Assembly: GCF_900113045.1 (NCBI RefSeq)
Contig: NZ_FONY01000015.1
Location: forward strand, 1 to 45,515
DNA: 45,515 nt
Direction: 5' to 3'
From: Thermoflexibacter ruber
GTDB lineage: Bacteria > Bacteroidota > Bacteroidia > Cytophagales > Thermoflexibacteraceae
Positions 1 through 45,515 of the stretch are shown here, one piece after another (position 1 is the stretch's first letter; each line of letters begins with the position of its first letter). The position numbers and the translations under genes were made by a program. The notes beneath the pieces were generated by a model. The model saw nothing but the letters and a program-made list of their open reading frames with translations. It searched no databases and was not told the DNA's origin.

Positions 1-305
1 AAGGGTATGTAGGGTTGGGAAAAAGGCTTGAGAATACACTTGATTATGAGCTAATTATACAAAATAGAGCAAACCAAGTAGCTAATACTGCTACTGAAAA
101 AGCATTTCTTGGTATTTTTCGTAAAACCATTGAAACAGTAAACTCAATACTGACAGAGCAGTTTAACATACAATATACACGTGCAAAGAGTGCTTGGGGA
201 CTAACAAATAGAATTATCGCAAAAATAACATCCCTAACTTTTGCTATTTATTTAAACTTTATAACTCAACAACCTATCTTAGATATAAAAAACTTTATAT
301 TTTAA
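1..305 (+). mobile_element. IS982-family transposase, C-terminal fragment (5' end outside window)
   Basis: The frame is open to the left edge and begins G-Y-V-G-L, which fits the KGY segment of IS982-type DDE transposases. The rest keeps the family's C-terminal signature: R-K-T-I-E-T-V as the last catalytic-Glu helix, then L-T-E-Q-F-N-I and a hydrophobic tail ending in a run of I/L/F. A TTG at 15 could be mistaken for a start, but the frame continues upstream, so this is an edge truncation and not a small gene. The inverted repeat that should follow the stop could not be identified without the other end. Whether the element is intact outside the window is unknown. Confidence 0.75.
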
Positions 306-428
306 CTAGCACAATTGGTAAACCAAAATAAAAATATGTTCTAATTTGAAGCAATACTATATTATTCAGATATTTATATCTTAGTTTATATAATCTCACA
401 TAGATTTATTGTAATTCCTTATTGCCTA

Positions 429-1364
429 ATGAAAATAACAATAACACTTGCCTTGGTGCTTACCTTTTCAGGTTTTGTGTATGGTCAGTTTCCTAATACA
501 AACTTAATAATTACTTCTATAAGAACGGGAGATACGGAAGTTTTTATTGTTAATCCTCTAACGGGTGATGCCTTTAACCTGACCAAAGCCCCTGATTCAG
601 AAGAACGCTACCCTGCATGGTCACCAAATGGGGAAAAAATAGTTTTCACTTCTAATAGAGAAGATGGAAAAACTTTTCAACTTTATATAGTCAATAAGGA
701 AGGGAAAGGTCTAAAACAATTAACTCATCTTCCTTTTGGCTCTGTAGCATATTGGGCAAGTTGGACGGCAGACGGTAAGTACATTTATTTTAACGAAGGC
801 AATACCAGCAGCATTTATCGGATAAAACCGAATGGGACAGGTTTACAAAAAGTAGCGGAGGGCAGGGATGGTAATATCTCGCCTGATGGCAAGAAAATAG
901 TTTTTACCCAACAAGGTAAAAAAGGTTACGGTGTTTGGGTAATGGATGCAAGCGGTGAGAATAGAAAACAGATTATTTCTCATGAAAGTAACATAGGAGG
1001 TATTGCACCTGTTTGGTCTGCAGACGGCAAAAAAATTGCTTTTTCTGGACAAGACGGCGAATATGCAGAAATTTTTGTTTGTGATGCTGACGGAGGGAAC
1101 TTAAAACAACTTACGCACTTAAAAAAAATTAGTAGTTCTCCTGCCTTTTCTCCTGATGGTCAATACCTTACTTTCAGAGTTACTGACTTTGCTTATTGGC
1201 GGGAGGAGCAGAGCAGAAATACGGCATACACACAAAAACAAGCAGATAAGCGTCCCGTCTATCTAATGAAAGCTGACGGCTCAGAGGCAAAAATAATAGA
1301 AGTATTGCACTATCAATGTGCTATTGACGGAAGTAGGGCAGAGTGGCAACCTAATAAAAAATAA
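429..1364 (+). CDS. TolB-like WD40/PD40 beta-propeller protein, exported
   Basis: 311 residues. An N-terminal signal peptide ends near Gly-Gln at residue 20. The rest is a series of PD40-type blades, each with a core such as SPNGEKIVF, TADGKYIYF, SPDGKKIVF, SADGKKIAF or SPDGQYLTF, alternating with D-x-D-G-x-x-x-x-x-L-T turns. These are the repeats of TolB C-terminal propellers and of 'translocation protein TolB' homologues in Bacteroidota. True TolB has an extra N-terminal domain and sits with tol-pal genes. Neither is seen here, so this is a periplasmic or secreted propeller of unknown ligand. It stands alone, preceded by AT-rich DNA and followed by about 200 nt without a convincing gene. 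Confidence 0.8.
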   Translation: MKITITLALVLTFSGFVYGQFPNTNLIITSIRTGDTEVFIVNPLTGDAFNLTKAPDSEERYPAWSPNGEKIVFTSNREDGKTFQLYIVNKEGKGLKQLTHLPFGSVAYWASWTADGKYIYFNEGNTSSIYRIKPNGTGLQKVAEGRDGNISPDGKKIVFTQQGKKGYGVWVMDASGENRKQIISHESNIGGIAPVWSADGKKIAFSGQDGEYAEIFVCDADGGNLKQLTHLKKISSSPAFSPDGQYLTFRVTDFAYWREEQSRNTAYTQKQADKRPVYLMKADGSEAKIIEVLHYQCAIDGSRAEWQPNKK

Positions 1365-1562
1365 AAATTGCTCAATGCACACTTAACATTTTGGACAAAA
1401 CGGTAGAAATGCCCTCTGTCAATGTGAAATTAACTATGAGTAAGATTTACGAAGGCATAGACGTATCCAAAAAGAAAAAGTAATTTTTTTGATTTTCCGT
1501 TCCCTTTCACATATCGTTTTGGCTCATATTTCCGTTATAAACTAAAAATAATCTTACAAAAT

Positions 1563-1907
1563 ATGAGAAAACTGTTTTTTATTTTTACCCTTGCTTTTTT
1601 TGCGATTGCTTCGCAAGGATACGGTCAAGATGCCAAACAGAAAGGCGAGGAGAGGGCTGACGAAATAGTGAAGTTCTTGAAAATCTACGACCAGAATCAA
1701 ATCCGAATGATTAAAATTGCTTCGGAAGAGTATTATAAAAAGTATGATGAAATCGAAGAGAGCGAACCAGACCCTGAAAAGCGCAAAATCAAGCACTTAC
1801 GCAATGAGCAAAAGTTTGAGGCAAGGCTCAAATCAGTTACCACCCCCGAGCAGTACCGCAATTATGAAATAGGCTTGAAAAATAAGAAAAAGCCTAAAAG
1901 TAAGTAA
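1563..1907 (+). CDS. Small exported protein, charged, unknown function
   Basis: 114 residues. It has a clear signal peptide ending around Y-G-Q at residues 20-22, then a highly charged, mostly helical body rich in Lys and Glu and a basic tail. The composition and size resemble small periplasmic Spy/CpxP-like or DUF4890-type helical proteins common in Bacteroidota, but no diagnostic LTxxQ motif is visible, so I do not assign that family. It converges with the acyltransferase gene, with only 4 nt between the two stop codons. Confidence 0.65.
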   Translation: MRKLFFIFTLAFFAIASQGYGQDAKQKGEERADEIVKFLKIYDQNQIRMIKIASEEYYKKYDEIEESEPDPEKRKIKHLRNEQKFEARLKSVTTPEQYRNYEIGLKNKKKPKSK

Positions 1908-1911
1908 TTTT

Positions 1912-2481
1912 TTAATTTTCATAATTATAATTTTCTGGGTGATAGGCTGTAACATTCTTGAAAAGGGCTTTCAAGGTTACTAAATCTGCTTCTATAGCTC
2001 CTGTGGGATAAAATAAATCAAAAATAATAGTTTCCTTTTTTTTGTAATCCAATCCCACAGGAATGATAGGCACGCCTGCACTGACTGCGATATGATAAAA
2101 CCCTTTTTTCCAATCATCTATGTATTTTCTTGTGCCTTCAGGGGCAATCACGATTCCAAATTCTCCTTTGGCTTTCTTGTACTTTTCTACTACCTGTTCC
2201 ACCAAATTATTGCTTTTGGTTCTATCCACAGGCACGCCACCAAGCCCATAAAAAATAAAGCCAAAAGGAGGTTTGAACAAGGTGTGTTTTCCTAAAAATT
2301 TGGTATTGAAGCCGTACCCAGCAATGTATCTTGCAAAAAGCGCTACAATAAAATCCCAATTACTTGTATGAGGGGCGACTATCATAAGAAATTTCTCAGG
2401 ACGCTTGACTATTTGGTTGCGTACTTTCCAACCAATAAGCCAGTAAATGAATATACAGATTTGTTTTAAGAACCACTCCAT
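1912..2481 (-). CDS. 1-acyl-glycerol-3-phosphate-type acyltransferase (PlsC/LPLAT superfamily)
   Basis: 189 residues, short for PlsC but normal for the small LPLAT group of Bacteroidota. The catalytic HX4D motif is H38-T-S-N-W-D43. The glycerophosphate-binding motif appears as A-P-E-G-T-R at residues 113-118, replacing the usual FPEGTR. A hydrophobic N-terminal helix (residues 5-18) suggests membrane association. The enzyme is expected to move an acyl chain from acyl-CoA or acyl-ACP to a lysophospholipid or similar acceptor at the inner leaflet. The exact acceptor cannot be read from the sequence. The gene upstream on the same strand (gluconokinase) ends about 40 nt away, so co-transcription is possible but functionally unexplained. 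Confidence 0.85.
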   Translation of the reverse strand: MEWFLKQICIFIYWLIGWKVRNQIVKRPEKFLMIVAPHTSNWDFIVALFARYIAGYGFNTKFLGKHTLFKPPFGFIFYGLGGVPVDRTKSNNLVEQVVEKYKKAKGEFGIVIAPEGTRKYIDDWKKGFYHIAVSAGVPIIPVGLDYKKKETIIFDLFYPTGAIEADLVTLKALFKNVTAYHPENYNYEN

Positions 2482-2521
2482 TCCTGCATCAATTTAAGGT
2501 TAAGGGAAAATGAACCCTAAA

Positions 2522-3985
2522 TTAATTATTATGATGAAATAATGGTTTTAAGGCGAGGTATAATTTTTCAAATACTGAAAAATTTTTCATGTAAACTGCA
2601 TGATTTGCCTCATTAGGCAAAAATTCTTTTGTTATGGGTATCATTTCTTGAGCTTCTTTCCACTCATTTATTTCTCCTAAAGCCTTCATAGCCAAAATAC
2701 AAGCACCAATAGCAGTGCTTTCAGAACTATTAGGCACAAGAATTTTTTGGTTGAAAATATCAGCCATCATTTGTACCCAAAAATCAGACTTGGTAAATCC
2801 GCCAGTGGCATAAATACAAGGCTCTTTTGGTGCGGACTGTATTTCTTTAAAAACTTTGCCTACGCTATATAGTGCAAATATAATTCCTTCTAAAACAGCA
2901 CGATAAAAATGTGCTTGTGTATGATTTTTCCCTATCCCCAAAAACACTCCCTTAGCTGAGGAATCCCAAATAGGTGCGCGCTCACCCAAGAGATAGGGCA
3001 AAAACACCAAACCTTCAGACCCAGTGGGAATATTTGTCGCAGATTGGAATATATTTTCTACAGATTCGTCTGGAGAAAAAGCCTCTCTTAACCACTGCAA
3101 GATAATACCTCCATTATTGACTGCTCCACCTATAACATATTGGTTATCATCAGTATAATAGCAAAAAGTTCGCATTTGTTCATCAACGAATGATTGGGAG
3201 GAGGTCATGCGAATAGCCCCACTTGTGCCAATGGTAGTAGCTATTTGTCCTTCCTCTATCGCCCCTGCTCCTAAGTTTGCCAAACAACCATCACTTGCGC
3301 CTATTATAAAATTAATATTAGCAAACTCAGGAAACTTTTTAGTTTGAAAAATAGCAGTAGTAGGAACGGGAGTAGAAAGTTTATTTTCTTCTATCCCAAT
3401 AAGTTGTAGGCTGTCTTTGTACCATTTCAAATTAAAAACATCAAATAAACCTGTGGCAGAAGCAAGTGAAAAATCTATGACATATTCTCCAAAAAGTTTA
3501 AAAAATACATATTCTTTAATACCAATGAATTTATGTGCCTCAGCAAGTAACTCAGCTTGATATTCTTTGAGCCACAGCAATTTGCATAGTGGGGACATGG
3601 CATGGACAGCCGTTCCTGTTTGCCTGTAAATTTGTTTGCCTAAATCCATTTCTCTCAGATTATCAGCTATTTGCTTTGCTCTACTATCTGCCCAAGTAAT
3701 GAGTAGGGTCAGTGGTTTTCCTGCTGCATCTATCGCCATGAGGCTGTGCATGGCGGCACTGAATGAAATCGCTTTGATTTGATTCTTATTGCCTTGATTA
3801 TCAGCTAATATATCTTTGAGTACTTTGACTGTTGCATTAAAAATTTCTTCTGGGTCTTGTTCTTGGAAGTCAGGAGAAGAAGAAAAAATAGGGTAAGGAA
3901 TTTGACGAATATTTTGGACTACACCCCGATTATCAATACTTACGGCTTTTACGCTACTTGTGCCTATGTCGACTCCTATGTACAT
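2522..3985 (-). CDS. gntK: Gluconate kinase, FGGY family
   Basis: 487 residues from the ATG at 3985. The frame extends 16 codons further to a TTG, but the protein proper starts with M-Y-I-G-V-D-I-G-T-S-S, the first phosphate motif of FGGY kinases, so the ATG is preferred. Diagnostic segments follow the Bacillus-type gluconokinase closely: S-A-M-H-S-L, T-W-A-D-S-R, T-G-T-A-V-H-x-M-S-P-L, I-G-I-K-E-Y, G-A-S-D-G with the catalytic Asp, T-I-G-T-S-G-A-I-R, and A-T-G-G-F. The reaction is ATP-dependent phosphorylation of D-gluconate to 6-phosphogluconate in the cytoplasm. The assignment rests on remembered family sequence, not an alignment. Since an L-rhamnose isomerase is encoded 1.3 kb away and no RhaB-type kinase is visible, a different ketose substrate cannot be excluded. 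It lies 44 nt downstream of the GT2 stop codon. Confidence 0.8.
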   Translation of the reverse strand: MYIGVDIGTSSVKAVSIDNRGVVQNIRQIPYPIFSSSPDFQEQDPEEIFNATVKVLKDILADNQGNKNQIKAISFSAAMHSLMAIDAAGKPLTLLITWADSRAKQIADNLREMDLGKQIYRQTGTAVHAMSPLCKLLWLKEYQAELLAEAHKFIGIKEYVFFKLFGEYVIDFSLASATGLFDVFNLKWYKDSLQLIGIEENKLSTPVPTTAIFQTKKFPEFANINFIIGASDGCLANLGAGAIEEGQIATTIGTSGAIRMTSSQSFVDEQMRTFCYYTDDNQYVIGGAVNNGGIILQWLREAFSPDESVENIFQSATNIPTGSEGLVFLPYLLGERAPIWDSSAKGVFLGIGKNHTQAHFYRAVLEGIIFALYSVGKVFKEIQSAPKEPCIYATGGFTKSDFWVQMMADIFNQKILVPNSSESTAIGACILAMKALGEINEWKEAQEMIPITKEFLPNEANHAVYMKNFSVFEKLYLALKPLFHHNN

Positions 3986-4029
3986 TGGATAGTGTTTTAT
4001 AGTTTTAAAGTGATTATTGATGTCAATTT

Positions 4030-5007
4030 TCAAAAGTCTTCAGATATAAAAAGTGTTTCTTTGCTTCTATTTTTCCTATTCATCTGCAATAGTATTTTGT
4101 TTAAAGTTTTGATAGGACTGATTATAAACAAAACACAGGCATAAAGTATCAATAGCAAATTATTTTTTCTACTTAGGGCAAGAATGGCTTTTTTTGAAAA
4201 ATGTCGGAATAGTACTTCTTGATGAATGGCAAAGTTTTTACCAAAGGGACTTGATAGGATATGTCGCATAAATTCTTTTTTTCCAATTTCAGGAAGCCCT
4301 TGTCTTCTGCGTAGCATGTTATGCAAGGTCCATTGGTAATGGTATCTTTGAGCAAGTTTTTGAGAAATGACGATAGAGTTTTGACTTGCACGATATTTAG
4401 TAAGTGGTTTGTGGATAACAGCAAACATCAATCCTCGTTCTTGCATTCTAAACCACAGGTCTGTGTCCTGACCCGGATTCACATTTCTATATCCGCCTAC
4501 TTTTAGAAAAGATGCCTTGCGATACATGACTGAAGGGTGTATGACTCCCACTCCTTTATTTTCTTTGAAATATCTCTGATTATCTTCCCAAGTAACTAAG
4601 TCTTTGGGAAAATCAAGTAACCTGAAGACTTTGCTATGCTCATCGATATAATATACCCAAGTAGCTACCACATCTACTTCAGGATTTGCTTCTATGAACC
4701 GCAGTTGCTCCTCTAAGCGATTAGGCATCATAATATCATCTGCATCTATTCTGGCAATCCACTCTCCTTTTGCCGTGTCAATCGCCCTATTTAGTGAATT
4801 GGCTAAACCCATATTGGCATGACTGTCTATGATTATCCTCTGGTCAAGCGTTTGGTATTTTGCTAAAATTCTGGGAGTACTATCTGTGGAACCGTCATCT
4901 ACAATAATGAACTCGAAATCTTTATAGCTTTGATTTAAGACACTTTCAATGGCTTCTGCTAAAAAATCTTCACCATTATATACTGACATGACCACAGATA
5001 TTTTCAT
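4030..5007 (-). CDS. Family 2 glycosyltransferase
   Basis: 325 residues with a GT-A fold. The N-terminus is K-I-S-V-V-M-S-V-Y-N-G, followed by the nucleotide-binding V-D-D-G-S-T-D-S-T and the metal-binding A-R-I-D-A-D-D near residue 94. Further on are a G-G-Y-R segment and a D-x-D-L-W-x-R motif typical of GT2 enzymes acting on polysaccharide or glycoprotein precursors. A C-terminal hydrophobic stretch (L-L-L-I-L-Y-A-C-V-L-F-I-I) near residues 275-292 may anchor it to the membrane. Donor and acceptor are unknown. It is the first gene of a probable two-gene minus-strand unit with gntK and is divergent from the rhamnose isomerase gene. Confidence 0.88.
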   Translation of the reverse strand: MKISVVMSVYNGEDFLAEAIESVLNQSYKDFEFIIVDDGSTDSTPRILAKYQTLDQRIIIDSHANMGLANSLNRAIDTAKGEWIARIDADDIMMPNRLEEQLRFIEANPEVDVVATWVYYIDEHSKVFRLLDFPKDLVTWEDNQRYFKENKGVGVIHPSVMYRKASFLKVGGYRNVNPGQDTDLWFRMQERGLMFAVIHKPLTKYRASQNSIVISQKLAQRYHYQWTLHNMLRRRQGLPEIGKKEFMRHILSSPFGKNFAIHQEVLFRHFSKKAILALSRKNNLLLILYACVLFIISPIKTLNKILLQMNRKNRSKETLFISEDF

Positions 5008-5160
5008 AAAGGATTTAGGAGTAAATAACTGATATACATTATACTACGGTAAATTTACAAAATACTACAAAAAAATTGATAATCTTGGCATTTTAGTTTT
5101 AAAATTTCATTGGTTTCTTATTAATATCAAACTTACTAAAAAAATCTACCTAATAAAAGC

Positions 5161-5176
5161 TGATTCTTGTGAATCA
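5161..5176. promoter_or_regulatory. Perfect 6-bp-arm palindrome, possible operator
   Basis: TGATTC and GAATCA are separated by TTGT, giving a perfect dyad in the divergent region between the GT2 and rhamnose isomerase genes, about 100 nt before the isomerase start. The symmetry and position suit a dimeric regulator, but no regulator gene is adjacent. The function is inferred from position only. Confidence 0.35.
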
Positions 5177-5190
5177 ATCCTATTTTTACC

Positions 5191-5220
5191 TTAGAAACGC
5201 AATTTTATTCTTAGAAACGA
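5191..5220. repeat. Direct repeat TTAGAAACG, 20-bp period
   Basis: TTAGAAACG occurs at 5191-5199 and again at 5211-5219, starting exactly 20 bp apart, so both copies lie on nearly the same face of the helix. The pair is 55-83 nt upstream of the isomerase start. It could be a tandem binding site for an activator of the sugar gene. No second copy was noticed upstream of the aldolase gene at 24667. Confidence 0.35.
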
Positions 5221-5273
5221 TTAGTTTATTTAGGATATTTTATCTTGTTAAAGTAATTTAAAACAATAGTAAC

Positions 5274-6557
5274 ATGAAAATAGAAAAGTATCAAATAGAC
5301 CAACACAACTACCTATACGAAAAGCAACATGAAAGGAAATTTAATTTTCTGGCGGAAACACTTGAACAAGAAGGCATCAATGTAAATACCATAGTTACCA
5401 AACTTGCTGATTTACAAATAGCTATTCCTTCGTGGGCATTAGGGACAGGAGGAACTCGCTTTGGGAGGTTCTCTGGCGCAGGCGAGCCTCGTAGCTTAGA
5501 AGAAAAAATAGAGGATATCGGCTTACTTCATGCCCTCAATCGCTCAAGTGGGGCTATCTCTTTGCACATTCCTTGGGATATTCCTGAAAATACTGATGCA
5601 ATCAAGTCATTGGCAAGTAGTTATGATATTGTCTTTGATGCTGTAAACTCTAATACTTTCCAAGACCAAAAGACTCAAAACTATTCTTACAAATTTGGTT
5701 CACTTTCTCATTCCCAAAAAGAAGTGAGGCAACAAGCTGTAAATCATAATATTGAAGTAATCAAATACGGGGAAATGCTTGGTTCTAAGGCTCTTACTGT
5801 TTGGCTTTCTGATGGTTCTTGCTTCCCCGCCCAACAGAATTTTAAGAAAGCGTTGCAAAGAACTTTAGATTCTTTGCAAGAAATCTATGCTTGCTTGCCT
5901 ACTGACTGGCAAATTTTTATAGAATACAAGCCTTATGAGCCTAATTTTTACTCTACTGTGATTCAGGATTGGGGAACTTCTTTTTTACTGGCAAATAAAC
6001 TTGGTCATCAGGCTTATACTTTGGTAGATTTAGGGCATCACCTCCCCAACACTAATATAGAGCAGATAGTAGCAACCTTGATGATGGAAGGCAAGTTAGG
6101 AGGGTTTCATTTTAACGACTCTAAATATGGAGATGACGATTTGACAGTAGGTAGTATCAAGCCATATCAGCTTTTTCTGATTTTTAATGAGTTGGTAGAA
6201 GGTATGGAAGATAAAAACACTCAAAATCCCGTACCAGCATGGATGATAGACGCAAGCCACAATGTCAAAGACCCTTTGGAAGACTTATTGCAATCGGTAG
6301 AGGCTATCAAAATAGCCTATGCACAGGCTTTGATTATCAACAGGGAGATGCTCTGGGAAGCACAAGACAACAATGACGCAGTCAAAGCTCAAGAAATTGT
6401 ACAGAGTGCATTTAGAACAGATGTAAGACCTCTGCTGGCTGAGGCAAGGAAACGTAGTAGTGCGGCGTTAAGTCCTTTGGATTTATTTAGAAAATTGGAA
6501 GTAAGAAAAAGATTAGTTACAGAAAGGGGAAAGTTGGCAATAGCAACGGGACTATAA
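5274..6557 (+). CDS. rhaI: L-rhamnose isomerase (RhaI, Pseudomonas stutzeri type)
   Basis: 427 residues, nearly the length of the characterised P. stutzeri enzyme (about 430). The match is strong throughout: P-S-W-A-L-G-T-G-G-T-R-F near residue 55, S-L-H-I-P-W-D, F-D-A-V-N-S-N-T-F, Y-K-F-G-S-L-S-H, and S-K-A-L-T-V-W. Metal ligands of the family are present in E-Y-K-P-Y-E-P, V-D-L-G-H-H, G-G-F-H-F-N-D-S-K-Y-G-D-D-D and M-I-D-A-S-H-N-V. The enzyme interconverts L-rhamnose and L-rhamnulose in the cytoplasm. Members of this group also accept other aldoses. The next known step, aldol cleavage, is encoded at 24667 by a bifunctional protein. The kinase step between them is not evident. It is a single-gene unit with a hairpin 4 nt after its stop. 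Confidence 0.93.
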   Translation: MKIEKYQIDQHNYLYEKQHERKFNFLAETLEQEGINVNTIVTKLADLQIAIPSWALGTGGTRFGRFSGAGEPRSLEEKIEDIGLLHALNRSSGAISLHIPWDIPENTDAIKSLASSYDIVFDAVNSNTFQDQKTQNYSYKFGSLSHSQKEVRQQAVNHNIEVIKYGEMLGSKALTVWLSDGSCFPAQQNFKKALQRTLDSLQEIYACLPTDWQIFIEYKPYEPNFYSTVIQDWGTSFLLANKLGHQAYTLVDLGHHLPNTNIEQIVATLMMEGKLGGFHFNDSKYGDDDLTVGSIKPYQLFLIFNELVEGMEDKNTQNPVPAWMIDASHNVKDPLEDLLQSVEAIKIAYAQALIINREMLWEAQDNNDAVKAQEIVQSAFRTDVRPLLAEARKRSSAALSPLDLFRKLEVRKRLVTERGKLAIATGL

Positions 6558-6560
6558 AAA

Positions 6561-6622
6561 AAGAAAAACGCATGAGTATAGCTGGATAACTGCTTCATAT
6601 ACGAAGCCCCATGCGTTTTCTT
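6561..6622 (+). terminator. Nested hairpin downstream of rhaI, probable terminator
   Basis: The outer arms AAGAAAAACGCATG (6561-6574) and CATGCGTTTTCTT (6610-6622) pair almost completely. Inside them GCTTC (6592-6596) and GAAGC (6603-6607) form a second small hairpin. The structure directly follows the rhaI stop and separates it from the convergent response regulator gene. There is no long T-run after it, so termination is likely but not certain. Confidence 0.55.
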
Positions 6623-6713
6623 ACTATTGCATCCACCTAAAAACTTATGACAAAGTTATTAAAAGAAATATATGATGCTATATGTCTTAGATTAGAAATA
6701 GATTAGAAAATTG

Positions 6714-7427
6714 TTAGCGTTTGATGAGTTTAGGGTCTATGAGTTTGAGTACGTTTTCTTTATAAGACATTCCAAGAGGAATACTTGTATTCCCAATAAT
6801 AACTTCCTCATTGAGAATGACATCTACTTTTGAAATATTGACAATGTAGGAGCGATGAGTTCTTACAAATAAGTCTGGTGGGAACTGTTCCTCTATATGT
6901 TTCAGGTTCAGCCATACCAACTGTGGCTTGCCTGTATTGGTGTAGATTTTTACGTAATCTTTCTGAGCCTCTACATACAATACTTCGTCAAAATATAGCT
7001 TTATAAGTTTAGAATCTAATTTGACAAAAAAGTAGTCTTTTTGAACGTCAATAACTTCTTTCTCGTTGTCTGCAATTAGTTCAAGTGCTTTATTGACTGC
7101 TTTTAAAAAGCGAGCGTAAGTAAAAGGCTTAGTTAGAAAATCCGTTGCATTGACTTCAAAACCTTCTAAAGCATATTCTTGGTGTGAAGTAATAAAGATG
7201 AAGAGCGGAGGTTCGCTCAAGGATTTGATAAACTCCAACCCATTGAGCATGGGCATTTCTATGTCTGAAAATATAATGTGTATATGGCTATTATGCAAGT
7301 AGTTCATAGCTTGTACAGGATTCTCACAACTTGCCACTAAGTACAAACTATCTACTTGATTAATATAATTACAAACAATGGTTCTACTAATCGGGTCATC
7401 ATCAATAACTAAACAATTGACTTTCAT
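6714..7427 (-). CDS. LytTR-family response regulator
   Basis: 237 residues. The receiver domain (about 1-120) has the acidic pocket D9-D10-D11, phospho-acceptor D55 in F-S-D-I-E-M-P, Thr79/Ser80 and invariant K100 in L-T-K-P-F. The C-terminal LytTR DNA-binding domain (about 130-234) shows Y-V-E-A-Q-K-D-Y-V-K-I-Y and F-V-R-T-H-R-S-Y-I-V-N. Such regulators usually pair with a LytS/YesM-type membrane kinase encoded next door. No kinase is adjacent here, so it is an orphan within this window. It converges on rhaI, but that does not show that it regulates it. Confidence 0.95.
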   Translation of the reverse strand: MKVNCLVIDDDPISRTIVCNYINQVDSLYLVASCENPVQAMNYLHNSHIHIIFSDIEMPMLNGLEFIKSLSEPPLFIFITSHQEYALEGFEVNATDFLTKPFTYARFLKAVNKALELIADNEKEVIDVQKDYFFVKLDSKLIKLYFDEVLYVEAQKDYVKIYTNTGKPQLVWLNLKHIEEQFPPDLFVRTHRSYIVNISKVDVILNEEVIIGNTSIPLGMSYKENVLKLIDPKLIKR

Positions 7428-7570
7428 AGGGTTATATTTGATTTACTCTGCAAATAAGGTAGAATACTAAGACAAATGAAAAATATACTCTAACCAATTA
7501 TGAACAAATTAGCACCTAAAATTAATAGTTGTTATTTAAATTATTGCTATTTTAGAGAAAAAACTTTAAA

Positions 7571-8170
7571 ATGTCAGATTTAGAATATTTTATTGGGCTG
7601 CTTCAAAAAGAAGTTCCTGTAAGAATTAAATATAAAGATGAATCTTGGGAAATGCGTTTGCTGTATTTTTTCATCAAGTGGTTCAACCCCCATTTTATGA
7701 CTGATTTTACCACAGTGATTGGCTATACGGTCTATTTTACAAACAGAAAGTTCATTGAGCAATGTCCCAAACAAGCTATGCAAATTTTGGCTCACGAAGC
7801 AGTGCATCTATTGGACACAAAGCGTTTCTCTTTTCCCATTTTTGCCTTGGCTTATCTTTTTCCCCAAGTGCTAATTGTATTTGCTCTTCTTTTTCCTATC
7901 AATGCTTTTTATATTTTCTTTTTGTTTTTTGCTCTGCCATTACCAGCCCCTTTTCGTGCTTACTTTGAAGCGAGAGCATATAGTTTAGACATTATTTTGG
8001 GGAAAAGAAGCATAGAAAGTGTGATTAAATATTTCATCAGTTGGGATTATTACAAAATGTTTCCTTTCAAAGAAAAAATTGTTTCTGTACTTGAAAAATA
8101 TAGTAAGTACCCAAGTCAAGAAATGAAATATATCATGGACTTATATCAAAAGGCAGAACCTCGCGTTTAA
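7571..8170 (+). CDS. Membrane protein with HExxH metalloprotease-like motif
   Basis: 199 residues. Residues 75-79 are H-E-A-V-H, an HExxH zinc-binding motif, followed by L-L-D. A downstream E-A-R-A-Y (E133) could supply a third ligand as in gluzincins. Between them lies a strongly hydrophobic region (about 88-125) sufficient for one or two membrane spans. The protein has no signal peptide, so the motif probably faces the cytoplasm or membrane interface. I do not recognise a named family, and no proteolytic activity is claimed. The promoter region has a near-consensus TATTTTAG about 20 nt upstream. The gene converges with the glycosidase gene, with a 22-nt gap. Confidence 0.65.
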   Translation: MSDLEYFIGLLQKEVPVRIKYKDESWEMRLLYFFIKWFNPHFMTDFTTVIGYTVYFTNRKFIEQCPKQAMQILAHEAVHLLDTKRFSFPIFALAYLFPQVLIVFALLFPINAFYIFFLFFALPLPAPFRAYFEARAYSLDIILGKRSIESVIKYFISWDYYKMFPFKEKIVSVLEKYSKYPSQEMKYIMDLYQKAEPRV

Positions 8171-8192
8171 AATTTTTAAAAGGGAAAAAGAA

Positions 8193-9170
8193 TTATTTAT
8201 TTTTCATTTTTACTACAAGCACGGAGGCTACCTTTCGCAGACCTGTTTTATCCGATGGGCTGTTTATCACCTTGCCATTTACCCAGAAAGTAGAAGAACC
8301 TCCTCCGTCTAAGTTGATAGCCTCTTTTACTCCCAAACCAAGAAAAATATCTGCTAATTCCTCAAAAGTTACCCCTTCGCTTATTTCTTGCCTGCCATCT
8401 ACTACTAAAAAAATAACTTCTTGCCTATCACTGTAACCAACTGCTGTTCTGGGATTGATACCTGCTATTTGAGTAAAAAGTTCTTCCTTGTCAGTAATCC
8501 GTTTTTGATAATTCTCTACCAATACGGGACCTCCTCCCATAGCCTCTGTTACTTTCCACTTTTTCCGCTTAGAAGGTAATTTTGGAGTAGGTTGGCTTTG
8601 TTGAAAATCGTCAGTGATTGGATTGGGCGTTTGATAAAAATAATTTTTCCCCTTCTCCGCATACACCCAAGCAATGTCTGGCTTGCGTCCCCTCAATCCA
8701 AAAGCACTGCGCGTAGGATAGCAAATATGCGTATTGTTGCTTGCATCTTTTCGTGAAACTGCAAACTGATTCGTAGCAATAGTTTTCCCTTCGGAAACAA
8801 TCAAACTTACAGAAGAAAGTCCACCTTTGGCAGTATCTGGCTTAAAAGAAAAATAACCGCCATTAATAGCTAAAATAGCTTGGTTTTTTTGGGCTATCTC
8901 TGGAACTATCTCCAAGCCTTTGCCTTCCTGCGAAGCTATGCTTTTGATTTCCAAGTTTTTATCTTTCAAGTTAATTTTAGCCAAAACGATATGTACTTTT
9001 CTATTATTTGTAGGCAGATTGCCCTGATATTCAAAGATTTGGATAGAGGATGGCAAGTTTTGATAAATCTCAGTGCGTTCCTGCCAAGACAGTTTTACTT
9101 GGGCAAAAAGAACATGAATAGATAAAAGCCAAACAATCAATATTTTGCAAAATAGTAGTAGATATTTCAT
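8193..9170 (-). CDS. Phosphodiester glycosidase family protein (NAGPA domain), exported
   Basis: 325 residues from the ATG at 9170. The open frame runs back to 9281 but would overlap the terminator of the preceding gene, and only from 9170 does the protein begin with a signal peptide, ending near F-A-Q. The catalytic domain carries the family landmarks N-G-G-Y-F, G-G-G-P-V-L, G-I-N-P-R-T-A-V-G, F-L-V-V-D-G-R and N-L-D-G-G-G-S-S-T. Related enzymes remove GlcNAc from phosphodiesters (the mammalian uncovering enzyme) or act on bacterial envelope phosphoglycans. The substrate here is unknown. The product is probably periplasmic. Confidence 0.88.
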   Translation of the reverse strand: MKYLLLFCKILIVWLLSIHVLFAQVKLSWQERTEIYQNLPSSIQIFEYQGNLPTNNRKVHIVLAKINLKDKNLEIKSIASQEGKGLEIVPEIAQKNQAILAINGGYFSFKPDTAKGGLSSVSLIVSEGKTIATNQFAVSRKDASNNTHICYPTRSAFGLRGRKPDIAWVYAEKGKNYFYQTPNPITDDFQQSQPTPKLPSKRKKWKVTEAMGGGPVLVENYQKRITDKEELFTQIAGINPRTAVGYSDRQEVIFLVVDGRQEISEGVTFEELADIFLGLGVKEAINLDGGGSSTFWVNGKVINSPSDKTGLRKVASVLVVKMKNK

Positions 9171-9224
9171 TTGCTTACCTTTTATACTTTTTTTTGCAAG
9201 GTAAGTAATTCCTGAGAAAATAAA

Positions 9225-9251
9225 AAAGGCTTTACGTAAAGTAAAGCCTTT
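9225..9251 (-). terminator. Rho-independent terminator of the crystallin-like gene
   Basis: Eleven-base perfect arms AAAGGCTTTAC and GTAAAGCCTTT enclose a 5-nt loop. Read on the minus strand the hairpin is followed by a run of T, 20 nt beyond the stop of the beta/gamma-crystallin gene. It lies 55 nt upstream of the phosphodiester glycosidase start, so the two genes are probably separate units. Confidence 0.85.
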
Positions 9252-9270
9252 CAATACATCATTATAAAAC

Positions 9271-10983
9271 TTATTCTGCAAAATATGTCCAGTTGCCGTT
9301 GCGATTATTTAGTGTGAGAGAACGTCCGTTATTCTGCAAATTTACATCATATTCCATACCGCTATTATCCCTAATGCGATAGTAGCCCCGCTGATTATCC
9401 GCAGAAATTACTAAAACGTCTGTCCATGCGTTCATGCCACTTTGCGTTTGAATCTGTGATACACCACCACTATTAGCAATTCTAATGCGAAAATCTGTTC
9501 CGTTTTGAGTCATGCGGAAGGAACGATTAAAATTACTGTAAAATCCTGTGTTATTATTGGGGAAATTACTATTCGGCATATTATTATTTGGCAAATTATT
9601 ATTAGGAAAGCTATTATTACTGTTCCAATTATTGCCAAACTGATTGCCTGTAAAAATCACTTGTAAAGATACAGCGCGGTTGTCCCAGCCTATTCTGCTC
9701 AAATTATCTGTGTCTTGGGTAATATCTACGAAAGAACCCTGTCCATTTTCTCTTGAATACAGACGCACAGTGAAGCCCATAGGCACGCGGATAGAAGAAA
9801 TATCATAGTTCCCAACTTGCATACCGCTCAAGGTACCATAGTTGCCTTCTGGCAAACTCATCATTCTTCCTGCATAATTAGGAAGTTGGTAAAAGGTAAC
9901 TTGATTAGGATTCCAATTTTGATTGTTAGTGTTATTATTATTGAACTGTTGAGTAGGAGAAAGCCCACGAATGACTTGCAAAGACATAGCTCTATCGTTC
10001 CAACCCATGCTACTTAGGTCGTTTACATCGCCGGTAATGTCGACGGAAGCCCCTCGGAAATTGTCCTGCTCAAAGAGACGTACATAATAGCCTTGTGTAA
10101 CCCTTAGCGAGGTCAAATCATGTGCCAAGCCAAAGTCTTTAGTCAAATATCGCCCTTCGCCAAGTGCTTGATTCCTACCGTCAAAGTTACTATGTTGATA
10201 CAATAGAGCGATGCTTCCCGTATTGATATTAGATGGTGCATCACCTTTAAATACTTGGATAGAAGAAGTGATATTGTCCCACCTAAGCGTAGCAAGGTCG
10301 TTTACATCTGCTTTGATGTCAAGGGTACGACCGTCAAAATTTCCATGCTCAAAGAGCCTGACTGTATAGCCTTGGGGGACTTTGATAGAGCTAAGGGCAT
10401 CATTCCCAATAGTTAGTTGTCGGTCATTGTACCTACCCTCTGCAAGCACTTGCCCTTGTCCTTGAAAATTTTTATCTGCAAAAATAACAATGTCATTATC
10501 AGAATAATTGACTGAAGGCTTATTCCCCGCCCACCAAGGTTGATTGCCACCTCCTTGATTTTGTGATGTATTCCCAGAATTACTTGCAGGAGTAGAGGTA
10601 TTATTACTATTATTATTGGTAGTAGTAGGAGGAGAAGTGGTCTGATTATTTGTAATACTACGATTTTGCAAATCTATGACGCGAATAGATGAAATTCTAT
10701 CGCTCCAAAAATCCAAACTTGGAATACTGGTAGTAATCTCAAAGAAATCACCCTCAAAATTATCATTTTCAAAGACTATTAACTTAAATCCCTCAGGAAC
10801 TCTCACAGAAGAAATAGCATCATTGCCTACGCCAGCGAGGTCTGCACTGCGATAATCCCCTGCTTTGAGTGATTGGCTTTTGCCGCTAAAATGTGTGTTT
10901 TCGTACACCACAGGAGCTTGTGCTAAAATATTGTTTATCAGGCATGTGATACTGAGTACGGTAATCAGGAAAAATTTTTTCAT
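9271..10983 (-). CDS. Secreted beta/gamma-crystallin repeat protein
   Basis: 570 residues with a signal peptide ending about residue 22 (I-L-A-Q). Four beta/gamma-crystallin modules follow at roughly 25-104, 165-245, 256-338 and 364-445. Each has paired Greek-key motifs with F-E-N-x-N-F-x-G-x-x type cores. The calcium clamp (N/D)(N/D)xx(S/T)S is intact in several (N-D-A-I-S-S, S-D-R-I-S-S, N-D-A-L-S-S) and altered in others (A-H-D-L-T-S). An Asn/Thr/Ser-rich linker separates modules 1 and 2, and an Asn/Pro-rich linker precedes a C-terminal domain of about 90 residues that I do not recognise. It is likely a calcium-binding extracellular or periplasmic structural protein. There is no type IX sorting domain. 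It has its own promoter and terminator. Confidence 0.87.
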   Translation of the reverse strand: MKKFFLITVLSITCLINNILAQAPVVYENTHFSGKSQSLKAGDYRSADLAGVGNDAISSVRVPEGFKLIVFENDNFEGDFFEITTSIPSLDFWSDRISSIRVIDLQNRSITNNQTTSPPTTTNNNSNNTSTPASNSGNTSQNQGGGNQPWWAGNKPSVNYSDNDIVIFADKNFQGQGQVLAEGRYNDRQLTIGNDALSSIKVPQGYTVRLFEHGNFDGRTLDIKADVNDLATLRWDNITSSIQVFKGDAPSNINTGSIALLYQHSNFDGRNQALGEGRYLTKDFGLAHDLTSLRVTQGYYVRLFEQDNFRGASVDITGDVNDLSSMGWNDRAMSLQVIRGLSPTQQFNNNNTNNQNWNPNQVTFYQLPNYAGRMMSLPEGNYGTLSGMQVGNYDISSIRVPMGFTVRLYSRENGQGSFVDITQDTDNLSRIGWDNRAVSLQVIFTGNQFGNNWNSNNSFPNNNLPNNNMPNSNFPNNNTGFYSNFNRSFRMTQNGTDFRIRIANSGGVSQIQTQSGMNAWTDVLVISADNQRGYYRIRDNSGMEYDVNLQNNGRSLTLNNRNGNWTYFAE

Positions 10984-11016
10984 AAGTGTAAGTGTTTGGT
11001 TTGTCTAATAACCTTA

Positions 11017-11052
11017 CAAAAAATATACAATTCATACTTAATAAATTGCAAA
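11017..11052 (-). promoter_or_regulatory. Bacteroidota-type promoter for the crystallin-like gene
   Basis: On the minus strand TTTG (11052-11049) is followed by a 21-nt spacer and TATATTTTTTG (11027-11017), close to the TTTG/TAnnTTTG consensus but with extra T residues in the -7 element. It predicts a leader of about 25-30 nt before the ATG at 10983. Confidence 0.5.
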
Positions 11053-11120
11053 TATGACTTAACGAAATGTTAATAATCATATTGAAGGCATACAAGCAAG
11101 TTTTTGAAACAGATTTTTTT

Positions 11121-11414
11121 TCATACTTGCTCTTGCTTCATACTTGACATAAAGGTTTCACTTTGAGCTTTAGCATATTGCTGCTTGTTTTGAGGAGAAC
11201 TTAGCCAGTAATCAATGAGATAATGTTTGTGTTGTGATTGGATTTGGAAAAGTTTGTCCAAGTAGCTTTTTCTTGTCTTTACTTTTTCAATATACGGGGG
11301 ACGTATATTTTGTACTTCTAAAGCAGTGATAAACTGTCCAGCGCTATTTTTAAAAACGACGGTTACATTGCGTTTCTCAAGCAAGTTTTCAGAGATTTGG
11401 TGTAAATTTTTCAT
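11121..11414 (-). CDS. Hypothetical protein, 97 residues
   Basis: A short soluble protein with no signal peptide or membrane helix. It starts M-K-N-L-H-Q-I-S-E-N-L-L-E-K-R, has a beta-rich first half (V-T-V-V-F-K-N-S-A-G-Q-F-I) and a Gln/Lys-rich helical second half. I do not recognise a family. Its 5' side faces the 280-nt AT-rich region shared with the divergent XRE regulator at 11695, so regulation by that protein is possible. Confidence 0.55.
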   Translation of the reverse strand: MKNLHQISENLLEKRNVTVVFKNSAGQFITALEVQNIRPPYIEKVKTRKSYLDKLFQIQSQHKHYLIDYWLSSPQNKQQYAKAQSETFMSSMKQEQV

Positions 11415-11512
11415 ATAGAATAAAAGTTTTAGATTTATTTAAACAAGATTTCAAAAGAATAACTACTTTATTATCAATTTTTTTGCTAACTTGCATTGCC
11501 AAATCAGACATA

Positions 11513-11632
11513 TTTTAAAAGTTTTGCTTCTATTTAAAAGCCAAACTATTTTGTAGCTAAATTTTAAAAGTAAAACTGTTTTGTTTTCTGTTGGTGATGC
11601 AATATTAAAAGTATTTGTTTTAATTATAAAAG
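11513..11632. promoter_or_regulatory. Cluster of five TAAAAG motifs upstream of XRE gene
   Basis: TAAAAG begins at 11516, 11535, 11565, 11606 and 11627, spaced 19, 30, 41 and 21 nt, which are close to whole helical turns. The cluster occupies most of the 280-nt divergent region between the 97-residue hypothetical protein and the XRE regulator. It may be a multi-site operator or phased A-tracts producing curved DNA. The base composition is very AT-rich, so chance clustering must be weighed. Confidence 0.35.
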
Positions 11633-11694
11633 AATTTTAAAATTATTTCTTTTATTTAGAATAAATCTTCATTTTTGTAAAAAGAAAAACTTTT

Positions 11695-12045
11695 ATGGAC
11701 GACTTAAAAGAGATACTCGAGCTTATTAGAGAAAAAAGAAAAGAAAGAGGGATTACGCAGGCAGATATGGCGGCAAAGTTGGGCATTTCTCAAAGTGCGT
11801 ACAAAGATATTGAAATAGGTAAAACAGACCTAAAAGTCAGAACTTTACAGCAAATAGCCGATATTCTTGGGATTGATTTATTTGCAAAGAAAAGTAGTAA
11901 TAAGGAGCAGTCATTGATTGCCATCAATCCAGAAAATATTTACAGGGACATCAACGAACTGAAACGCAACCAAGAGGAGATGAAAAATGAGCTTAATCAA
12001 AAATTAGACGAGATTCTTAATTTTTTTGGCAAAAAGAAAAAGTAA
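11695..12045 (+). CDS. XRE-family transcriptional regulator
   Basis: 116 residues. The HTH_3 domain (about 8-62) has R-G-I-T-Q-A-D-M-A-A-K-L-G-I-S-Q-S-A-Y as the recognition region and an I-G-K-T-D-L turn. After it come a linker and a charged helical tail (about 85-116) predicted to form a coiled coil for dimerisation. The architecture matches the second XRE gene at 15963. It probably binds the TAAAAG-rich DNA immediately upstream (autoregulation), which is an inference. A terminator follows 9 nt after its stop. Confidence 0.9.
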   Translation: MDDLKEILELIREKRKERGITQADMAAKLGISQSAYKDIEIGKTDLKVRTLQQIADILGIDLFAKKSSNKEQSLIAINPENIYRDINELKRNQEEMKNELNQKLDEILNFFGKKKK

Positions 12046-12054
12046 ACAAAAAAA

Positions 12055-12082
12055 CCTTACCTTTTTGTGCATAAAAGTAAGG
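12055..12082. terminator. Bidirectional terminator between XRE and siaC-like genes
   Basis: CCTTAC (12055-12060) pairs with GTAAGG (12077-12082), extended inward by C/T-rich and AAAA bases that can also pair. The hairpin lies between two convergent genes and is flanked by an A-run on the left, which would be a T-run for minus-strand transcripts. Confidence 0.6.
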
Positions 12083-12107
12083 CTCTTAGAGAGTTAAAAT
12101 TCGCTTA

Positions 12108-12491
12108 TTAAAAGGTAACCAGATTAATACTTACATCTGCATCTAAACTCAAATCTTCTACTTCCATTTTCATATCATCGTCCCATTCATGGTAAAACCA
12201 ATTAATCTGAGCATGTCCTCCTTCTTGTTGATAGTTTTTGAGTAACCTAAGAATTTCCAGAATCGCTTTTGAAGATGCTGTGTTGAAATAAGTAAGTTTA
12301 CAGTTAAAAATAATAGGTTTTTTCTCCTCATTGATGTATTGTGTAAGCCAGTCTATGAGTTTTTGGTAAAATTCAAAAGTTTCCTCTAAATATGACTCCC
12401 CTGCTATCTCGCAAATACCCGTTTCCGCATTAAAATTAACTGTTGGTATAAAAAATTCGGTTTTTTCTCCTTTTATTTCAATATTTCCCAT
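12108..12491 (-). CDS. siaC: SiaC-type regulatory phosphoprotein (DUF1987)
   Basis: 127 residues. The family pattern is clear: a T-x-F-F-I-P-T-V-x-F-N beginning, G-I-C-E-I-A-G-E-S-Y-L-E-E, then Y-F-N-T-A-S-S-K-A-I with T71 as the probable phospho-acceptor, matching the threonine phosphorylated in Pseudomonas SiaC. In Pseudomonas, unphosphorylated SiaC activates the diguanylate cyclase SiaD, SiaB phosphorylates SiaC and the phosphatase SiaA reverses this. Here the gene follows a SiaB-like kinase gene by 15 nt, so they are almost surely co-transcribed. No SiaA-like phosphatase or GGDEF protein is in the window, so the output of the switch is unknown. Confidence 0.88.
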   Translation of the reverse strand: MGNIEIKGEKTEFFIPTVNFNAETGICEIAGESYLEETFEFYQKLIDWLTQYINEEKKPIIFNCKLTYFNTASSKAILEILRLLKNYQQEGGHAQINWFYHEWDDDMKMEVEDLSLDADVSINLVTF

Positions 12492-12506
12492 AGATTTTAT
12501 GATTAG

Positions 12507-13079
12507 TTATTCAGATTCAGCTTTACTTTGCTTAGACACTTCAACGGAAATGATAAAGTATGAAAACTCTTCGTTAATAGGTGTAACCTCCACGCTCAAA
12601 GGATTTTGGGCTTTAATAGCTATATCTACTAAACCAATATTTGCTCCTTTGTGTCCTTCTCTTCGAGGCAGATTTCGCAAATCTCTTTTCAACTTTCTCA
12701 AGCCCTCAATATCCAACTCGTTCACTGTATTGCACTTGTCTATGATTTCGGGAACGTCCTCATTTCGAATCAAATTGCCAGATACAAGCGTAAAATGGTC
12801 TTCTGACTCACTGAGTTGAAAAGTCCCGTTTCCGGACTTTTTGAGTTGATTTTCTCCAAAAACATTGCGCTCATCCGAGTGGTGTGCAATATTTTGTGCA
12901 AGTTCTATAAAAATAGAAAAGATTTTTTTGCTTGTAAGCGGGTCTTTGTCAAACCTTGCTTTGATGTCTTCACTAATCTTTGCCAAAATAGTTTCCATGA
13001 AGGGACCTTTGTAATAGATAATTACATTGTTCTCCTCGAAATCCATATAATAGTCAAAGATATTGATTCCCTTACCCAT
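12507..13079 (-). CDS. siaB: SiaB-type protein kinase (DUF6272), GHKL-like
   Basis: 190 residues if started at the ATG at 13079. An upstream GTG at 13160 in the same frame would add 27 residues, but they look unlike the family and a TAAAATTTG box sits right against that GTG, so the ATG is preferred. The N-box of the ATPase fold is F-I-E-L-A-Q-N-I-A-H-H-S, and a later G-A-N-I-G-L-V-D-I-A segment corresponds to the ATP-lid region. It is predicted to phosphorylate the SiaC homologue encoded 15 nt downstream. It is the first gene of this two-gene unit. The family call comes from motif pattern and gene order together. Confidence 0.8.
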   Translation of the reverse strand: MGKGINIFDYYMDFEENNVIIYYKGPFMETILAKISEDIKARFDKDPLTSKKIFSIFIELAQNIAHHSDERNVFGENQLKKSGNGTFQLSESEDHFTLVSGNLIRNEDVPEIIDKCNTVNELDIEGLRKLKRDLRNLPRREGHKGANIGLVDIAIKAQNPLSVEVTPINEEFSYFIISVEVSKQSKAESE

Positions 13080-13423
13080 ATTCTTTGGCAGATTTTTAGT
13101 CAATTGAATTTCTAAAAAATAAGACTTAGATGAACGTATCTTTTTAACCACTGTCGGCACAAATTTTATGTTTCGGCTTTTATAACATTTCTACTTCGAC
13201 TCTGCTAAGAGAAAGATAAAACAGTATATAAGAGGTTATGCGGGGTAAAATAAAGAATATTTATTTTGATATGCAAAAATTAGGCAAAAAATATAATTTG
13301 CTTGCACTTAATCAAAGATTGATAGACAAATTTGGGGGTAGGAGGCAAGAGAGATACTAAGCAGTTTTGCTGAACCATAGCGCAAGCATGAATCAACGCT
13401 AAAATCAGCAAATAAAGAGCTAC

Positions 13424-13639
13424 TTACATCATCAATATCAATAAAAAGAAGCAACTTACAGCTATTACTGCAATAATCATCAGTGTGTCTGTAAAAGTAA
13501 TATTTTTGGATTTACTTTGACCATGCACACTTTGTAATGGAGTAATGTGCTGATTTTCATTGCTAAAATTCACCAATTCAGAAAATTCTACAGGACTAAT
13601 TTCTCTATCAAGCATGTATCGTATCATCCTTCGTTTCAT
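13424..13639 (-). CDS. Small protein with C-terminal membrane anchor
   Basis: 71 residues. It has a basic N-terminus (M-K-R-R-M-I-R-Y-M), a polar middle and a C-terminal hydrophobic stretch (T-L-M-I-I-A-V-I-A-V-S-C-F-F-L-L-I-L-M-M) ending the protein, as in tail-anchored proteins. No family is recognised. It is flanked by 263 nt and 342 nt of AT-rich DNA and stands alone. Being short, it could be spurious, but the well-formed amphipathic-plus-TM layout argues for a real gene. Confidence 0.45.
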   Translation of the reverse strand: MKRRMIRYMLDREISPVEFSELVNFSNENQHITPLQSVHGQSKSKNITFTDTLMIIAVIAVSCFFLLILMM

Positions 13640-13981
13640 ATCCTTTGACTGTTTTAATGTGGCAAATGTTATCTTTTATTCTACTAACGTAAAATTATTG
13701 TTTTTAGTATTATTTTAATAAAAAATTGTCTTTTTCTTAGAAAACATTAAGTAAGAAAATAGCTACTTTTTTATTTTTAATGTAGAAAATTTATTTGTCT
13801 TTTTGGGTAGCCTACAAATGGATTCTATATAGGGCTTGATTATAAATAGCTTAACTATAATTTTTTTGCTTTCATATAATAAAATTTTGTTTAATACAAG
13901 GCTAAGATTTGATAGAGATTTTATCATTCTAAAAAAATGAAACCAAAAATCAATAAAAATATATAACTTTGTAGGAAAAGA
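13640..13981. other. AT-rich intergenic region before the methyltransferase
   Basis: This stretch of 342 nt is very AT-rich and contains no plausible gene. The only recognisable element is the promoter -7 box near its right end. No repeats longer than simple A/T runs were noticed. Confidence 0.5.
13964..13971 (+). promoter_or_regulatory. -7 box (TAACTTTG) before the DNA methyltransferase gene
   Basis: A perfect match to the Bacteroidota TAnnTTTG -7 element. No good TTTG is found about 20 nt upstream. Its closeness to the first ATG (13982) would give a nearly leaderless message, or else translation starts at a later ATG such as 14021. Confidence 0.45.
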
Positions 13982-14806
13982 ATGAATGCAATGCTTGATA
14001 ATACTGTTTTAGATAAATTGATGATAAACGAAGCCTATTTTACTCATAAGCATATACAACTTTTTCAGGATAGCTGTTTGAAAACCAATCTTTTTGATAA
14101 AGATTTTGTTGATTTAACCGTTACTTCTCCACCTTATAATGTCGGAATTGAGTATAACTCTAATGATGATGAATTAAACTATGAACAATATTTAGATTTT
14201 TCTGAAAAATGGCTATCCAATTGCTTCTATTGGACAAAACCACAAGGGCGTTTGGTGATGAACATACCTCTAGACAAAAATAAAGGTGGGCAGCGTGCAG
14301 TAGGGGCAGATTTGACAAAAATAGCTCAAAAAATAGGTTGGCAGTATCATTCTACTATTATTTGGAATGAAGGGAATATTTCACGTAGAACAGCTTGGGG
14401 TTCTTGGCTTTCTGCGGCAGCTCCTTATGTGATTGCTCCTGTAGAGTTGATTGTGGTGCTTTATAAAGGCGACTGGAAAAAAACGAATGGTTCAAAAATC
14501 TCAGATATTACCAAAGAGGAGTTTATGACTTGGACAAATGGAGTTTGGACGTTTAACGGGGAAAGCAAGAAAAGAATAGGACACCCTGCTCCTTTTCCAA
14601 GAGAATTGCCTCGTAGAGCTATCAAGTTATTTAGTTTTGTAGGTGATACCATTTTTGACCCTTTTTGTGGAAGTGGAACTACCTTAATTGAAGCAGAATT
14701 GCTAAATAGAGTTGGGGTAGGAGTGGAGATAGATGCTAATTATTGTGAATTAGCTAAAAATAGAATTTTAAAAGAAGTAGAAAAGATAGAAGCTTTTATC
14801 AACTAA
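13982..14806 (+). CDS. Orphan DNA methyltransferase (N6-adenine or N4-cytosine, beta order)
   Basis: 274 residues. Catalytic motif IV is T48-S-P-P-Y-N53. The SAM-binding motif I is near the C-terminus (D226-P-F-C-G-S-G-T-T), so motif IV precedes motif I, the beta arrangement. The intervening region contains W-N-E-G-N-I-S-R-R-T-A-W-G-S-W and F-P-R-E-L-P-R-R-A-I, typical of small type II-like methyltransferases. The motif TSPPY does not separate N6-adenine from N4-cytosine specificity. No restriction endonuclease gene is adjacent, so it is solitary in this window. The conserved region begins near residue 22, so ATG codons at 13991 or 14021 are also possible starts. A DUF3179 gene follows after 12 nt. 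Confidence 0.88.
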   Translation: MNAMLDNTVLDKLMINEAYFTHKHIQLFQDSCLKTNLFDKDFVDLTVTSPPYNVGIEYNSNDDELNYEQYLDFSEKWLSNCFYWTKPQGRLVMNIPLDKNKGGQRAVGADLTKIAQKIGWQYHSTIIWNEGNISRRTAWGSWLSAAAPYVIAPVELIVVLYKGDWKKTNGSKISDITKEEFMTWTNGVWTFNGESKKRIGHPAPFPRELPRRAIKLFSFVGDTIFDPFCGSGTTLIEAELLNRVGVGVEIDANYCELAKNRILKEVEKIEAFIN

Positions 14807-14818
14807 CTCCTCACGAAA

Positions 14819-15958
14819 ATGAAAAAATTATTTTATCTCGGTGCAGTAGGGCTAATACTTTTTGAAATGGGCAATGTCTATTTCATTATGCCCCTTCCCG
14901 GAAGTCAAGAAATGAATAGCATAGACATCGCTTATTTTTTGCATACTTGGCGGTGGATTTTTCGTAGTCTTTTTACTGTTACCCTCTTTTTAGGGCTAAA
15001 AAATGCCTTGACTGCGAATAAGGTCTTCCCTACGATATTATTAGTAGGGATAGCTGTGGTTGCTTATTTTACCAATTTTAAAATGGCGGCAGACGTGATG
15101 TTTTACCAACCCTCCACCTTGCAACTCAGAGCCGTAGGAGAAAGCGAGATTGCCGATGACAAGTTGGTCATTGGGATAGCGCACAATGGACAGGCAAAGG
15201 CGTATCCTATTCAGTTTTTGGGCTATCACCACCAAGTCAGGGACAGCATAGGGGGGAAGCCCGTAATGATAACTTACTGCACAGTTTGCAGAACAGGCAG
15301 AGTATTTGAGCCTGTGGTCAATGGAAAAGCAGAGGAATTTCGCTTGGTAGGCATGGACCATTTTAACGCCATGTTTGAGGATAAAACCACCAAAAGCTGG
15401 TGGCAACAGGCTACGGGAGAGGCAGTTGCGGGAAAGTTAAAAGGCAGTATGTTAGTAGAGTTTCCTTCTTACCAAACTACTTTAAAAAAATGGAAAGAAC
15501 TGCACCCTTATACTTGGGTCATGCAAGCAGACCCCAAGTTCCAAGTAGAATACGACAGCATGAAAACCTATGAAAAAGGCAGATTGACAGGCAAACTCAC
15601 GCGCAGGGACACAAGCTCTTGGCAAGCAAAATCTTGGGTAGTAGGGGTAGAAGTAGGGCAGGAGAGTAAGGCTTACGATTGGAATAGCTTGCAAAAAGAA
15701 AAAATAATCTATGATGAGTTGGGCAATCAACCTATTGTGATTATTCTTTCCCAAGACGGCAGTAGTTTCATTGCCTTGCAAAGAACAGACAAAATGCAGA
15801 AATTTACTATACAAAATGATACTTTAGTGAGCCAAGAAAATCTGTATAACTTCTTAGGGAAATCGCTCAATCCTTCATTCCCAGATTTGAAAAAACTAAA
15901 CGCTTACCAAGAATACTGGCACAGTTGGCAAACTTTTCACCCTAAGACTAAGAGGTAA
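14819..15958 (+). CDS. DUF3179 domain membrane protein
   Basis: 379 residues. Three hydrophobic segments occupy the first 95 residues (about 4-24, 45-62, 70-86). The following globular part carries the DUF3179 hallmarks: A-Y-P-I-Q-F-L-G-Y-H-H-Q-V, then M-I-T-Y-C-T-V-C-R-T-G-R-V-F with a CxxC pair, and D-K-T-T-K-S-W-W-Q-Q-A-T-G. The biochemical function of the domain is not established to my knowledge. The CxxC and exported location suggest metal or redox chemistry, which is speculative. It is 12 nt downstream of the methyltransferase and probably co-transcribed with it, though no functional link is evident. It converges on the XRE gene, with a 4-nt gap. Confidence 0.85.
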   Translation: MKKLFYLGAVGLILFEMGNVYFIMPLPGSQEMNSIDIAYFLHTWRWIFRSLFTVTLFLGLKNALTANKVFPTILLVGIAVVAYFTNFKMAADVMFYQPSTLQLRAVGESEIADDKLVIGIAHNGQAKAYPIQFLGYHHQVRDSIGGKPVMITYCTVCRTGRVFEPVVNGKAEEFRLVGMDHFNAMFEDKTTKSWWQQATGEAVAGKLKGSMLVEFPSYQTTLKKWKELHPYTWVMQADPKFQVEYDSMKTYEKGRLTGKLTRRDTSSWQAKSWVVGVEVGQESKAYDWNSLQKEKIIYDELGNQPIVIILSQDGSSFIALQRTDKMQKFTIQNDTLVSQENLYNFLGKSLNPSFPDLKKLNAYQEYWHSWQTFHPKTKR

Positions 15959-15962
15959 AAGG

Positions 15963-16331
15963 TTATTTTGGTTGTGTAGTATTTTTTAAATTTTCCAATA
16001 TAGCTTTAAGATTTTCTATTTCTTCCTTAATTCTATCTATTTCTTTTTTATCCTCATAAATATGAATGGTACTATTGACATTAAGTCCATTGGTAGCAGT
16101 ACAATTCATTTGGATTATTTGCTTTTCATCTAATTTAAGTAGTTCTACCAAAGGGATTTGAAATATTTTTGCGGTTTGTTCTGCAAGTTCTAATGTAATT
16201 GGACTACGACCTCGTTCCATTTTCCCATAAGCAGATTGGGAGATACTTAATAGGTCTGCCATATTTTCTTGGCTGTAGTCTTTGGCTAAACGCAATAAAC
16301 GGATAATACTACCTAATTTTTTGCTATTCAT
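15963..16331 (-). CDS. XRE-family transcriptional regulator with coiled-coil tail
   Basis: 122 residues. HTH_3 domain at about 8-62 (Y-S-Q-E-N-M-A-D-L-L-S-I-S-Q-S-A-Y-G-K-M-E-R-G-R-S), then a middle section N-G-L-N-V-N-S-T-I-H-I-Y-E and a Lys/Glu/Ile heptad-like helix at about 93-118. The layout is the same as the XRE gene at 11695, so the two are probably paralogues. It is divergent from a lipoprotein gene, and the 133-nt region between them holds an inverted pair of CTAAAA(AA)GT half-sites, so it may control both itself and the lipoprotein. Confidence 0.9.
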   Translation of the reverse strand: MNSKKLGSIIRLLRLAKDYSQENMADLLSISQSAYGKMERGRSPITLELAEQTAKIFQIPLVELLKLDEKQIIQMNCTATNGLNVNSTIHIYEDKKEIDRIKEEIENLKAILENLKNTTQPK

Positions 16332-16360
16332 TGAATTGTAATGTTTTAGAGTTTTTTGTA

Positions 16361-16398
16361 CTAAAAAAGTGTTTAAAGTGCTAAACTGATACTTTTAG
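16361..16398. promoter_or_regulatory. Inverted half-sites between divergent XRE and lipoprotein genes
   Basis: CTAAAAAAGT (16361-16370) and ACTTTTAG (16391-16398) are inverted copies of one half-site separated by 20 nt. They lie just upstream of the lipoprotein -7 box, a position suited to repression or activation by the adjacent XRE protein. Binding is inferred. Confidence 0.35.
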
Positions 16399-16424
16399 GA
16401 CTGTTATTTCCTAACAAAACTGAT

Positions 16425-16432
16425 TAGGTTTG
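16425..16432 (+). promoter_or_regulatory. -7 box (TAGGTTTG) for the lipoprotein gene
   Basis: A perfect TAnnTTTG match 33 nt before the lipoprotein ATG, predicting a short leader of about 25 nt. The -33 region holds only TGTT, a weak match. Confidence 0.45.
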
Positions 16433-16464
16433 CAATGTAATTAAACTTTAAATTTCAAACAAAA

Positions 16465-17091
16465 ATGAAAGTAAAATTTTCTATTTTTACTGCCTCTCTG
16501 GGAAGTTTGGCAGTGATGAGTTTATTATTTTTCTTTGTCGCTTGTAACAGAAATGTGCAAAAAGAAGTTGAACCTATCACACAAGATAAAACTCTCTCAC
16601 TAAGAAGTGATGTTGTAACAGAGAAACTTCTAAAAAGTAAGGATTTTATGGATTTTGCATCATTAATTATGACTCTAGAAGACAAAAAGAACAAATGGCT
16701 ATCTACTCTTTCAGCTACAGAAAGGGAAAGATTATTTAACGAAGCTTCTAATTATCGTCAAACTAAAAAACTACCAAATCTGTCTTACTCAAGTAAAGAA
16801 GAGCAAAAAGAATTTTATCAGACACTGAAAAAATTGTTGGCTAAATTGAAAAAAGAATATTCCTATAGTAATAATACACTAAATAAAGCACTCTATTCAA
16901 CTTATAATACTCCTATGTTATCTAATGGGAGGATAGAAGATAATTGTACCTATGATTTTATAAGTTGCCTTATCTTTGCTTTGGACAATTATCTATCATG
17001 CGATGAGGGGTCAGATTGTCCATTAATTTATGGTTCTGACTCTATGGTATGCACACTAAAACTTCGCTACTGCCAAACAGGGCAATGGTGA
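16465..17091 (+). CDS. Putative lipoprotein, Cys-rich C-terminus, unknown function
   Basis: 208 residues. The N-terminal signal sequence ends in a lipobox-like F-V-A-C (C27). The middle (about 45-150) is helical and charged. The last 50 residues contain six cysteines (N-C-T, I-S-C, L-S-C-D, D-C-P, V-C-T, Y-C-Q), suggesting disulfide bonds and an extracytoplasmic location. No family is recognised. It is divergent from the XRE regulator at 15963 and may be its target. More than 300 nt of AT-rich DNA follow before the next gene. Confidence 0.65.
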   Translation: MKVKFSIFTASLGSLAVMSLLFFFVACNRNVQKEVEPITQDKTLSLRSDVVTEKLLKSKDFMDFASLIMTLEDKKNKWLSTLSATERERLFNEASNYRQTKKLPNLSYSSKEEQKEFYQTLKKLLAKLKKEYSYSNNTLNKALYSTYNTPMLSNGRIEDNCTYDFISCLIFALDNYLSCDEGSDCPLIYGSDSMVCTLKLRYCQTGQW

Positions 17092-17413
17092 TAGTAAAGA
17101 TAAATATTTTTAATCTTGTAGGATTATCGCTTAATGTGTAATTATTATCTTCAGTAAATTGCAATCTATAATTTCAATATATCAATGTAAAAATATTGAT
17201 AATAAATGAATTAAAAGCTTTTTATTGAGTTTACAACAATAAGCAGATAATTCTTTTTAATTTGTTTGGTTTCAGGAAATATCTGTTCCTATTGTAAGGC
17301 TGACTTAGAAAGTTAAACGCTTTCCAATTTAGAAAATCAGAACTATGACTAGAGAATGCTTATTTATTGAATATCAATTAATTAAATATTGTTTCATCTA
17401 AAATCATAATTCT
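17092..17413. other. AT-rich intergenic region with a degenerate palindromic repeat
   Basis: These 322 nt hold no plausible gene. The only structured part is the 53-nt degenerate palindrome at 17294-17346 described separately. No consensus promoter for the following GLPGLI gene was found. Confidence 0.5.
17294..17346. repeat. Degenerate copy of interspersed palindromic element
   Basis: It begins GTAAGGCTGACTT and ends AAATCAGAACTAT. These ends match the better-preserved copy at 32162-32215 (GTAGGTCTGACTT ... AAATCAGACCTAC) at nearly the same total length (53 versus 54 nt). The terminal inverted repeat is imperfect here. The core CTTAGAAAGTTAA recurs in part near 20721. Confidence 0.55.
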
Positions 17414-18202
17414 ATGAAAGTAATCAAATTCATTATGCTATTTATGTTATGTTTTTCAATATCATTACTTGTCTTTATACCTGCTCAAGCCCAAAAGCGC
17501 AAAGAAGGCAAAATTGTCTATCTGAAACAATTTTCTGACAAGTATTTTGACCAAGTGTCAGAACGAATGGGAAAAAGAATCAACAAGCAACAAGCTACAG
17601 ATAGAATTTTAAGGCAGCAAGACTCAGCTTCTTTTTATCAGAAACAGATGATGAAAATGGAAATACAAAAAATAGTGGATGCGCTATCTACTGATAAAGA
17701 ACAACTTATATACTTCAAAAAAGATAGAATTTTTTATCTTTCCAGTTTTTATGTTAGTCCTATCAACAACGATACTTTGCACACTATCTTTTTGAAAGAA
17801 GATGATAGCATATTTAAGATAGTTTTAGGTAATTTAAATGGAATGGAAAGCGATAGAAGAAAGATTGCATTGAAAAAAGACGTTACTGACGGAAAGGAGA
17901 TGAACAATATTATGAAAATAGAATATATAAAGGATAGCGAACCCAAAGAAATATTAGGCTATAAATGCAAGAAAGCCATTGTTACTAAAGAAGTCAGAGA
18001 TACTGCTCAGAAAACGATAGTTTATTATACAGAAGAGCTGCCTAATGTAAACTTAAAATTCCCTAACTTAAAAGGCTTACCTTTACTTATTGAAAATGAA
18101 GAAGAAGGCTATATTCTCATAGCCAAAGAAATTTCCTTTGAGCCTATTCCTGATGAGCGGTTTGAAATACCCAAAGGATATAGCTTGACTATTCGGGACT
18201 GA
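17414..18202 (+). CDS. GLPGLI family protein, exported
   Basis: 262 residues with a signal peptide ending near A-Q-A-Q (residue 27). The family signature is present: I-L-G-Y-K-C-K-K-A near residue 180, Y-Y-T-E-E-L-P and then L-K-G-L-P-L-L-I-E, the motif that names the family. A C-terminal F-E-I-P-K-G-Y is also typical. These are periplasmic or secreted Bacteroidota proteins of unknown biochemical role. A broken paralogue lies 41 nt downstream, so the locus is a tandem duplication with one decaying copy. Confidence 0.88.
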   Translation: MKVIKFIMLFMLCFSISLLVFIPAQAQKRKEGKIVYLKQFSDKYFDQVSERMGKRINKQQATDRILRQQDSASFYQKQMMKMEIQKIVDALSTDKEQLIYFKKDRIFYLSSFYVSPINNDTLHTIFLKEDDSIFKIVLGNLNGMESDRRKIALKKDVTDGKEMNNIMKIEYIKDSEPKEILGYKCKKAIVTKEVRDTAQKTIVYYTEELPNVNLKFPNLKGLPLLIENEEEGYILIAKEISFEPIPDERFEIPKGYSLTIRD

Positions 18203-18243
18203 TATGCATTTAAAATTAAGTCAGTAAACCAACTATCAAAAAT

Positions 18244-18861
18244 ATGAAAACTAAAGTCTTTATTTTGTGTATTTTAAATTATATTTTCACTTCTTATGCT
18301 CAAGCGCAAACCCATACCCAAGGCAGAATAGTTTATGAAGTTACCTTTAGCAAGGAGTTTTTTGCTCAGTCAAAAAAGTAATTGGAATACAATAACCTCA
18401 AGCAAAAGCATATCAAACGCTTGACAAAGAGCAAAACATTAGCCACCGAAATTGCACCTGATGCAGTGCTTGCTCTTTTCCCTAAAATTCAGGAAGAGCA
18501 GCTTTTCTTTAAGAAAGACACTGTGGCTTATTGGAGCGCACCCGTCATCAGTAGTTCCAGAGGCGATGGGCATTATGATACACTTACTGGGGTACATTTG
18601 AAGCAAGGTGATAGTTGTAAAGCAATGGTCATAGTGAATGTGATGAATAAGAAAGAAGCTCATATTTCAGTTAAAAGAGGGTATCCCCAACCCACAAAGA
18701 TTCGTTACAAATCTGGGAGAAAAGAAATTTTAGGTTTTCCATGCAAGAGAGCTATTTTGTACTGTGAAAACAAAGAGAAAAATAGCAAATGGACGGTAGA
18801 GATTTTTTATACCAAAAAAATACCCAATGCCTATTTCTTTGTGAGAATGTTTGCTTTGTAG
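18244..18861 (+). pseudogene. GLPGLI family paralogue, disrupted by an in-frame stop and truncated
   Basis: A start with a signal peptide (M-K-T-K-V-F-I-L, ending Y-A-Q-A-Q) reads for 45 codons, then meets TAA at 18379-18381. The same frame continues without a break to 18861 with clear family sequence (I-L-G-F-P-C-K-R-A, F-Y-T-K-K-I-P-N). The part after I-P-N diverges and stops early, so the GLPGLI motif and the last 45 residues or so are missing. Two independent lesions argue for a real pseudogene and not a sequencing error. The parent is the intact gene just upstream. A terminator follows. Confidence 0.8.
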
Positions 18862-18904
18862 GAAGAGAAGCATCATCGCACCTCCTTAAAGTCCAGTAAG
18901 GAAA

Positions 18905-18936
18905 GAAGCAAACTTTGACAAAATTTGCTTCTTTTT
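18905..18936 (+). terminator. Rho-independent terminator after the GLPGLI pair
   Basis: GAAGCAAA (18905-18912) pairs with TTTGCTTC (18924-18931) across an 11-nt loop, followed by TTTTT. It closes the GLPGLI locus. Confidence 0.8.
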
Positions 18937-18939
18937 CTT

Positions 18940-19265
18940 ACAACCTCACCCCAATAAAATCGAGTGTAAAAAATATTTCAATAATTATTTATTTTTTACA
19001 TTTCTATTTCCTAACTTTGAACTATGGTTCAATTAAAATTAGGATTAAGGGCTTATAGTCAGCAATTTCGCTCATTTTTTCAATTTTAAAATAAATGATT
19101 GTAAAAATTTATTCCATATTTTTTGATTAGTTAATATTTATTGATATTTTTGATGCAAAATATTTTCAATAATAAGTGAATTAAACCAAATGGAGGTTTT
19201 GTTATAGCAGTAGGGTATCTCAAAACAAACAAATCACCATTTTCAAAATATAATCTTTTAAAATT
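18940..19265. other. AT-rich intergenic region before the zinc-finger membrane protein
   Basis: These 326 nt contain no convincing gene and no consensus promoter. There is a TTTTGTTATAG near 19196 that could be a weak -33 element. No repeats were noticed. Confidence 0.45.
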
Positions 19266-20555
19266 ATGAACGAGGTATTTGTAAAACTCAAACGCAACTT
19301 TGGATTGACGCTGATACTGGCGATAGGGCTGGGCGTAGAGTTCACCAATTTCCAAAGTATGTTTTTCAGATTCATGCTGTCGTACAGACCTGATTGGGGT
19401 GCCATCAACCATGTACCTGCCATGTTTCTGAGTGCCTTTTTGCTCTTGTGCATCGTCATTTTTGGGATTCGCAAGCAGGTAGTGTTGTCTTGGTTTTTGG
19501 CTTTGCTGACTTGTGTGGTTTCTTTTACCGTATATAGCCGCATGGAGTTGAGCTGGGAATGGGAGAAAATGGACGAACTGAACTTTGTCGTGCTGATTCT
19601 GAGTGCCATGTTGCCTATGTTAGTAGCTTATAGCACTCATCAAATCGCTCACGATGAAGAGGAGGACATGAGCGAACTCATGGCTGACTTGGAACGCAGG
19701 AAACGCAGACAAATGCAAAACGAGATGATACGTCAAAAAGAACTGCAATATGCTCAAGAGCGTAAGCGTTTGAAAGCCTCTTTAGCACAAGCTTTGAGAG
19801 AGGAGGAGCGTATGAAAATGAGAGATTTGCAAAGCTATCAAAACGGATTTGCTAATCCCTACCAAGATGATGAGGATTTTGAGCCTGTTTACCAAAAAGC
19901 AAAATACTCCTCGACTCAAGAGGACTTGGCAGAGAAATTTGTAACCAGTAAGCAGTATAACTCTGTGAATTTCACACCCATAAGGGATAAATCTTCTAAA
20001 AATACCTCTTACAAGCCGGTGGAAAATAAAGAGAAAAGCAACCACACCAAAGAGCGTTATGCAGAGGAGAAAAACACAGAAAGCAAGCTAAAAACTACTC
20101 CAAAAATTATGCAAGCAAAGCCTCAATACGAGGAAGCAGAAAGCAGAGTAGTTAAAAATGAGGTGATAACAAGAAATGAAAACCTCTCTAAGCGATTCAG
20201 AGAAGAGATCGAGAAAGAACAAAGGCAAGAGCAAGAAAAGCAAGAGGTAGCAAGAGAAGTAGTTTTCAATTTTGCCAAAAATGAAAATGTAGCTAAGCAT
20301 ATCCCTCTCTCTAAGATGAGCGAGGACAGCAATCCACGCAAAGTAGCTGGAGGATACAAAATTACTTGTGTGCATTGTGGGAAAGAAGTCGTCAAAAAGT
20401 CAAAAACAGCCAAATACTGCTCTACCTCCTGCCGAGTAGCACACAACAAAGAGTCGGGCATAGAAGACGATGGCAAAGGTCATGCTTTTTACTTAGTAAA
20501 AGACGATTTTGAAAACTCTGGCGTGATAGAGTGGGCAAATGCAGAAAGCGTATAA
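19266..20555 (+). CDS. Four-helix membrane protein with coiled coil and C-terminal zinc finger
   Basis: 429 residues. Four hydrophobic segments lie at about 11-33, 50-66, 71-90 and 104-124. A long charged, helical, Glu/Lys/Arg/Gln-rich region (about 130-340) is likely coiled coil with disordered parts. Near the end is a four-cysteine zinc finger C368-x2-C371-x13-C385-x3-C389 with Y-C-S-T-S-C-R. The tail would lie in the cytoplasm. I know no family with this layout. The same finger occurs in the small protein at 20883, and a replication-initiator-like gene follows, so a role in tethering a nucleoprotein complex to the membrane is conceivable but speculative. Upstream and downstream gaps exceed 300 nt. 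Confidence 0.75.
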   Translation: MNEVFVKLKRNFGLTLILAIGLGVEFTNFQSMFFRFMLSYRPDWGAINHVPAMFLSAFLLLCIVIFGIRKQVVLSWFLALLTCVVSFTVYSRMELSWEWEKMDELNFVVLILSAMLPMLVAYSTHQIAHDEEEDMSELMADLERRKRRQMQNEMIRQKELQYAQERKRLKASLAQALREEERMKMRDLQSYQNGFANPYQDDEDFEPVYQKAKYSSTQEDLAEKFVTSKQYNSVNFTPIRDKSSKNTSYKPVENKEKSNHTKERYAEEKNTESKLKTTPKIMQAKPQYEEAESRVVKNEVITRNENLSKRFREEIEKEQRQEQEKQEVAREVVFNFAKNENVAKHIPLSKMSEDSNPRKVAGGYKITCVHCGKEVVKKSKTAKYCSTSCRVAHNKESGIEDDGKGHAFYLVKDDFENSGVIEWANAESV

Positions 20556-20882
20556 TATATAATATAAGATTGAAAATCAAGCTCTTTAAAGTAAAATATT
20601 GTTAATCATTTGTTTATGTGAAAATCTACCATAGTTTTCAATGTTTTATGTGATAGTATATAAAACACCTCTGAGGCACAATTTACTTTAAAAAAGAACT
20701 TTTAAAATCAATGATTGGCACTGTCAGAAAGTTAAGTAAGCCCAATTTGCATCTTTCCACGAAGTTCAAAAACGGGCGAACTAAGCCAGAATAAAATCAG
20801 TTTTGCTACTATATCAAAGTATCTTCTTTCAATGATTAAAATGAAAAAATGAATAATCAAAAACTTTAAAACAGCTAAAAAA
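20556..20882. other. Intergenic region between the two zinc-finger genes
   Basis: These 327 nt have no plausible gene. Positions 20721-20749 (CTGTCAGAAAGTTAA ... CCCAATTTG) resemble the core of the palindromic repeat at 17294 and may be a decayed piece of it. No terminator with a strong stem was found after the upstream gene. Confidence 0.45.
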
Positions 20883-21299
20883 ATGACAAAAGTAGAAAAT
20901 GCAAACAAGAAAACAATAGAAAAGCGTTTGGTGGAAAATCCCAAAGCCAATGCTACTCTTGGGAAGTGTTGCAAATACTGCAATAAGCAGATTCAATACT
21001 TTACCAATGATAGGCAAGAGTATTGCTCTAACACCTGTCGCAGTGCGGCGAACCAAGCTAAGCGCATTGCTAAGATGGAGATGAGTGAGCTAAAAAAAGA
21101 AACTGCAGAGATAGCAAAGCGTTTCCCAAATGGAAATGATGCAATCAATGCCGCTCATAACATGACCAATGAGCAGCTTTGGAAGTTAGTAGAGGTAATG
21201 ATGACTGAGTTGGCGGCAGAGAAAGCCAAAAACGCAAGCCTTTCTAAAGAATTAGGACGCTTCAAAAAAATAGCTTTCAACTTGTATGTTACTGAGTAA
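20883..21299 (+). CDS. Small zinc-finger protein with helical C-terminus
   Basis: 138 residues, soluble, basic at the N-terminus. The finger is C30-x2-C33-x14-C48-x3-C52 with Y-C-S-N-T-C-R-S-A-A-N, closely matching the one at the end of the membrane protein upstream. It is followed by a Lys/Glu-rich helix and a C-terminal helical part (N-E-Q-L-W-K-L-V-E-V-M-M-T-E-L) likely to oligomerise. The Y-C-S-x-x-C-R-x-A pattern is shared with small Zn-ribbon domains of DNA-associated proteins. No function is known to me. A terminator lies 113 nt after the stop. Confidence 0.7.
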   Translation: MTKVENANKKTIEKRLVENPKANATLGKCCKYCNKQIQYFTNDRQEYCSNTCRSAANQAKRIAKMEMSELKKETAEIAKRFPNGNDAINAAHNMTNEQLWKLVEVMMTELAAEKAKNASLSKELGRFKKIAFNLYVTE

Positions 21300-21411
21300 T
21301 TGTTGGTTTTTAGTTTGTAGTTTTTTGTGATATGCGATTAAGTTCCTTGTTCATAATTAGTATCTTTTAACTCTGCTATATAAATTTAAAGTATTTGACT
21401 AATTTCCTTTG

Positions 21412-21443
21412 AAAAAGCTATTCAAATTTGGATAGCTTTTTTT
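21412..21443 (+). terminator. Terminator downstream of the small zinc-finger gene
   Basis: AAAAAGCTAT (21412-21421) pairs with ATAGCTTTTT (21432-21441), followed by more T. It serves plus-strand transcripts from the zinc-finger gene. Confidence 0.75.
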
Positions 21444-21446
21444 GTT

Positions 21447-21500
21447 GTAGGGACAAGGAAAAACCGTTCTTTAACCTCGATTGTTGTACCAACTTTCTAA
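21447..21500. repeat. Repeat-like block shared with the region near 32125-32180
   Basis: It contains CGTTCTTTAA and ends AACTTTCTAA. Both strings occur in the same order and similar spacing at 32149-32180, just inside and before the palindromic element there. The rest is diverged, so this is probably a decayed relative. Confidence 0.4.
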
Positions 21501-21761
21501 ATATATATAAATATCTTAAAATTAAATTATTTTAATTATAAAAAAGCAAACTATATTTTTATCTTAATCTAAAATTTAAAATTATAGTTTTTGTAACTAT
21601 TGGCTAATCATTACTTTATACTATATAACTTCATTTTACATAAAGTTATAAACAATAAGTAATTGAAAATCAGCTAATTAGTTAAATGTTATATAATAGG
21701 GTTTATGTATAAAAATTAAAAAAGCATACCCAGCTTTTAATCAAAATCTTATTATCCTACA

Positions 21762-22838
21762 CTAAGCTATACAGGCAATTAACTCATTCAAATCTGCTAC
21801 GTTATGGGCTTGGGACATATCTATTGGCTTATGATAGACATTTTCATATACCTCAGCAAAAATCTCTTTCTTTATTTCTGTGTCGTACTCATTATTACCC
21901 AACCATTGTTGGAAAAGATTAGGATACTGTTTTTCGTATTTGTATAAATAAAAATCTTGTAATTTATTGAAAAGCTGATTCTTAAACATCTCTTTTTTGG
22001 GAGAGAGTTTATTAAATTCTTTGAATACTATGCGAATAGAATAAGCGTGGCTCTGTCCTGCCGCTTTGTAAAACTCAAATTCAAAATTCAAGGAAGTGCG
22101 TTCTTGAATTTCTCGTAGTGCTTTTTGCAAGTGCCTTTTTTTCTCACGATTATTCTCGTAGTGAATATCTGCTATTTTGCAAAGGTGGTCAAAGTAAGGT
22201 GTAATTTCTTCTTTTTTGTACATAGCAACGTGTTGTAACATAGAAAGATACATAAAAAGACTTTTATTTCTCTGTGTACCAGCCGCTATGTAATCTTCTA
22301 AAAATACAGTAGAATAATAGCTTAATAAATTGGAGATGAACTCTTTGCTGAGTTTTAGCTCGTAGTACCTTTTCTGAGGACGGCGAGAGTCATAAAGTAC
22401 CCTTGCGTCCACTAATACAGGAATACTGGAAATCCCTTCTATGTTCATGCCTGGTACTTTTGCCTTATAAGTGAATACAATGTTTTCCTTTATCATGCGG
22501 AAGATAGTGTATTCTAACTGAGAACTCCACTCATAACCATTGATACTTGGTTTGTGTTTGCGTGTTTCTGCGGCGGGGTGTCTTTTACTAAGGTTGGATT
22601 TTTTATAGCCCATGACTTTACAGAAGTCAGTCAAGGAAACGCGATTAAAGCCAAATAAATTATGAGTATAATTATAACATATATAGACAATTAAGTCCCT
22701 TACTAAACCTGCATCAGTGCCATAATGCTCGTTAATATCTGCCGCATTTAAGATAATGTTTCGCTCTACTCTGACAGGAGAAAGTGTATTAGTAGAAGAA
22801 GATGTGGAATTTTGAGAGTTTACCGCAGTTGTTGTCAT
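21762..22838 (-). CDS. Replication-initiator-like (RepB/Rep_3-like) protein
   Basis: 358 residues, soluble, basic. After a Ser/Thr/Asn-rich disordered N-terminus (about 1-22) come N-I-I-L-N-A-A-D-I-N, then helices with a winged-helix-like D-F-C-K-V-M-G-Y-K-K-S-N-L-S (about 65-85). A second segment near 195-260 contains S-L-F-M-Y-L-S-M-L-Q-H and L-Q-K-A-L-R-E-I-Q-E-R-T, typical of the second winged helix of plasmid initiators. The general build matches Rep_3-superfamily initiators, but I cannot confirm it without a profile search, and a different DNA-binding role is possible. It has a perfect Bacteroidota promoter. No partition, mobilisation or integrase gene is nearby. Confidence 0.55.
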   Translation of the reverse strand: MTTTAVNSQNSTSSSTNTLSPVRVERNIILNAADINEHYGTDAGLVRDLIVYICYNYTHNLFGFNRVSLTDFCKVMGYKKSNLSKRHPAAETRKHKPSINGYEWSSQLEYTIFRMIKENIVFTYKAKVPGMNIEGISSIPVLVDARVLYDSRRPQKRYYELKLSKEFISNLLSYYSTVFLEDYIAAGTQRNKSLFMYLSMLQHVAMYKKEEITPYFDHLCKIADIHYENNREKKRHLQKALREIQERTSLNFEFEFYKAAGQSHAYSIRIVFKEFNKLSPKKEMFKNQLFNKLQDFYLYKYEKQYPNLFQQWLGNNEYDTEIKKEIFAEVYENVYHKPIDMSQAHNVADLNELIACIA

Positions 22839-22882
22839 ATTTTTCTTATTTTAGCAAAGCAAACGCAAATTACATTTAGCTA

Positions 22883-22913
22883 CAAAGTTAAAATTATTAA
22901 AAATATTTCCAAA
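22883..22913 (-). promoter_or_regulatory. Consensus Bacteroidota promoter of the initiator-like gene
   Basis: On the minus strand TTTG (22913-22910), a 19-nt spacer and TAACTTTG (22890-22883) match the TTTG-N19-21-TAnnTTTG consensus fully. Transcription would start near 22876, leaving a leader of about 38 nt. Confidence 0.75.
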
Positions 22914-22951
22914 AAACTTAGGTAAAAAAAATCTTTTTTCTCAAAAAAATT

Positions 22952-23614
22952 ATGAAATACATCATTTTGATACTCGCCTCATGTTTTTTCTTTGCTTGTG
23001 GAGGTAAAGAAAAACAAGAAGATAATACTGAAAATCATATAACTAATGTCAGTGTAGTAGATTCTACTTACCTATGCGTGCCTTGTAAGTCAGTAGGGAA
23101 AATAACAGAAAATACCTCAGAAGCAGACTTGATAAAATGGTTTGGTAGAGAAAATGTCATCACTGAAAAAGCAGAGTTTGACGGCGGGGAGATGATTATT
23201 ACGACTATTTTTAGAGGAACTGAAAAGCAACTTGTTATCAACTGGAGAGATGAAAATAACTTGGCAGGCGTCGCTTCTTGTGAAATCAATAATGCCAATA
23301 CTATTTGGCAAGTTCCCTACGGCATCAAACCCTCGACACCTCTGAAAAAGTTGAATGAGCTAAATGGCAAACCCTTCTTATTCAGTGGATTTGGTTGGGA
23401 TTTTGGTGGAAATATTACAGATTTTCAGGGGGGCAGTTTGACTGCTTTTAAGGAATGTTACAGTATAGGATTATCTGATGAGAGTACAACTCCTTACCAA
23501 CTGACAGAGGAGGAAACTCAGCAAGTCATGGGAGATACAGATGTGATAAGTGATAATAAGGTTCTTGACAAAATGAATATTGCTGTGGGTGTAGTAAGAA
23601 TATTATTGAAGTAA
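22952..23614 (+). CDS. Putative lipoprotein, unknown function
   Basis: 220 residues. The signal sequence ends with lipobox F-F-A-C-G-G (C16), followed by a charged linker. The mature part is a mixed alpha/beta domain containing C-V-P-C and later W-x-V-P-Y-G-I-K-P-S-T-P-L-K-K-L-N-E-L-N-G and F-G-W-D-F-G-G. No family is recognised. It is divergent from the initiator-like gene with a 113-nt gap and is probably cell-envelope located. Confidence 0.7.
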   Translation: MKYIILILASCFFFACGGKEKQEDNTENHITNVSVVDSTYLCVPCKSVGKITENTSEADLIKWFGRENVITEKAEFDGGEMIITTIFRGTEKQLVINWRDENNLAGVASCEINNANTIWQVPYGIKPSTPLKKLNELNGKPFLFSGFGWDFGGNITDFQGGSLTAFKECYSIGLSDESTTPYQLTEEETQQVMGDTDVISDNKVLDKMNIAVGVVRILLK

Positions 23615-23790
23615 TAAATTCATTTAATGATTTTTTTCTTTACTTAAGATAGGGGTAAATCTAATGAAAGTTGTCTTAAAAATAAAAGAGTAAAGAAAGT
23701 TAGTTTTTAAGCAACTCCCAATTAGCTTTTTTGTCTTTTTTGTATTTATAAACCATAATTTACTTCATAACTTTTTCTAATTAATTTAAA

Positions 23791-24432
23791 ATGAAAACTT
23801 TAAACTTAATTTTTGTATTTACTTTGCTTTGGGGAATCGCTGCTTTTGCCCAAGATGACGACAAAAGGCAAGAAACCCTGTTTGGTAGAGGCACAAGCGT
23901 TTCTGGCTTTGGAGGTCCTATAGTAGAGTTCAGTGTCGCTAAAGGGCAGTTTTCAGTGTCTAACGGAGGAGGTGGTGCAATAATTCTTAATCAGAGTTTC
24001 TTTATTGGCGGATATGGGGTAAATACTTCCAATCGCCTTGCGATTAATATACCTAATGCTAACTACAGGTTAGATTTTGGGCATGGTGGCTTTTGGCTGG
24101 GCTATATCAACTCACATACCAAATTAGTTCATTTTACAAGCAGTTTGCGGCTTGGATGGGGCAGTGTAAGCATGCGAGATAGCAGGAATTATGGAAATAA
24201 TCCTAATACTCGGCTAAGTAATTGTTTTGTAGCTACCCCTGAATTAGGCTTTGAGGTGAATATTACTCGTTTCTTTCGTATTGCTGCAACAGCAGGTTAT
24301 CGCATAGTAGCGGGTATTAGTGAAATTAATTTCACTGATATACAAGGGGGGGTAGTGGAAAAAGTAAATAATGCTGATTTTAGTAGTCCAATGGGTTCGC
24401 TTACATTCAAATTTGGTTGGTTTGGTAGGTAG
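23791..24432 (+). CDS. Exported beta-rich protein, possible outer membrane barrel
   Basis: 213 residues with signal peptide M-K-T-L-N-L-I-F-V-F ending at F-A-Q (residue 21). The rest is Gly-rich with alternating hydrophobic/polar strands (L-V-H-F-T-S-S-L-R-L-G-W-G, F-F-R-I-A-A-T-A-G-Y-R) and ends in aromatic F-K-F-G-W-F, as outer membrane barrels do. No named family is recognised. A strong terminator lies 27 nt after the stop, so it is a single-gene unit. Confidence 0.7.
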   Translation: MKTLNLIFVFTLLWGIAAFAQDDDKRQETLFGRGTSVSGFGGPIVEFSVAKGQFSVSNGGGGAIILNQSFFIGGYGVNTSNRLAINIPNANYRLDFGHGGFWLGYINSHTKLVHFTSSLRLGWGSVSMRDSRNYGNNPNTRLSNCFVATPELGFEVNITRFFRIAATAGYRIVAGISEINFTDIQGGVVEKVNNADFSSPMGSLTFKFGWFGR

Positions 24433-24458
24433 AAAGACAGATTTTTTCTTATTCTCGC

Positions 24459-24513
24459 TTAGTCAAAATTATTTTTGCCTAAAAGTGGCAAAATAATTTT
24501 GACTAATTTTTTT
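24459..24513 (+). terminator. Strong rho-independent terminator
   Basis: TTAGTCAAAATTATTTTTGCC (24459-24479, shown with one extra T against the partner) pairs with its complement at 24487-24506 around a 7-nt loop, with T residues following. The stem of about 20 bp is one of the longest in the window. Because both arms are flanked by A/T runs it may act in both directions. Confidence 0.85.
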
Positions 24514-24586
24514 CTTACGAACCTTCCCTTCATTAAACTTCTTCTTTACTATGAGAGTATAGGACAGTTAGCTACTATTCGTTTTT

Positions 24587-24594
24587 TATCTTTG
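24587..24594 (+). promoter_or_regulatory. -7 box (TATCTTTG) for the aldolase/dehydrogenase gene
   Basis: A perfect TAnnTTTG element 73 nt before the ATG. No TTTG is present about 20 nt upstream, so expression may need an activator. The leader would be about 65 nt. Confidence 0.45.
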
Positions 24595-24666
24595 TAATTG
24601 AAAAACTAAGCCCACAAAATAAAAGCAAAAAGGATATATTTTATTTGTAAACAATAACTTATAATT

Positions 24667-26772
24667 ATGAACTTCAAATATGTAAGCTATCTTTGGGACG
24701 AGGCTAAGGCAAAGTCCTTGGGAAATAACCAAGTCGATTTACTCATTTATCGCTCCAATCTTTTAGGGGCAGACCTCCGTCTCACCAATTATGGGGGAGG
24801 AAATACCTCTTGCAAAACTACTGAAAAACACCCACTTACTAACGAGCCTACGGAAGTAATGTGGGTCAAAGGCTCGGGAGGCGACTTAGGAACGCTTAAA
24901 AAAAGTGGATTAGCGGCACTTTACATGGACAGGCTACTTGACCTCAAAAAAATCTATCGAGGCTTGCAATACGAAGACGAAATGGTGGAACTCTTTAACC
25001 ACTGTATTTATGATTTGAACTCCAAAGCTCCCTCTATAGATACCCCTTTGCACGCTTTTTTACCCTTTAAACACATAGACCATCTGCACCCTGATGCAGT
25101 AATAGCGATTGCGGCAAGTAAAGACGGAAAAGCAATTAATCAGGAACTTTTTGAAGGGAAATTGGGCTGGGTGGATTGGCAACGTCCTGGGTTTGATTTA
25201 GGTCTGAAATTGGCAGATTGCTTGGCACAGAATCCTGATATTAAAGGCATTATTTTAGGGCAACACGGGCTTTTCACTTGGGGAGATGAGGCGTACAGTT
25301 CTTACTTGAACACTTTGGAAGTCATAGAAAAGGCAAGCGAGTATTTGGCAAGTAATGAAGGGAAACGCAGACCTGTTTTTGGAGGAGTGAAAATTCAGGC
25401 TTTGGAGAAAGAGCAAAGACTGACACAGGCAAGCAAACTTGCTCCTATATTGCGTGGGTTATGTTCTTCTTACCAACAAATGGTAGGGCATTTTACTGAT
25501 GATGAGAGAGTTCTCCAGTTTGTCAATTCTAATGATTTAGATAAGTTAGCCCCACTTGGTACGAGTTGCCCTGACCATTTTCTGCGGACTAAAATTCGTC
25601 CTTTGGTCTTGGAACTCGCTCCAGATGAAGATATTACGGATTATAAAAAAATCAAGGAAAAACTTATTCCTGCTTTTGAGGAGTATAGAAAAGGCTACAC
25701 GGCTTATTATGAGCAGTGTAAGCACCCTAATAGCCCTAAAATCAGAGATACCAACCCTGTGGTAATCCTTTGGAAAGGCGTAGGAATGTTTACTTTTGCC
25801 AAAGACAAACAAACCGCCAGAGTAGCCAGCGAATTTTATATCAATGCCATCAATGTTATGCGTGGAGCTGAGGCAATTTCTGAATATATTTCTTTAGCTT
25901 TGCAAGAGGCGTTTAACATAGAGTATTGGTTATTAGAAGAAGCCAAACTTCAGCGTATGCCTAAGGAAAAGCCACTTTCTCGTAAAGTAGCCTTGATTAC
26001 GGGTAGTGCGGGAGGTATTGGGAAGGCAATTGCCAAAAAATTTGTGCAAGAGGGGGCTTGTGTAGTGCTTTGCGACAACGATGCTGACCGCCTAAAAGGC
26101 GCGGAAGAGGAATTTGAGAAGACCTATGGCAAGGATAGCTTTTCAAGTAACGTAGTAGATGTAACAGATAATCAAAGTATTGCAAAACTATATCAGACTG
26201 CCTGCCTTGCATTTGGGGGGGTGGACATTATCGTCAATAGTGCAGGAATTTCTATTTCCAGAACCATAGAGGAAACCAAAGAGAGCGAATGGGATTTGAT
26301 GTATGATATTTTGGTGAAAGGACAGTTTCTTATTTCCCAACAAGGAGTGGAAATTCTGAGAAAGCAAGGTTTGGGAGGGGACATAGTTAATATTGTAAGT
26401 AAAAATGCTTTGGTTTCAGGACCCAATAATGCAGGATATGGCTCTGCTAAAGCGGCACAGTTGCATTTGAGTAGGCTTTTAGCGGCGGAACTGGGTAAAG
26501 ATAAAATTAGGGTAAACTCAGTAAACCCAGATGCAGTGATAGCTGATAGCAAAATCTGGGCTGGGGCTTGGGCTGAGGGCAGGGCAAAGGCGTATGGGGT
26601 TACGGTAGAGGAACTACCCAAATTCTATGCGTCAAGGACTTTACTCAATGAAATTATCTTGCCAGAGGATATTGCCAATGGGGTTTTTGCTTGTGTGGGA
26701 GGCTTACTGAACAAAAGTACAGGAAACGTGATTAACGTGGACGGTGGGCTTGCAGCGGCATTTGTGAGGTAG
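24667..26772 (+). CDS. Bifunctional rhamnulose-1-phosphate aldolase / L-lactaldehyde dehydrogenase (RhaEW type)
   Basis: 701 residues, two domains. Residues 1 to about 430 are a class II aldolase: G-G-N-T-S near 38, metal-binding H129 in P-L-H-A-F-L-P-F-K-H-I-D-H-L-H-P-D, and G-Q-H-G-L-F-T-W-G (H200). Residues about 439-701 are a short-chain dehydrogenase with T-G-S-A-G-G-I-G, N-S-A-G-I-S and catalytic Y591-x3-K595. This fusion cleaves L-rhamnulose-1-phosphate to dihydroxyacetone phosphate and L-lactaldehyde, and oxidises the latter to lactate. The substrate follows from family knowledge and from the L-rhamnose isomerase at 5274. The gene is alone with its own promoter; a hairpin follows it. 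Confidence 0.9.
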   Translation: MNFKYVSYLWDEAKAKSLGNNQVDLLIYRSNLLGADLRLTNYGGGNTSCKTTEKHPLTNEPTEVMWVKGSGGDLGTLKKSGLAALYMDRLLDLKKIYRGLQYEDEMVELFNHCIYDLNSKAPSIDTPLHAFLPFKHIDHLHPDAVIAIAASKDGKAINQELFEGKLGWVDWQRPGFDLGLKLADCLAQNPDIKGIILGQHGLFTWGDEAYSSYLNTLEVIEKASEYLASNEGKRRPVFGGVKIQALEKEQRLTQASKLAPILRGLCSSYQQMVGHFTDDERVLQFVNSNDLDKLAPLGTSCPDHFLRTKIRPLVLELAPDEDITDYKKIKEKLIPAFEEYRKGYTAYYEQCKHPNSPKIRDTNPVVILWKGVGMFTFAKDKQTARVASEFYINAINVMRGAEAISEYISLALQEAFNIEYWLLEEAKLQRMPKEKPLSRKVALITGSAGGIGKAIAKKFVQEGACVVLCDNDADRLKGAEEEFEKTYGKDSFSSNVVDVTDNQSIAKLYQTACLAFGGVDIIVNSAGISISRTIEETKESEWDLMYDILVKGQFLISQQGVEILRKQGLGGDIVNIVSKNALVSGPNNAGYGSAKAAQLHLSRLLAAELGKDKIRVNSVNPDAVIADSKIWAGAWAEGRAKAYGVTVEELPKFYASRTLLNEIILPEDIANGVFACVGGLLNKSTGNVINVDGGLAAAFVR

Positions 26773-26789
26773 AACCTCATCGGAGCTAT

Positions 26790-26826
26790 CCAGACCTGTA
26801 AGATTTTGAAAATCATATAGGTCTGG
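26790..26826. repeat. Palindrome CCAGACCT...AGGTCTGG, terminator-like interspersed repeat
   Basis: Outer arms CCAGACCT and AGGTCTGG are perfect, and an inner pair GATTTT/AAAATC surrounds a single G. It sits 17 nt after the aldolase/dehydrogenase stop and is followed by TAATTTT. The form ACCTGTAAGATTTTGAAAAT resembles the palindromes commonly scattered after genes in Bacteroidota. A relative is at 30615. Confidence 0.7.
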
Positions 26827-26859
26827 TAATTTTGCAATTTAATTTAGCTTTAACATATC

Positions 26860-27714
26860 ATGTCAATCACATTTCGCTACATTCCGACAAATGGAATTCA
26901 ACTACACATCGCGGAGGCTGGAGATAAAGAGAATCCTGTATTAGTCCTGCTGCATGGATTTCCTGAGTTTTGGTACGCATGGATTCACCAAATAGAATTT
27001 TTTGCAGCGCAGGGTTTTCATGTCATAGCCCCAGACCAAAGAGGATACAATCTCAGCGACAAGCCTCGTGGAGTAAACAAGTATGGTTTAGACGAACTTT
27101 GCAAGGACATCATTGGGCTTTTAGACCACGAAAAAGTACAAAAATGTTTTTTAATTGGACATGATTGGGGGGCAATGGTTGCATGGGGACTGGGCATGAA
27201 ATTTCCTGAAAGGTTTTATAAATTAGGGATTATCAATGTCCCCCACCCTACTGTGATGAAGAAAAGCCTTAAAAATAACCCTATTCAACGAAAAAAAAGT
27301 TCGTATATGTTCTTTTTTCAACTTCCTTGGATTCCTGAGTATATCTTGGGAAAGGATAATTTTTTAACTTTGGTAAAAACACTAAAAAAGAATACCAAAA
27401 AGGGAGCATTTGCTGAGGAGGAGTTGGAAATTTATCGCAAGGCATGGGGGCAGAAAGGCGCATTGACAGGCATGTTGAACTGGTATAGGGGAATTATTCG
27501 TGCCGCACCGACTCGTGGAAAAACTAATAGGATAAATATTCCCACTCATATTTTTTGGGGAGAAAATGATTATGTACTTGGAAGAGATTTGGCAGAGCAA
27601 AGCCTGAAATACTTAGACTTTGGAGAGATTACCTTTTACCAAGCAACTCATTGGATTATGCACGAGATTCCAGAGCTACTCAACCCTGATTTGTTAAAAT
27701 TTTTGCAAGAATAA
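26860..27714 (+). CDS. Alpha/beta hydrolase, epoxide-hydrolase-like
   Basis: 284 residues. Oxyanion-hole motif H-G-F-P-E-F-W near 32-38, nucleophile D102 in G-H-D-W-G-A, and the catalytic His in A-T-H-W (H264). An Asp as nucleophile rather than Ser, and the W after it, are the hallmarks of epoxide hydrolases and haloalkane dehalogenases, and HGFPEFW favours epoxide hydrolase. Cap-domain tyrosines such as N-W-Y-R-G are present. The substrate is unknown. The N-terminus has no signal peptide. It is 87 nt downstream of the aldolase gene, with a hairpin in between, so it is probably a separate unit. It ends 3 nt before the convergent stop of the next gene. Confidence 0.87.
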   Translation: MSITFRYIPTNGIQLHIAEAGDKENPVLVLLHGFPEFWYAWIHQIEFFAAQGFHVIAPDQRGYNLSDKPRGVNKYGLDELCKDIIGLLDHEKVQKCFLIGHDWGAMVAWGLGMKFPERFYKLGIINVPHPTVMKKSLKNNPIQRKKSSYMFFFQLPWIPEYILGKDNFLTLVKTLKKNTKKGAFAEEELEIYRKAWGQKGALTGMLNWYRGIIRAAPTRGKTNRINIPTHIFWGENDYVLGRDLAEQSLKYLDFGEITFYQATHWIMHEIPELLNPDLLKFLQE

Positions 27715-27717
27715 AGA

Positions 27718-27993
27718 TTATTGTGGTATGACCAATCTTTTCTCTTGCAAGGAATAGTAGAGTTTCTCGCCTCTTTCGAGCAGGATAGTAACAATATCTT
27801 TGCTTATTTCTTGTACGGTCCCATGTCTGAGGCTATCATTTGCCACATAGCCGTTAGCATCAAAGAAGCGGCGAATTGTTACGTTTTTGCCATCTTCGCA
27901 GGTTATCTCTACTATATAGGCACACCAGCCTTGTGCGTCTTTGTCAAAATAGCCTGATTCTTCGTAAGTACTTTTAAAAATAAGCGTGTCCAT
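27718..27993 (-). CDS. Hypothetical protein, 91 residues
   Basis: A small soluble protein with alternating short strands (Y-I-V-E-I-T-C-E-D-G-K-N-V-T-I-R-R-F-F) and an amphipathic C-terminal helix followed by Y-Y-S-L-Q-E-K-R-L-V-I-P-Q. No family is recognised. A perfect -7 box TAACTTTG on the minus strand (28032-28025) supports it as a real transcribed gene with a short leader. It is convergent with the epoxide-hydrolase-like gene. Confidence 0.6.
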   Translation of the reverse strand: MDTLIFKSTYEESGYFDKDAQGWCAYIVEITCEDGKNVTIRRFFDANGYVANDSLRHGTVQEISKDIVTILLERGEKLYYSLQEKRLVIPQ

Positions 27994-28049
27994 TGGTTGT
28001 GTATGTGTTTTTGTTTCGGCATATCAAAGTTAAAAAACTTTAAATAAAA

Positions 28050-29507
28050 CTATATAGGTAATTCTATGATAAAAATGCTTCCCTTACCCAATTTGCTCTC
28101 AACGCTTACATGACCTTTGTGCTTTTCCACAATTTCTTTTACATAGCTTAGCCCCAAGCCAAAGCCTTTGACGTTGTGTATGTTGCCTGTAGGAACACGA
28201 TAAAATTTTTCAAAAATAAGTTTTTGCTGCTCCTTGCTAATACCCAAACCCTTATCAGAAACTGTAATAAGTAAGTTCTTGTCGTTGCTCTCAGTAGAAA
28301 TAAGAACATCTATGACTTCGGGAGAGTATTTTACTGCATTGTCCAAGAGATTAGAAATGGCATTAGAGAGGTGAAAACTATCCCCTATTACTTCTGCCTT
28401 AGCCGCATTGAGTCGCCTTGTGATTTTGCCTTTATCTCCAATCTTTAGTTCGTAGGTATCAGCTAACTGGTTGATTAGCTGATGAATATTTATGTTTTCT
28501 TTTTTCAGTTCTAAGCCTTTTTTGTCCAACATAGCCGCTTGCAATACTTTCTCTACTTGGGTATTGAGGCGTTTGTTTTCCTCTTTGATTACTTTGGTGA
28601 ACTGCTTAATGGTTTCTGGATTTTGCAGCACCTGCTCGTTTTCAATATTAGCTACGGCAAATGTAATAGTAGCTATGGGGGTTTTCAATTCGTGAGTTAC
28701 ATTGTTGATAAAGTCGTTTTTCATAGTATCTAACTTTTTTTGCTTGGTTAGCAACTGTGCCGCTAAGGCATAGCAAATCAGAGAGATGACTATGAGAAAG
28801 AAAGAAGCCAAAAACTGTACAAGTAGGGACTGCAAGATAAACAGTTTTTCTTCGGGGAAAAACAATCGCAAATCTTCTCTGTCCCCAAAAGAGAATTGGT
28901 ATTTAGTGCTGTCAAAATCTTGTGTATGAGCATTTTTAGGAAGGAAACTGTAGGCATTTTTTCGGGTATCAAAAAAAGCCAACAGCACTTCTGTATCTAT
29001 CTTTTTTTCTTGAAGTTGTGCTTTTATCAAAGAATCAATCGGGAATATTTGAGCAATGCTCTGGCTATTTTTCTCACAGTCTAAGCAATACTGAATACTT
29101 CGCAATACGTAGTACTCTTTTAGTCTTTTGTTTTCTTTTCGCCGAGTCTGCTCGAGTTCATTTTTAAACCTCTCAAACTGCTCTTTCCTAAGCTGTGGGA
29201 GCAGGGTATCTGGCTCAAAATCGAGTTTGGGGTATTGCTGCACAGACTGAGCAGTAATAAGCCAAAAAGAACTGTCCTCATTGACGTACAAGGAGGTATA
29301 AGAATTTTTATCTTTTTCGTTGGAAGTATGGCTTACCCAGCGGGCATAAATGACTTGGGCTTGCTCTACTGTTTCTTTGACATCGTTAGCAAAGTTTAAT
29401 TTTGCCCGCTCGTACTGCTTTTCTATGTTGGCGATTTCTAAGCCAAAAATTAGTCCTGCGGGAAAACTGATGAGCGAGAGCAGTGTGATATAGACCGACT
29501 TTTTCAT
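28050..29507 (-). CDS. Membrane sensor histidine kinase
   Basis: 485 residues. An N-terminal membrane segment (about 5-26), an extracytoplasmic sensor part of about 200 residues, a second membrane segment (about 226-250), then HisKA with H272 in V-T-H-E-L-K-T-P and the HATPase_c domain (N-box A-I-S-N-L-L-D-N-A-V-K-Y-S, D-K-G-L-G-I, G-F-G-L-G-L-S-Y-V). The sensor part contains C-L-D-C, which may bind metal or form a disulfide. It should phosphorylate a response regulator, but none is encoded next door, unlike the usual Bacteroidota pairs. Its signal is unknown. Confidence 0.93.
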   Translation of the reverse strand: MKKSVYITLLSLISFPAGLIFGLEIANIEKQYERAKLNFANDVKETVEQAQVIYARWVSHTSNEKDKNSYTSLYVNEDSSFWLITAQSVQQYPKLDFEPDTLLPQLRKEQFERFKNELEQTRRKENKRLKEYYVLRSIQYCLDCEKNSQSIAQIFPIDSLIKAQLQEKKIDTEVLLAFFDTRKNAYSFLPKNAHTQDFDSTKYQFSFGDREDLRLFFPEEKLFILQSLLVQFLASFFLIVISLICYALAAQLLTKQKKLDTMKNDFINNVTHELKTPIATITFAVANIENEQVLQNPETIKQFTKVIKEENKRLNTQVEKVLQAAMLDKKGLELKKENINIHQLINQLADTYELKIGDKGKITRRLNAAKAEVIGDSFHLSNAISNLLDNAVKYSPEVIDVLISTESNDKNLLITVSDKGLGISKEQQKLIFEKFYRVPTGNIHNVKGFGLGLSYVKEIVEKHKGHVSVESKLGKGSIFIIELPI

Positions 29508-29696
29508 ATTCCAAAAATAAAAATTAGCACAAAAAATTAGGTAGTACTTTTCAAACTTTAAGTTTTCTTTAAGGTTTGGCTTTTAAAAATTTTATTTGCC
29601 AAACATTACAGTTCTTTGCGGTGTTAAAGTGTTAAGAATTTTTTATAAATTACAGTTCTATTTATTAACCAAATATTTTTTAACTCTCTTTTTCTT

Positions 29697-30596
29697 ATGA
29701 AAAAATTACACGTTTCTATTTTTTCTGTCTTGGCTTCTTTGGTGATTTGCTTACCTTTTCTTTTTTCTCCAAGAACAAGCAGTACATGGCAAACAGCACA
29801 AGACATTACTATTTGCCATGTAGAAAGTGAGCCAAGTGCTTCTGCTACAAGCCTATTTAATAGACTTGCAGATGACCAAAGTTTTATGAATAAGCATGAA
29901 AATCCGCTTCCGTTCATTTTTGTGGGAGGTGGTCAGAAAATTACCTTCAAAACTCCAGATGGGCAGGAAGGTACAGGCTGGGAATTTAAGGCTACAAAGA
30001 AATCAGACAAGTACGTATTTGTAATCCACGAATGGTGGGGGCTAAACGACTACATCAAAGAAGAAGCAGGAAATATTTTTAATGAGCTTGACGGCAAGGT
30101 AAATGTCATTGCCTTAGACCTTTATGACGGGCAAGTAGCTACTACACGCGAAGATGCCGGAAAGTATATGCAAAGCGTAAAACCTGAAAGGGCGCAGGCT
30201 ATCATCAAAGGTGCAGCAGAGTACGCAGGGAAAAAGGCAAAAATTGGCACAGTAGGTTGGTGCTTTGGCGGAGGCTGGTCTTTGCAAGCCTCTTTGGTGC
30301 TTGGTAAGCAAGCCAAAGCCTGCGTAATTTACTATGGAATGCCCGAGAAAGATGTAGAAAAACTGAAAACTTTGAACCCTGAAGTTTTGGGTATTTTTGC
30401 TTCACAAGAGCAGTGGATTTCTCCACAAGTAGTAGCTGAGTTTGCAGAAAATATGAAAAAAGCAGGAAAGAAACTTACTTTAAAGAACTATGATGCTGAC
30501 CATGCCTTTGCTAATCCAAGTAATCCAAAGTACAACAAGAAATTTGCAGAAGAGGCAATGGCTTTGACTATAGACTTTTTCAAGAAAAAGTTATAA
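29697..30596 (+). CDS. Dienelactone hydrolase family protein, exported
   Basis: 299 residues with an N-terminal hydrophobic signal segment (about 5-23). The alpha/beta hydrolase domain shows V-I-H-E-W-W-G-L-N near 109-117, nucleophile C189 in G-W-C-F-G-G, and catalytic H269 in D-A-D-H-A-F-A-N-P. The usual acid in G-x-x-D-x-x-V appears here as S-Q-E-Q-W, so Glu (E238) seems to replace Asp. The family hydrolyses dienelactones and related esters. An exported form may act on extracellular or periplasmic esters. It forms a single unit, convergent with the dehydrogenase gene, with a palindrome between. Confidence 0.88.
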   Translation: MKKLHVSIFSVLASLVICLPFLFSPRTSSTWQTAQDITICHVESEPSASATSLFNRLADDQSFMNKHENPLPFIFVGGGQKITFKTPDGQEGTGWEFKATKKSDKYVFVIHEWWGLNDYIKEEAGNIFNELDGKVNVIALDLYDGQVATTREDAGKYMQSVKPERAQAIIKGAAEYAGKKAKIGTVGWCFGGGWSLQASLVLGKQAKACVIYYGMPEKDVEKLKTLNPEVLGIFASQEQWISPQVVAEFAENMKKAGKKLTLKNYDADHAFANPSNPKYNKKFAEEAMALTIDFFKKKL

Positions 30597-30614
30597 AAAT
30601 CTACCAAACAAGAT

Positions 30615-30653
30615 ATTACATCTGACAGGTTTTGTAAACCTGTCAGGTGTAAT
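30615..30653. terminator. Long palindrome between convergent genes, bidirectional terminator
   Basis: Arms ATTACATCTGACAGGTTT (30615-30632) and AAACCTGTCAGGTGTAAT (30636-30653) are complementary except for one G-T or T-G pair, with a 3-nt loop. CTGACAGGTTTTGTAAACCTGTCAG is of the type repeated between genes in many Bacteroidota genomes. It lies between the hydrolase and dehydrogenase stop codons. Confidence 0.8.
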
Positions 30654-30660
30654 CATTTAC

Positions 30661-32010
30661 TTATCTCATGGCAGTTTTGCTTTTTAGCTTATCACCAAAA
30701 TAGACAATCTTCCAAATCCTTCCTTTGCGAGAATCAGTTACGTACAAAGTACCATCAGGAGCGACTGCTAAGCCTGTAGGTCTGTGAATAGCATCATTAG
30801 GGCTTTTTACGTTGGTAGTCCCCTCAAATCCATCGGCAAATATTTCCCACTGACCGTTAGGCTTACCGTCTTTGAAAGGTACAAAAACGACAAAATACCC
30901 CTCTTGCTCAAAAGGGGAGCGATTCCAAGAACCGTGAAAAGCAATAAACGCTCCATTGTGATATTTTTCAGGAAATTGTGTTTTATTATAAAAAACCAAA
31001 TCATTAGGAGCGGCATGGGCGGGGAAAGCGGCGATAGGTCTTTTGATATTTTCACAACGACCTTGTTTTTTCCCATCTCCACCGTACTCTGGGGCGAGCA
31101 TTTTTTTATCTTGGAAGGGGTCAAAATAACAATAGGGCCAGCCAAAATCATCGCCTTCATTGATTTGTAAAAACTCCTCCGCAGGCAAATCTCTATTCAT
31201 TGAGTCAGAGTAAAGTTTGGGAAATAGATAGTCCAACATATCCCTGCCGTGTTGTAAAGCATAAAGAGAATTTGCAGAAGCATTCCAATCCAAAGCAACC
31301 GCATTGCGGATTCCAGAAGCATAGCGTTTGCCGTCTTTGCCGTGCTTTTGCCCTGTTTTTTCTGCACTAAATTGCCAAATTCCCCCTTGTAAGTTGAGTT
31401 CTGGGCAAGGGTCAAGGGCTTTAGACCCTATCTGTCTGTCGTTTTCTTGGCAGGCATTGGAGGGTCCACCTACGGTTACATACATATTACCCGCTCCGTC
31501 AAAAGTCATAGGCTTAGATGCGTGGTCTCTTTGGACAGGAAAACCTGTAACCATCGTATCTGCTCGTAAATCAGGAAGTAACTCCCCAGATTTGAGCTTA
31601 TAACGGAAAACCGCCGTATCAGAGGAAGCATACAAGTAACCATTGTAAAGAGCCATGCCTGTTCCTGTGTAATCTCCAAAAGTTGCTATCAGGTCAGCTT
31701 TACCATCTTTGTTGGTATCTCGCATTGCTACTATCCCTTTGCCATTGAGCAGAGTAGCTAATTTTACATAAATATCACCATTATCGTTTATGGCGATATG
31801 ACGTGCCGTTGCTCCTAAGCCTTCTGTTACCAAAACTGCCCCAAAACCTTCTGGAAGGGTAATTCCTCCGTTGTCAGAAGCGGGTTGGTAGATTTCCGCA
31901 GGGTCATTGGAACTGAGGCTTTGATTTTCTGTTGTTTGACTGCCCCCACAAGCCATTAAGCATGAGCATAGGATTGCAAAAAGCATTGTTTTAGTAGTAG
32001 TAGATTTCAT
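30661..32010 (-). CDS. Glucose/sorbosone dehydrogenase-like beta-propeller lipoprotein
   Basis: 449 residues. The signal sequence ends in lipobox M-A-C-G-G (C21). The mature protein is a propeller with P-E-G-F-G-A-V-L-V, G-D-I-Y-V-K-L, N-G-Y-L-Y-A-S-S-D, N-M-Y-V-T-V-G-G-P-S-N-A-C, Y-A-S-G-I-R-N-A-V-A-L-D-W and F-G-W-P-Y-C-Y-F-D, which are standard for PQQ-type sugar (sorbosone) dehydrogenases. The end T-G-L-A-V-A-P-D-G-T-L-Y-V-T-D-S-R-K-G-R-I-W is a typical last blade. The oxidised sugar is not known. It is probably anchored in the outer or inner membrane facing the periplasm. A palindromic repeat lies upstream. Confidence 0.88.
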   Translation of the reverse strand: MKSTTTKTMLFAILCSCLMACGGSQTTENQSLSSNDPAEIYQPASDNGGITLPEGFGAVLVTEGLGATARHIAINDNGDIYVKLATLLNGKGIVAMRDTNKDGKADLIATFGDYTGTGMALYNGYLYASSDTAVFRYKLKSGELLPDLRADTMVTGFPVQRDHASKPMTFDGAGNMYVTVGGPSNACQENDRQIGSKALDPCPELNLQGGIWQFSAEKTGQKHGKDGKRYASGIRNAVALDWNASANSLYALQHGRDMLDYLFPKLYSDSMNRDLPAEEFLQINEGDDFGWPYCYFDPFQDKKMLAPEYGGDGKKQGRCENIKRPIAAFPAHAAPNDLVFYNKTQFPEKYHNGAFIAFHGSWNRSPFEQEGYFVVFVPFKDGKPNGQWEIFADGFEGTTNVKSPNDAIHRPTGLAVAPDGTLYVTDSRKGRIWKIVYFGDKLKSKTAMR

Positions 32011-32161
32011 TTTATTTGAAAAGTAAGTAAAAGTAAAAAATTGTAATTCAGTAGATTAAATAAATCGTGTAGGTCAAATGTTTTAAAAACCCACTAAATT
32101 AGTGATAGTTTGAAATTTTTGTAGTGATTGAGATAAGAAAGGAGAAAATCGTTCTTTAAGT

Positions 32162-32215
32162 GTAGGTCTGACTTTCTAAGTCAGGTACTTGTCCGATTTG
32201 GGAAATCAGACCTAC
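32162..32215. repeat. Interspersed palindromic element, best-preserved copy
   Basis: A perfect 10-bp terminal inverted repeat, GTAGGTCTGA and TCAGACCTAC, encloses 34 nt that can also partly pair (GACTT...AAGTC near the left end). Other copies: 17294-17346 (degenerate) and half-copies near 41682-41709, 20721 and 21447. This is a REP- or MITE-like family. Mobility in trans by an unseen transposase is possible but not shown. Confidence 0.7.
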
Positions 32216-32233
32216 GTTTATAAAATGTGTTAC

Positions 32234-33364
32234 CTATTTTTTGCCACCTCTCAAATAAGTAGATACACCCAGTTGCAAATACAACACACGTTGTTCAGCA
32301 TTAGAAAGGAGATTTCGATAATCCAGCGTAGCTTCCAAGGCAACATTAGGAGATACGAAACGAGCAAGTCCACCTCCAAAGGCATAAGTAAACCTGTTAA
32401 TAGAAGCATCAGGCGTAGGAAAGGTAACACCCCCATAGTTGTAATCAACATGAGCATAACCTAACTCGCCTGTGAGGAATAACTTTGTCTTGTTAGGCAA
32501 AAAATAATACCTTGCAAAAGCATTTAATCCATACCTTTTTAATTCCAAGGTAGTTACTGAAGAAGAGGAAAATGAGGAAAACTCATTGTACGCCAACAAG
32601 ATAGGTACAGAAAGCCCAACTGCCAAATTGTTTTTAACGAAAAAGCCTATCTTTGGAGCGAAATCAAAAGAATTACCTCTGCCTCTGACTGGTTCCGTAG
32701 GTTTCAAAGAGGAAAAGCCTATGCTACCCACTACTAACCAAGTTTTCGCCTCTGTATGAGGGATAAAGGTACTCTCCTCGCTTTTTTTGCCTTTGAAGTA
32801 GGCGAACAGCCCTATTTCAAAATTGTAGGTCTGGCGAGCAAAATTTGCAAATTCAAAGCTTTCCTTTCGATAATCTGCTGTAAATTCCAATCCTATATTT
32901 GAGGTAATAAAATGCACTAAGCCTAAACCTGCACGATAGTTTGTAATAGCCTGATTATTGGAAAAATAATACTTTGAAGAGGTCTGTGGGTTAAAATTTT
33001 CTGAGCGATTCCTTATATAAGAAGCCCCCCATTCTCCATGAACGAACAGTTTTGTTTTAGAAGGTAAAAAATAATACCTTGCAAACAAACTCGTACCTAT
33101 ACCAAGATTATGACTTGAGTAATCAGAAACCCACGAACCGCTGTAATTCATAGGAACAGCAAGCCCTACGGCAAGGTTATCTCTAAAAAAGTAGCCTGCT
33201 CTCGGTCTTAATACCAACCCTGCTGTATTAAGCGAATTATCCTTCATAGCTTGAAGCCAACCGCTCCCTCCTGCCATCCAAGTCCCTTTTTCAGTTTGGG
33301 CAAAAGACGCATGAACAACGCATAGCAATAGCCATGCAGCAAAACAAAATTTTAAGTTTTTCAT
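32234..33364 (-). CDS. Outer membrane protein with two tandem beta-barrel domains
   Basis: 376 residues with a signal peptide ending near F-A-Q (residue 23). The sequence has two homologous halves, about 24-200 and 206-376. Each contains F-F-x-x-N-L-A-V-G-L-x-V-P, F-A-R-Y-Y-F-L-P-x-K-T-K-L-F and then S-N-x-x-L-E-x-x-x-D-Y-R. A polar linker with K-G-K-K-S-E-E joins them. Each half is the size of an 8-stranded outer membrane barrel of the Bacteroidota OmpA-like/porin-family type, so the protein could form two small barrels side by side or one larger fused barrel. Function is unknown. It is a single-gene unit on the minus strand. Confidence 0.85.
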   Translation of the reverse strand: MKNLKFCFAAWLLLCVVHASFAQTEKGTWMAGGSGWLQAMKDNSLNTAGLVLRPRAGYFFRDNLAVGLAVPMNYSGSWVSDYSSHNLGIGTSLFARYYFLPSKTKLFVHGEWGASYIRNRSENFNPQTSSKYYFSNNQAITNYRAGLGLVHFITSNIGLEFTADYRKESFEFANFARQTYNFEIGLFAYFKGKKSEESTFIPHTEAKTWLVVGSIGFSSLKPTEPVRGRGNSFDFAPKIGFFVKNNLAVGLSVPILLAYNEFSSFSSSSVTTLELKRYGLNAFARYYFLPNKTKLFLTGELGYAHVDYNYGGVTFPTPDASINRFTYAFGGGLARFVSPNVALEATLDYRNLLSNAEQRVLYLQLGVSTYLRGGKK

Positions 33365-33586
33365 AAGAAAGAAATTAAACGGTAAAAAAGTAAAATGTGT
33401 AAATAAGAATGTAGAGAATAAAAAATACTAAGTCAGTCAAAAGAAATGGGTAAAGGTTTAATTTCATGCAGATTATGGGATAGTATAAAAATAAGAATAA
33501 TTATCGCGTTTCAAAACTAATAACTGTTTGCTGTTAAAAGCAAAATTTAGGTGCTTTTTAACACTGCAAAATAGGTAAGCATAGAG

Positions 33587-33618
33587 TTTGAAATATGGTA
33601 GAAAATTGCCTATTTTTG
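33587..33618 (+). promoter_or_regulatory. Consensus Bacteroidota promoter for the TPR sensor kinase gene
   Basis: TTTG (33587-33590), a 20-nt spacer and TATTTTTG (33611-33618) match the consensus exactly. It lies inside the region a TTG start at 33588 would make coding, so it supports the ATG at 33642, with a leader of about 17 nt. Confidence 0.75.
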
Positions 33619-33641
33619 TTTCTAATACTATTTATTCTTCA

Positions 33642-35933
33642 ATGCAAAAAAAGGTCTTTCTCTGCTATTTCATTTTCGTAATTTTTAGCTGGAACTTTGC
33701 TTTTCCCCAACGAGCCGACATTCCAAGTCTAAAGAAAAAACTCCTTAGCAGCATTTCTGCTAAGGAAAAAGTAGAGATACTTAACAAACTCTTTTTTATT
33801 TATATTTTCCTTGACAAGGACAGTGCTATGCACTACAAAAACTTGGCTTTTCGATTGGCTACCCAAACCAAAGATGCCAGAGGCATCGCCTATAACCAAG
33901 TCAATGAAGGAATCATGCTCAAGCTAAGAGGAGATTATGCTGGTGCCATGGACAAGTTCCTCCTTAGTCTTTATACTTTCGAGAGCCTCAAAGATGAAAA
34001 AGGTATAGCTACGCTCTATGATGAGATAGGACTAATATGCACAGACCAAGAGCATTATGCTTTAGCAGAGGACTACCTCAGCCAAAGTCTCCAACTTAGG
34101 CAAAAATTGAAAGACGAAATAGAAGTAGGCATGTGCTACTACAACTTTGGCAACCTATACTTAAAAGTAGGGAAATTAGATGAGGCACTGCTCTATCATC
34201 AGAAAGCCTTAAAAATCAGGCAGTTTGTCCAGAAAGATATTTTTGGTACAGGACATTCCTTCCGATGTATAGGGGAAGTGTATTTGGCTAAAAATGAATT
34301 GGATAGTGCCTCTGCTTATTGCCAAAAAGCCTTAGCAATATTGGCTGACAAGAAAGATGCTTTTTTGCACAGCGAAGTATATTCCTTACAGGCGGCGATT
34401 CTCCAAGCACAAGGCAAGTACGAAAAAGCCTTAGAAGCCTACCAAATTTCTCTTGACTCAGCCAAGTTGTTTTCCTTCCAACAGCAATTACGAAAAGTTT
34501 ACAAAGGCATAGCCGAATGTTATGCCGAACTCGACAAGCCCATAGAGGCACGAAACTATTTGCAGAAACATATCGCTCTTACTGACAGCCTTTCCTCTAC
34601 CAATTCTTTGGAAAAAGTGGTTCGTATTAAATCAGATTACGAAATGGCAGTCAAAGAAAAGCAAATATTGGCTTTGGAAAAAGACAAATTGGTACAAGAT
34701 GAAAAACTATTCTATCGCAATATTTTGCTTTCTATCTCTATTTTCTTTCTGATAATCCTTGGAATTTCCTTGTATTGGGTGTATAAATACAACCGCCGCT
34801 ACCACCACGTCAATTTGCTTTTGAAAGAAAAGAACGACACCTTACTTGCTCAAAATGAGGAAATTGAAAGCCAACGAGATAGCCTTTTGAAAGCCAATGA
34901 AAATATTAAAGCCCAAAATGAGCAGATTAAGGAACAACGCAATGACCTCAAAAGATTGGCAGAAAATATCGGCAACTACAAAGATAAAATCAAAACCCAA
35001 AGAGATATTCTCCAAAAGGCATACGAGAAAATAAACTTACACAAGCAGCAGATTAAGAGCCAAAGAAATGACTTGAAAAGGTTGATTGAAACGATTACCA
35101 ACTATAAAGACAAACTGAAAAAACAGCAAGAAAAACTCATTACGCTCAACGAGGAGATTAAAAGCCTCAATGAGTACTTAGAAAGCAAAGTGCAGGAACG
35201 CACAGAGGAGTTGAGGAAAATCATAGAGAGCCTCTCCAAGCAAAACCAAGACTTAGAGCAGTTTTCCTATATCATTTCTCATAACCTTCGCGCTCCTGTG
35301 GCTCGGATTTTAGGCTTGGTCAATATTTTTGACATAGAAAATAAAAATAATGACTTTAATGTGCAGATATTAAGCCACTTGGCAAAGGCTACTCAAGACT
35401 TAGACACTATCATTTGGGACTTGACCGAAGTAATTTCTATTCGCAATAGTTTTAACTTGTTAAAAGAACCTATCAACTTAGAGGAACTTACCCAAGAAGT
35501 TTGCAATTATTTAGAAGGAGAAATTAAAAATTCTCATGCTCAAATCCAAAGTAATTTTGAGGTGAAAAGTATTTTTTCAGTAAAAAGCTATGTGCAAAGT
35601 ATCTTGCACAATTTGCTTTCTAATGCTATTAAGTTCCGCTCCGCTCGCCGCGAACCGCAAATTTACATAAAGACTGAATATATAGATAGTTATGTCTGTC
35701 TTTCCATTAGCGACAATGGCTTAGGCATGGATTTAAGCAATACTACTCAGTACAAAATTTTTGGCTTGTACCAACGATTGCACGAACACGTAGAGGGCAA
35801 GGGCATGGGGCTTTTTTTGGTAAAAACCCAAATAGAAGCCCTCAATGGCAAGATAGAAGTAGAAAGTAAACTCAACGAAGGCTCTGTTTTTAAAGTCTAT
35901 TTTCCTGTAAAAGATGAAGAATCTCCATCATAA
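33642..35933 (+). CDS. TPR-containing sensor histidine kinase
   Basis: 763 residues from the ATG at 33642, chosen because a consensus promoter precedes it and the protein then starts with a signal peptide (ending F-P-Q). About six TPR-like repeats fill residues 30-330 outside the membrane, one transmembrane segment is near 355-378, then a long coiled coil (about 385-525) in which I-K-x-Q-x-x-Q-I-K-x-Q-R-N-D-L-K-R-L recurs. HisKA has H in Y-I-I-S-H-N-L-R-A-P, and HATPase_c has N-L-L-S-N-A-I-K-F-R, D-N-G-L-G-M and G-K-G-M-G-L-F-L-V. It is a periplasmic TPR sensor kinase common in Bacteroidota. No response regulator is adjacent. It is followed after 102 nt by the thioredoxin protein gene. Confidence 0.93.
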   Translation: MQKKVFLCYFIFVIFSWNFAFPQRADIPSLKKKLLSSISAKEKVEILNKLFFIYIFLDKDSAMHYKNLAFRLATQTKDARGIAYNQVNEGIMLKLRGDYAGAMDKFLLSLYTFESLKDEKGIATLYDEIGLICTDQEHYALAEDYLSQSLQLRQKLKDEIEVGMCYYNFGNLYLKVGKLDEALLYHQKALKIRQFVQKDIFGTGHSFRCIGEVYLAKNELDSASAYCQKALAILADKKDAFLHSEVYSLQAAILQAQGKYEKALEAYQISLDSAKLFSFQQQLRKVYKGIAECYAELDKPIEARNYLQKHIALTDSLSSTNSLEKVVRIKSDYEMAVKEKQILALEKDKLVQDEKLFYRNILLSISIFFLIILGISLYWVYKYNRRYHHVNLLLKEKNDTLLAQNEEIESQRDSLLKANENIKAQNEQIKEQRNDLKRLAENIGNYKDKIKTQRDILQKAYEKINLHKQQIKSQRNDLKRLIETITNYKDKLKKQQEKLITLNEEIKSLNEYLESKVQERTEELRKIIESLSKQNQDLEQFSYIISHNLRAPVARILGLVNIFDIENKNNDFNVQILSHLAKATQDLDTIIWDLTEVISIRNSFNLLKEPINLEELTQEVCNYLEGEIKNSHAQIQSNFEVKSIFSVKSYVQSILHNLLSNAIKFRSARREPQIYIKTEYIDSYVCLSISDNGLGMDLSNTTQYKIFGLYQRLHEHVEGKGMGLFLVKTQIEALNGKIEVESKLNEGSVFKVYFPVKDEESPS

Positions 35934-36035
35934 ACACATTTTGTAATTCATTTTTGATATATTTGTTTTAGGAAATTTTCTTTGCACCCCTTAGATTCAC
36001 TTTTTTATCATCTTTTCATTTTGACACCTATCCCG

Positions 36036-37940
36036 ATGAAGCACTTTTTATGCTTTGTATGCTATATTTCACTTTTCACTTTTAGTTTTGGACAAGCTAA
36101 TAATGAGGTACTTATGCTCAGTCCTACTCAGCCTCAAGTGGGAAAACCTGTGGAGTTTGCATTTAATCCTTTGCTTACTTCGCTGGCAAGAGCCAAGGAA
36201 ATCAGTAGTGTAGTGTATCTGGTTGATGATAAAGAAATCAAGGCAGAGGATATTACGCTTTTTCGTAAAGGCGATATTTACACGGGAAAAATAGCTCTAC
36301 CTCGCAATACGATTGCTTTTTTTCTTACATTCAGAGATAAATCTACGAGTCGCTCTGGAAAGATGGTCAGTGAGGGTTTTACGGTTAGAGTTTTTGATAA
36401 AAATCAACAATTCAAGGAAGAAAACTATGCTTTGTTGGCAAAAGGTTACTATGAGTGGTGTGGCTTAGTAGGCAGAGAAAGAGATAACGCACTTATCATA
36501 GGTTGGTTGGAACATTATTTCAAGTTACAGCCCCAGCATAAACGAAAATACTTGGACTTATATTTTACTGCCTTGAAAAATGAAGATGCAGACAAAAGTA
36601 AACCTATCATTTATAGAGAATTAGAAAGCCTTTATACGGAAAAGAATCTCTCAGAAAATGACTTAGTATTATTGCAAAAATGGTATGGTAATCTTTATGA
36701 TGAGGACAAAAAAGTTTACTTTACTAATCTTTTAAAAAGTCGCTACCCTCAAGGCGATTTTGCGGTAAACGAAAGATATTTACAATTTGTCCAAGAACCT
36801 GATATTTACAAAAAGAAACTACTGTATGAAAATTTCAAGAGAGATTTTCCAAAGTCAGAAAACCTAAAATCCATGCAGTTGAGTCTGGCGTATCTTTTTG
36901 CCAATCAGAAGAATTGGGAAGGTTTTGAAAGCATCGTTTCTTCTATCAAAATGAAAGATAAAGCCTTCTTGTACAACTCTTTGGCTTGGGAGTGGGCAGA
37001 GCAAAATATCAACTTGGACAAAGCCCAAGAACTTGCTTCGCAGACGGCTGAGTATGCCAAGTATCAGCTAATTCAATCTACAGAAAACAAACCTTCATAT
37101 ATTTCCAACAGCCAATGGAAAGAGCAGTTAAAAATTAACTATGCTACCTTTGCGGATACTTATGCTTATGTGCTTTTTCGCTTAGGCAAATACAAGCCTG
37201 CTCTCCCCTACTTTAAAGATGCTTCAGAAATTTTCTTTAATAACATAGAAGTCAATGAACGCTATACTACGTGTTTAGAGCAAATTACTAATACTGAGAG
37301 TATAAGTCTGCTGAAAAATGAATTGGAGCGATTGGTCAGGGCAGGAGTAGCTTCGGAGAAAATGAAACGCCAACTGCAACAATGCTACGGCAAGGAAAAA
37401 GGGAATTTGCAAGGTTATGATGCTTATTTGGAAAGTTTGGAATCCGAACTCAAAAAAGAAATCAGAAATAATTTGGCTAAACAAATGTTCAGCGAATCTG
37501 CCCCTGATTTCAAAATGATAGACTTAGAAGGCAAAGAGGTTTCTTTAGCAGATTTCAAAGGAAAAATAATTCTGCTGAACTTTTGGGCAACTTGGTGCGA
37601 GGATTGTGCAGCTTTTTTCCCTTTTTTAGAAAAAATCAGGGCTAAGTACAACAAGGTAAACTCTGCCGTAGTTTTTCTTTTTGTCAGCACTTGGGAGAAT
37701 GCAAGCAATCGCCAAGAAGTGGTAAAAGACTTTTTAGCCAAAAATAAATATGATTTCCCTGCTTTTATTGATAAAAATAATAGTGTGAGCCTCGACTTCA
37801 AGGTAAATCATATTTTTGCAAAAATAGTCATAGACAGGAATGGCAAAATACGCTTTAAGCAGACGGGAGTCAGTGAAAATCAAACCCTTATGGCAGAAGA
37901 GCTTAGTCAAATGATTGAAATAGTGAATGAGATGAACTAA
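36036..37940 (+). CDS. TlpA-like thioredoxin-domain protein with helical repeats, exported
   Basis: 634 residues from the ATG at 36036 (an upstream TTG in frame is rejected because only the ATG gives an N-terminal signal peptide, ending F-G-Q). The middle (about 120-450) is helical with TPR-like elements, and the C-terminal about 130 residues are a TlpA/AhpC-TSA-type thioredoxin fold: P-D-F-K-M-I-D-L-E-G-K, N-F-W-A-T-W-C-E-D-C with redox CxxC, and a later D-R-N-G-K-I-R-F-K-Q-T-G. It probably reduces or isomerises disulfides in the periplasm. It overlaps the end of the convergent thioesterase gene by 4 nt. Confidence 0.88.
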   Translation: MKHFLCFVCYISLFTFSFGQANNEVLMLSPTQPQVGKPVEFAFNPLLTSLARAKEISSVVYLVDDKEIKAEDITLFRKGDIYTGKIALPRNTIAFFLTFRDKSTSRSGKMVSEGFTVRVFDKNQQFKEENYALLAKGYYEWCGLVGRERDNALIIGWLEHYFKLQPQHKRKYLDLYFTALKNEDADKSKPIIYRELESLYTEKNLSENDLVLLQKWYGNLYDEDKKVYFTNLLKSRYPQGDFAVNERYLQFVQEPDIYKKKLLYENFKRDFPKSENLKSMQLSLAYLFANQKNWEGFESIVSSIKMKDKAFLYNSLAWEWAEQNINLDKAQELASQTAEYAKYQLIQSTENKPSYISNSQWKEQLKINYATFADTYAYVLFRLGKYKPALPYFKDASEIFFNNIEVNERYTTCLEQITNTESISLLKNELERLVRAGVASEKMKRQLQQCYGKEKGNLQGYDAYLESLESELKKEIRNNLAKQMFSESAPDFKMIDLEGKEVSLADFKGKIILLNFWATWCEDCAAFFPFLEKIRAKYNKVNSAVVFLFVSTWENASNRQEVVKDFLAKNKYDFPAFIDKNNSVSLDFKVNHIFAKIVIDRNGKIRFKQTGVSENQTLMAEELSQMIEIVNEMN

Positions 37941-38497
37941 GGTAGGGCAATCTTACACCGCTCATTAGATAGTTTGGCGATTTCACTTTCTATCTCTACT
38001 AACAGCGAAGTTTTCACATTGTCTAACTCATGCTGATAGGATTTGCGAAGTTCTTTGCGTTTGATTGCTTCCAAAAAGCGGCGAATGTCCTCTTTACTTT
38101 CTAAAATCAGTGCAGGAACTCTTTTAGGCTTGTTGTCATCACCCTTATGCACCATAGTAAAGTAAGAAGTATTAGTGTGCTTGATGTCCCCTGTCTGAAA
38201 ATTCTCGGCAATCACCTTGATTCCCACCAACATAGAGGAATTTCCCACGTAGTTCACCGAAGCAAACATCGTAACCATTTCACCGACCTCTACGGGTTGT
38301 AAAAACTCTACTCCCTCGATGCTTACTGTTACGCAGTAGCCGCTACAGTGCTTGGAAGCACAGGCATAAGCAACCTTGTCCATGAGAGAGAGCAACAATC
38401 CTCCATGAATCTTCCCTCCAAAGTTGGCATAGGCGGGAATCATGAGTTCGGAAATCGTAGTGCGAGAGTAGCTGACAGGTCTAAAAAGTTCTTCCAT
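37937..38497 (-). CDS. Acyl-CoA thioesterase, hotdog fold
   Basis: 186 residues. The hotdog signature is G-G-K-I-H-G-G-L-L-L-S-L-M-D-K-V-A-Y near residues 27-44, with the active-site acid D40 in the central helix, followed by V-T-V-S-I-E-G-V-E-F-L-Q-P-V-E-V-G-E-M. A charged extension of about 60 residues follows the domain and is helical. It is expected to hydrolyse acyl-CoA thioesters in the cytoplasm, like YciA/BACH-type enzymes. It is the last gene of a minus-strand run and overlaps the convergent thioredoxin gene by 4 nt. The start is 18 nt after the MOSC stop. Confidence 0.9.
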   Translation of the reverse strand: MEELFRPVSYSRTTISELMIPAYANFGGKIHGGLLLSLMDKVAYACASKHCSGYCVTVSIEGVEFLQPVEVGEMVTMFASVNYVGNSSMLVGIKVIAENFQTGDIKHTNTSYFTMVHKGDDNKPKRVPALILESKEDIRRFLEAIKRKELRKSYQHELDNVKTSLLVEIESEIAKLSNERCKIALP

Positions 38498-38515
38498 TTT
38501 TTTTTAGGTTTGTTT

Positions 38516-38995
38516 TCAAATTACTTTTACTTCATCTCCTATGCGGACTTTCCCTCCTTTAATGATGCGTGCAGTGATTCCTCCATGACCACGCATTGCA
38601 TTGTATCCTCCCTCGCCCAAATTCTCCTCCATACGAGAACATGGGTGGCAAAGCCCCGTAGTTTCTAAGATGGCTTCTCCGATTTGGAACTGCTTGTTTT
38701 GCAAAGCTAAGAGATTTATGCCTTTTACTACAATATTTCTGCGAGTGAGCGCAGGGTCAATGCTCTCCCTGCCTAACATGGAAGCTACCGCTTGCAAATG
38801 TTCAGCTTGAATAAGGGTAATGTGCCGTTTGCTATCTGCTTTTCCCTTGTAGTGGTCGCCTGCTAAACCCTTGTTTTCTACGACTTCTACCTCCTCAAGT
38901 ACTTTGACCTGCCCACCTCTTTCAGGGCGTATGCTTACCCAAGTAACTTGTCCGATTTGAGGTAGGCACTGGATAAGTTGTTCTATGGTTTTCAT
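38516..38995 (-). CDS. MOSC domain protein
   Basis: 159 residues, all MOSC domain. Features include W-V-S-I-R-P-E-R-G-G, G-L-A-G-D-H-Y, R-H-I-T-L-I-Q-A-E-H, R-R-N-I-V-V-K-G-I-N-L, and the C-terminal C-H-P-C-S-R-M-E with the conserved Cys near residue 115 followed by R-G-H-G-G-I. MOSC domains bind molybdenum cofactor or sulfur-carrier persulfide and are used in Moco sulfuration or detoxification. A standalone form of unknown role is common. It lies 4 nt from the phosphotriesterase-like gene and 18 nt from the thioesterase, so the three are likely one transcript. Confidence 0.92.
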   Translation of the reverse strand: MKTIEQLIQCLPQIGQVTWVSIRPERGGQVKVLEEVEVVENKGLAGDHYKGKADSKRHITLIQAEHLQAVASMLGRESIDPALTRRNIVVKGINLLALQNKQFQIGEAILETTGLCHPCSRMEENLGEGGYNAMRGHGGITARIIKGGKVRIGDEVKVI

Positions 38996-38999
38996 TTTA

Positions 39000-40046
39000 T
39001 TAATTTTTCTTTTTGATTTTTACTGCAAATGCCTGATAAGGATTGTCTTGCATGAGTAGCTTAACCTCTTTTTGAGTAAAACCACTTTCGTATAACTTTG
39101 GGATAAAATCAGTAAAAATGAGGTGATAAGGGAGAAAACTTCCTCCATTTGCCTCGCCAATATGATACCAACCCGAGTCTTGGGACAGCAAGGTTCGATG
39201 CAAAAGTTTTTCCTTTTTCATCATTTGCAAATAGCTGATGTACTGCGAAATAGTCTGCTCACTTAATTGGGAATTGGCAGGATACAGCCCATCAAATTCT
39301 ACCCATGCTCCTTTGCAGGCTACTTGGAGGTGTATCTCTGTGTTTTGCTCATTTTGAGCATGAATCCACACAAAAGCCGCAGGGTGTACTCCTTTTGATT
39401 CTATGATTTTTAACTGCTCTAATACCGCTCCATTCCCTCCTGTGTGAGAGGCTATGGTCAGTCCCGTTTGCAAGTGAGTAAGTGCTGCTGCTTCTACGAT
39501 TTTTTGTTGCAAGTCTGTAATAGGGGCATCGCCTACCGATATTTTCATAAAACTTGGCTTGATGCCTGTACCTTCTATGCCTTCTTTCCATTCTCTTATC
39601 CATCTTTCCGCTAACTGCTGAGGGCTTTCTGTCTGGACATGAGCAGGCAAATACTTGTGATTGACCGCCCCGTAGTAGCCTGTATTGGTCAGGATATGCA
39701 AACCTGTAGCCTCTGATAATCTTTTAAGTAAAATAGGTACTCTCCCTAAATAATTAGGAGTGCAATCTATCAAAGTAGCACAGCCATTGGCTTTGAGTTT
39801 TTGTAGGAGAGGCAAAGCAGTTTCAAAGATTTTGTCCAGATTATAGGTAGAGGTATCTATCTTATCCGCTCCGATAAAGTCCACTACAATATGCTCATGA
39901 GGCAGGGTAATGCCCATTTGCTTTTTAGAAATCCAGCCATTGACTGTCATGATTTCTGCTTTTTCAATTTCTTGGCTAAAAACAGATTTTGCAAATAACG
40001 AAAAGATACTTGCTAAGGAAAGTTGGATAAAATTTCTGCGTTGCAT
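39000..40046 (-). CDS. Phosphotriesterase-family amidohydrolase, exported
   Basis: 348 residues. The N-terminus M-Q-R-R-N-F-I-Q-L-S-L-A-S-I resembles a Tat leader (R-R-x-F-x-x) followed by a hydrophobic stretch ending F-S-Q. The mature TIM barrel carries the HxH metal pair in T-L-P-H-E-H-I, then S-H-T-G-G-N-G-A, H-A-Q-N-E-Q and S-Q-D-S-G-W-Y. Family members hydrolyse lactones or organophosphates. The native substrate is unknown. It is tightly packed with the MOSC gene downstream (4 nt) and 39 nt behind DinB, so it is probably in the same transcript. Confidence 0.88.
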   Translation of the reverse strand: MQRRNFIQLSLASIFSLFAKSVFSQEIEKAEIMTVNGWISKKQMGITLPHEHIVVDFIGADKIDTSTYNLDKIFETALPLLQKLKANGCATLIDCTPNYLGRVPILLKRLSEATGLHILTNTGYYGAVNHKYLPAHVQTESPQQLAERWIREWKEGIEGTGIKPSFMKISVGDAPITDLQQKIVEAAALTHLQTGLTIASHTGGNGAVLEQLKIIESKGVHPAAFVWIHAQNEQNTEIHLQVACKGAWVEFDGLYPANSQLSEQTISQYISYLQMMKKEKLLHRTLLSQDSGWYHIGEANGGSFLPYHLIFTDFIPKLYESGFTQKEVKLLMQDNPYQAFAVKIKKKN

Positions 40047-40085
40047 AGTTTTAAGGATATGCTCAAAGTTAATAAAAAAAATTGC

Positions 40086-40571
40086 TTATCCGAGTGCTAA
40101 GTTGCTGTCAAATTCTCTGGCAAAAGTAATAAAATCAGTGTTAGGCGGTGCAATGTCTTGCTGTCGTAGTAGTATTGCATACTGCGCCCTATGGTAGGTA
40201 GCGTGATTGATGCACTGGATAATGATGTCAGAAACTATATTTTCATAATCTACTTTCTGGAAATTTTGGTATGACATGATTCTGTCAAATTCTTCTTGAT
40301 TACTATTTTGTAAGTAATTAAGCCAATTTTTGGTATTTTCAACAGAAAGTTTCTCTAGCGTTTCCCAAGGCAAAATTTCCCAGATATGAATACTCAAATC
40401 TGGATTGCCTTTGATGCGTGTAAGCCATAGTTTCTGGGCAGTAAGTACATGGCTTACCAACAAATGGATTCTGTGGGGTATTTTCTCAGTGGGAATCGTC
40501 TTAAAAAAATCAAAATAGCGGTGATTTGCCCAGTGATTATAAGTAAAAAGTCGTATAAAGTGTTCTTTCAT
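40086..40571 (-). CDS. DinB-family protein
   Basis: 161 residues, all helical. The DinB metal-binding histidines are visible as H-L-L-V-S-H-V-L-T-A-Q-K-L-W near residues 37-50 and I-N-H-A-T-Y-H-R-A-Q near 125-134. The family (DinB/YfiT-like putative metalloenzymes) has varied and mostly unknown functions. The bacterial dinB gene for polymerase IV is unrelated. A perfect -7 box TATCTTTG on the minus strand (40606-40599) is 28 nt before the start, so this is likely the first gene of the downstream run. Confidence 0.9.
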   Translation of the reverse strand: MKEHFIRLFTYNHWANHRYFDFFKTIPTEKIPHRIHLLVSHVLTAQKLWLTRIKGNPDLSIHIWEILPWETLEKLSVENTKNWLNYLQNSNQEEFDRIMSYQNFQKVDYENIVSDIIIQCINHATYHRAQYAILLRQQDIAPPNTDFITFAREFDSNLALG

Positions 40572-40598
40572 CTTCTTGGAGGCTATAATTCTTGCCTA

Positions 40599-40606
40599 CA
40601 AAGATA
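40599..40606 (-). promoter_or_regulatory. -7 box (TATCTTTG) before the DinB-like gene
   Basis: A perfect TAnnTTTG match on the minus strand, about 28 nt upstream of the ATG. The -33 region has only ATTG. It would start a transcript through DinB, phosphotriesterase-like, MOSC and thioesterase genes. Confidence 0.5.
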
Positions 40607-40692
40607 AAAAATCTTAGTGTAAAAAAAACAATAAGAAAAAATAAAATTACTTGCTAAAATACTATCAAAATATTTGACTCAGTCTAATGAAG

Positions 40693-41649
40693 TTACAAAG
40701 CACTTTTTCCGTCAAAAAGTTGGTTATTTATTTTCTGGCTATACACGGCATAGTTAAAGCCTTTTTGGATACAGTATGCCCCGTATTCTCCTTTTTTGTT
40801 CAGAGCTAAAAAACCTACTTGGATTTTCTCAAATCCTTTAAAACGCTGCATGATGCGTTCTACAGCGACTTTGCAGGCTTTTTCAGGGGACTTGCCTTGT
40901 CGCATAAGTTCCACTACTAAGTGGCTACCTACTGTACGTATCACCGCCTCCCCTACTCCTGTGGCACAAGCTGCACCGACTTCATTGTCCACGTACAAAC
41001 CTGCGCCGATAATTGGGGAATCACCTACTCTACCGTGCATTTTCCAAGCCATGCCACTTGTGGTGCAAGCTCCAGAAAGATTCCCTGAGGCATCTAAGGC
41101 AAGCATTCCGATTGTATCATGGTTATTCTCAAAGTTGATAATTGGTTCGTATTTTGCCTCTTTAAGCCATTCTCTCCATGCTTTTTCTGCTGTAGGCGTA
41201 AGCAAATTTTCTTTTTGGAAGCCATTTTTCAAGGCGAAATCCAATGCCCCTTCGCCTACTAACATGACATGAGGTGTTTTTTCCATGACCAATCGCGCTA
41301 CCGAAATGGGGTGCTTGATGTGTTCTAAGAAAGCCACTGCCCCGCAGTTGCTGTTCTCGTCCATAATACAAGCGTCCAGCGTAACCCTGCCATCTCTGTC
41401 AGGAAATCCACCATAGCCTACACTGCTTACTTTGGGGTCTGCTTCGGAAACTTTTACACCCGCTTCTACGGCATCTAAAGCTTTCCCATTTTTGCTTAGA
41501 ATCTCCCATGCAGCTTTGTTGGCATCTATGCCATGTTCCCAAGTAGAAATCACTATGGGATTATTTTTAACTCTACTATCTTTCATATTCCCAAGTACTT
41601 GGCTTGCTACACTTATTAAACCTAAGGAAAGAAAACTTCTTCTTTGCAT
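40693..41649 (-). CDS. Glycosylasparaginase (N4-(beta-N-acetylglucosaminyl)-L-asparaginase family), exported
   Basis: 318 residues. The autoproteolytic nucleophile motif is H-D-T-I-G-M (T169), as in the Flavobacterium enzyme, and other conserved parts are W-E-H-G-I-D-A-N-K-A-A-W, G-G-F-P-D-R-D-G, D-A-C-I-M-D and the R-V-G-D-S-P-I-I-G-A-G region. The precursor is expected to cleave itself before T169 to give alpha and beta subunits. A leader M-Q-R-R-S-F-L-S-L-G-L-I-S with RR-x-F-L resembles Tat signals. It cleaves GlcNAc-Asn linkages from glycoprotein fragments. A TAGCTTTG box (41721-41714, minus) may be its promoter. Confidence 0.92.
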   Translation of the reverse strand: MQRRSFLSLGLISVASQVLGNMKDSRVKNNPIVISTWEHGIDANKAAWEILSKNGKALDAVEAGVKVSEADPKVSSVGYGGFPDRDGRVTLDACIMDENSNCGAVAFLEHIKHPISVARLVMEKTPHVMLVGEGALDFALKNGFQKENLLTPTAEKAWREWLKEAKYEPIINFENNHDTIGMLALDASGNLSGACTTSGMAWKMHGRVGDSPIIGAGLYVDNEVGAACATGVGEAVIRTVGSHLVVELMRQGKSPEKACKVAVERIMQRFKGFEKIQVGFLALNKKGEYGAYCIQKGFNYAVYSQKINNQLFDGKSAL

Positions 41650-41681
41650 ATATTTTAACGATTAAATAGTACTATCATACT

Positions 41682-41709
41682 GTGCCTAACTTGGAAAATT
41701 AGACCTACT
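41682..41709. repeat. Partial copy of the GTAGGTCTGA palindromic element
   Basis: AACTTGGAAAATTAGACCTAC matches the right half of the copy at 32162-32215 (GATTTGGGAAATCAGACCTAC), and GTGCCTAA on the left can pair with TTAGACCTAC imperfectly. It lies between the glycosylasparaginase gene and the terminator of the giant repeat gene. Confidence 0.45.
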
Positions 41710-41742
41710 TATGCAAAGCTAATTTGTTTTTTGGAAAATCAA

Positions 41743-41771
41743 AAAAGGCTTCCTTTTTAAAGAAGCCTTTT
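41743..41771 (-). terminator. Terminator of the giant repeat protein gene
   Basis: AAAAGGCTTC (41743-41752) and GAAGCCTTTT (41762-41771) pair perfectly around a 9-nt loop. On the minus strand the hairpin is followed by a T-run, 19 nt after the stop of the giant gene. Confidence 0.88.
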
Positions 41772-41789
41772 CTCATATTTTAAAACATT

Positions 41790-44700
41790 TTAAAGTTTGA
41801 TTACTTTGACCGAAACGTTGGTAGTACTGCTTATGATTCTTACTATATACGAGCCACTTGCTTGGTTAGTCATGTCTATAAAGAAGCCTTGTACTTTACC
41901 ATTAGTCAAGAAGACATTTCTTTGATATACGATTGTCCCAGTAATAGAAACTACTACCACTTGGATTTGACTATCCGCAGGGTTTTGATAATCTAAGTAG
42001 AATCGTCCATCTACTGATGGGTTAGGATATACTTGATATACCAAAGAAGATTCATCTATCTGACCATTGCAGTTGTTATCTATTCCGTCAGGTACTTCCG
42101 TTGCGTCTGGGTGTACATTTGGATTGTTGTCATTGCAATCACCTTTGTTAGATACGTAGCCCGTAGGTTTCACACAAGACTTGATAGTTACACTTGGATT
42201 ACCAAAGCCATCGCCATCTGCATCTTGATACCAAATAGTATTGGGATTAATCTTCGCATCTGAATCATCACAATCTGTATTGTCTGGCACATATCCTATT
42301 GGAGCGGTGCAAGCAGATACCACTACATTTGGATTACCAAAGCCGTCTCCGTCTGCATCGCGATACCACTTAGGCACTGTTCCGTCAGGATTGAAGATGG
42401 TAGGACAGTTATCAGTATTGTTGCTAACATATCCATCTGGTCGAGAGCAAGCCTGAATCGCATTTGCAGGGTCTCCTAAGCCATCTCTATCTTGGTCGAG
42501 ATACCAAGTAGGGATAACTTGATTAGGATTAGGCAGTGTTGGACAGTTATCTGTACCATTTAGTACATAGTTTCCAACAGGTTTTGTACAAGAAACAATG
42601 AAGTTGTTAGGGTCTCCAAAGCCATCTCCGTCTTGGTCTAAGTACCACTTTGTATTTGGATTGATATTCCTATTTGTATCATCGCAATCTGTATTATTTC
42701 TGACATATCCTGCAGGTTGCAAGCATTGAGTTCTTACATCGGCAGGATTACCAAAGCCATCTCCGTCTGCATCACGATACCATTTCGTATTAGGATTCAA
42801 ACTTGCATCACTATCGTTACAATCTTGATTATTTCTCACAAAACCTGCGGGTTGAGTACATGATTTTTGCGTAACACTTGGATTACCAAAACCATCTCCG
42901 TCTGCATCGCGATACCAAATAGTATTAGGATTCAAGGTTGCATCACTGTCGTTGCAGTCTGCATTGCTTCTGACGTATCCCACAGGTTGCAAGCATTGAG
43001 TCCTTACATCGGCAGGATTACCAAAGCCGTCGCCGTCAGCATCACGATACCATTTGGTATTCGGATTGATGTCTGCCTTAGTATCATCACAGTCTGTATT
43101 ATCTCTAATATATCCCGCAGGTTGCAAGCATTGGGTTTTTACATCAGCAGGATTGCCAAAGCCATCGCCGTCAGCATCACGATACCATTTTGTATTTGGA
43201 TTTAGAGTAGCATCATTATCGTTACAATCCGAATTATTGGTAACGAAATTACCCACAGGTTTCGCACATTGGGTAAAGGCTACTGCACCTGCACCAAAGC
43301 CATCATTATCGTTATCTGCATACCACTTTGTATTTGGATTAATGCTTGCGTCGTTATCGTTACAATCCGTATTGTTCATTACATAACCTGCTGGCTGTGA
43401 ACAAGCTACTACGCTTATACTTGGATTGCCAAAGCCATCGCCATCAGCATCACGATACCATACCGCAGTAGGTTTGATGGCAGGATTAGTGTCATCACAA
43501 TCCCCATTATTAGTAACATAGCTGCCTGTTGGTTTAGCACATTGGACAAAGACTACTGGTCCAGCTCCAAAACCATCGCCGTCGTTATCTGCATACCATT
43601 TTGTATTTGGATTCAAGGTAGCATCGCTGTCATTGCAATCAGTGTTATCTCTGATATATCCTGCAGGTTGTAAGCATTGAGTTTTTACATTAGCAGGATT
43701 GCCAAAGCCATCGCCGTCTGCATCGCGATACCATTTCGTATTAGGATTGATGTCTGCCTTAGTATCATCGCAGTCCGTGTTGTTAGTAACATAATTACCC
43801 GCAGGTTTGTTACATTGTGTAAATGCAACCGTCGCTGCTCCAAACCCATCTCCATCATTGTCTGCATACCATTTTGTATTTGGATTTAGACTTGCATTGC
43901 TATCATTACAATCTGTGTTATCTCTAACATATCCAGTTGGTTGCAAGCATTGGTTTTTTACGTCAGCAGGATTGCCAAAGCCATCGCCGTCTGCATCGCG
44001 ATACCATTGCGTATTGGGATTGATGTCTGCCTTAGTATCATCGCAATCTGTATTATCCCTAATATATCCAGTTGGTTGCAAGCATTGGGTTTTTGCATCA
44101 GCAGGATTACCAAAGCCATCGCCGTCTGCATCACGGTACCATTTTGTATTGGGATTCAGGGTAGCATCGCTATCATTGCAATCAGCATTGCTAAGCACAA
44201 AGCCCGTTGGTTGGGTACAACTTACTTGGGTTATAGTAGGATTACCAAAGCCGTCTCCATCTGCATCGCGATACCATACAGTTGTTGGGTTAATAGCTAC
44301 ATTATTATCATTGCAATCCGTGTTATTTCTAACATATCCAGCAGGTTGCAAGCATTGGGTTTTTACGTCAGCCGGATTGCCAAATCCATCGCCGTCTGCA
44401 TCACGATACCATTGCGTATTGGGGTTAATATCTGCTTTGGTATCATCACAGTCCGTGTTATTTCTAACATATCCAGCAGGTTGCAAGCATTGAGTTTTTT
44501 CATCAGCCGGATTGCCAAAGCCATCGCCGTCTGCATCGCGATACCATTTCGTATTGGGATTCAGGGTAGCATCGCTATCGTTACAATCAGCATTGTTAAG
44601 CACAAAGCCTGTTGGTTGCGTACAGCTTACTTGAGTTATGGCAGGATTGCCAAAGCCGTCTCCATCTGCATCACGGTACCATACAGTTGTTGGGTTAATA

Positions 44701-45515
44701 GCTGCGTTATTATCATTACAATCCGTGTTATTTCTAACATATCCAGCAGGTTGCAAGCATTGGGTTTTTTCATCAGCCGGATTGCCAAAGCCATCGCCGT
44801 CTGCATCACGATACCATTTCGTATTAGGATTGATGTCTGCCTTAGTATCATCGCAATCAGCATTGTTAAGCACAAAGCCTGTTGGTTGCGTACAACTTAC
44901 TTGGGTTATGGCAGGATTACCAAAGCCGTCTCCATCTGTATCGCGATACCATACAGTTGTTGGGTTAATAGCTACATTATTATCATTGCAATCCGTATTA
45001 TTTCTAACATATCCAGCAGGTTGCAAGCATTGAGTTTTTTCATCAGCCGGATTGCCAAAGCCATCGCCATCTGCATCACGATACCATTTCGTATTAGGAT
45101 TCAGAGTAGCATCGCTATCGTTACAATCAGCATTGTTAAGCACAAAGCCTGTTGGTTGCGTACAACTTACTTGAGTTATGGCAGGATTGCCAAAGCCGTC
45201 TCCATCTGCATCACGGTACCATACAGTTGTTGGGTTAATAGCTACATTATTATCATCACAATCCGTGTTATTTCTAACATATCCAGCAGGTTGCAAGCAT
45301 TGAGTTTTTTCATCAGCCGGATTGCCAAAGCCATCGCCATCTGCATCACGATACCATTTCGTATTAGGATTCAGAGTAGTATCATTATCGTTGCAATCCG
45401 TATTATTAGTTACATAGTTACCTGTAGGTTTAGTACATTGAGTAAAAGCAACTGCCCCTGCGCCAAAACCGTCATTATCGTTGTCCAGATACCATTGTGT
45501 ATTTGGATTAATAGC
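41790..45515 (-). CDS. Giant secreted protein of 45-residue calcium-binding-type repeats, T9SS C-terminal domain (5' part beyond window)
   Basis: About 1242 codons are visible and the frame is open through the right edge. A start shown at a TTG (45296) is internal to a repeat. About 25 units of about 45 residues (135 nt) follow the pattern W-Y-R-D-A-D-G-D-G-F-G-N-P ... C-x-x-P-x-G-Y-V-x-N-x-x-D-C-x-D-x-x-x-x-x-x-P-N-T. The D-x-D-G-D-G-x-G loop is of the thrombospondin-3 calcium type and the D-C-x-D part is of the MopE type. Most units carry two Cys, probably one disulfide each. Two units near the C-terminus are N-C-P variants. The end is a type IX secretion sorting domain (V-Y-P-N-P-S ... G-S-Y-I-V-R-I ... 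V-K-V-I-K-L). It is likely a long, rigid surface or extracellular adhesin. Confidence 0.93.
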   Translation of the reverse strand, partial: AINPNTQWYLDNDNDGFGAGAVAFTQCTKPTGNYVTNNTDCNDNDTTLNPNTKWYRDADGDGFGNPADEKTQCLQPAGYVRNNTDCDDNNVAINPTTVWYRDADGDGFGNPAITQVSCTQPTGFVLNNADCNDSDATLNPNTKWYRDADGDGFGNPADEKTQCLQPAGYVRNNTDCNDNNVAINPTTVWYRDTDGDGFGNPAITQVSCTQPTGFVLNNADCDDTKADINPNTKWYRDADGDGFGNPADEKTQCLQPAGYVRNNTDCNDNNAAINPTTVWYRDADGDGFGNPAITQVSCTQPTGFVLNNADCNDSDATLNPNTKWYRDADGDGFGNPADEKTQCLQPAGYVRNNTDCDDTKADINPNTQWYRDADGDGFGNPADVKTQCLQPAGYVRNNTDCNDNNVAINPTTVWYRDADGDGFGNPTITQVSCTQPTGFVLSNADCNDSDATLNPNTKWYRDADGDGFGNPADAKTQCLQPTGYIRDNTDCDDTKADINPNTQWYRDADGDGFGNPADVKNQCLQPTGYVRDNTDCNDSNASLNPNTKWYADNDGDGFGAATVAFTQCNKPAGNYVTNNTDCDDTKADINPNTKWYRDADGDGFGNPANVKTQCLQPAGYIRDNTDCNDSDATLNPNTKWYADNDGDGFGAGPVVFVQCAKPTGSYVTNNGDCDDTNPAIKPTAVWYRDADGDGFGNPSISVVACSQPAGYVMNNTDCNDNDASINPNTKWYADNDNDGFGAGAVAFTQCAKPVGNFVTNNSDCNDNDATLNPNTKWYRDADGDGFGNPADVKTQCLQPAGYIRDNTDCDDTKADINPNTKWYRDADGDGFGNPADVRTQCLQPVGYVRSNADCNDSDATLNPNTIWYRDADGDGFGNPSVTQKSCTQPAGFVRNNQDCNDSDASLNPNTKWYRDADGDGFGNPADVRTQCLQPAGYVRNNTDCDDTNRNINPNTKWYLDQDGDGFGDPNNFIVSCTKPVGNYVLNGTDNCPTLPNPNQVIPTWYLDQDRDGLGDPANAIQACSRPDGYVSNNTDNCPTIFNPDGTVPKWYRDADGDGFGNPNVVVSACTAPIGYVPDNTDCDDSDAKINPNTIWYQDADGDGFGNPSVTIKSCVKPTGYVSNKGDCNDNNPNVHPDATEVPDGIDNNCNGQIDESSLVYQVYPNPSVDGRFYLDYQNPADSQIQVVVVSITGTIVYQRNVFLTNGKVQGFFIDMTNQASGSYIVRIISSTTNVSVKVIKL
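44220..45515. repeat. Near-identical 135/270-bp tandem DNA repeats within the giant gene
   Basis: In this part units alternate between one type with A-D-E-K-T-Q-C-L-Q-P and one with A-I-T-Q-V-S-C-T-Q-P, so the DNA shows a 270-bp period with long identical blocks, for example around 44640, 44910 and 45180. Toward the C-terminal end (lower coordinates) the units are more diverged. The identity implies recent duplication or gene conversion, and the region is prone to assembly collapse. Confidence 0.8.

Follow-up and report, generated by a model that had tools for sequence, protein, structure and literature searches.

The window, by which we mean the whole 45,515-bp stretch of Thermoflexibacter ruber DNA that was analyzed, contains three consecutive genes, g1, g2, and rep, and ORF calling placed them exactly where the original prediction had put them. 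The gene g1 (19266..20555, + strand) encodes a membrane protein of 429 aa and g2 (20883..21299, + strand) a soluble protein of 138 aa, while rep (21762..22838, − strand), which is convergent with g2, encodes a Rep_3-like protein of 358 aa, the proposed initiator of a secondary replicon. The long AT-rich gaps that had been described were also found, with 404 bp before g1 (25% GC), 327 bp between g1 and g2 (20556..20882, 26% GC), and 462 bp between g2 and rep (21300..21761, 22% GC); in the window as a whole, GC content is 37%, and ORFs of at least 100 aa are separated by a median of 127 bp. Gaps of this length are unusual without being exclusive to this locus, as 7 of the 38 in the window reach 320 bp or more. 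A terminator-like inverted repeat (21412..21441; 15 + 15 nt, no spacer, 93% complementary) runs into a T tract in the g2–rep gap, and no conserved block was seen there in comparison with two relatives, G010 and G011. The region upstream of rep (22839..22951, 19% GC) is partly conserved near the start codon. The GC skew of the window was not decisive. The genus sample comprised three genomes, and all assemblies are drafts; contigs C34, C41, C54, C61, and C72 belong to the genome of the window (G000), the 141-kb contig C49 to G010, which is 62% complete, and C329 to G011.

As judged by alignment and hydropathy, the g1 product consists of a conserved hydrophobic N-terminal domain (about residues 1–130), a variable charged middle region, and a C-terminal zinc finger. 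The four helices predicted for it are plausible, but hydropathy yielded two strong membrane segments and a weaker one, and no Pfam family matched the protein over its cut-off. The finger of g1 (20355..20471, + strand; C-x2-C-x13-C-x3-C-R, with C368, C371, C385, and C389) shares its cysteine pattern with the N-terminal finger of g2 (20958..21077, + strand; C-x2-C-x14-C-x3-C-R, with C30, C33, C48, and C52), as had been proposed; the g2 product further has a conserved C-terminal segment. Strong copies of the C-x2-C-x(13/14)-C-x3-C-R finger occur only three times genome-wide, all on contigs carrying rep or par genes. A further membrane finger protein, g3, is encoded on C41, and its homologues were found on two Bernardetia plasmids.

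The rep product looks like a Rep_3/RepE-type initiator of plasmid origin. Its predicted model was poor (pLDDT 56, pTM 0.45). In a Foldseek search of the PDB, the top 23 rows were RepE/Rep complexes or truncated titles of the same co-crystal series, headed by 2z9o_B (E 5.8e-4), and only 1 of the 570 matches had E ≤ 0.001. Whole-chain TM-scores against RepE were 0.13–0.19 at an rmsd of about 15. The first winged-helix domain (WH1, about residues 33–173; 22320..22742, − strand) aligned to RepE WH1 with an rmsd of about 3 over 91–98 residues and VIA Z values of up to 7.7 (best row 8ac8_A, rmsd 2.9, 91 residues); all Z values were below 8, and unrelated chains also scored 5.7–6.6 against the model. 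The second (WH2, about residues 190–275; 22014..22271, − strand) was placed by the predicted model and by a Pfam Rep3_C match at residues 227–264, whose 19.3 bits lie under the 21.1-bit cut-off; Rep3_N gave no Pfam match in rep. Among 10 aligned relatives, the Pfam matches at E ≤ 1 were to Bro-N in four (best 4.2e-4), Rep3_C in three, and Rep3_N in one. The hhalign alignment of rep with Rep_3 proteins was collinear and scored 32.6, against 10.4–13.6 for five column shuffles, with a probability of just 11–13%, and a search of solved structures by sequence with the Rep profile gave chance-level matches only. The two predicted winged-helix segments find tentative support in the model and its RepE matches, and the proposed resemblance to Rep_3-type initiators in the RepE series heading the Foldseek list, the plasmid relatives described below, and the near-cut-off Rep3_C match; no confident non-replication fold came up. 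Neither a repeat search nor exact 12-mer clustering revealed iteron arrays in the vicinity of rep or elsewhere on the rep/par contigs, although diverged iterons or a distant origin could have escaped these searches. The 21-bp arrays near parA2 on C329 resemble intergenic repeats with a 7-bp unit, and the clusters detected on the examined G000 and G010 contigs include nothing equivalent; the arrays were not accepted as a candidate origin.

Relatives of rep were found in 45 plasmid records, all from Bacteroidota genera; at least 80% of the query was covered in 35 of them, and identity in the well-covered records was 23–29%. Among the 46 rows listed, the relatives are annotated as “hypothetical protein”, save for one unannotated record, and ParA and DUF3408 genes adjoin them on two Phocaeicola plasmids. 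Three viral-contig scans yielded no relatives, and the three matching records from the phage collection are unverified faecal contigs. These results suggest a function for a “hypothetical” family whose plasmid records come in many cases from human gut Bacteroides, Parabacteroides, and Phocaeicola.

All three genus genomes carry rep in a single copy. Across the three species, its synonymous sites are saturated and replacements few (pS 0.75–0.84, pN 0.045–0.066), only 5 of 231 positions vary in a nearly invariant core (residues 20–250; 22089..22781, − strand), and rep ranks first in conservation among 85 reciprocal pairs. The saturated synonymous sites rule out a recent horizontal insertion. An integrated plasmid remnant, one of the two explanations first offered for the locus, was considered as a decaying one; no par, mob, or integrase gene was recognized by eye in the window, and rep lies apart from other plasmid genes, as such a remnant might, but the intact frame, the few changes in the core, and the top conservation rank show strong purifying selection, and we therefore regard this explanation as highly improbable.

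The earlier remark about the absence of par genes is true of the window, judged by eye, but not of the genome, in which a plasmid-type ParA (ParA2) and a ParB-like protein (ParB2) are encoded on contigs other than the window's, C61 and C41. Each is present in one copy in all three genus genomes under constraint similar to that of rep (pN 0.059–0.072 for ParA2 and 0.069–0.096 for ParB2); pN for g1/g2 is 0.16–0.18. The ParB2 assignment rests on weak PHROG matches (9.5e-6 and weaker to ParB-like families for the G010 protein, which has no ParB match in Pfam or NCBIfam) and on the position of the gene beside parA2 in four other genera. DnaA is encoded on C34 and a chromosomal-type ParA on C54. A role of Rep as a DnaA substitute was rejected, since G000 and G011 both encode DnaA; no match was found in the 62% complete G010.

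Linkage among these genes was apparent in G010, in which rep, parA2, the parB-like gene, and g1-g2 all lie on C49. Of its 48 reciprocal best hits, 41 fall on C61, C72, and C41, which are the G000 contigs with these genes. For the other contigs of G010 the figure is 3 of 37, and their remaining 34 hits lie elsewhere, in many cases spread over several contigs of G000. Fisher's test gives p 1.9e-13 for the difference, and 2.5e-12 once the five genes that had guided the choice of contigs are left out. Seven C49 matches lie outside the group, none of them on C34 or C54, while C329 of G011 had 20 of 26 matches on the group and one on C54. Chromids are characterized in PMC12456017 as separate replicons with plasmid-type replication and partition genes, core genes, and a GC content within 1% of that of the chromosome. 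Here, the plasmid-type genes for replication and partition are represented by rep, parA2, and parB2, and the group has about 37.2% GC against about 37.7% for C34 and C54, in a hand-weighted comparison with two control contigs only; C72 alone, at 35.8%, is about 2% off the control contigs. As core genes, which count only if C49 and C61 belong to the second replicon, we found RecO and thioredoxin reductase on C49, both over their cut-offs, and, on both C49 and C61, a pyrophosphatase-like gene that falls short of its own NCBIfam cut-off (E about 4e-49). Counts of tRNA genes (1 on 333 kb versus 2 on 264 kb) were uninformative, as was rRNA placement, since the one-contig genome G015 likewise gave no match. 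Given the constraint on rep and the par genes and the contig linkage, we conclude from these draft contigs that the window most likely belongs to a second, plasmid-derived, chromid-like replicon, and this whole replicon, rather than a three-gene module, is the likely unit.

Alternatively, an ancient plasmid may have been integrated into the main chromosome in an ancestor of the genus. In that case rep, parA2, and parB2 would have been retained and domesticated, perhaps to act as regulators or as a second origin, and the gene set common to the relatives would mark one conserved chromosomal region. The presence of RecO, thioredoxin reductase, and pyrophosphatase genes on C49, the scattering of rep, parA2, and parB2 outside any one operon, and the composition of the group and control contigs, which does not separate them (delta* 0.010–0.027), are in line with such a fusion. 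However, the C49 genes map mostly to the same three contigs in scrambled order while matches of other G010 contigs mostly lie elsewhere, a chromosomal region rearranged at that rate should leak, and all three plasmid backbone genes are strongly constrained in three species; a fusion is thus unlikely in our judgment.

The chromid-like reading leaves the place of the finger genes to be considered. All three genus genomes contain rep, g1, and g2, so the co-occurrence whose absence would have refuted the original prediction does hold. Their arrangement varies, however. In G010 some 17 kb separate rep from g1, and in G011 the two are on different contigs; g1 and g2 alone remain adjacent, and these distances rule out a fixed three-gene operon. 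In G004, g1-g2 lie beside a different, genuine Rep_3 gene; with this recurrence, the idea that a membrane protein and a soluble adapter work with an initiator gained support, while still being conjectural. An intact g2 adjoins g1 in 5 of 5 family genomes holding either rep gene and in 0 of 8 without (a 378-aa ORF of G003 that weakly matches g2 was left out of the count), and G005 and G012 carry parA2-parB2 without either rep, g1, or g2. Outside the genus, a g2-like finger gene directly follows rep in G021 and G167, both of one lineage, which are 2 of the 19 order loci scanned; none was found beside rep in G360, also at 37% identity, or at eight plasmid or phage loci of rep relatives, and the view that a finger gene generally accompanies this Rep family was therefore rejected.

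It is close to an even chance that the three finger genes, g1, g2, and g3, simply travel with the replicon and serve an unrelated purpose, in the envelope or in exclusion. Plasmid and phage membrane proteins often act in exclusion, several phage families, most of them without a known function, show weak similarity to the finger, most rep loci outside the genus lack a finger gene, and G001–G003 hold g1-like genes without ParB2 or rep, one of which, in G003, adjoins a chromosomal-type parB. Against this stand the recurrence of g1-g2 in G004, the finger gene following rep in G021 and G167, the confinement of every strong finger of the genome to rep/par contigs, and the outcome of the PADLOC comparison, in which no family matched g1, g2, rep, or g3 at E ≤ 0.01 and by which an anti-phage role was also rejected. 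Taken together, we assign a probability of about 0.65 to the reading in which the window is part of a chromid-like replicon with rep as its initiator, ParA2/ParB2 as its segregation proteins, and g1, g2, and g3 as accessory maintenance proteins.

By analogy with Rep_3/RepE proteins, Rep would recognize origin sites with its two winged-helix domains, melt the DNA, and load the replisome of the host; initiation on the main chromosome would depend on DnaA, and ParA2 with the ParB-like protein would segregate the secondary replicon. We infer further that the shared finger most likely binds replicon DNA or the Rep/Par proteins and may in this way anchor replication or segregation at the inner membrane, g2 serving as the soluble adapter; a role of g1 and g2 in maintaining a second chromosome is our testable guess. 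The g1 protein might work like p16.7 of phage phi29, which has a membrane anchor, a coiled coil, and a C-terminal nucleic-acid-binding domain and organizes replication at the membrane, and which is not known to have such a zinc finger. A bolder and rather doubtful extension is that some Cytophagales secondary replicons possess a dedicated tethering apparatus of multi-pass g1 and g3 and the adapter g2, in which one replicon-specific finger would recognize the initiator, ParB, or the origin, so that replication or segregation takes place at the membrane, and which would be kept while the initiator is swapped for another Rep_3-type protein. If maintenance is indeed their role, these genes offer a concrete test case for how bacteria might anchor a second chromosome at the membrane.

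If our main reading is correct, it adds a chromid-bearing genus to the Cytophagales, one that came to light through gene linkage and selection in draft contigs. The second chromosomes of Flammeovirga, also in the Cytophagales, belong to a different lineage, and the available part of their description does not mention a finger protein (PMC8653839); the replicon proposed here was deduced from draft contigs. The rrn plasmids of Persicobacteraceae, of the same order, are Rep_3-type replicons that are likewise long-lived, with parAB in Persicobacter, and that carry rRNA operons (PMC10645730), whereas the rRNA of G000 could not be placed. Compared with Rep_3 iteron initiators such as RepE of mini-F and RepM (PF01051/PF21205), rep differs in lying below the Pfam cut-offs with distant profile similarity only, in having no iterons found, in its roughly 80 residues beyond WH2, and in its genus-wide presence; it is alike in its predicted winged-helix domains, which match RepE best, its plasmid-borne relatives, and sub-threshold Rep3_C match. 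The initiator-like proteins of large Bacteroidota plasmids (Dyadobacter, Pontibacter, Bacteroides, and others) resemble rep in the coverage of their alignments, and several have ParA-type or AAA ATPase genes nearby.

The three ORFs of the original prediction were recovered at 19266–20555 (+; g1, 429 aa), 20883–21299 (+; g2, 138 aa), and 21762–22838 (−; rep, 358 aa), with rep convergent to g2 and with long, AT-rich flanking gaps, as had been described. None of them (0/3) gave a Pfam or NCBIfam match above the cut-off. Sequence alignment showed the finger C-x2-C-x13/14-C-x3-C-R to be common to g1 and g2. A finger-profile search of the Thermoflexibacter ruber genome returned only three strong places (66–70 bits; next best, 14 bits), all on C72, the contig carrying the window, and C41: g1, g2, and a third gene, g3 (C41 2007–3305; L116), which encodes a multi-pass membrane protein with the same finger at its C-terminus and is kept in all three congeners. 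The high scores follow from a profile built with g1, g2, and g3, while the absence of further matches does not; a regular-expression scan of 0.90 Mb of other T. ruber sequence also found no finger. Homologues of g3 with the same layout occur on two Bernardetia plasmids (20 and 13 kb). These small plasmids (L240 and L239) have no gene annotated as Rep and carry, in addition to the membrane finger protein, a coiled-coil-like protein, encoded on the opposite strand, with a hydrophobic segment at its end.

The proposed resemblance of rep to Rep_3-type initiators was examined in several comparisons. In Pfam, Rep3_C matched the second winged-helix region below threshold (19.3 bits against a cut-off of 21.1), and tblastn found relatives on 45 plasmid records, all from Bacteroidota genera, 35 of which covered at least 80% of rep at 23–29% identity. 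Among the matches listed, these relatives were annotated as hypothetical, except for one record without annotation; on two Phocaeicola plasmids the rep relative follows a ParA and a DUF3408 gene. A structure predicted from three close sequences (pLDDT 56, pTM 0.45) retrieved RepE/Rep complexes from the PDB in the best 23 Foldseek rows, some of them listed under truncated titles belonging to that co-crystal series, with E ≤ 0.001 for row 1 only and whole-chain TM-scores of 0.13–0.19. VIA-align over the first winged-helix region reached a Z of 7.7 (rmsd 2.9, 91 residues), against 5.7–6.6 for unrelated chains, and longer alignments extended into the second region at an rmsd of about 15. The rep profile aligned collinearly but weakly with genuine Rep_3 proteins (score 32.2–32.6, probability 11.5–12.6%), compared with 10.4–13.6 for five column shuffles, and among 10 aligned members, weak Pfam matches were to Bro-N in four, Rep3_C in three, and Rep3_N in one. 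Considering the plasmid relatives, fold matches, and profile and Pfam comparisons jointly, we regard rep as a Rep_3-like initiator, but not as a Pfam Rep_3 member. No iterons were found near rep or on C72, C61, and C41.

The original prediction reported no par gene, and by eye there is none in the window; a plasmid-type ParA gene and a ParB-like gene nevertheless lie on other contigs of the genome, parA2 on C61 and parB2 on C41. A second, chromosomal-type ParA and DnaA lie on C54 and C34, respectively. Both parA2 and parB2 are single copy in the three congeners, at 90–91% identity for the ParA-family ParA2 and 84–87% for the ParB-like ParB2, which matched PHROG ParB-like families (9.5e-6 and weaker) and no ParB model in Pfam or NCBIfam. 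In the congener G010, rep, parB2, g1, g2, and parA2 stand together on a single 141-kb contig, C49; in the other, G011, g1, g2, and parA2 are on C329, with rep on C278 (3.9 kb) and parB2 on C55 (15 kb).

Linkage was examined by comparing ORFs of at least 100 aa on C49 with 1.29 Mb of T. ruber, which took in C72, C61, C41, and C34 at full length, the greater part of C54, and at most the initial 20 kb of each of 60 more contigs. The 102 ORFs gave 48 reciprocal best matches, with 24 on C61, 11 on C72, 6 on C41, and 7 elsewhere, 3 of the latter on the 8.7-kb contig C103. As a control, 20 other G010 contigs, sampled to at most 20 kb each, supplied 203 ORFs; these had 37 matches, 3 on C61/C72/C41 and 34 elsewhere (Fisher p 1.9e-13; 2.5e-12 without the five genes used to choose the contigs). 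For C329, 20 of 26 matches fell on C72/C61/C41 and 1 on C54. Gene order inside the group is scrambled relative to C49. The three contigs therefore look like a bounded linkage group, as expected of a separate replicon. Fusion of this replicon with the main chromosome is possible, because the replicon is deduced from draft contigs. Among core genes, a pyrophosphatase-like gene lies on C49 and C61, and RecO and thioredoxin reductase on C49; composition did not separate group from control contigs, and tRNA counts were uninformative. Within the window, 41790–45296 encodes a very long protein of DGDGFGNP-type repeats; C61 and C49 share a conserved protein that is longer still (>5600 aa). Outside the window, C72 carries at about 86–120 kb (L049, L050) a cassette in repeated copies, each pairing a lipoprotein-like gene of about 400 aa with a gene of about 150 aa that has Cys motifs, some of them GGCGGC. 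In several copies a glycosyltransferase-like gene of about 455 aa is also present; all these names were assigned by eye.

Within the family (13 genomes), rep was present in 3/3 members of the genus and 0/10 others; across the order, 24 of 390 genomes matched its profile, the genus included. The closest outside relatives (37%) are in G021, G167, and G360. Eight outside rep contigs were inspected, six of 45–103 kb and two <6 kb, and several had ParA-type genes by eye. Among the congeners, synonymous sites of rep are saturated (pS 0.75–0.84) with pN of 0.045–0.066, only 5 of 231 positions vary in residues 20–250, and rep ranks first by identity among 85 reciprocal best pairs in the compared parts of T. 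ruber and G010. These observations exclude a recent insertion as well as a decaying plasmid remnant; an integrated remnant had been one of the two suggestions.

Adjacent g1 and g2 were found in the three congeners, G006, and G004; the latter two, although lacking the window's rep, carry a genuine Rep_3 gene that no member of the window's genus has and that adjoins g2-g1 in G004 and parB2-parA2 in G006 (Rep3_N 4.6e-12 and Rep3_C 6.5e-10 in G006, both above cut-off). Intact g2 occurred in 5/5 genomes with either initiator and 0/8 without (Fisher p 0.0008, uncorrected for shared ancestry); one 378-aa ORF of G003 that matched weakly was left out of the count. ParA2-ParB2 also occurs in G005 and G012, neither of which has g1, g2, or either initiator; near the pair in G012 (C17, L127:104–6164) is a type III CRISPR effector-like gene set, by eye. 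Outside the genus, a finger was found near rep at 2 of 19 order loci, those of G021 and G167 (order ParA-type by eye, ParB-like, Toprim protein, Rep, finger protein), and at none of eight plasmid or phage loci, nor at G360; a finger gene beside rep is therefore exceptional there. Genes like g1 also occur in G001, G002, and G003, none of which has ParB2 or rep, and in G003 a g1 paralogue adjoins a chromosomal-type parB, the reciprocal best match of a C54 gene (C166, L061:7473–8384 and 8705–9595); g1 is therefore not tied strictly to such replicons.

Gene set, linkage, constraint, and similarity are what the analysis shows; the mechanism is proposed. By analogy with Rep_3 and ParABS biology, Rep would act as the initiator of the second replicon, and ParA2/ParB2 would segregate it. 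More loosely, the finger common to the soluble protein g2 and the membrane proteins g1 and g3 might provide a replicon-specific contact to DNA, Rep, or ParB, through which either replication or segregation might be anchored to the inner membrane. In the portions consulted of the open-access literature, no membrane zinc-finger partner of such replicons is described, which is weak evidence of absence. Published work reports second chromosomes with RepA, ParA, and ParB in Flammeovirga (PMC8653839) and long-lived Rep_3 plasmids in Persicobacteraceae (PMC10645730), and sets out chromid criteria (PMC12456017).
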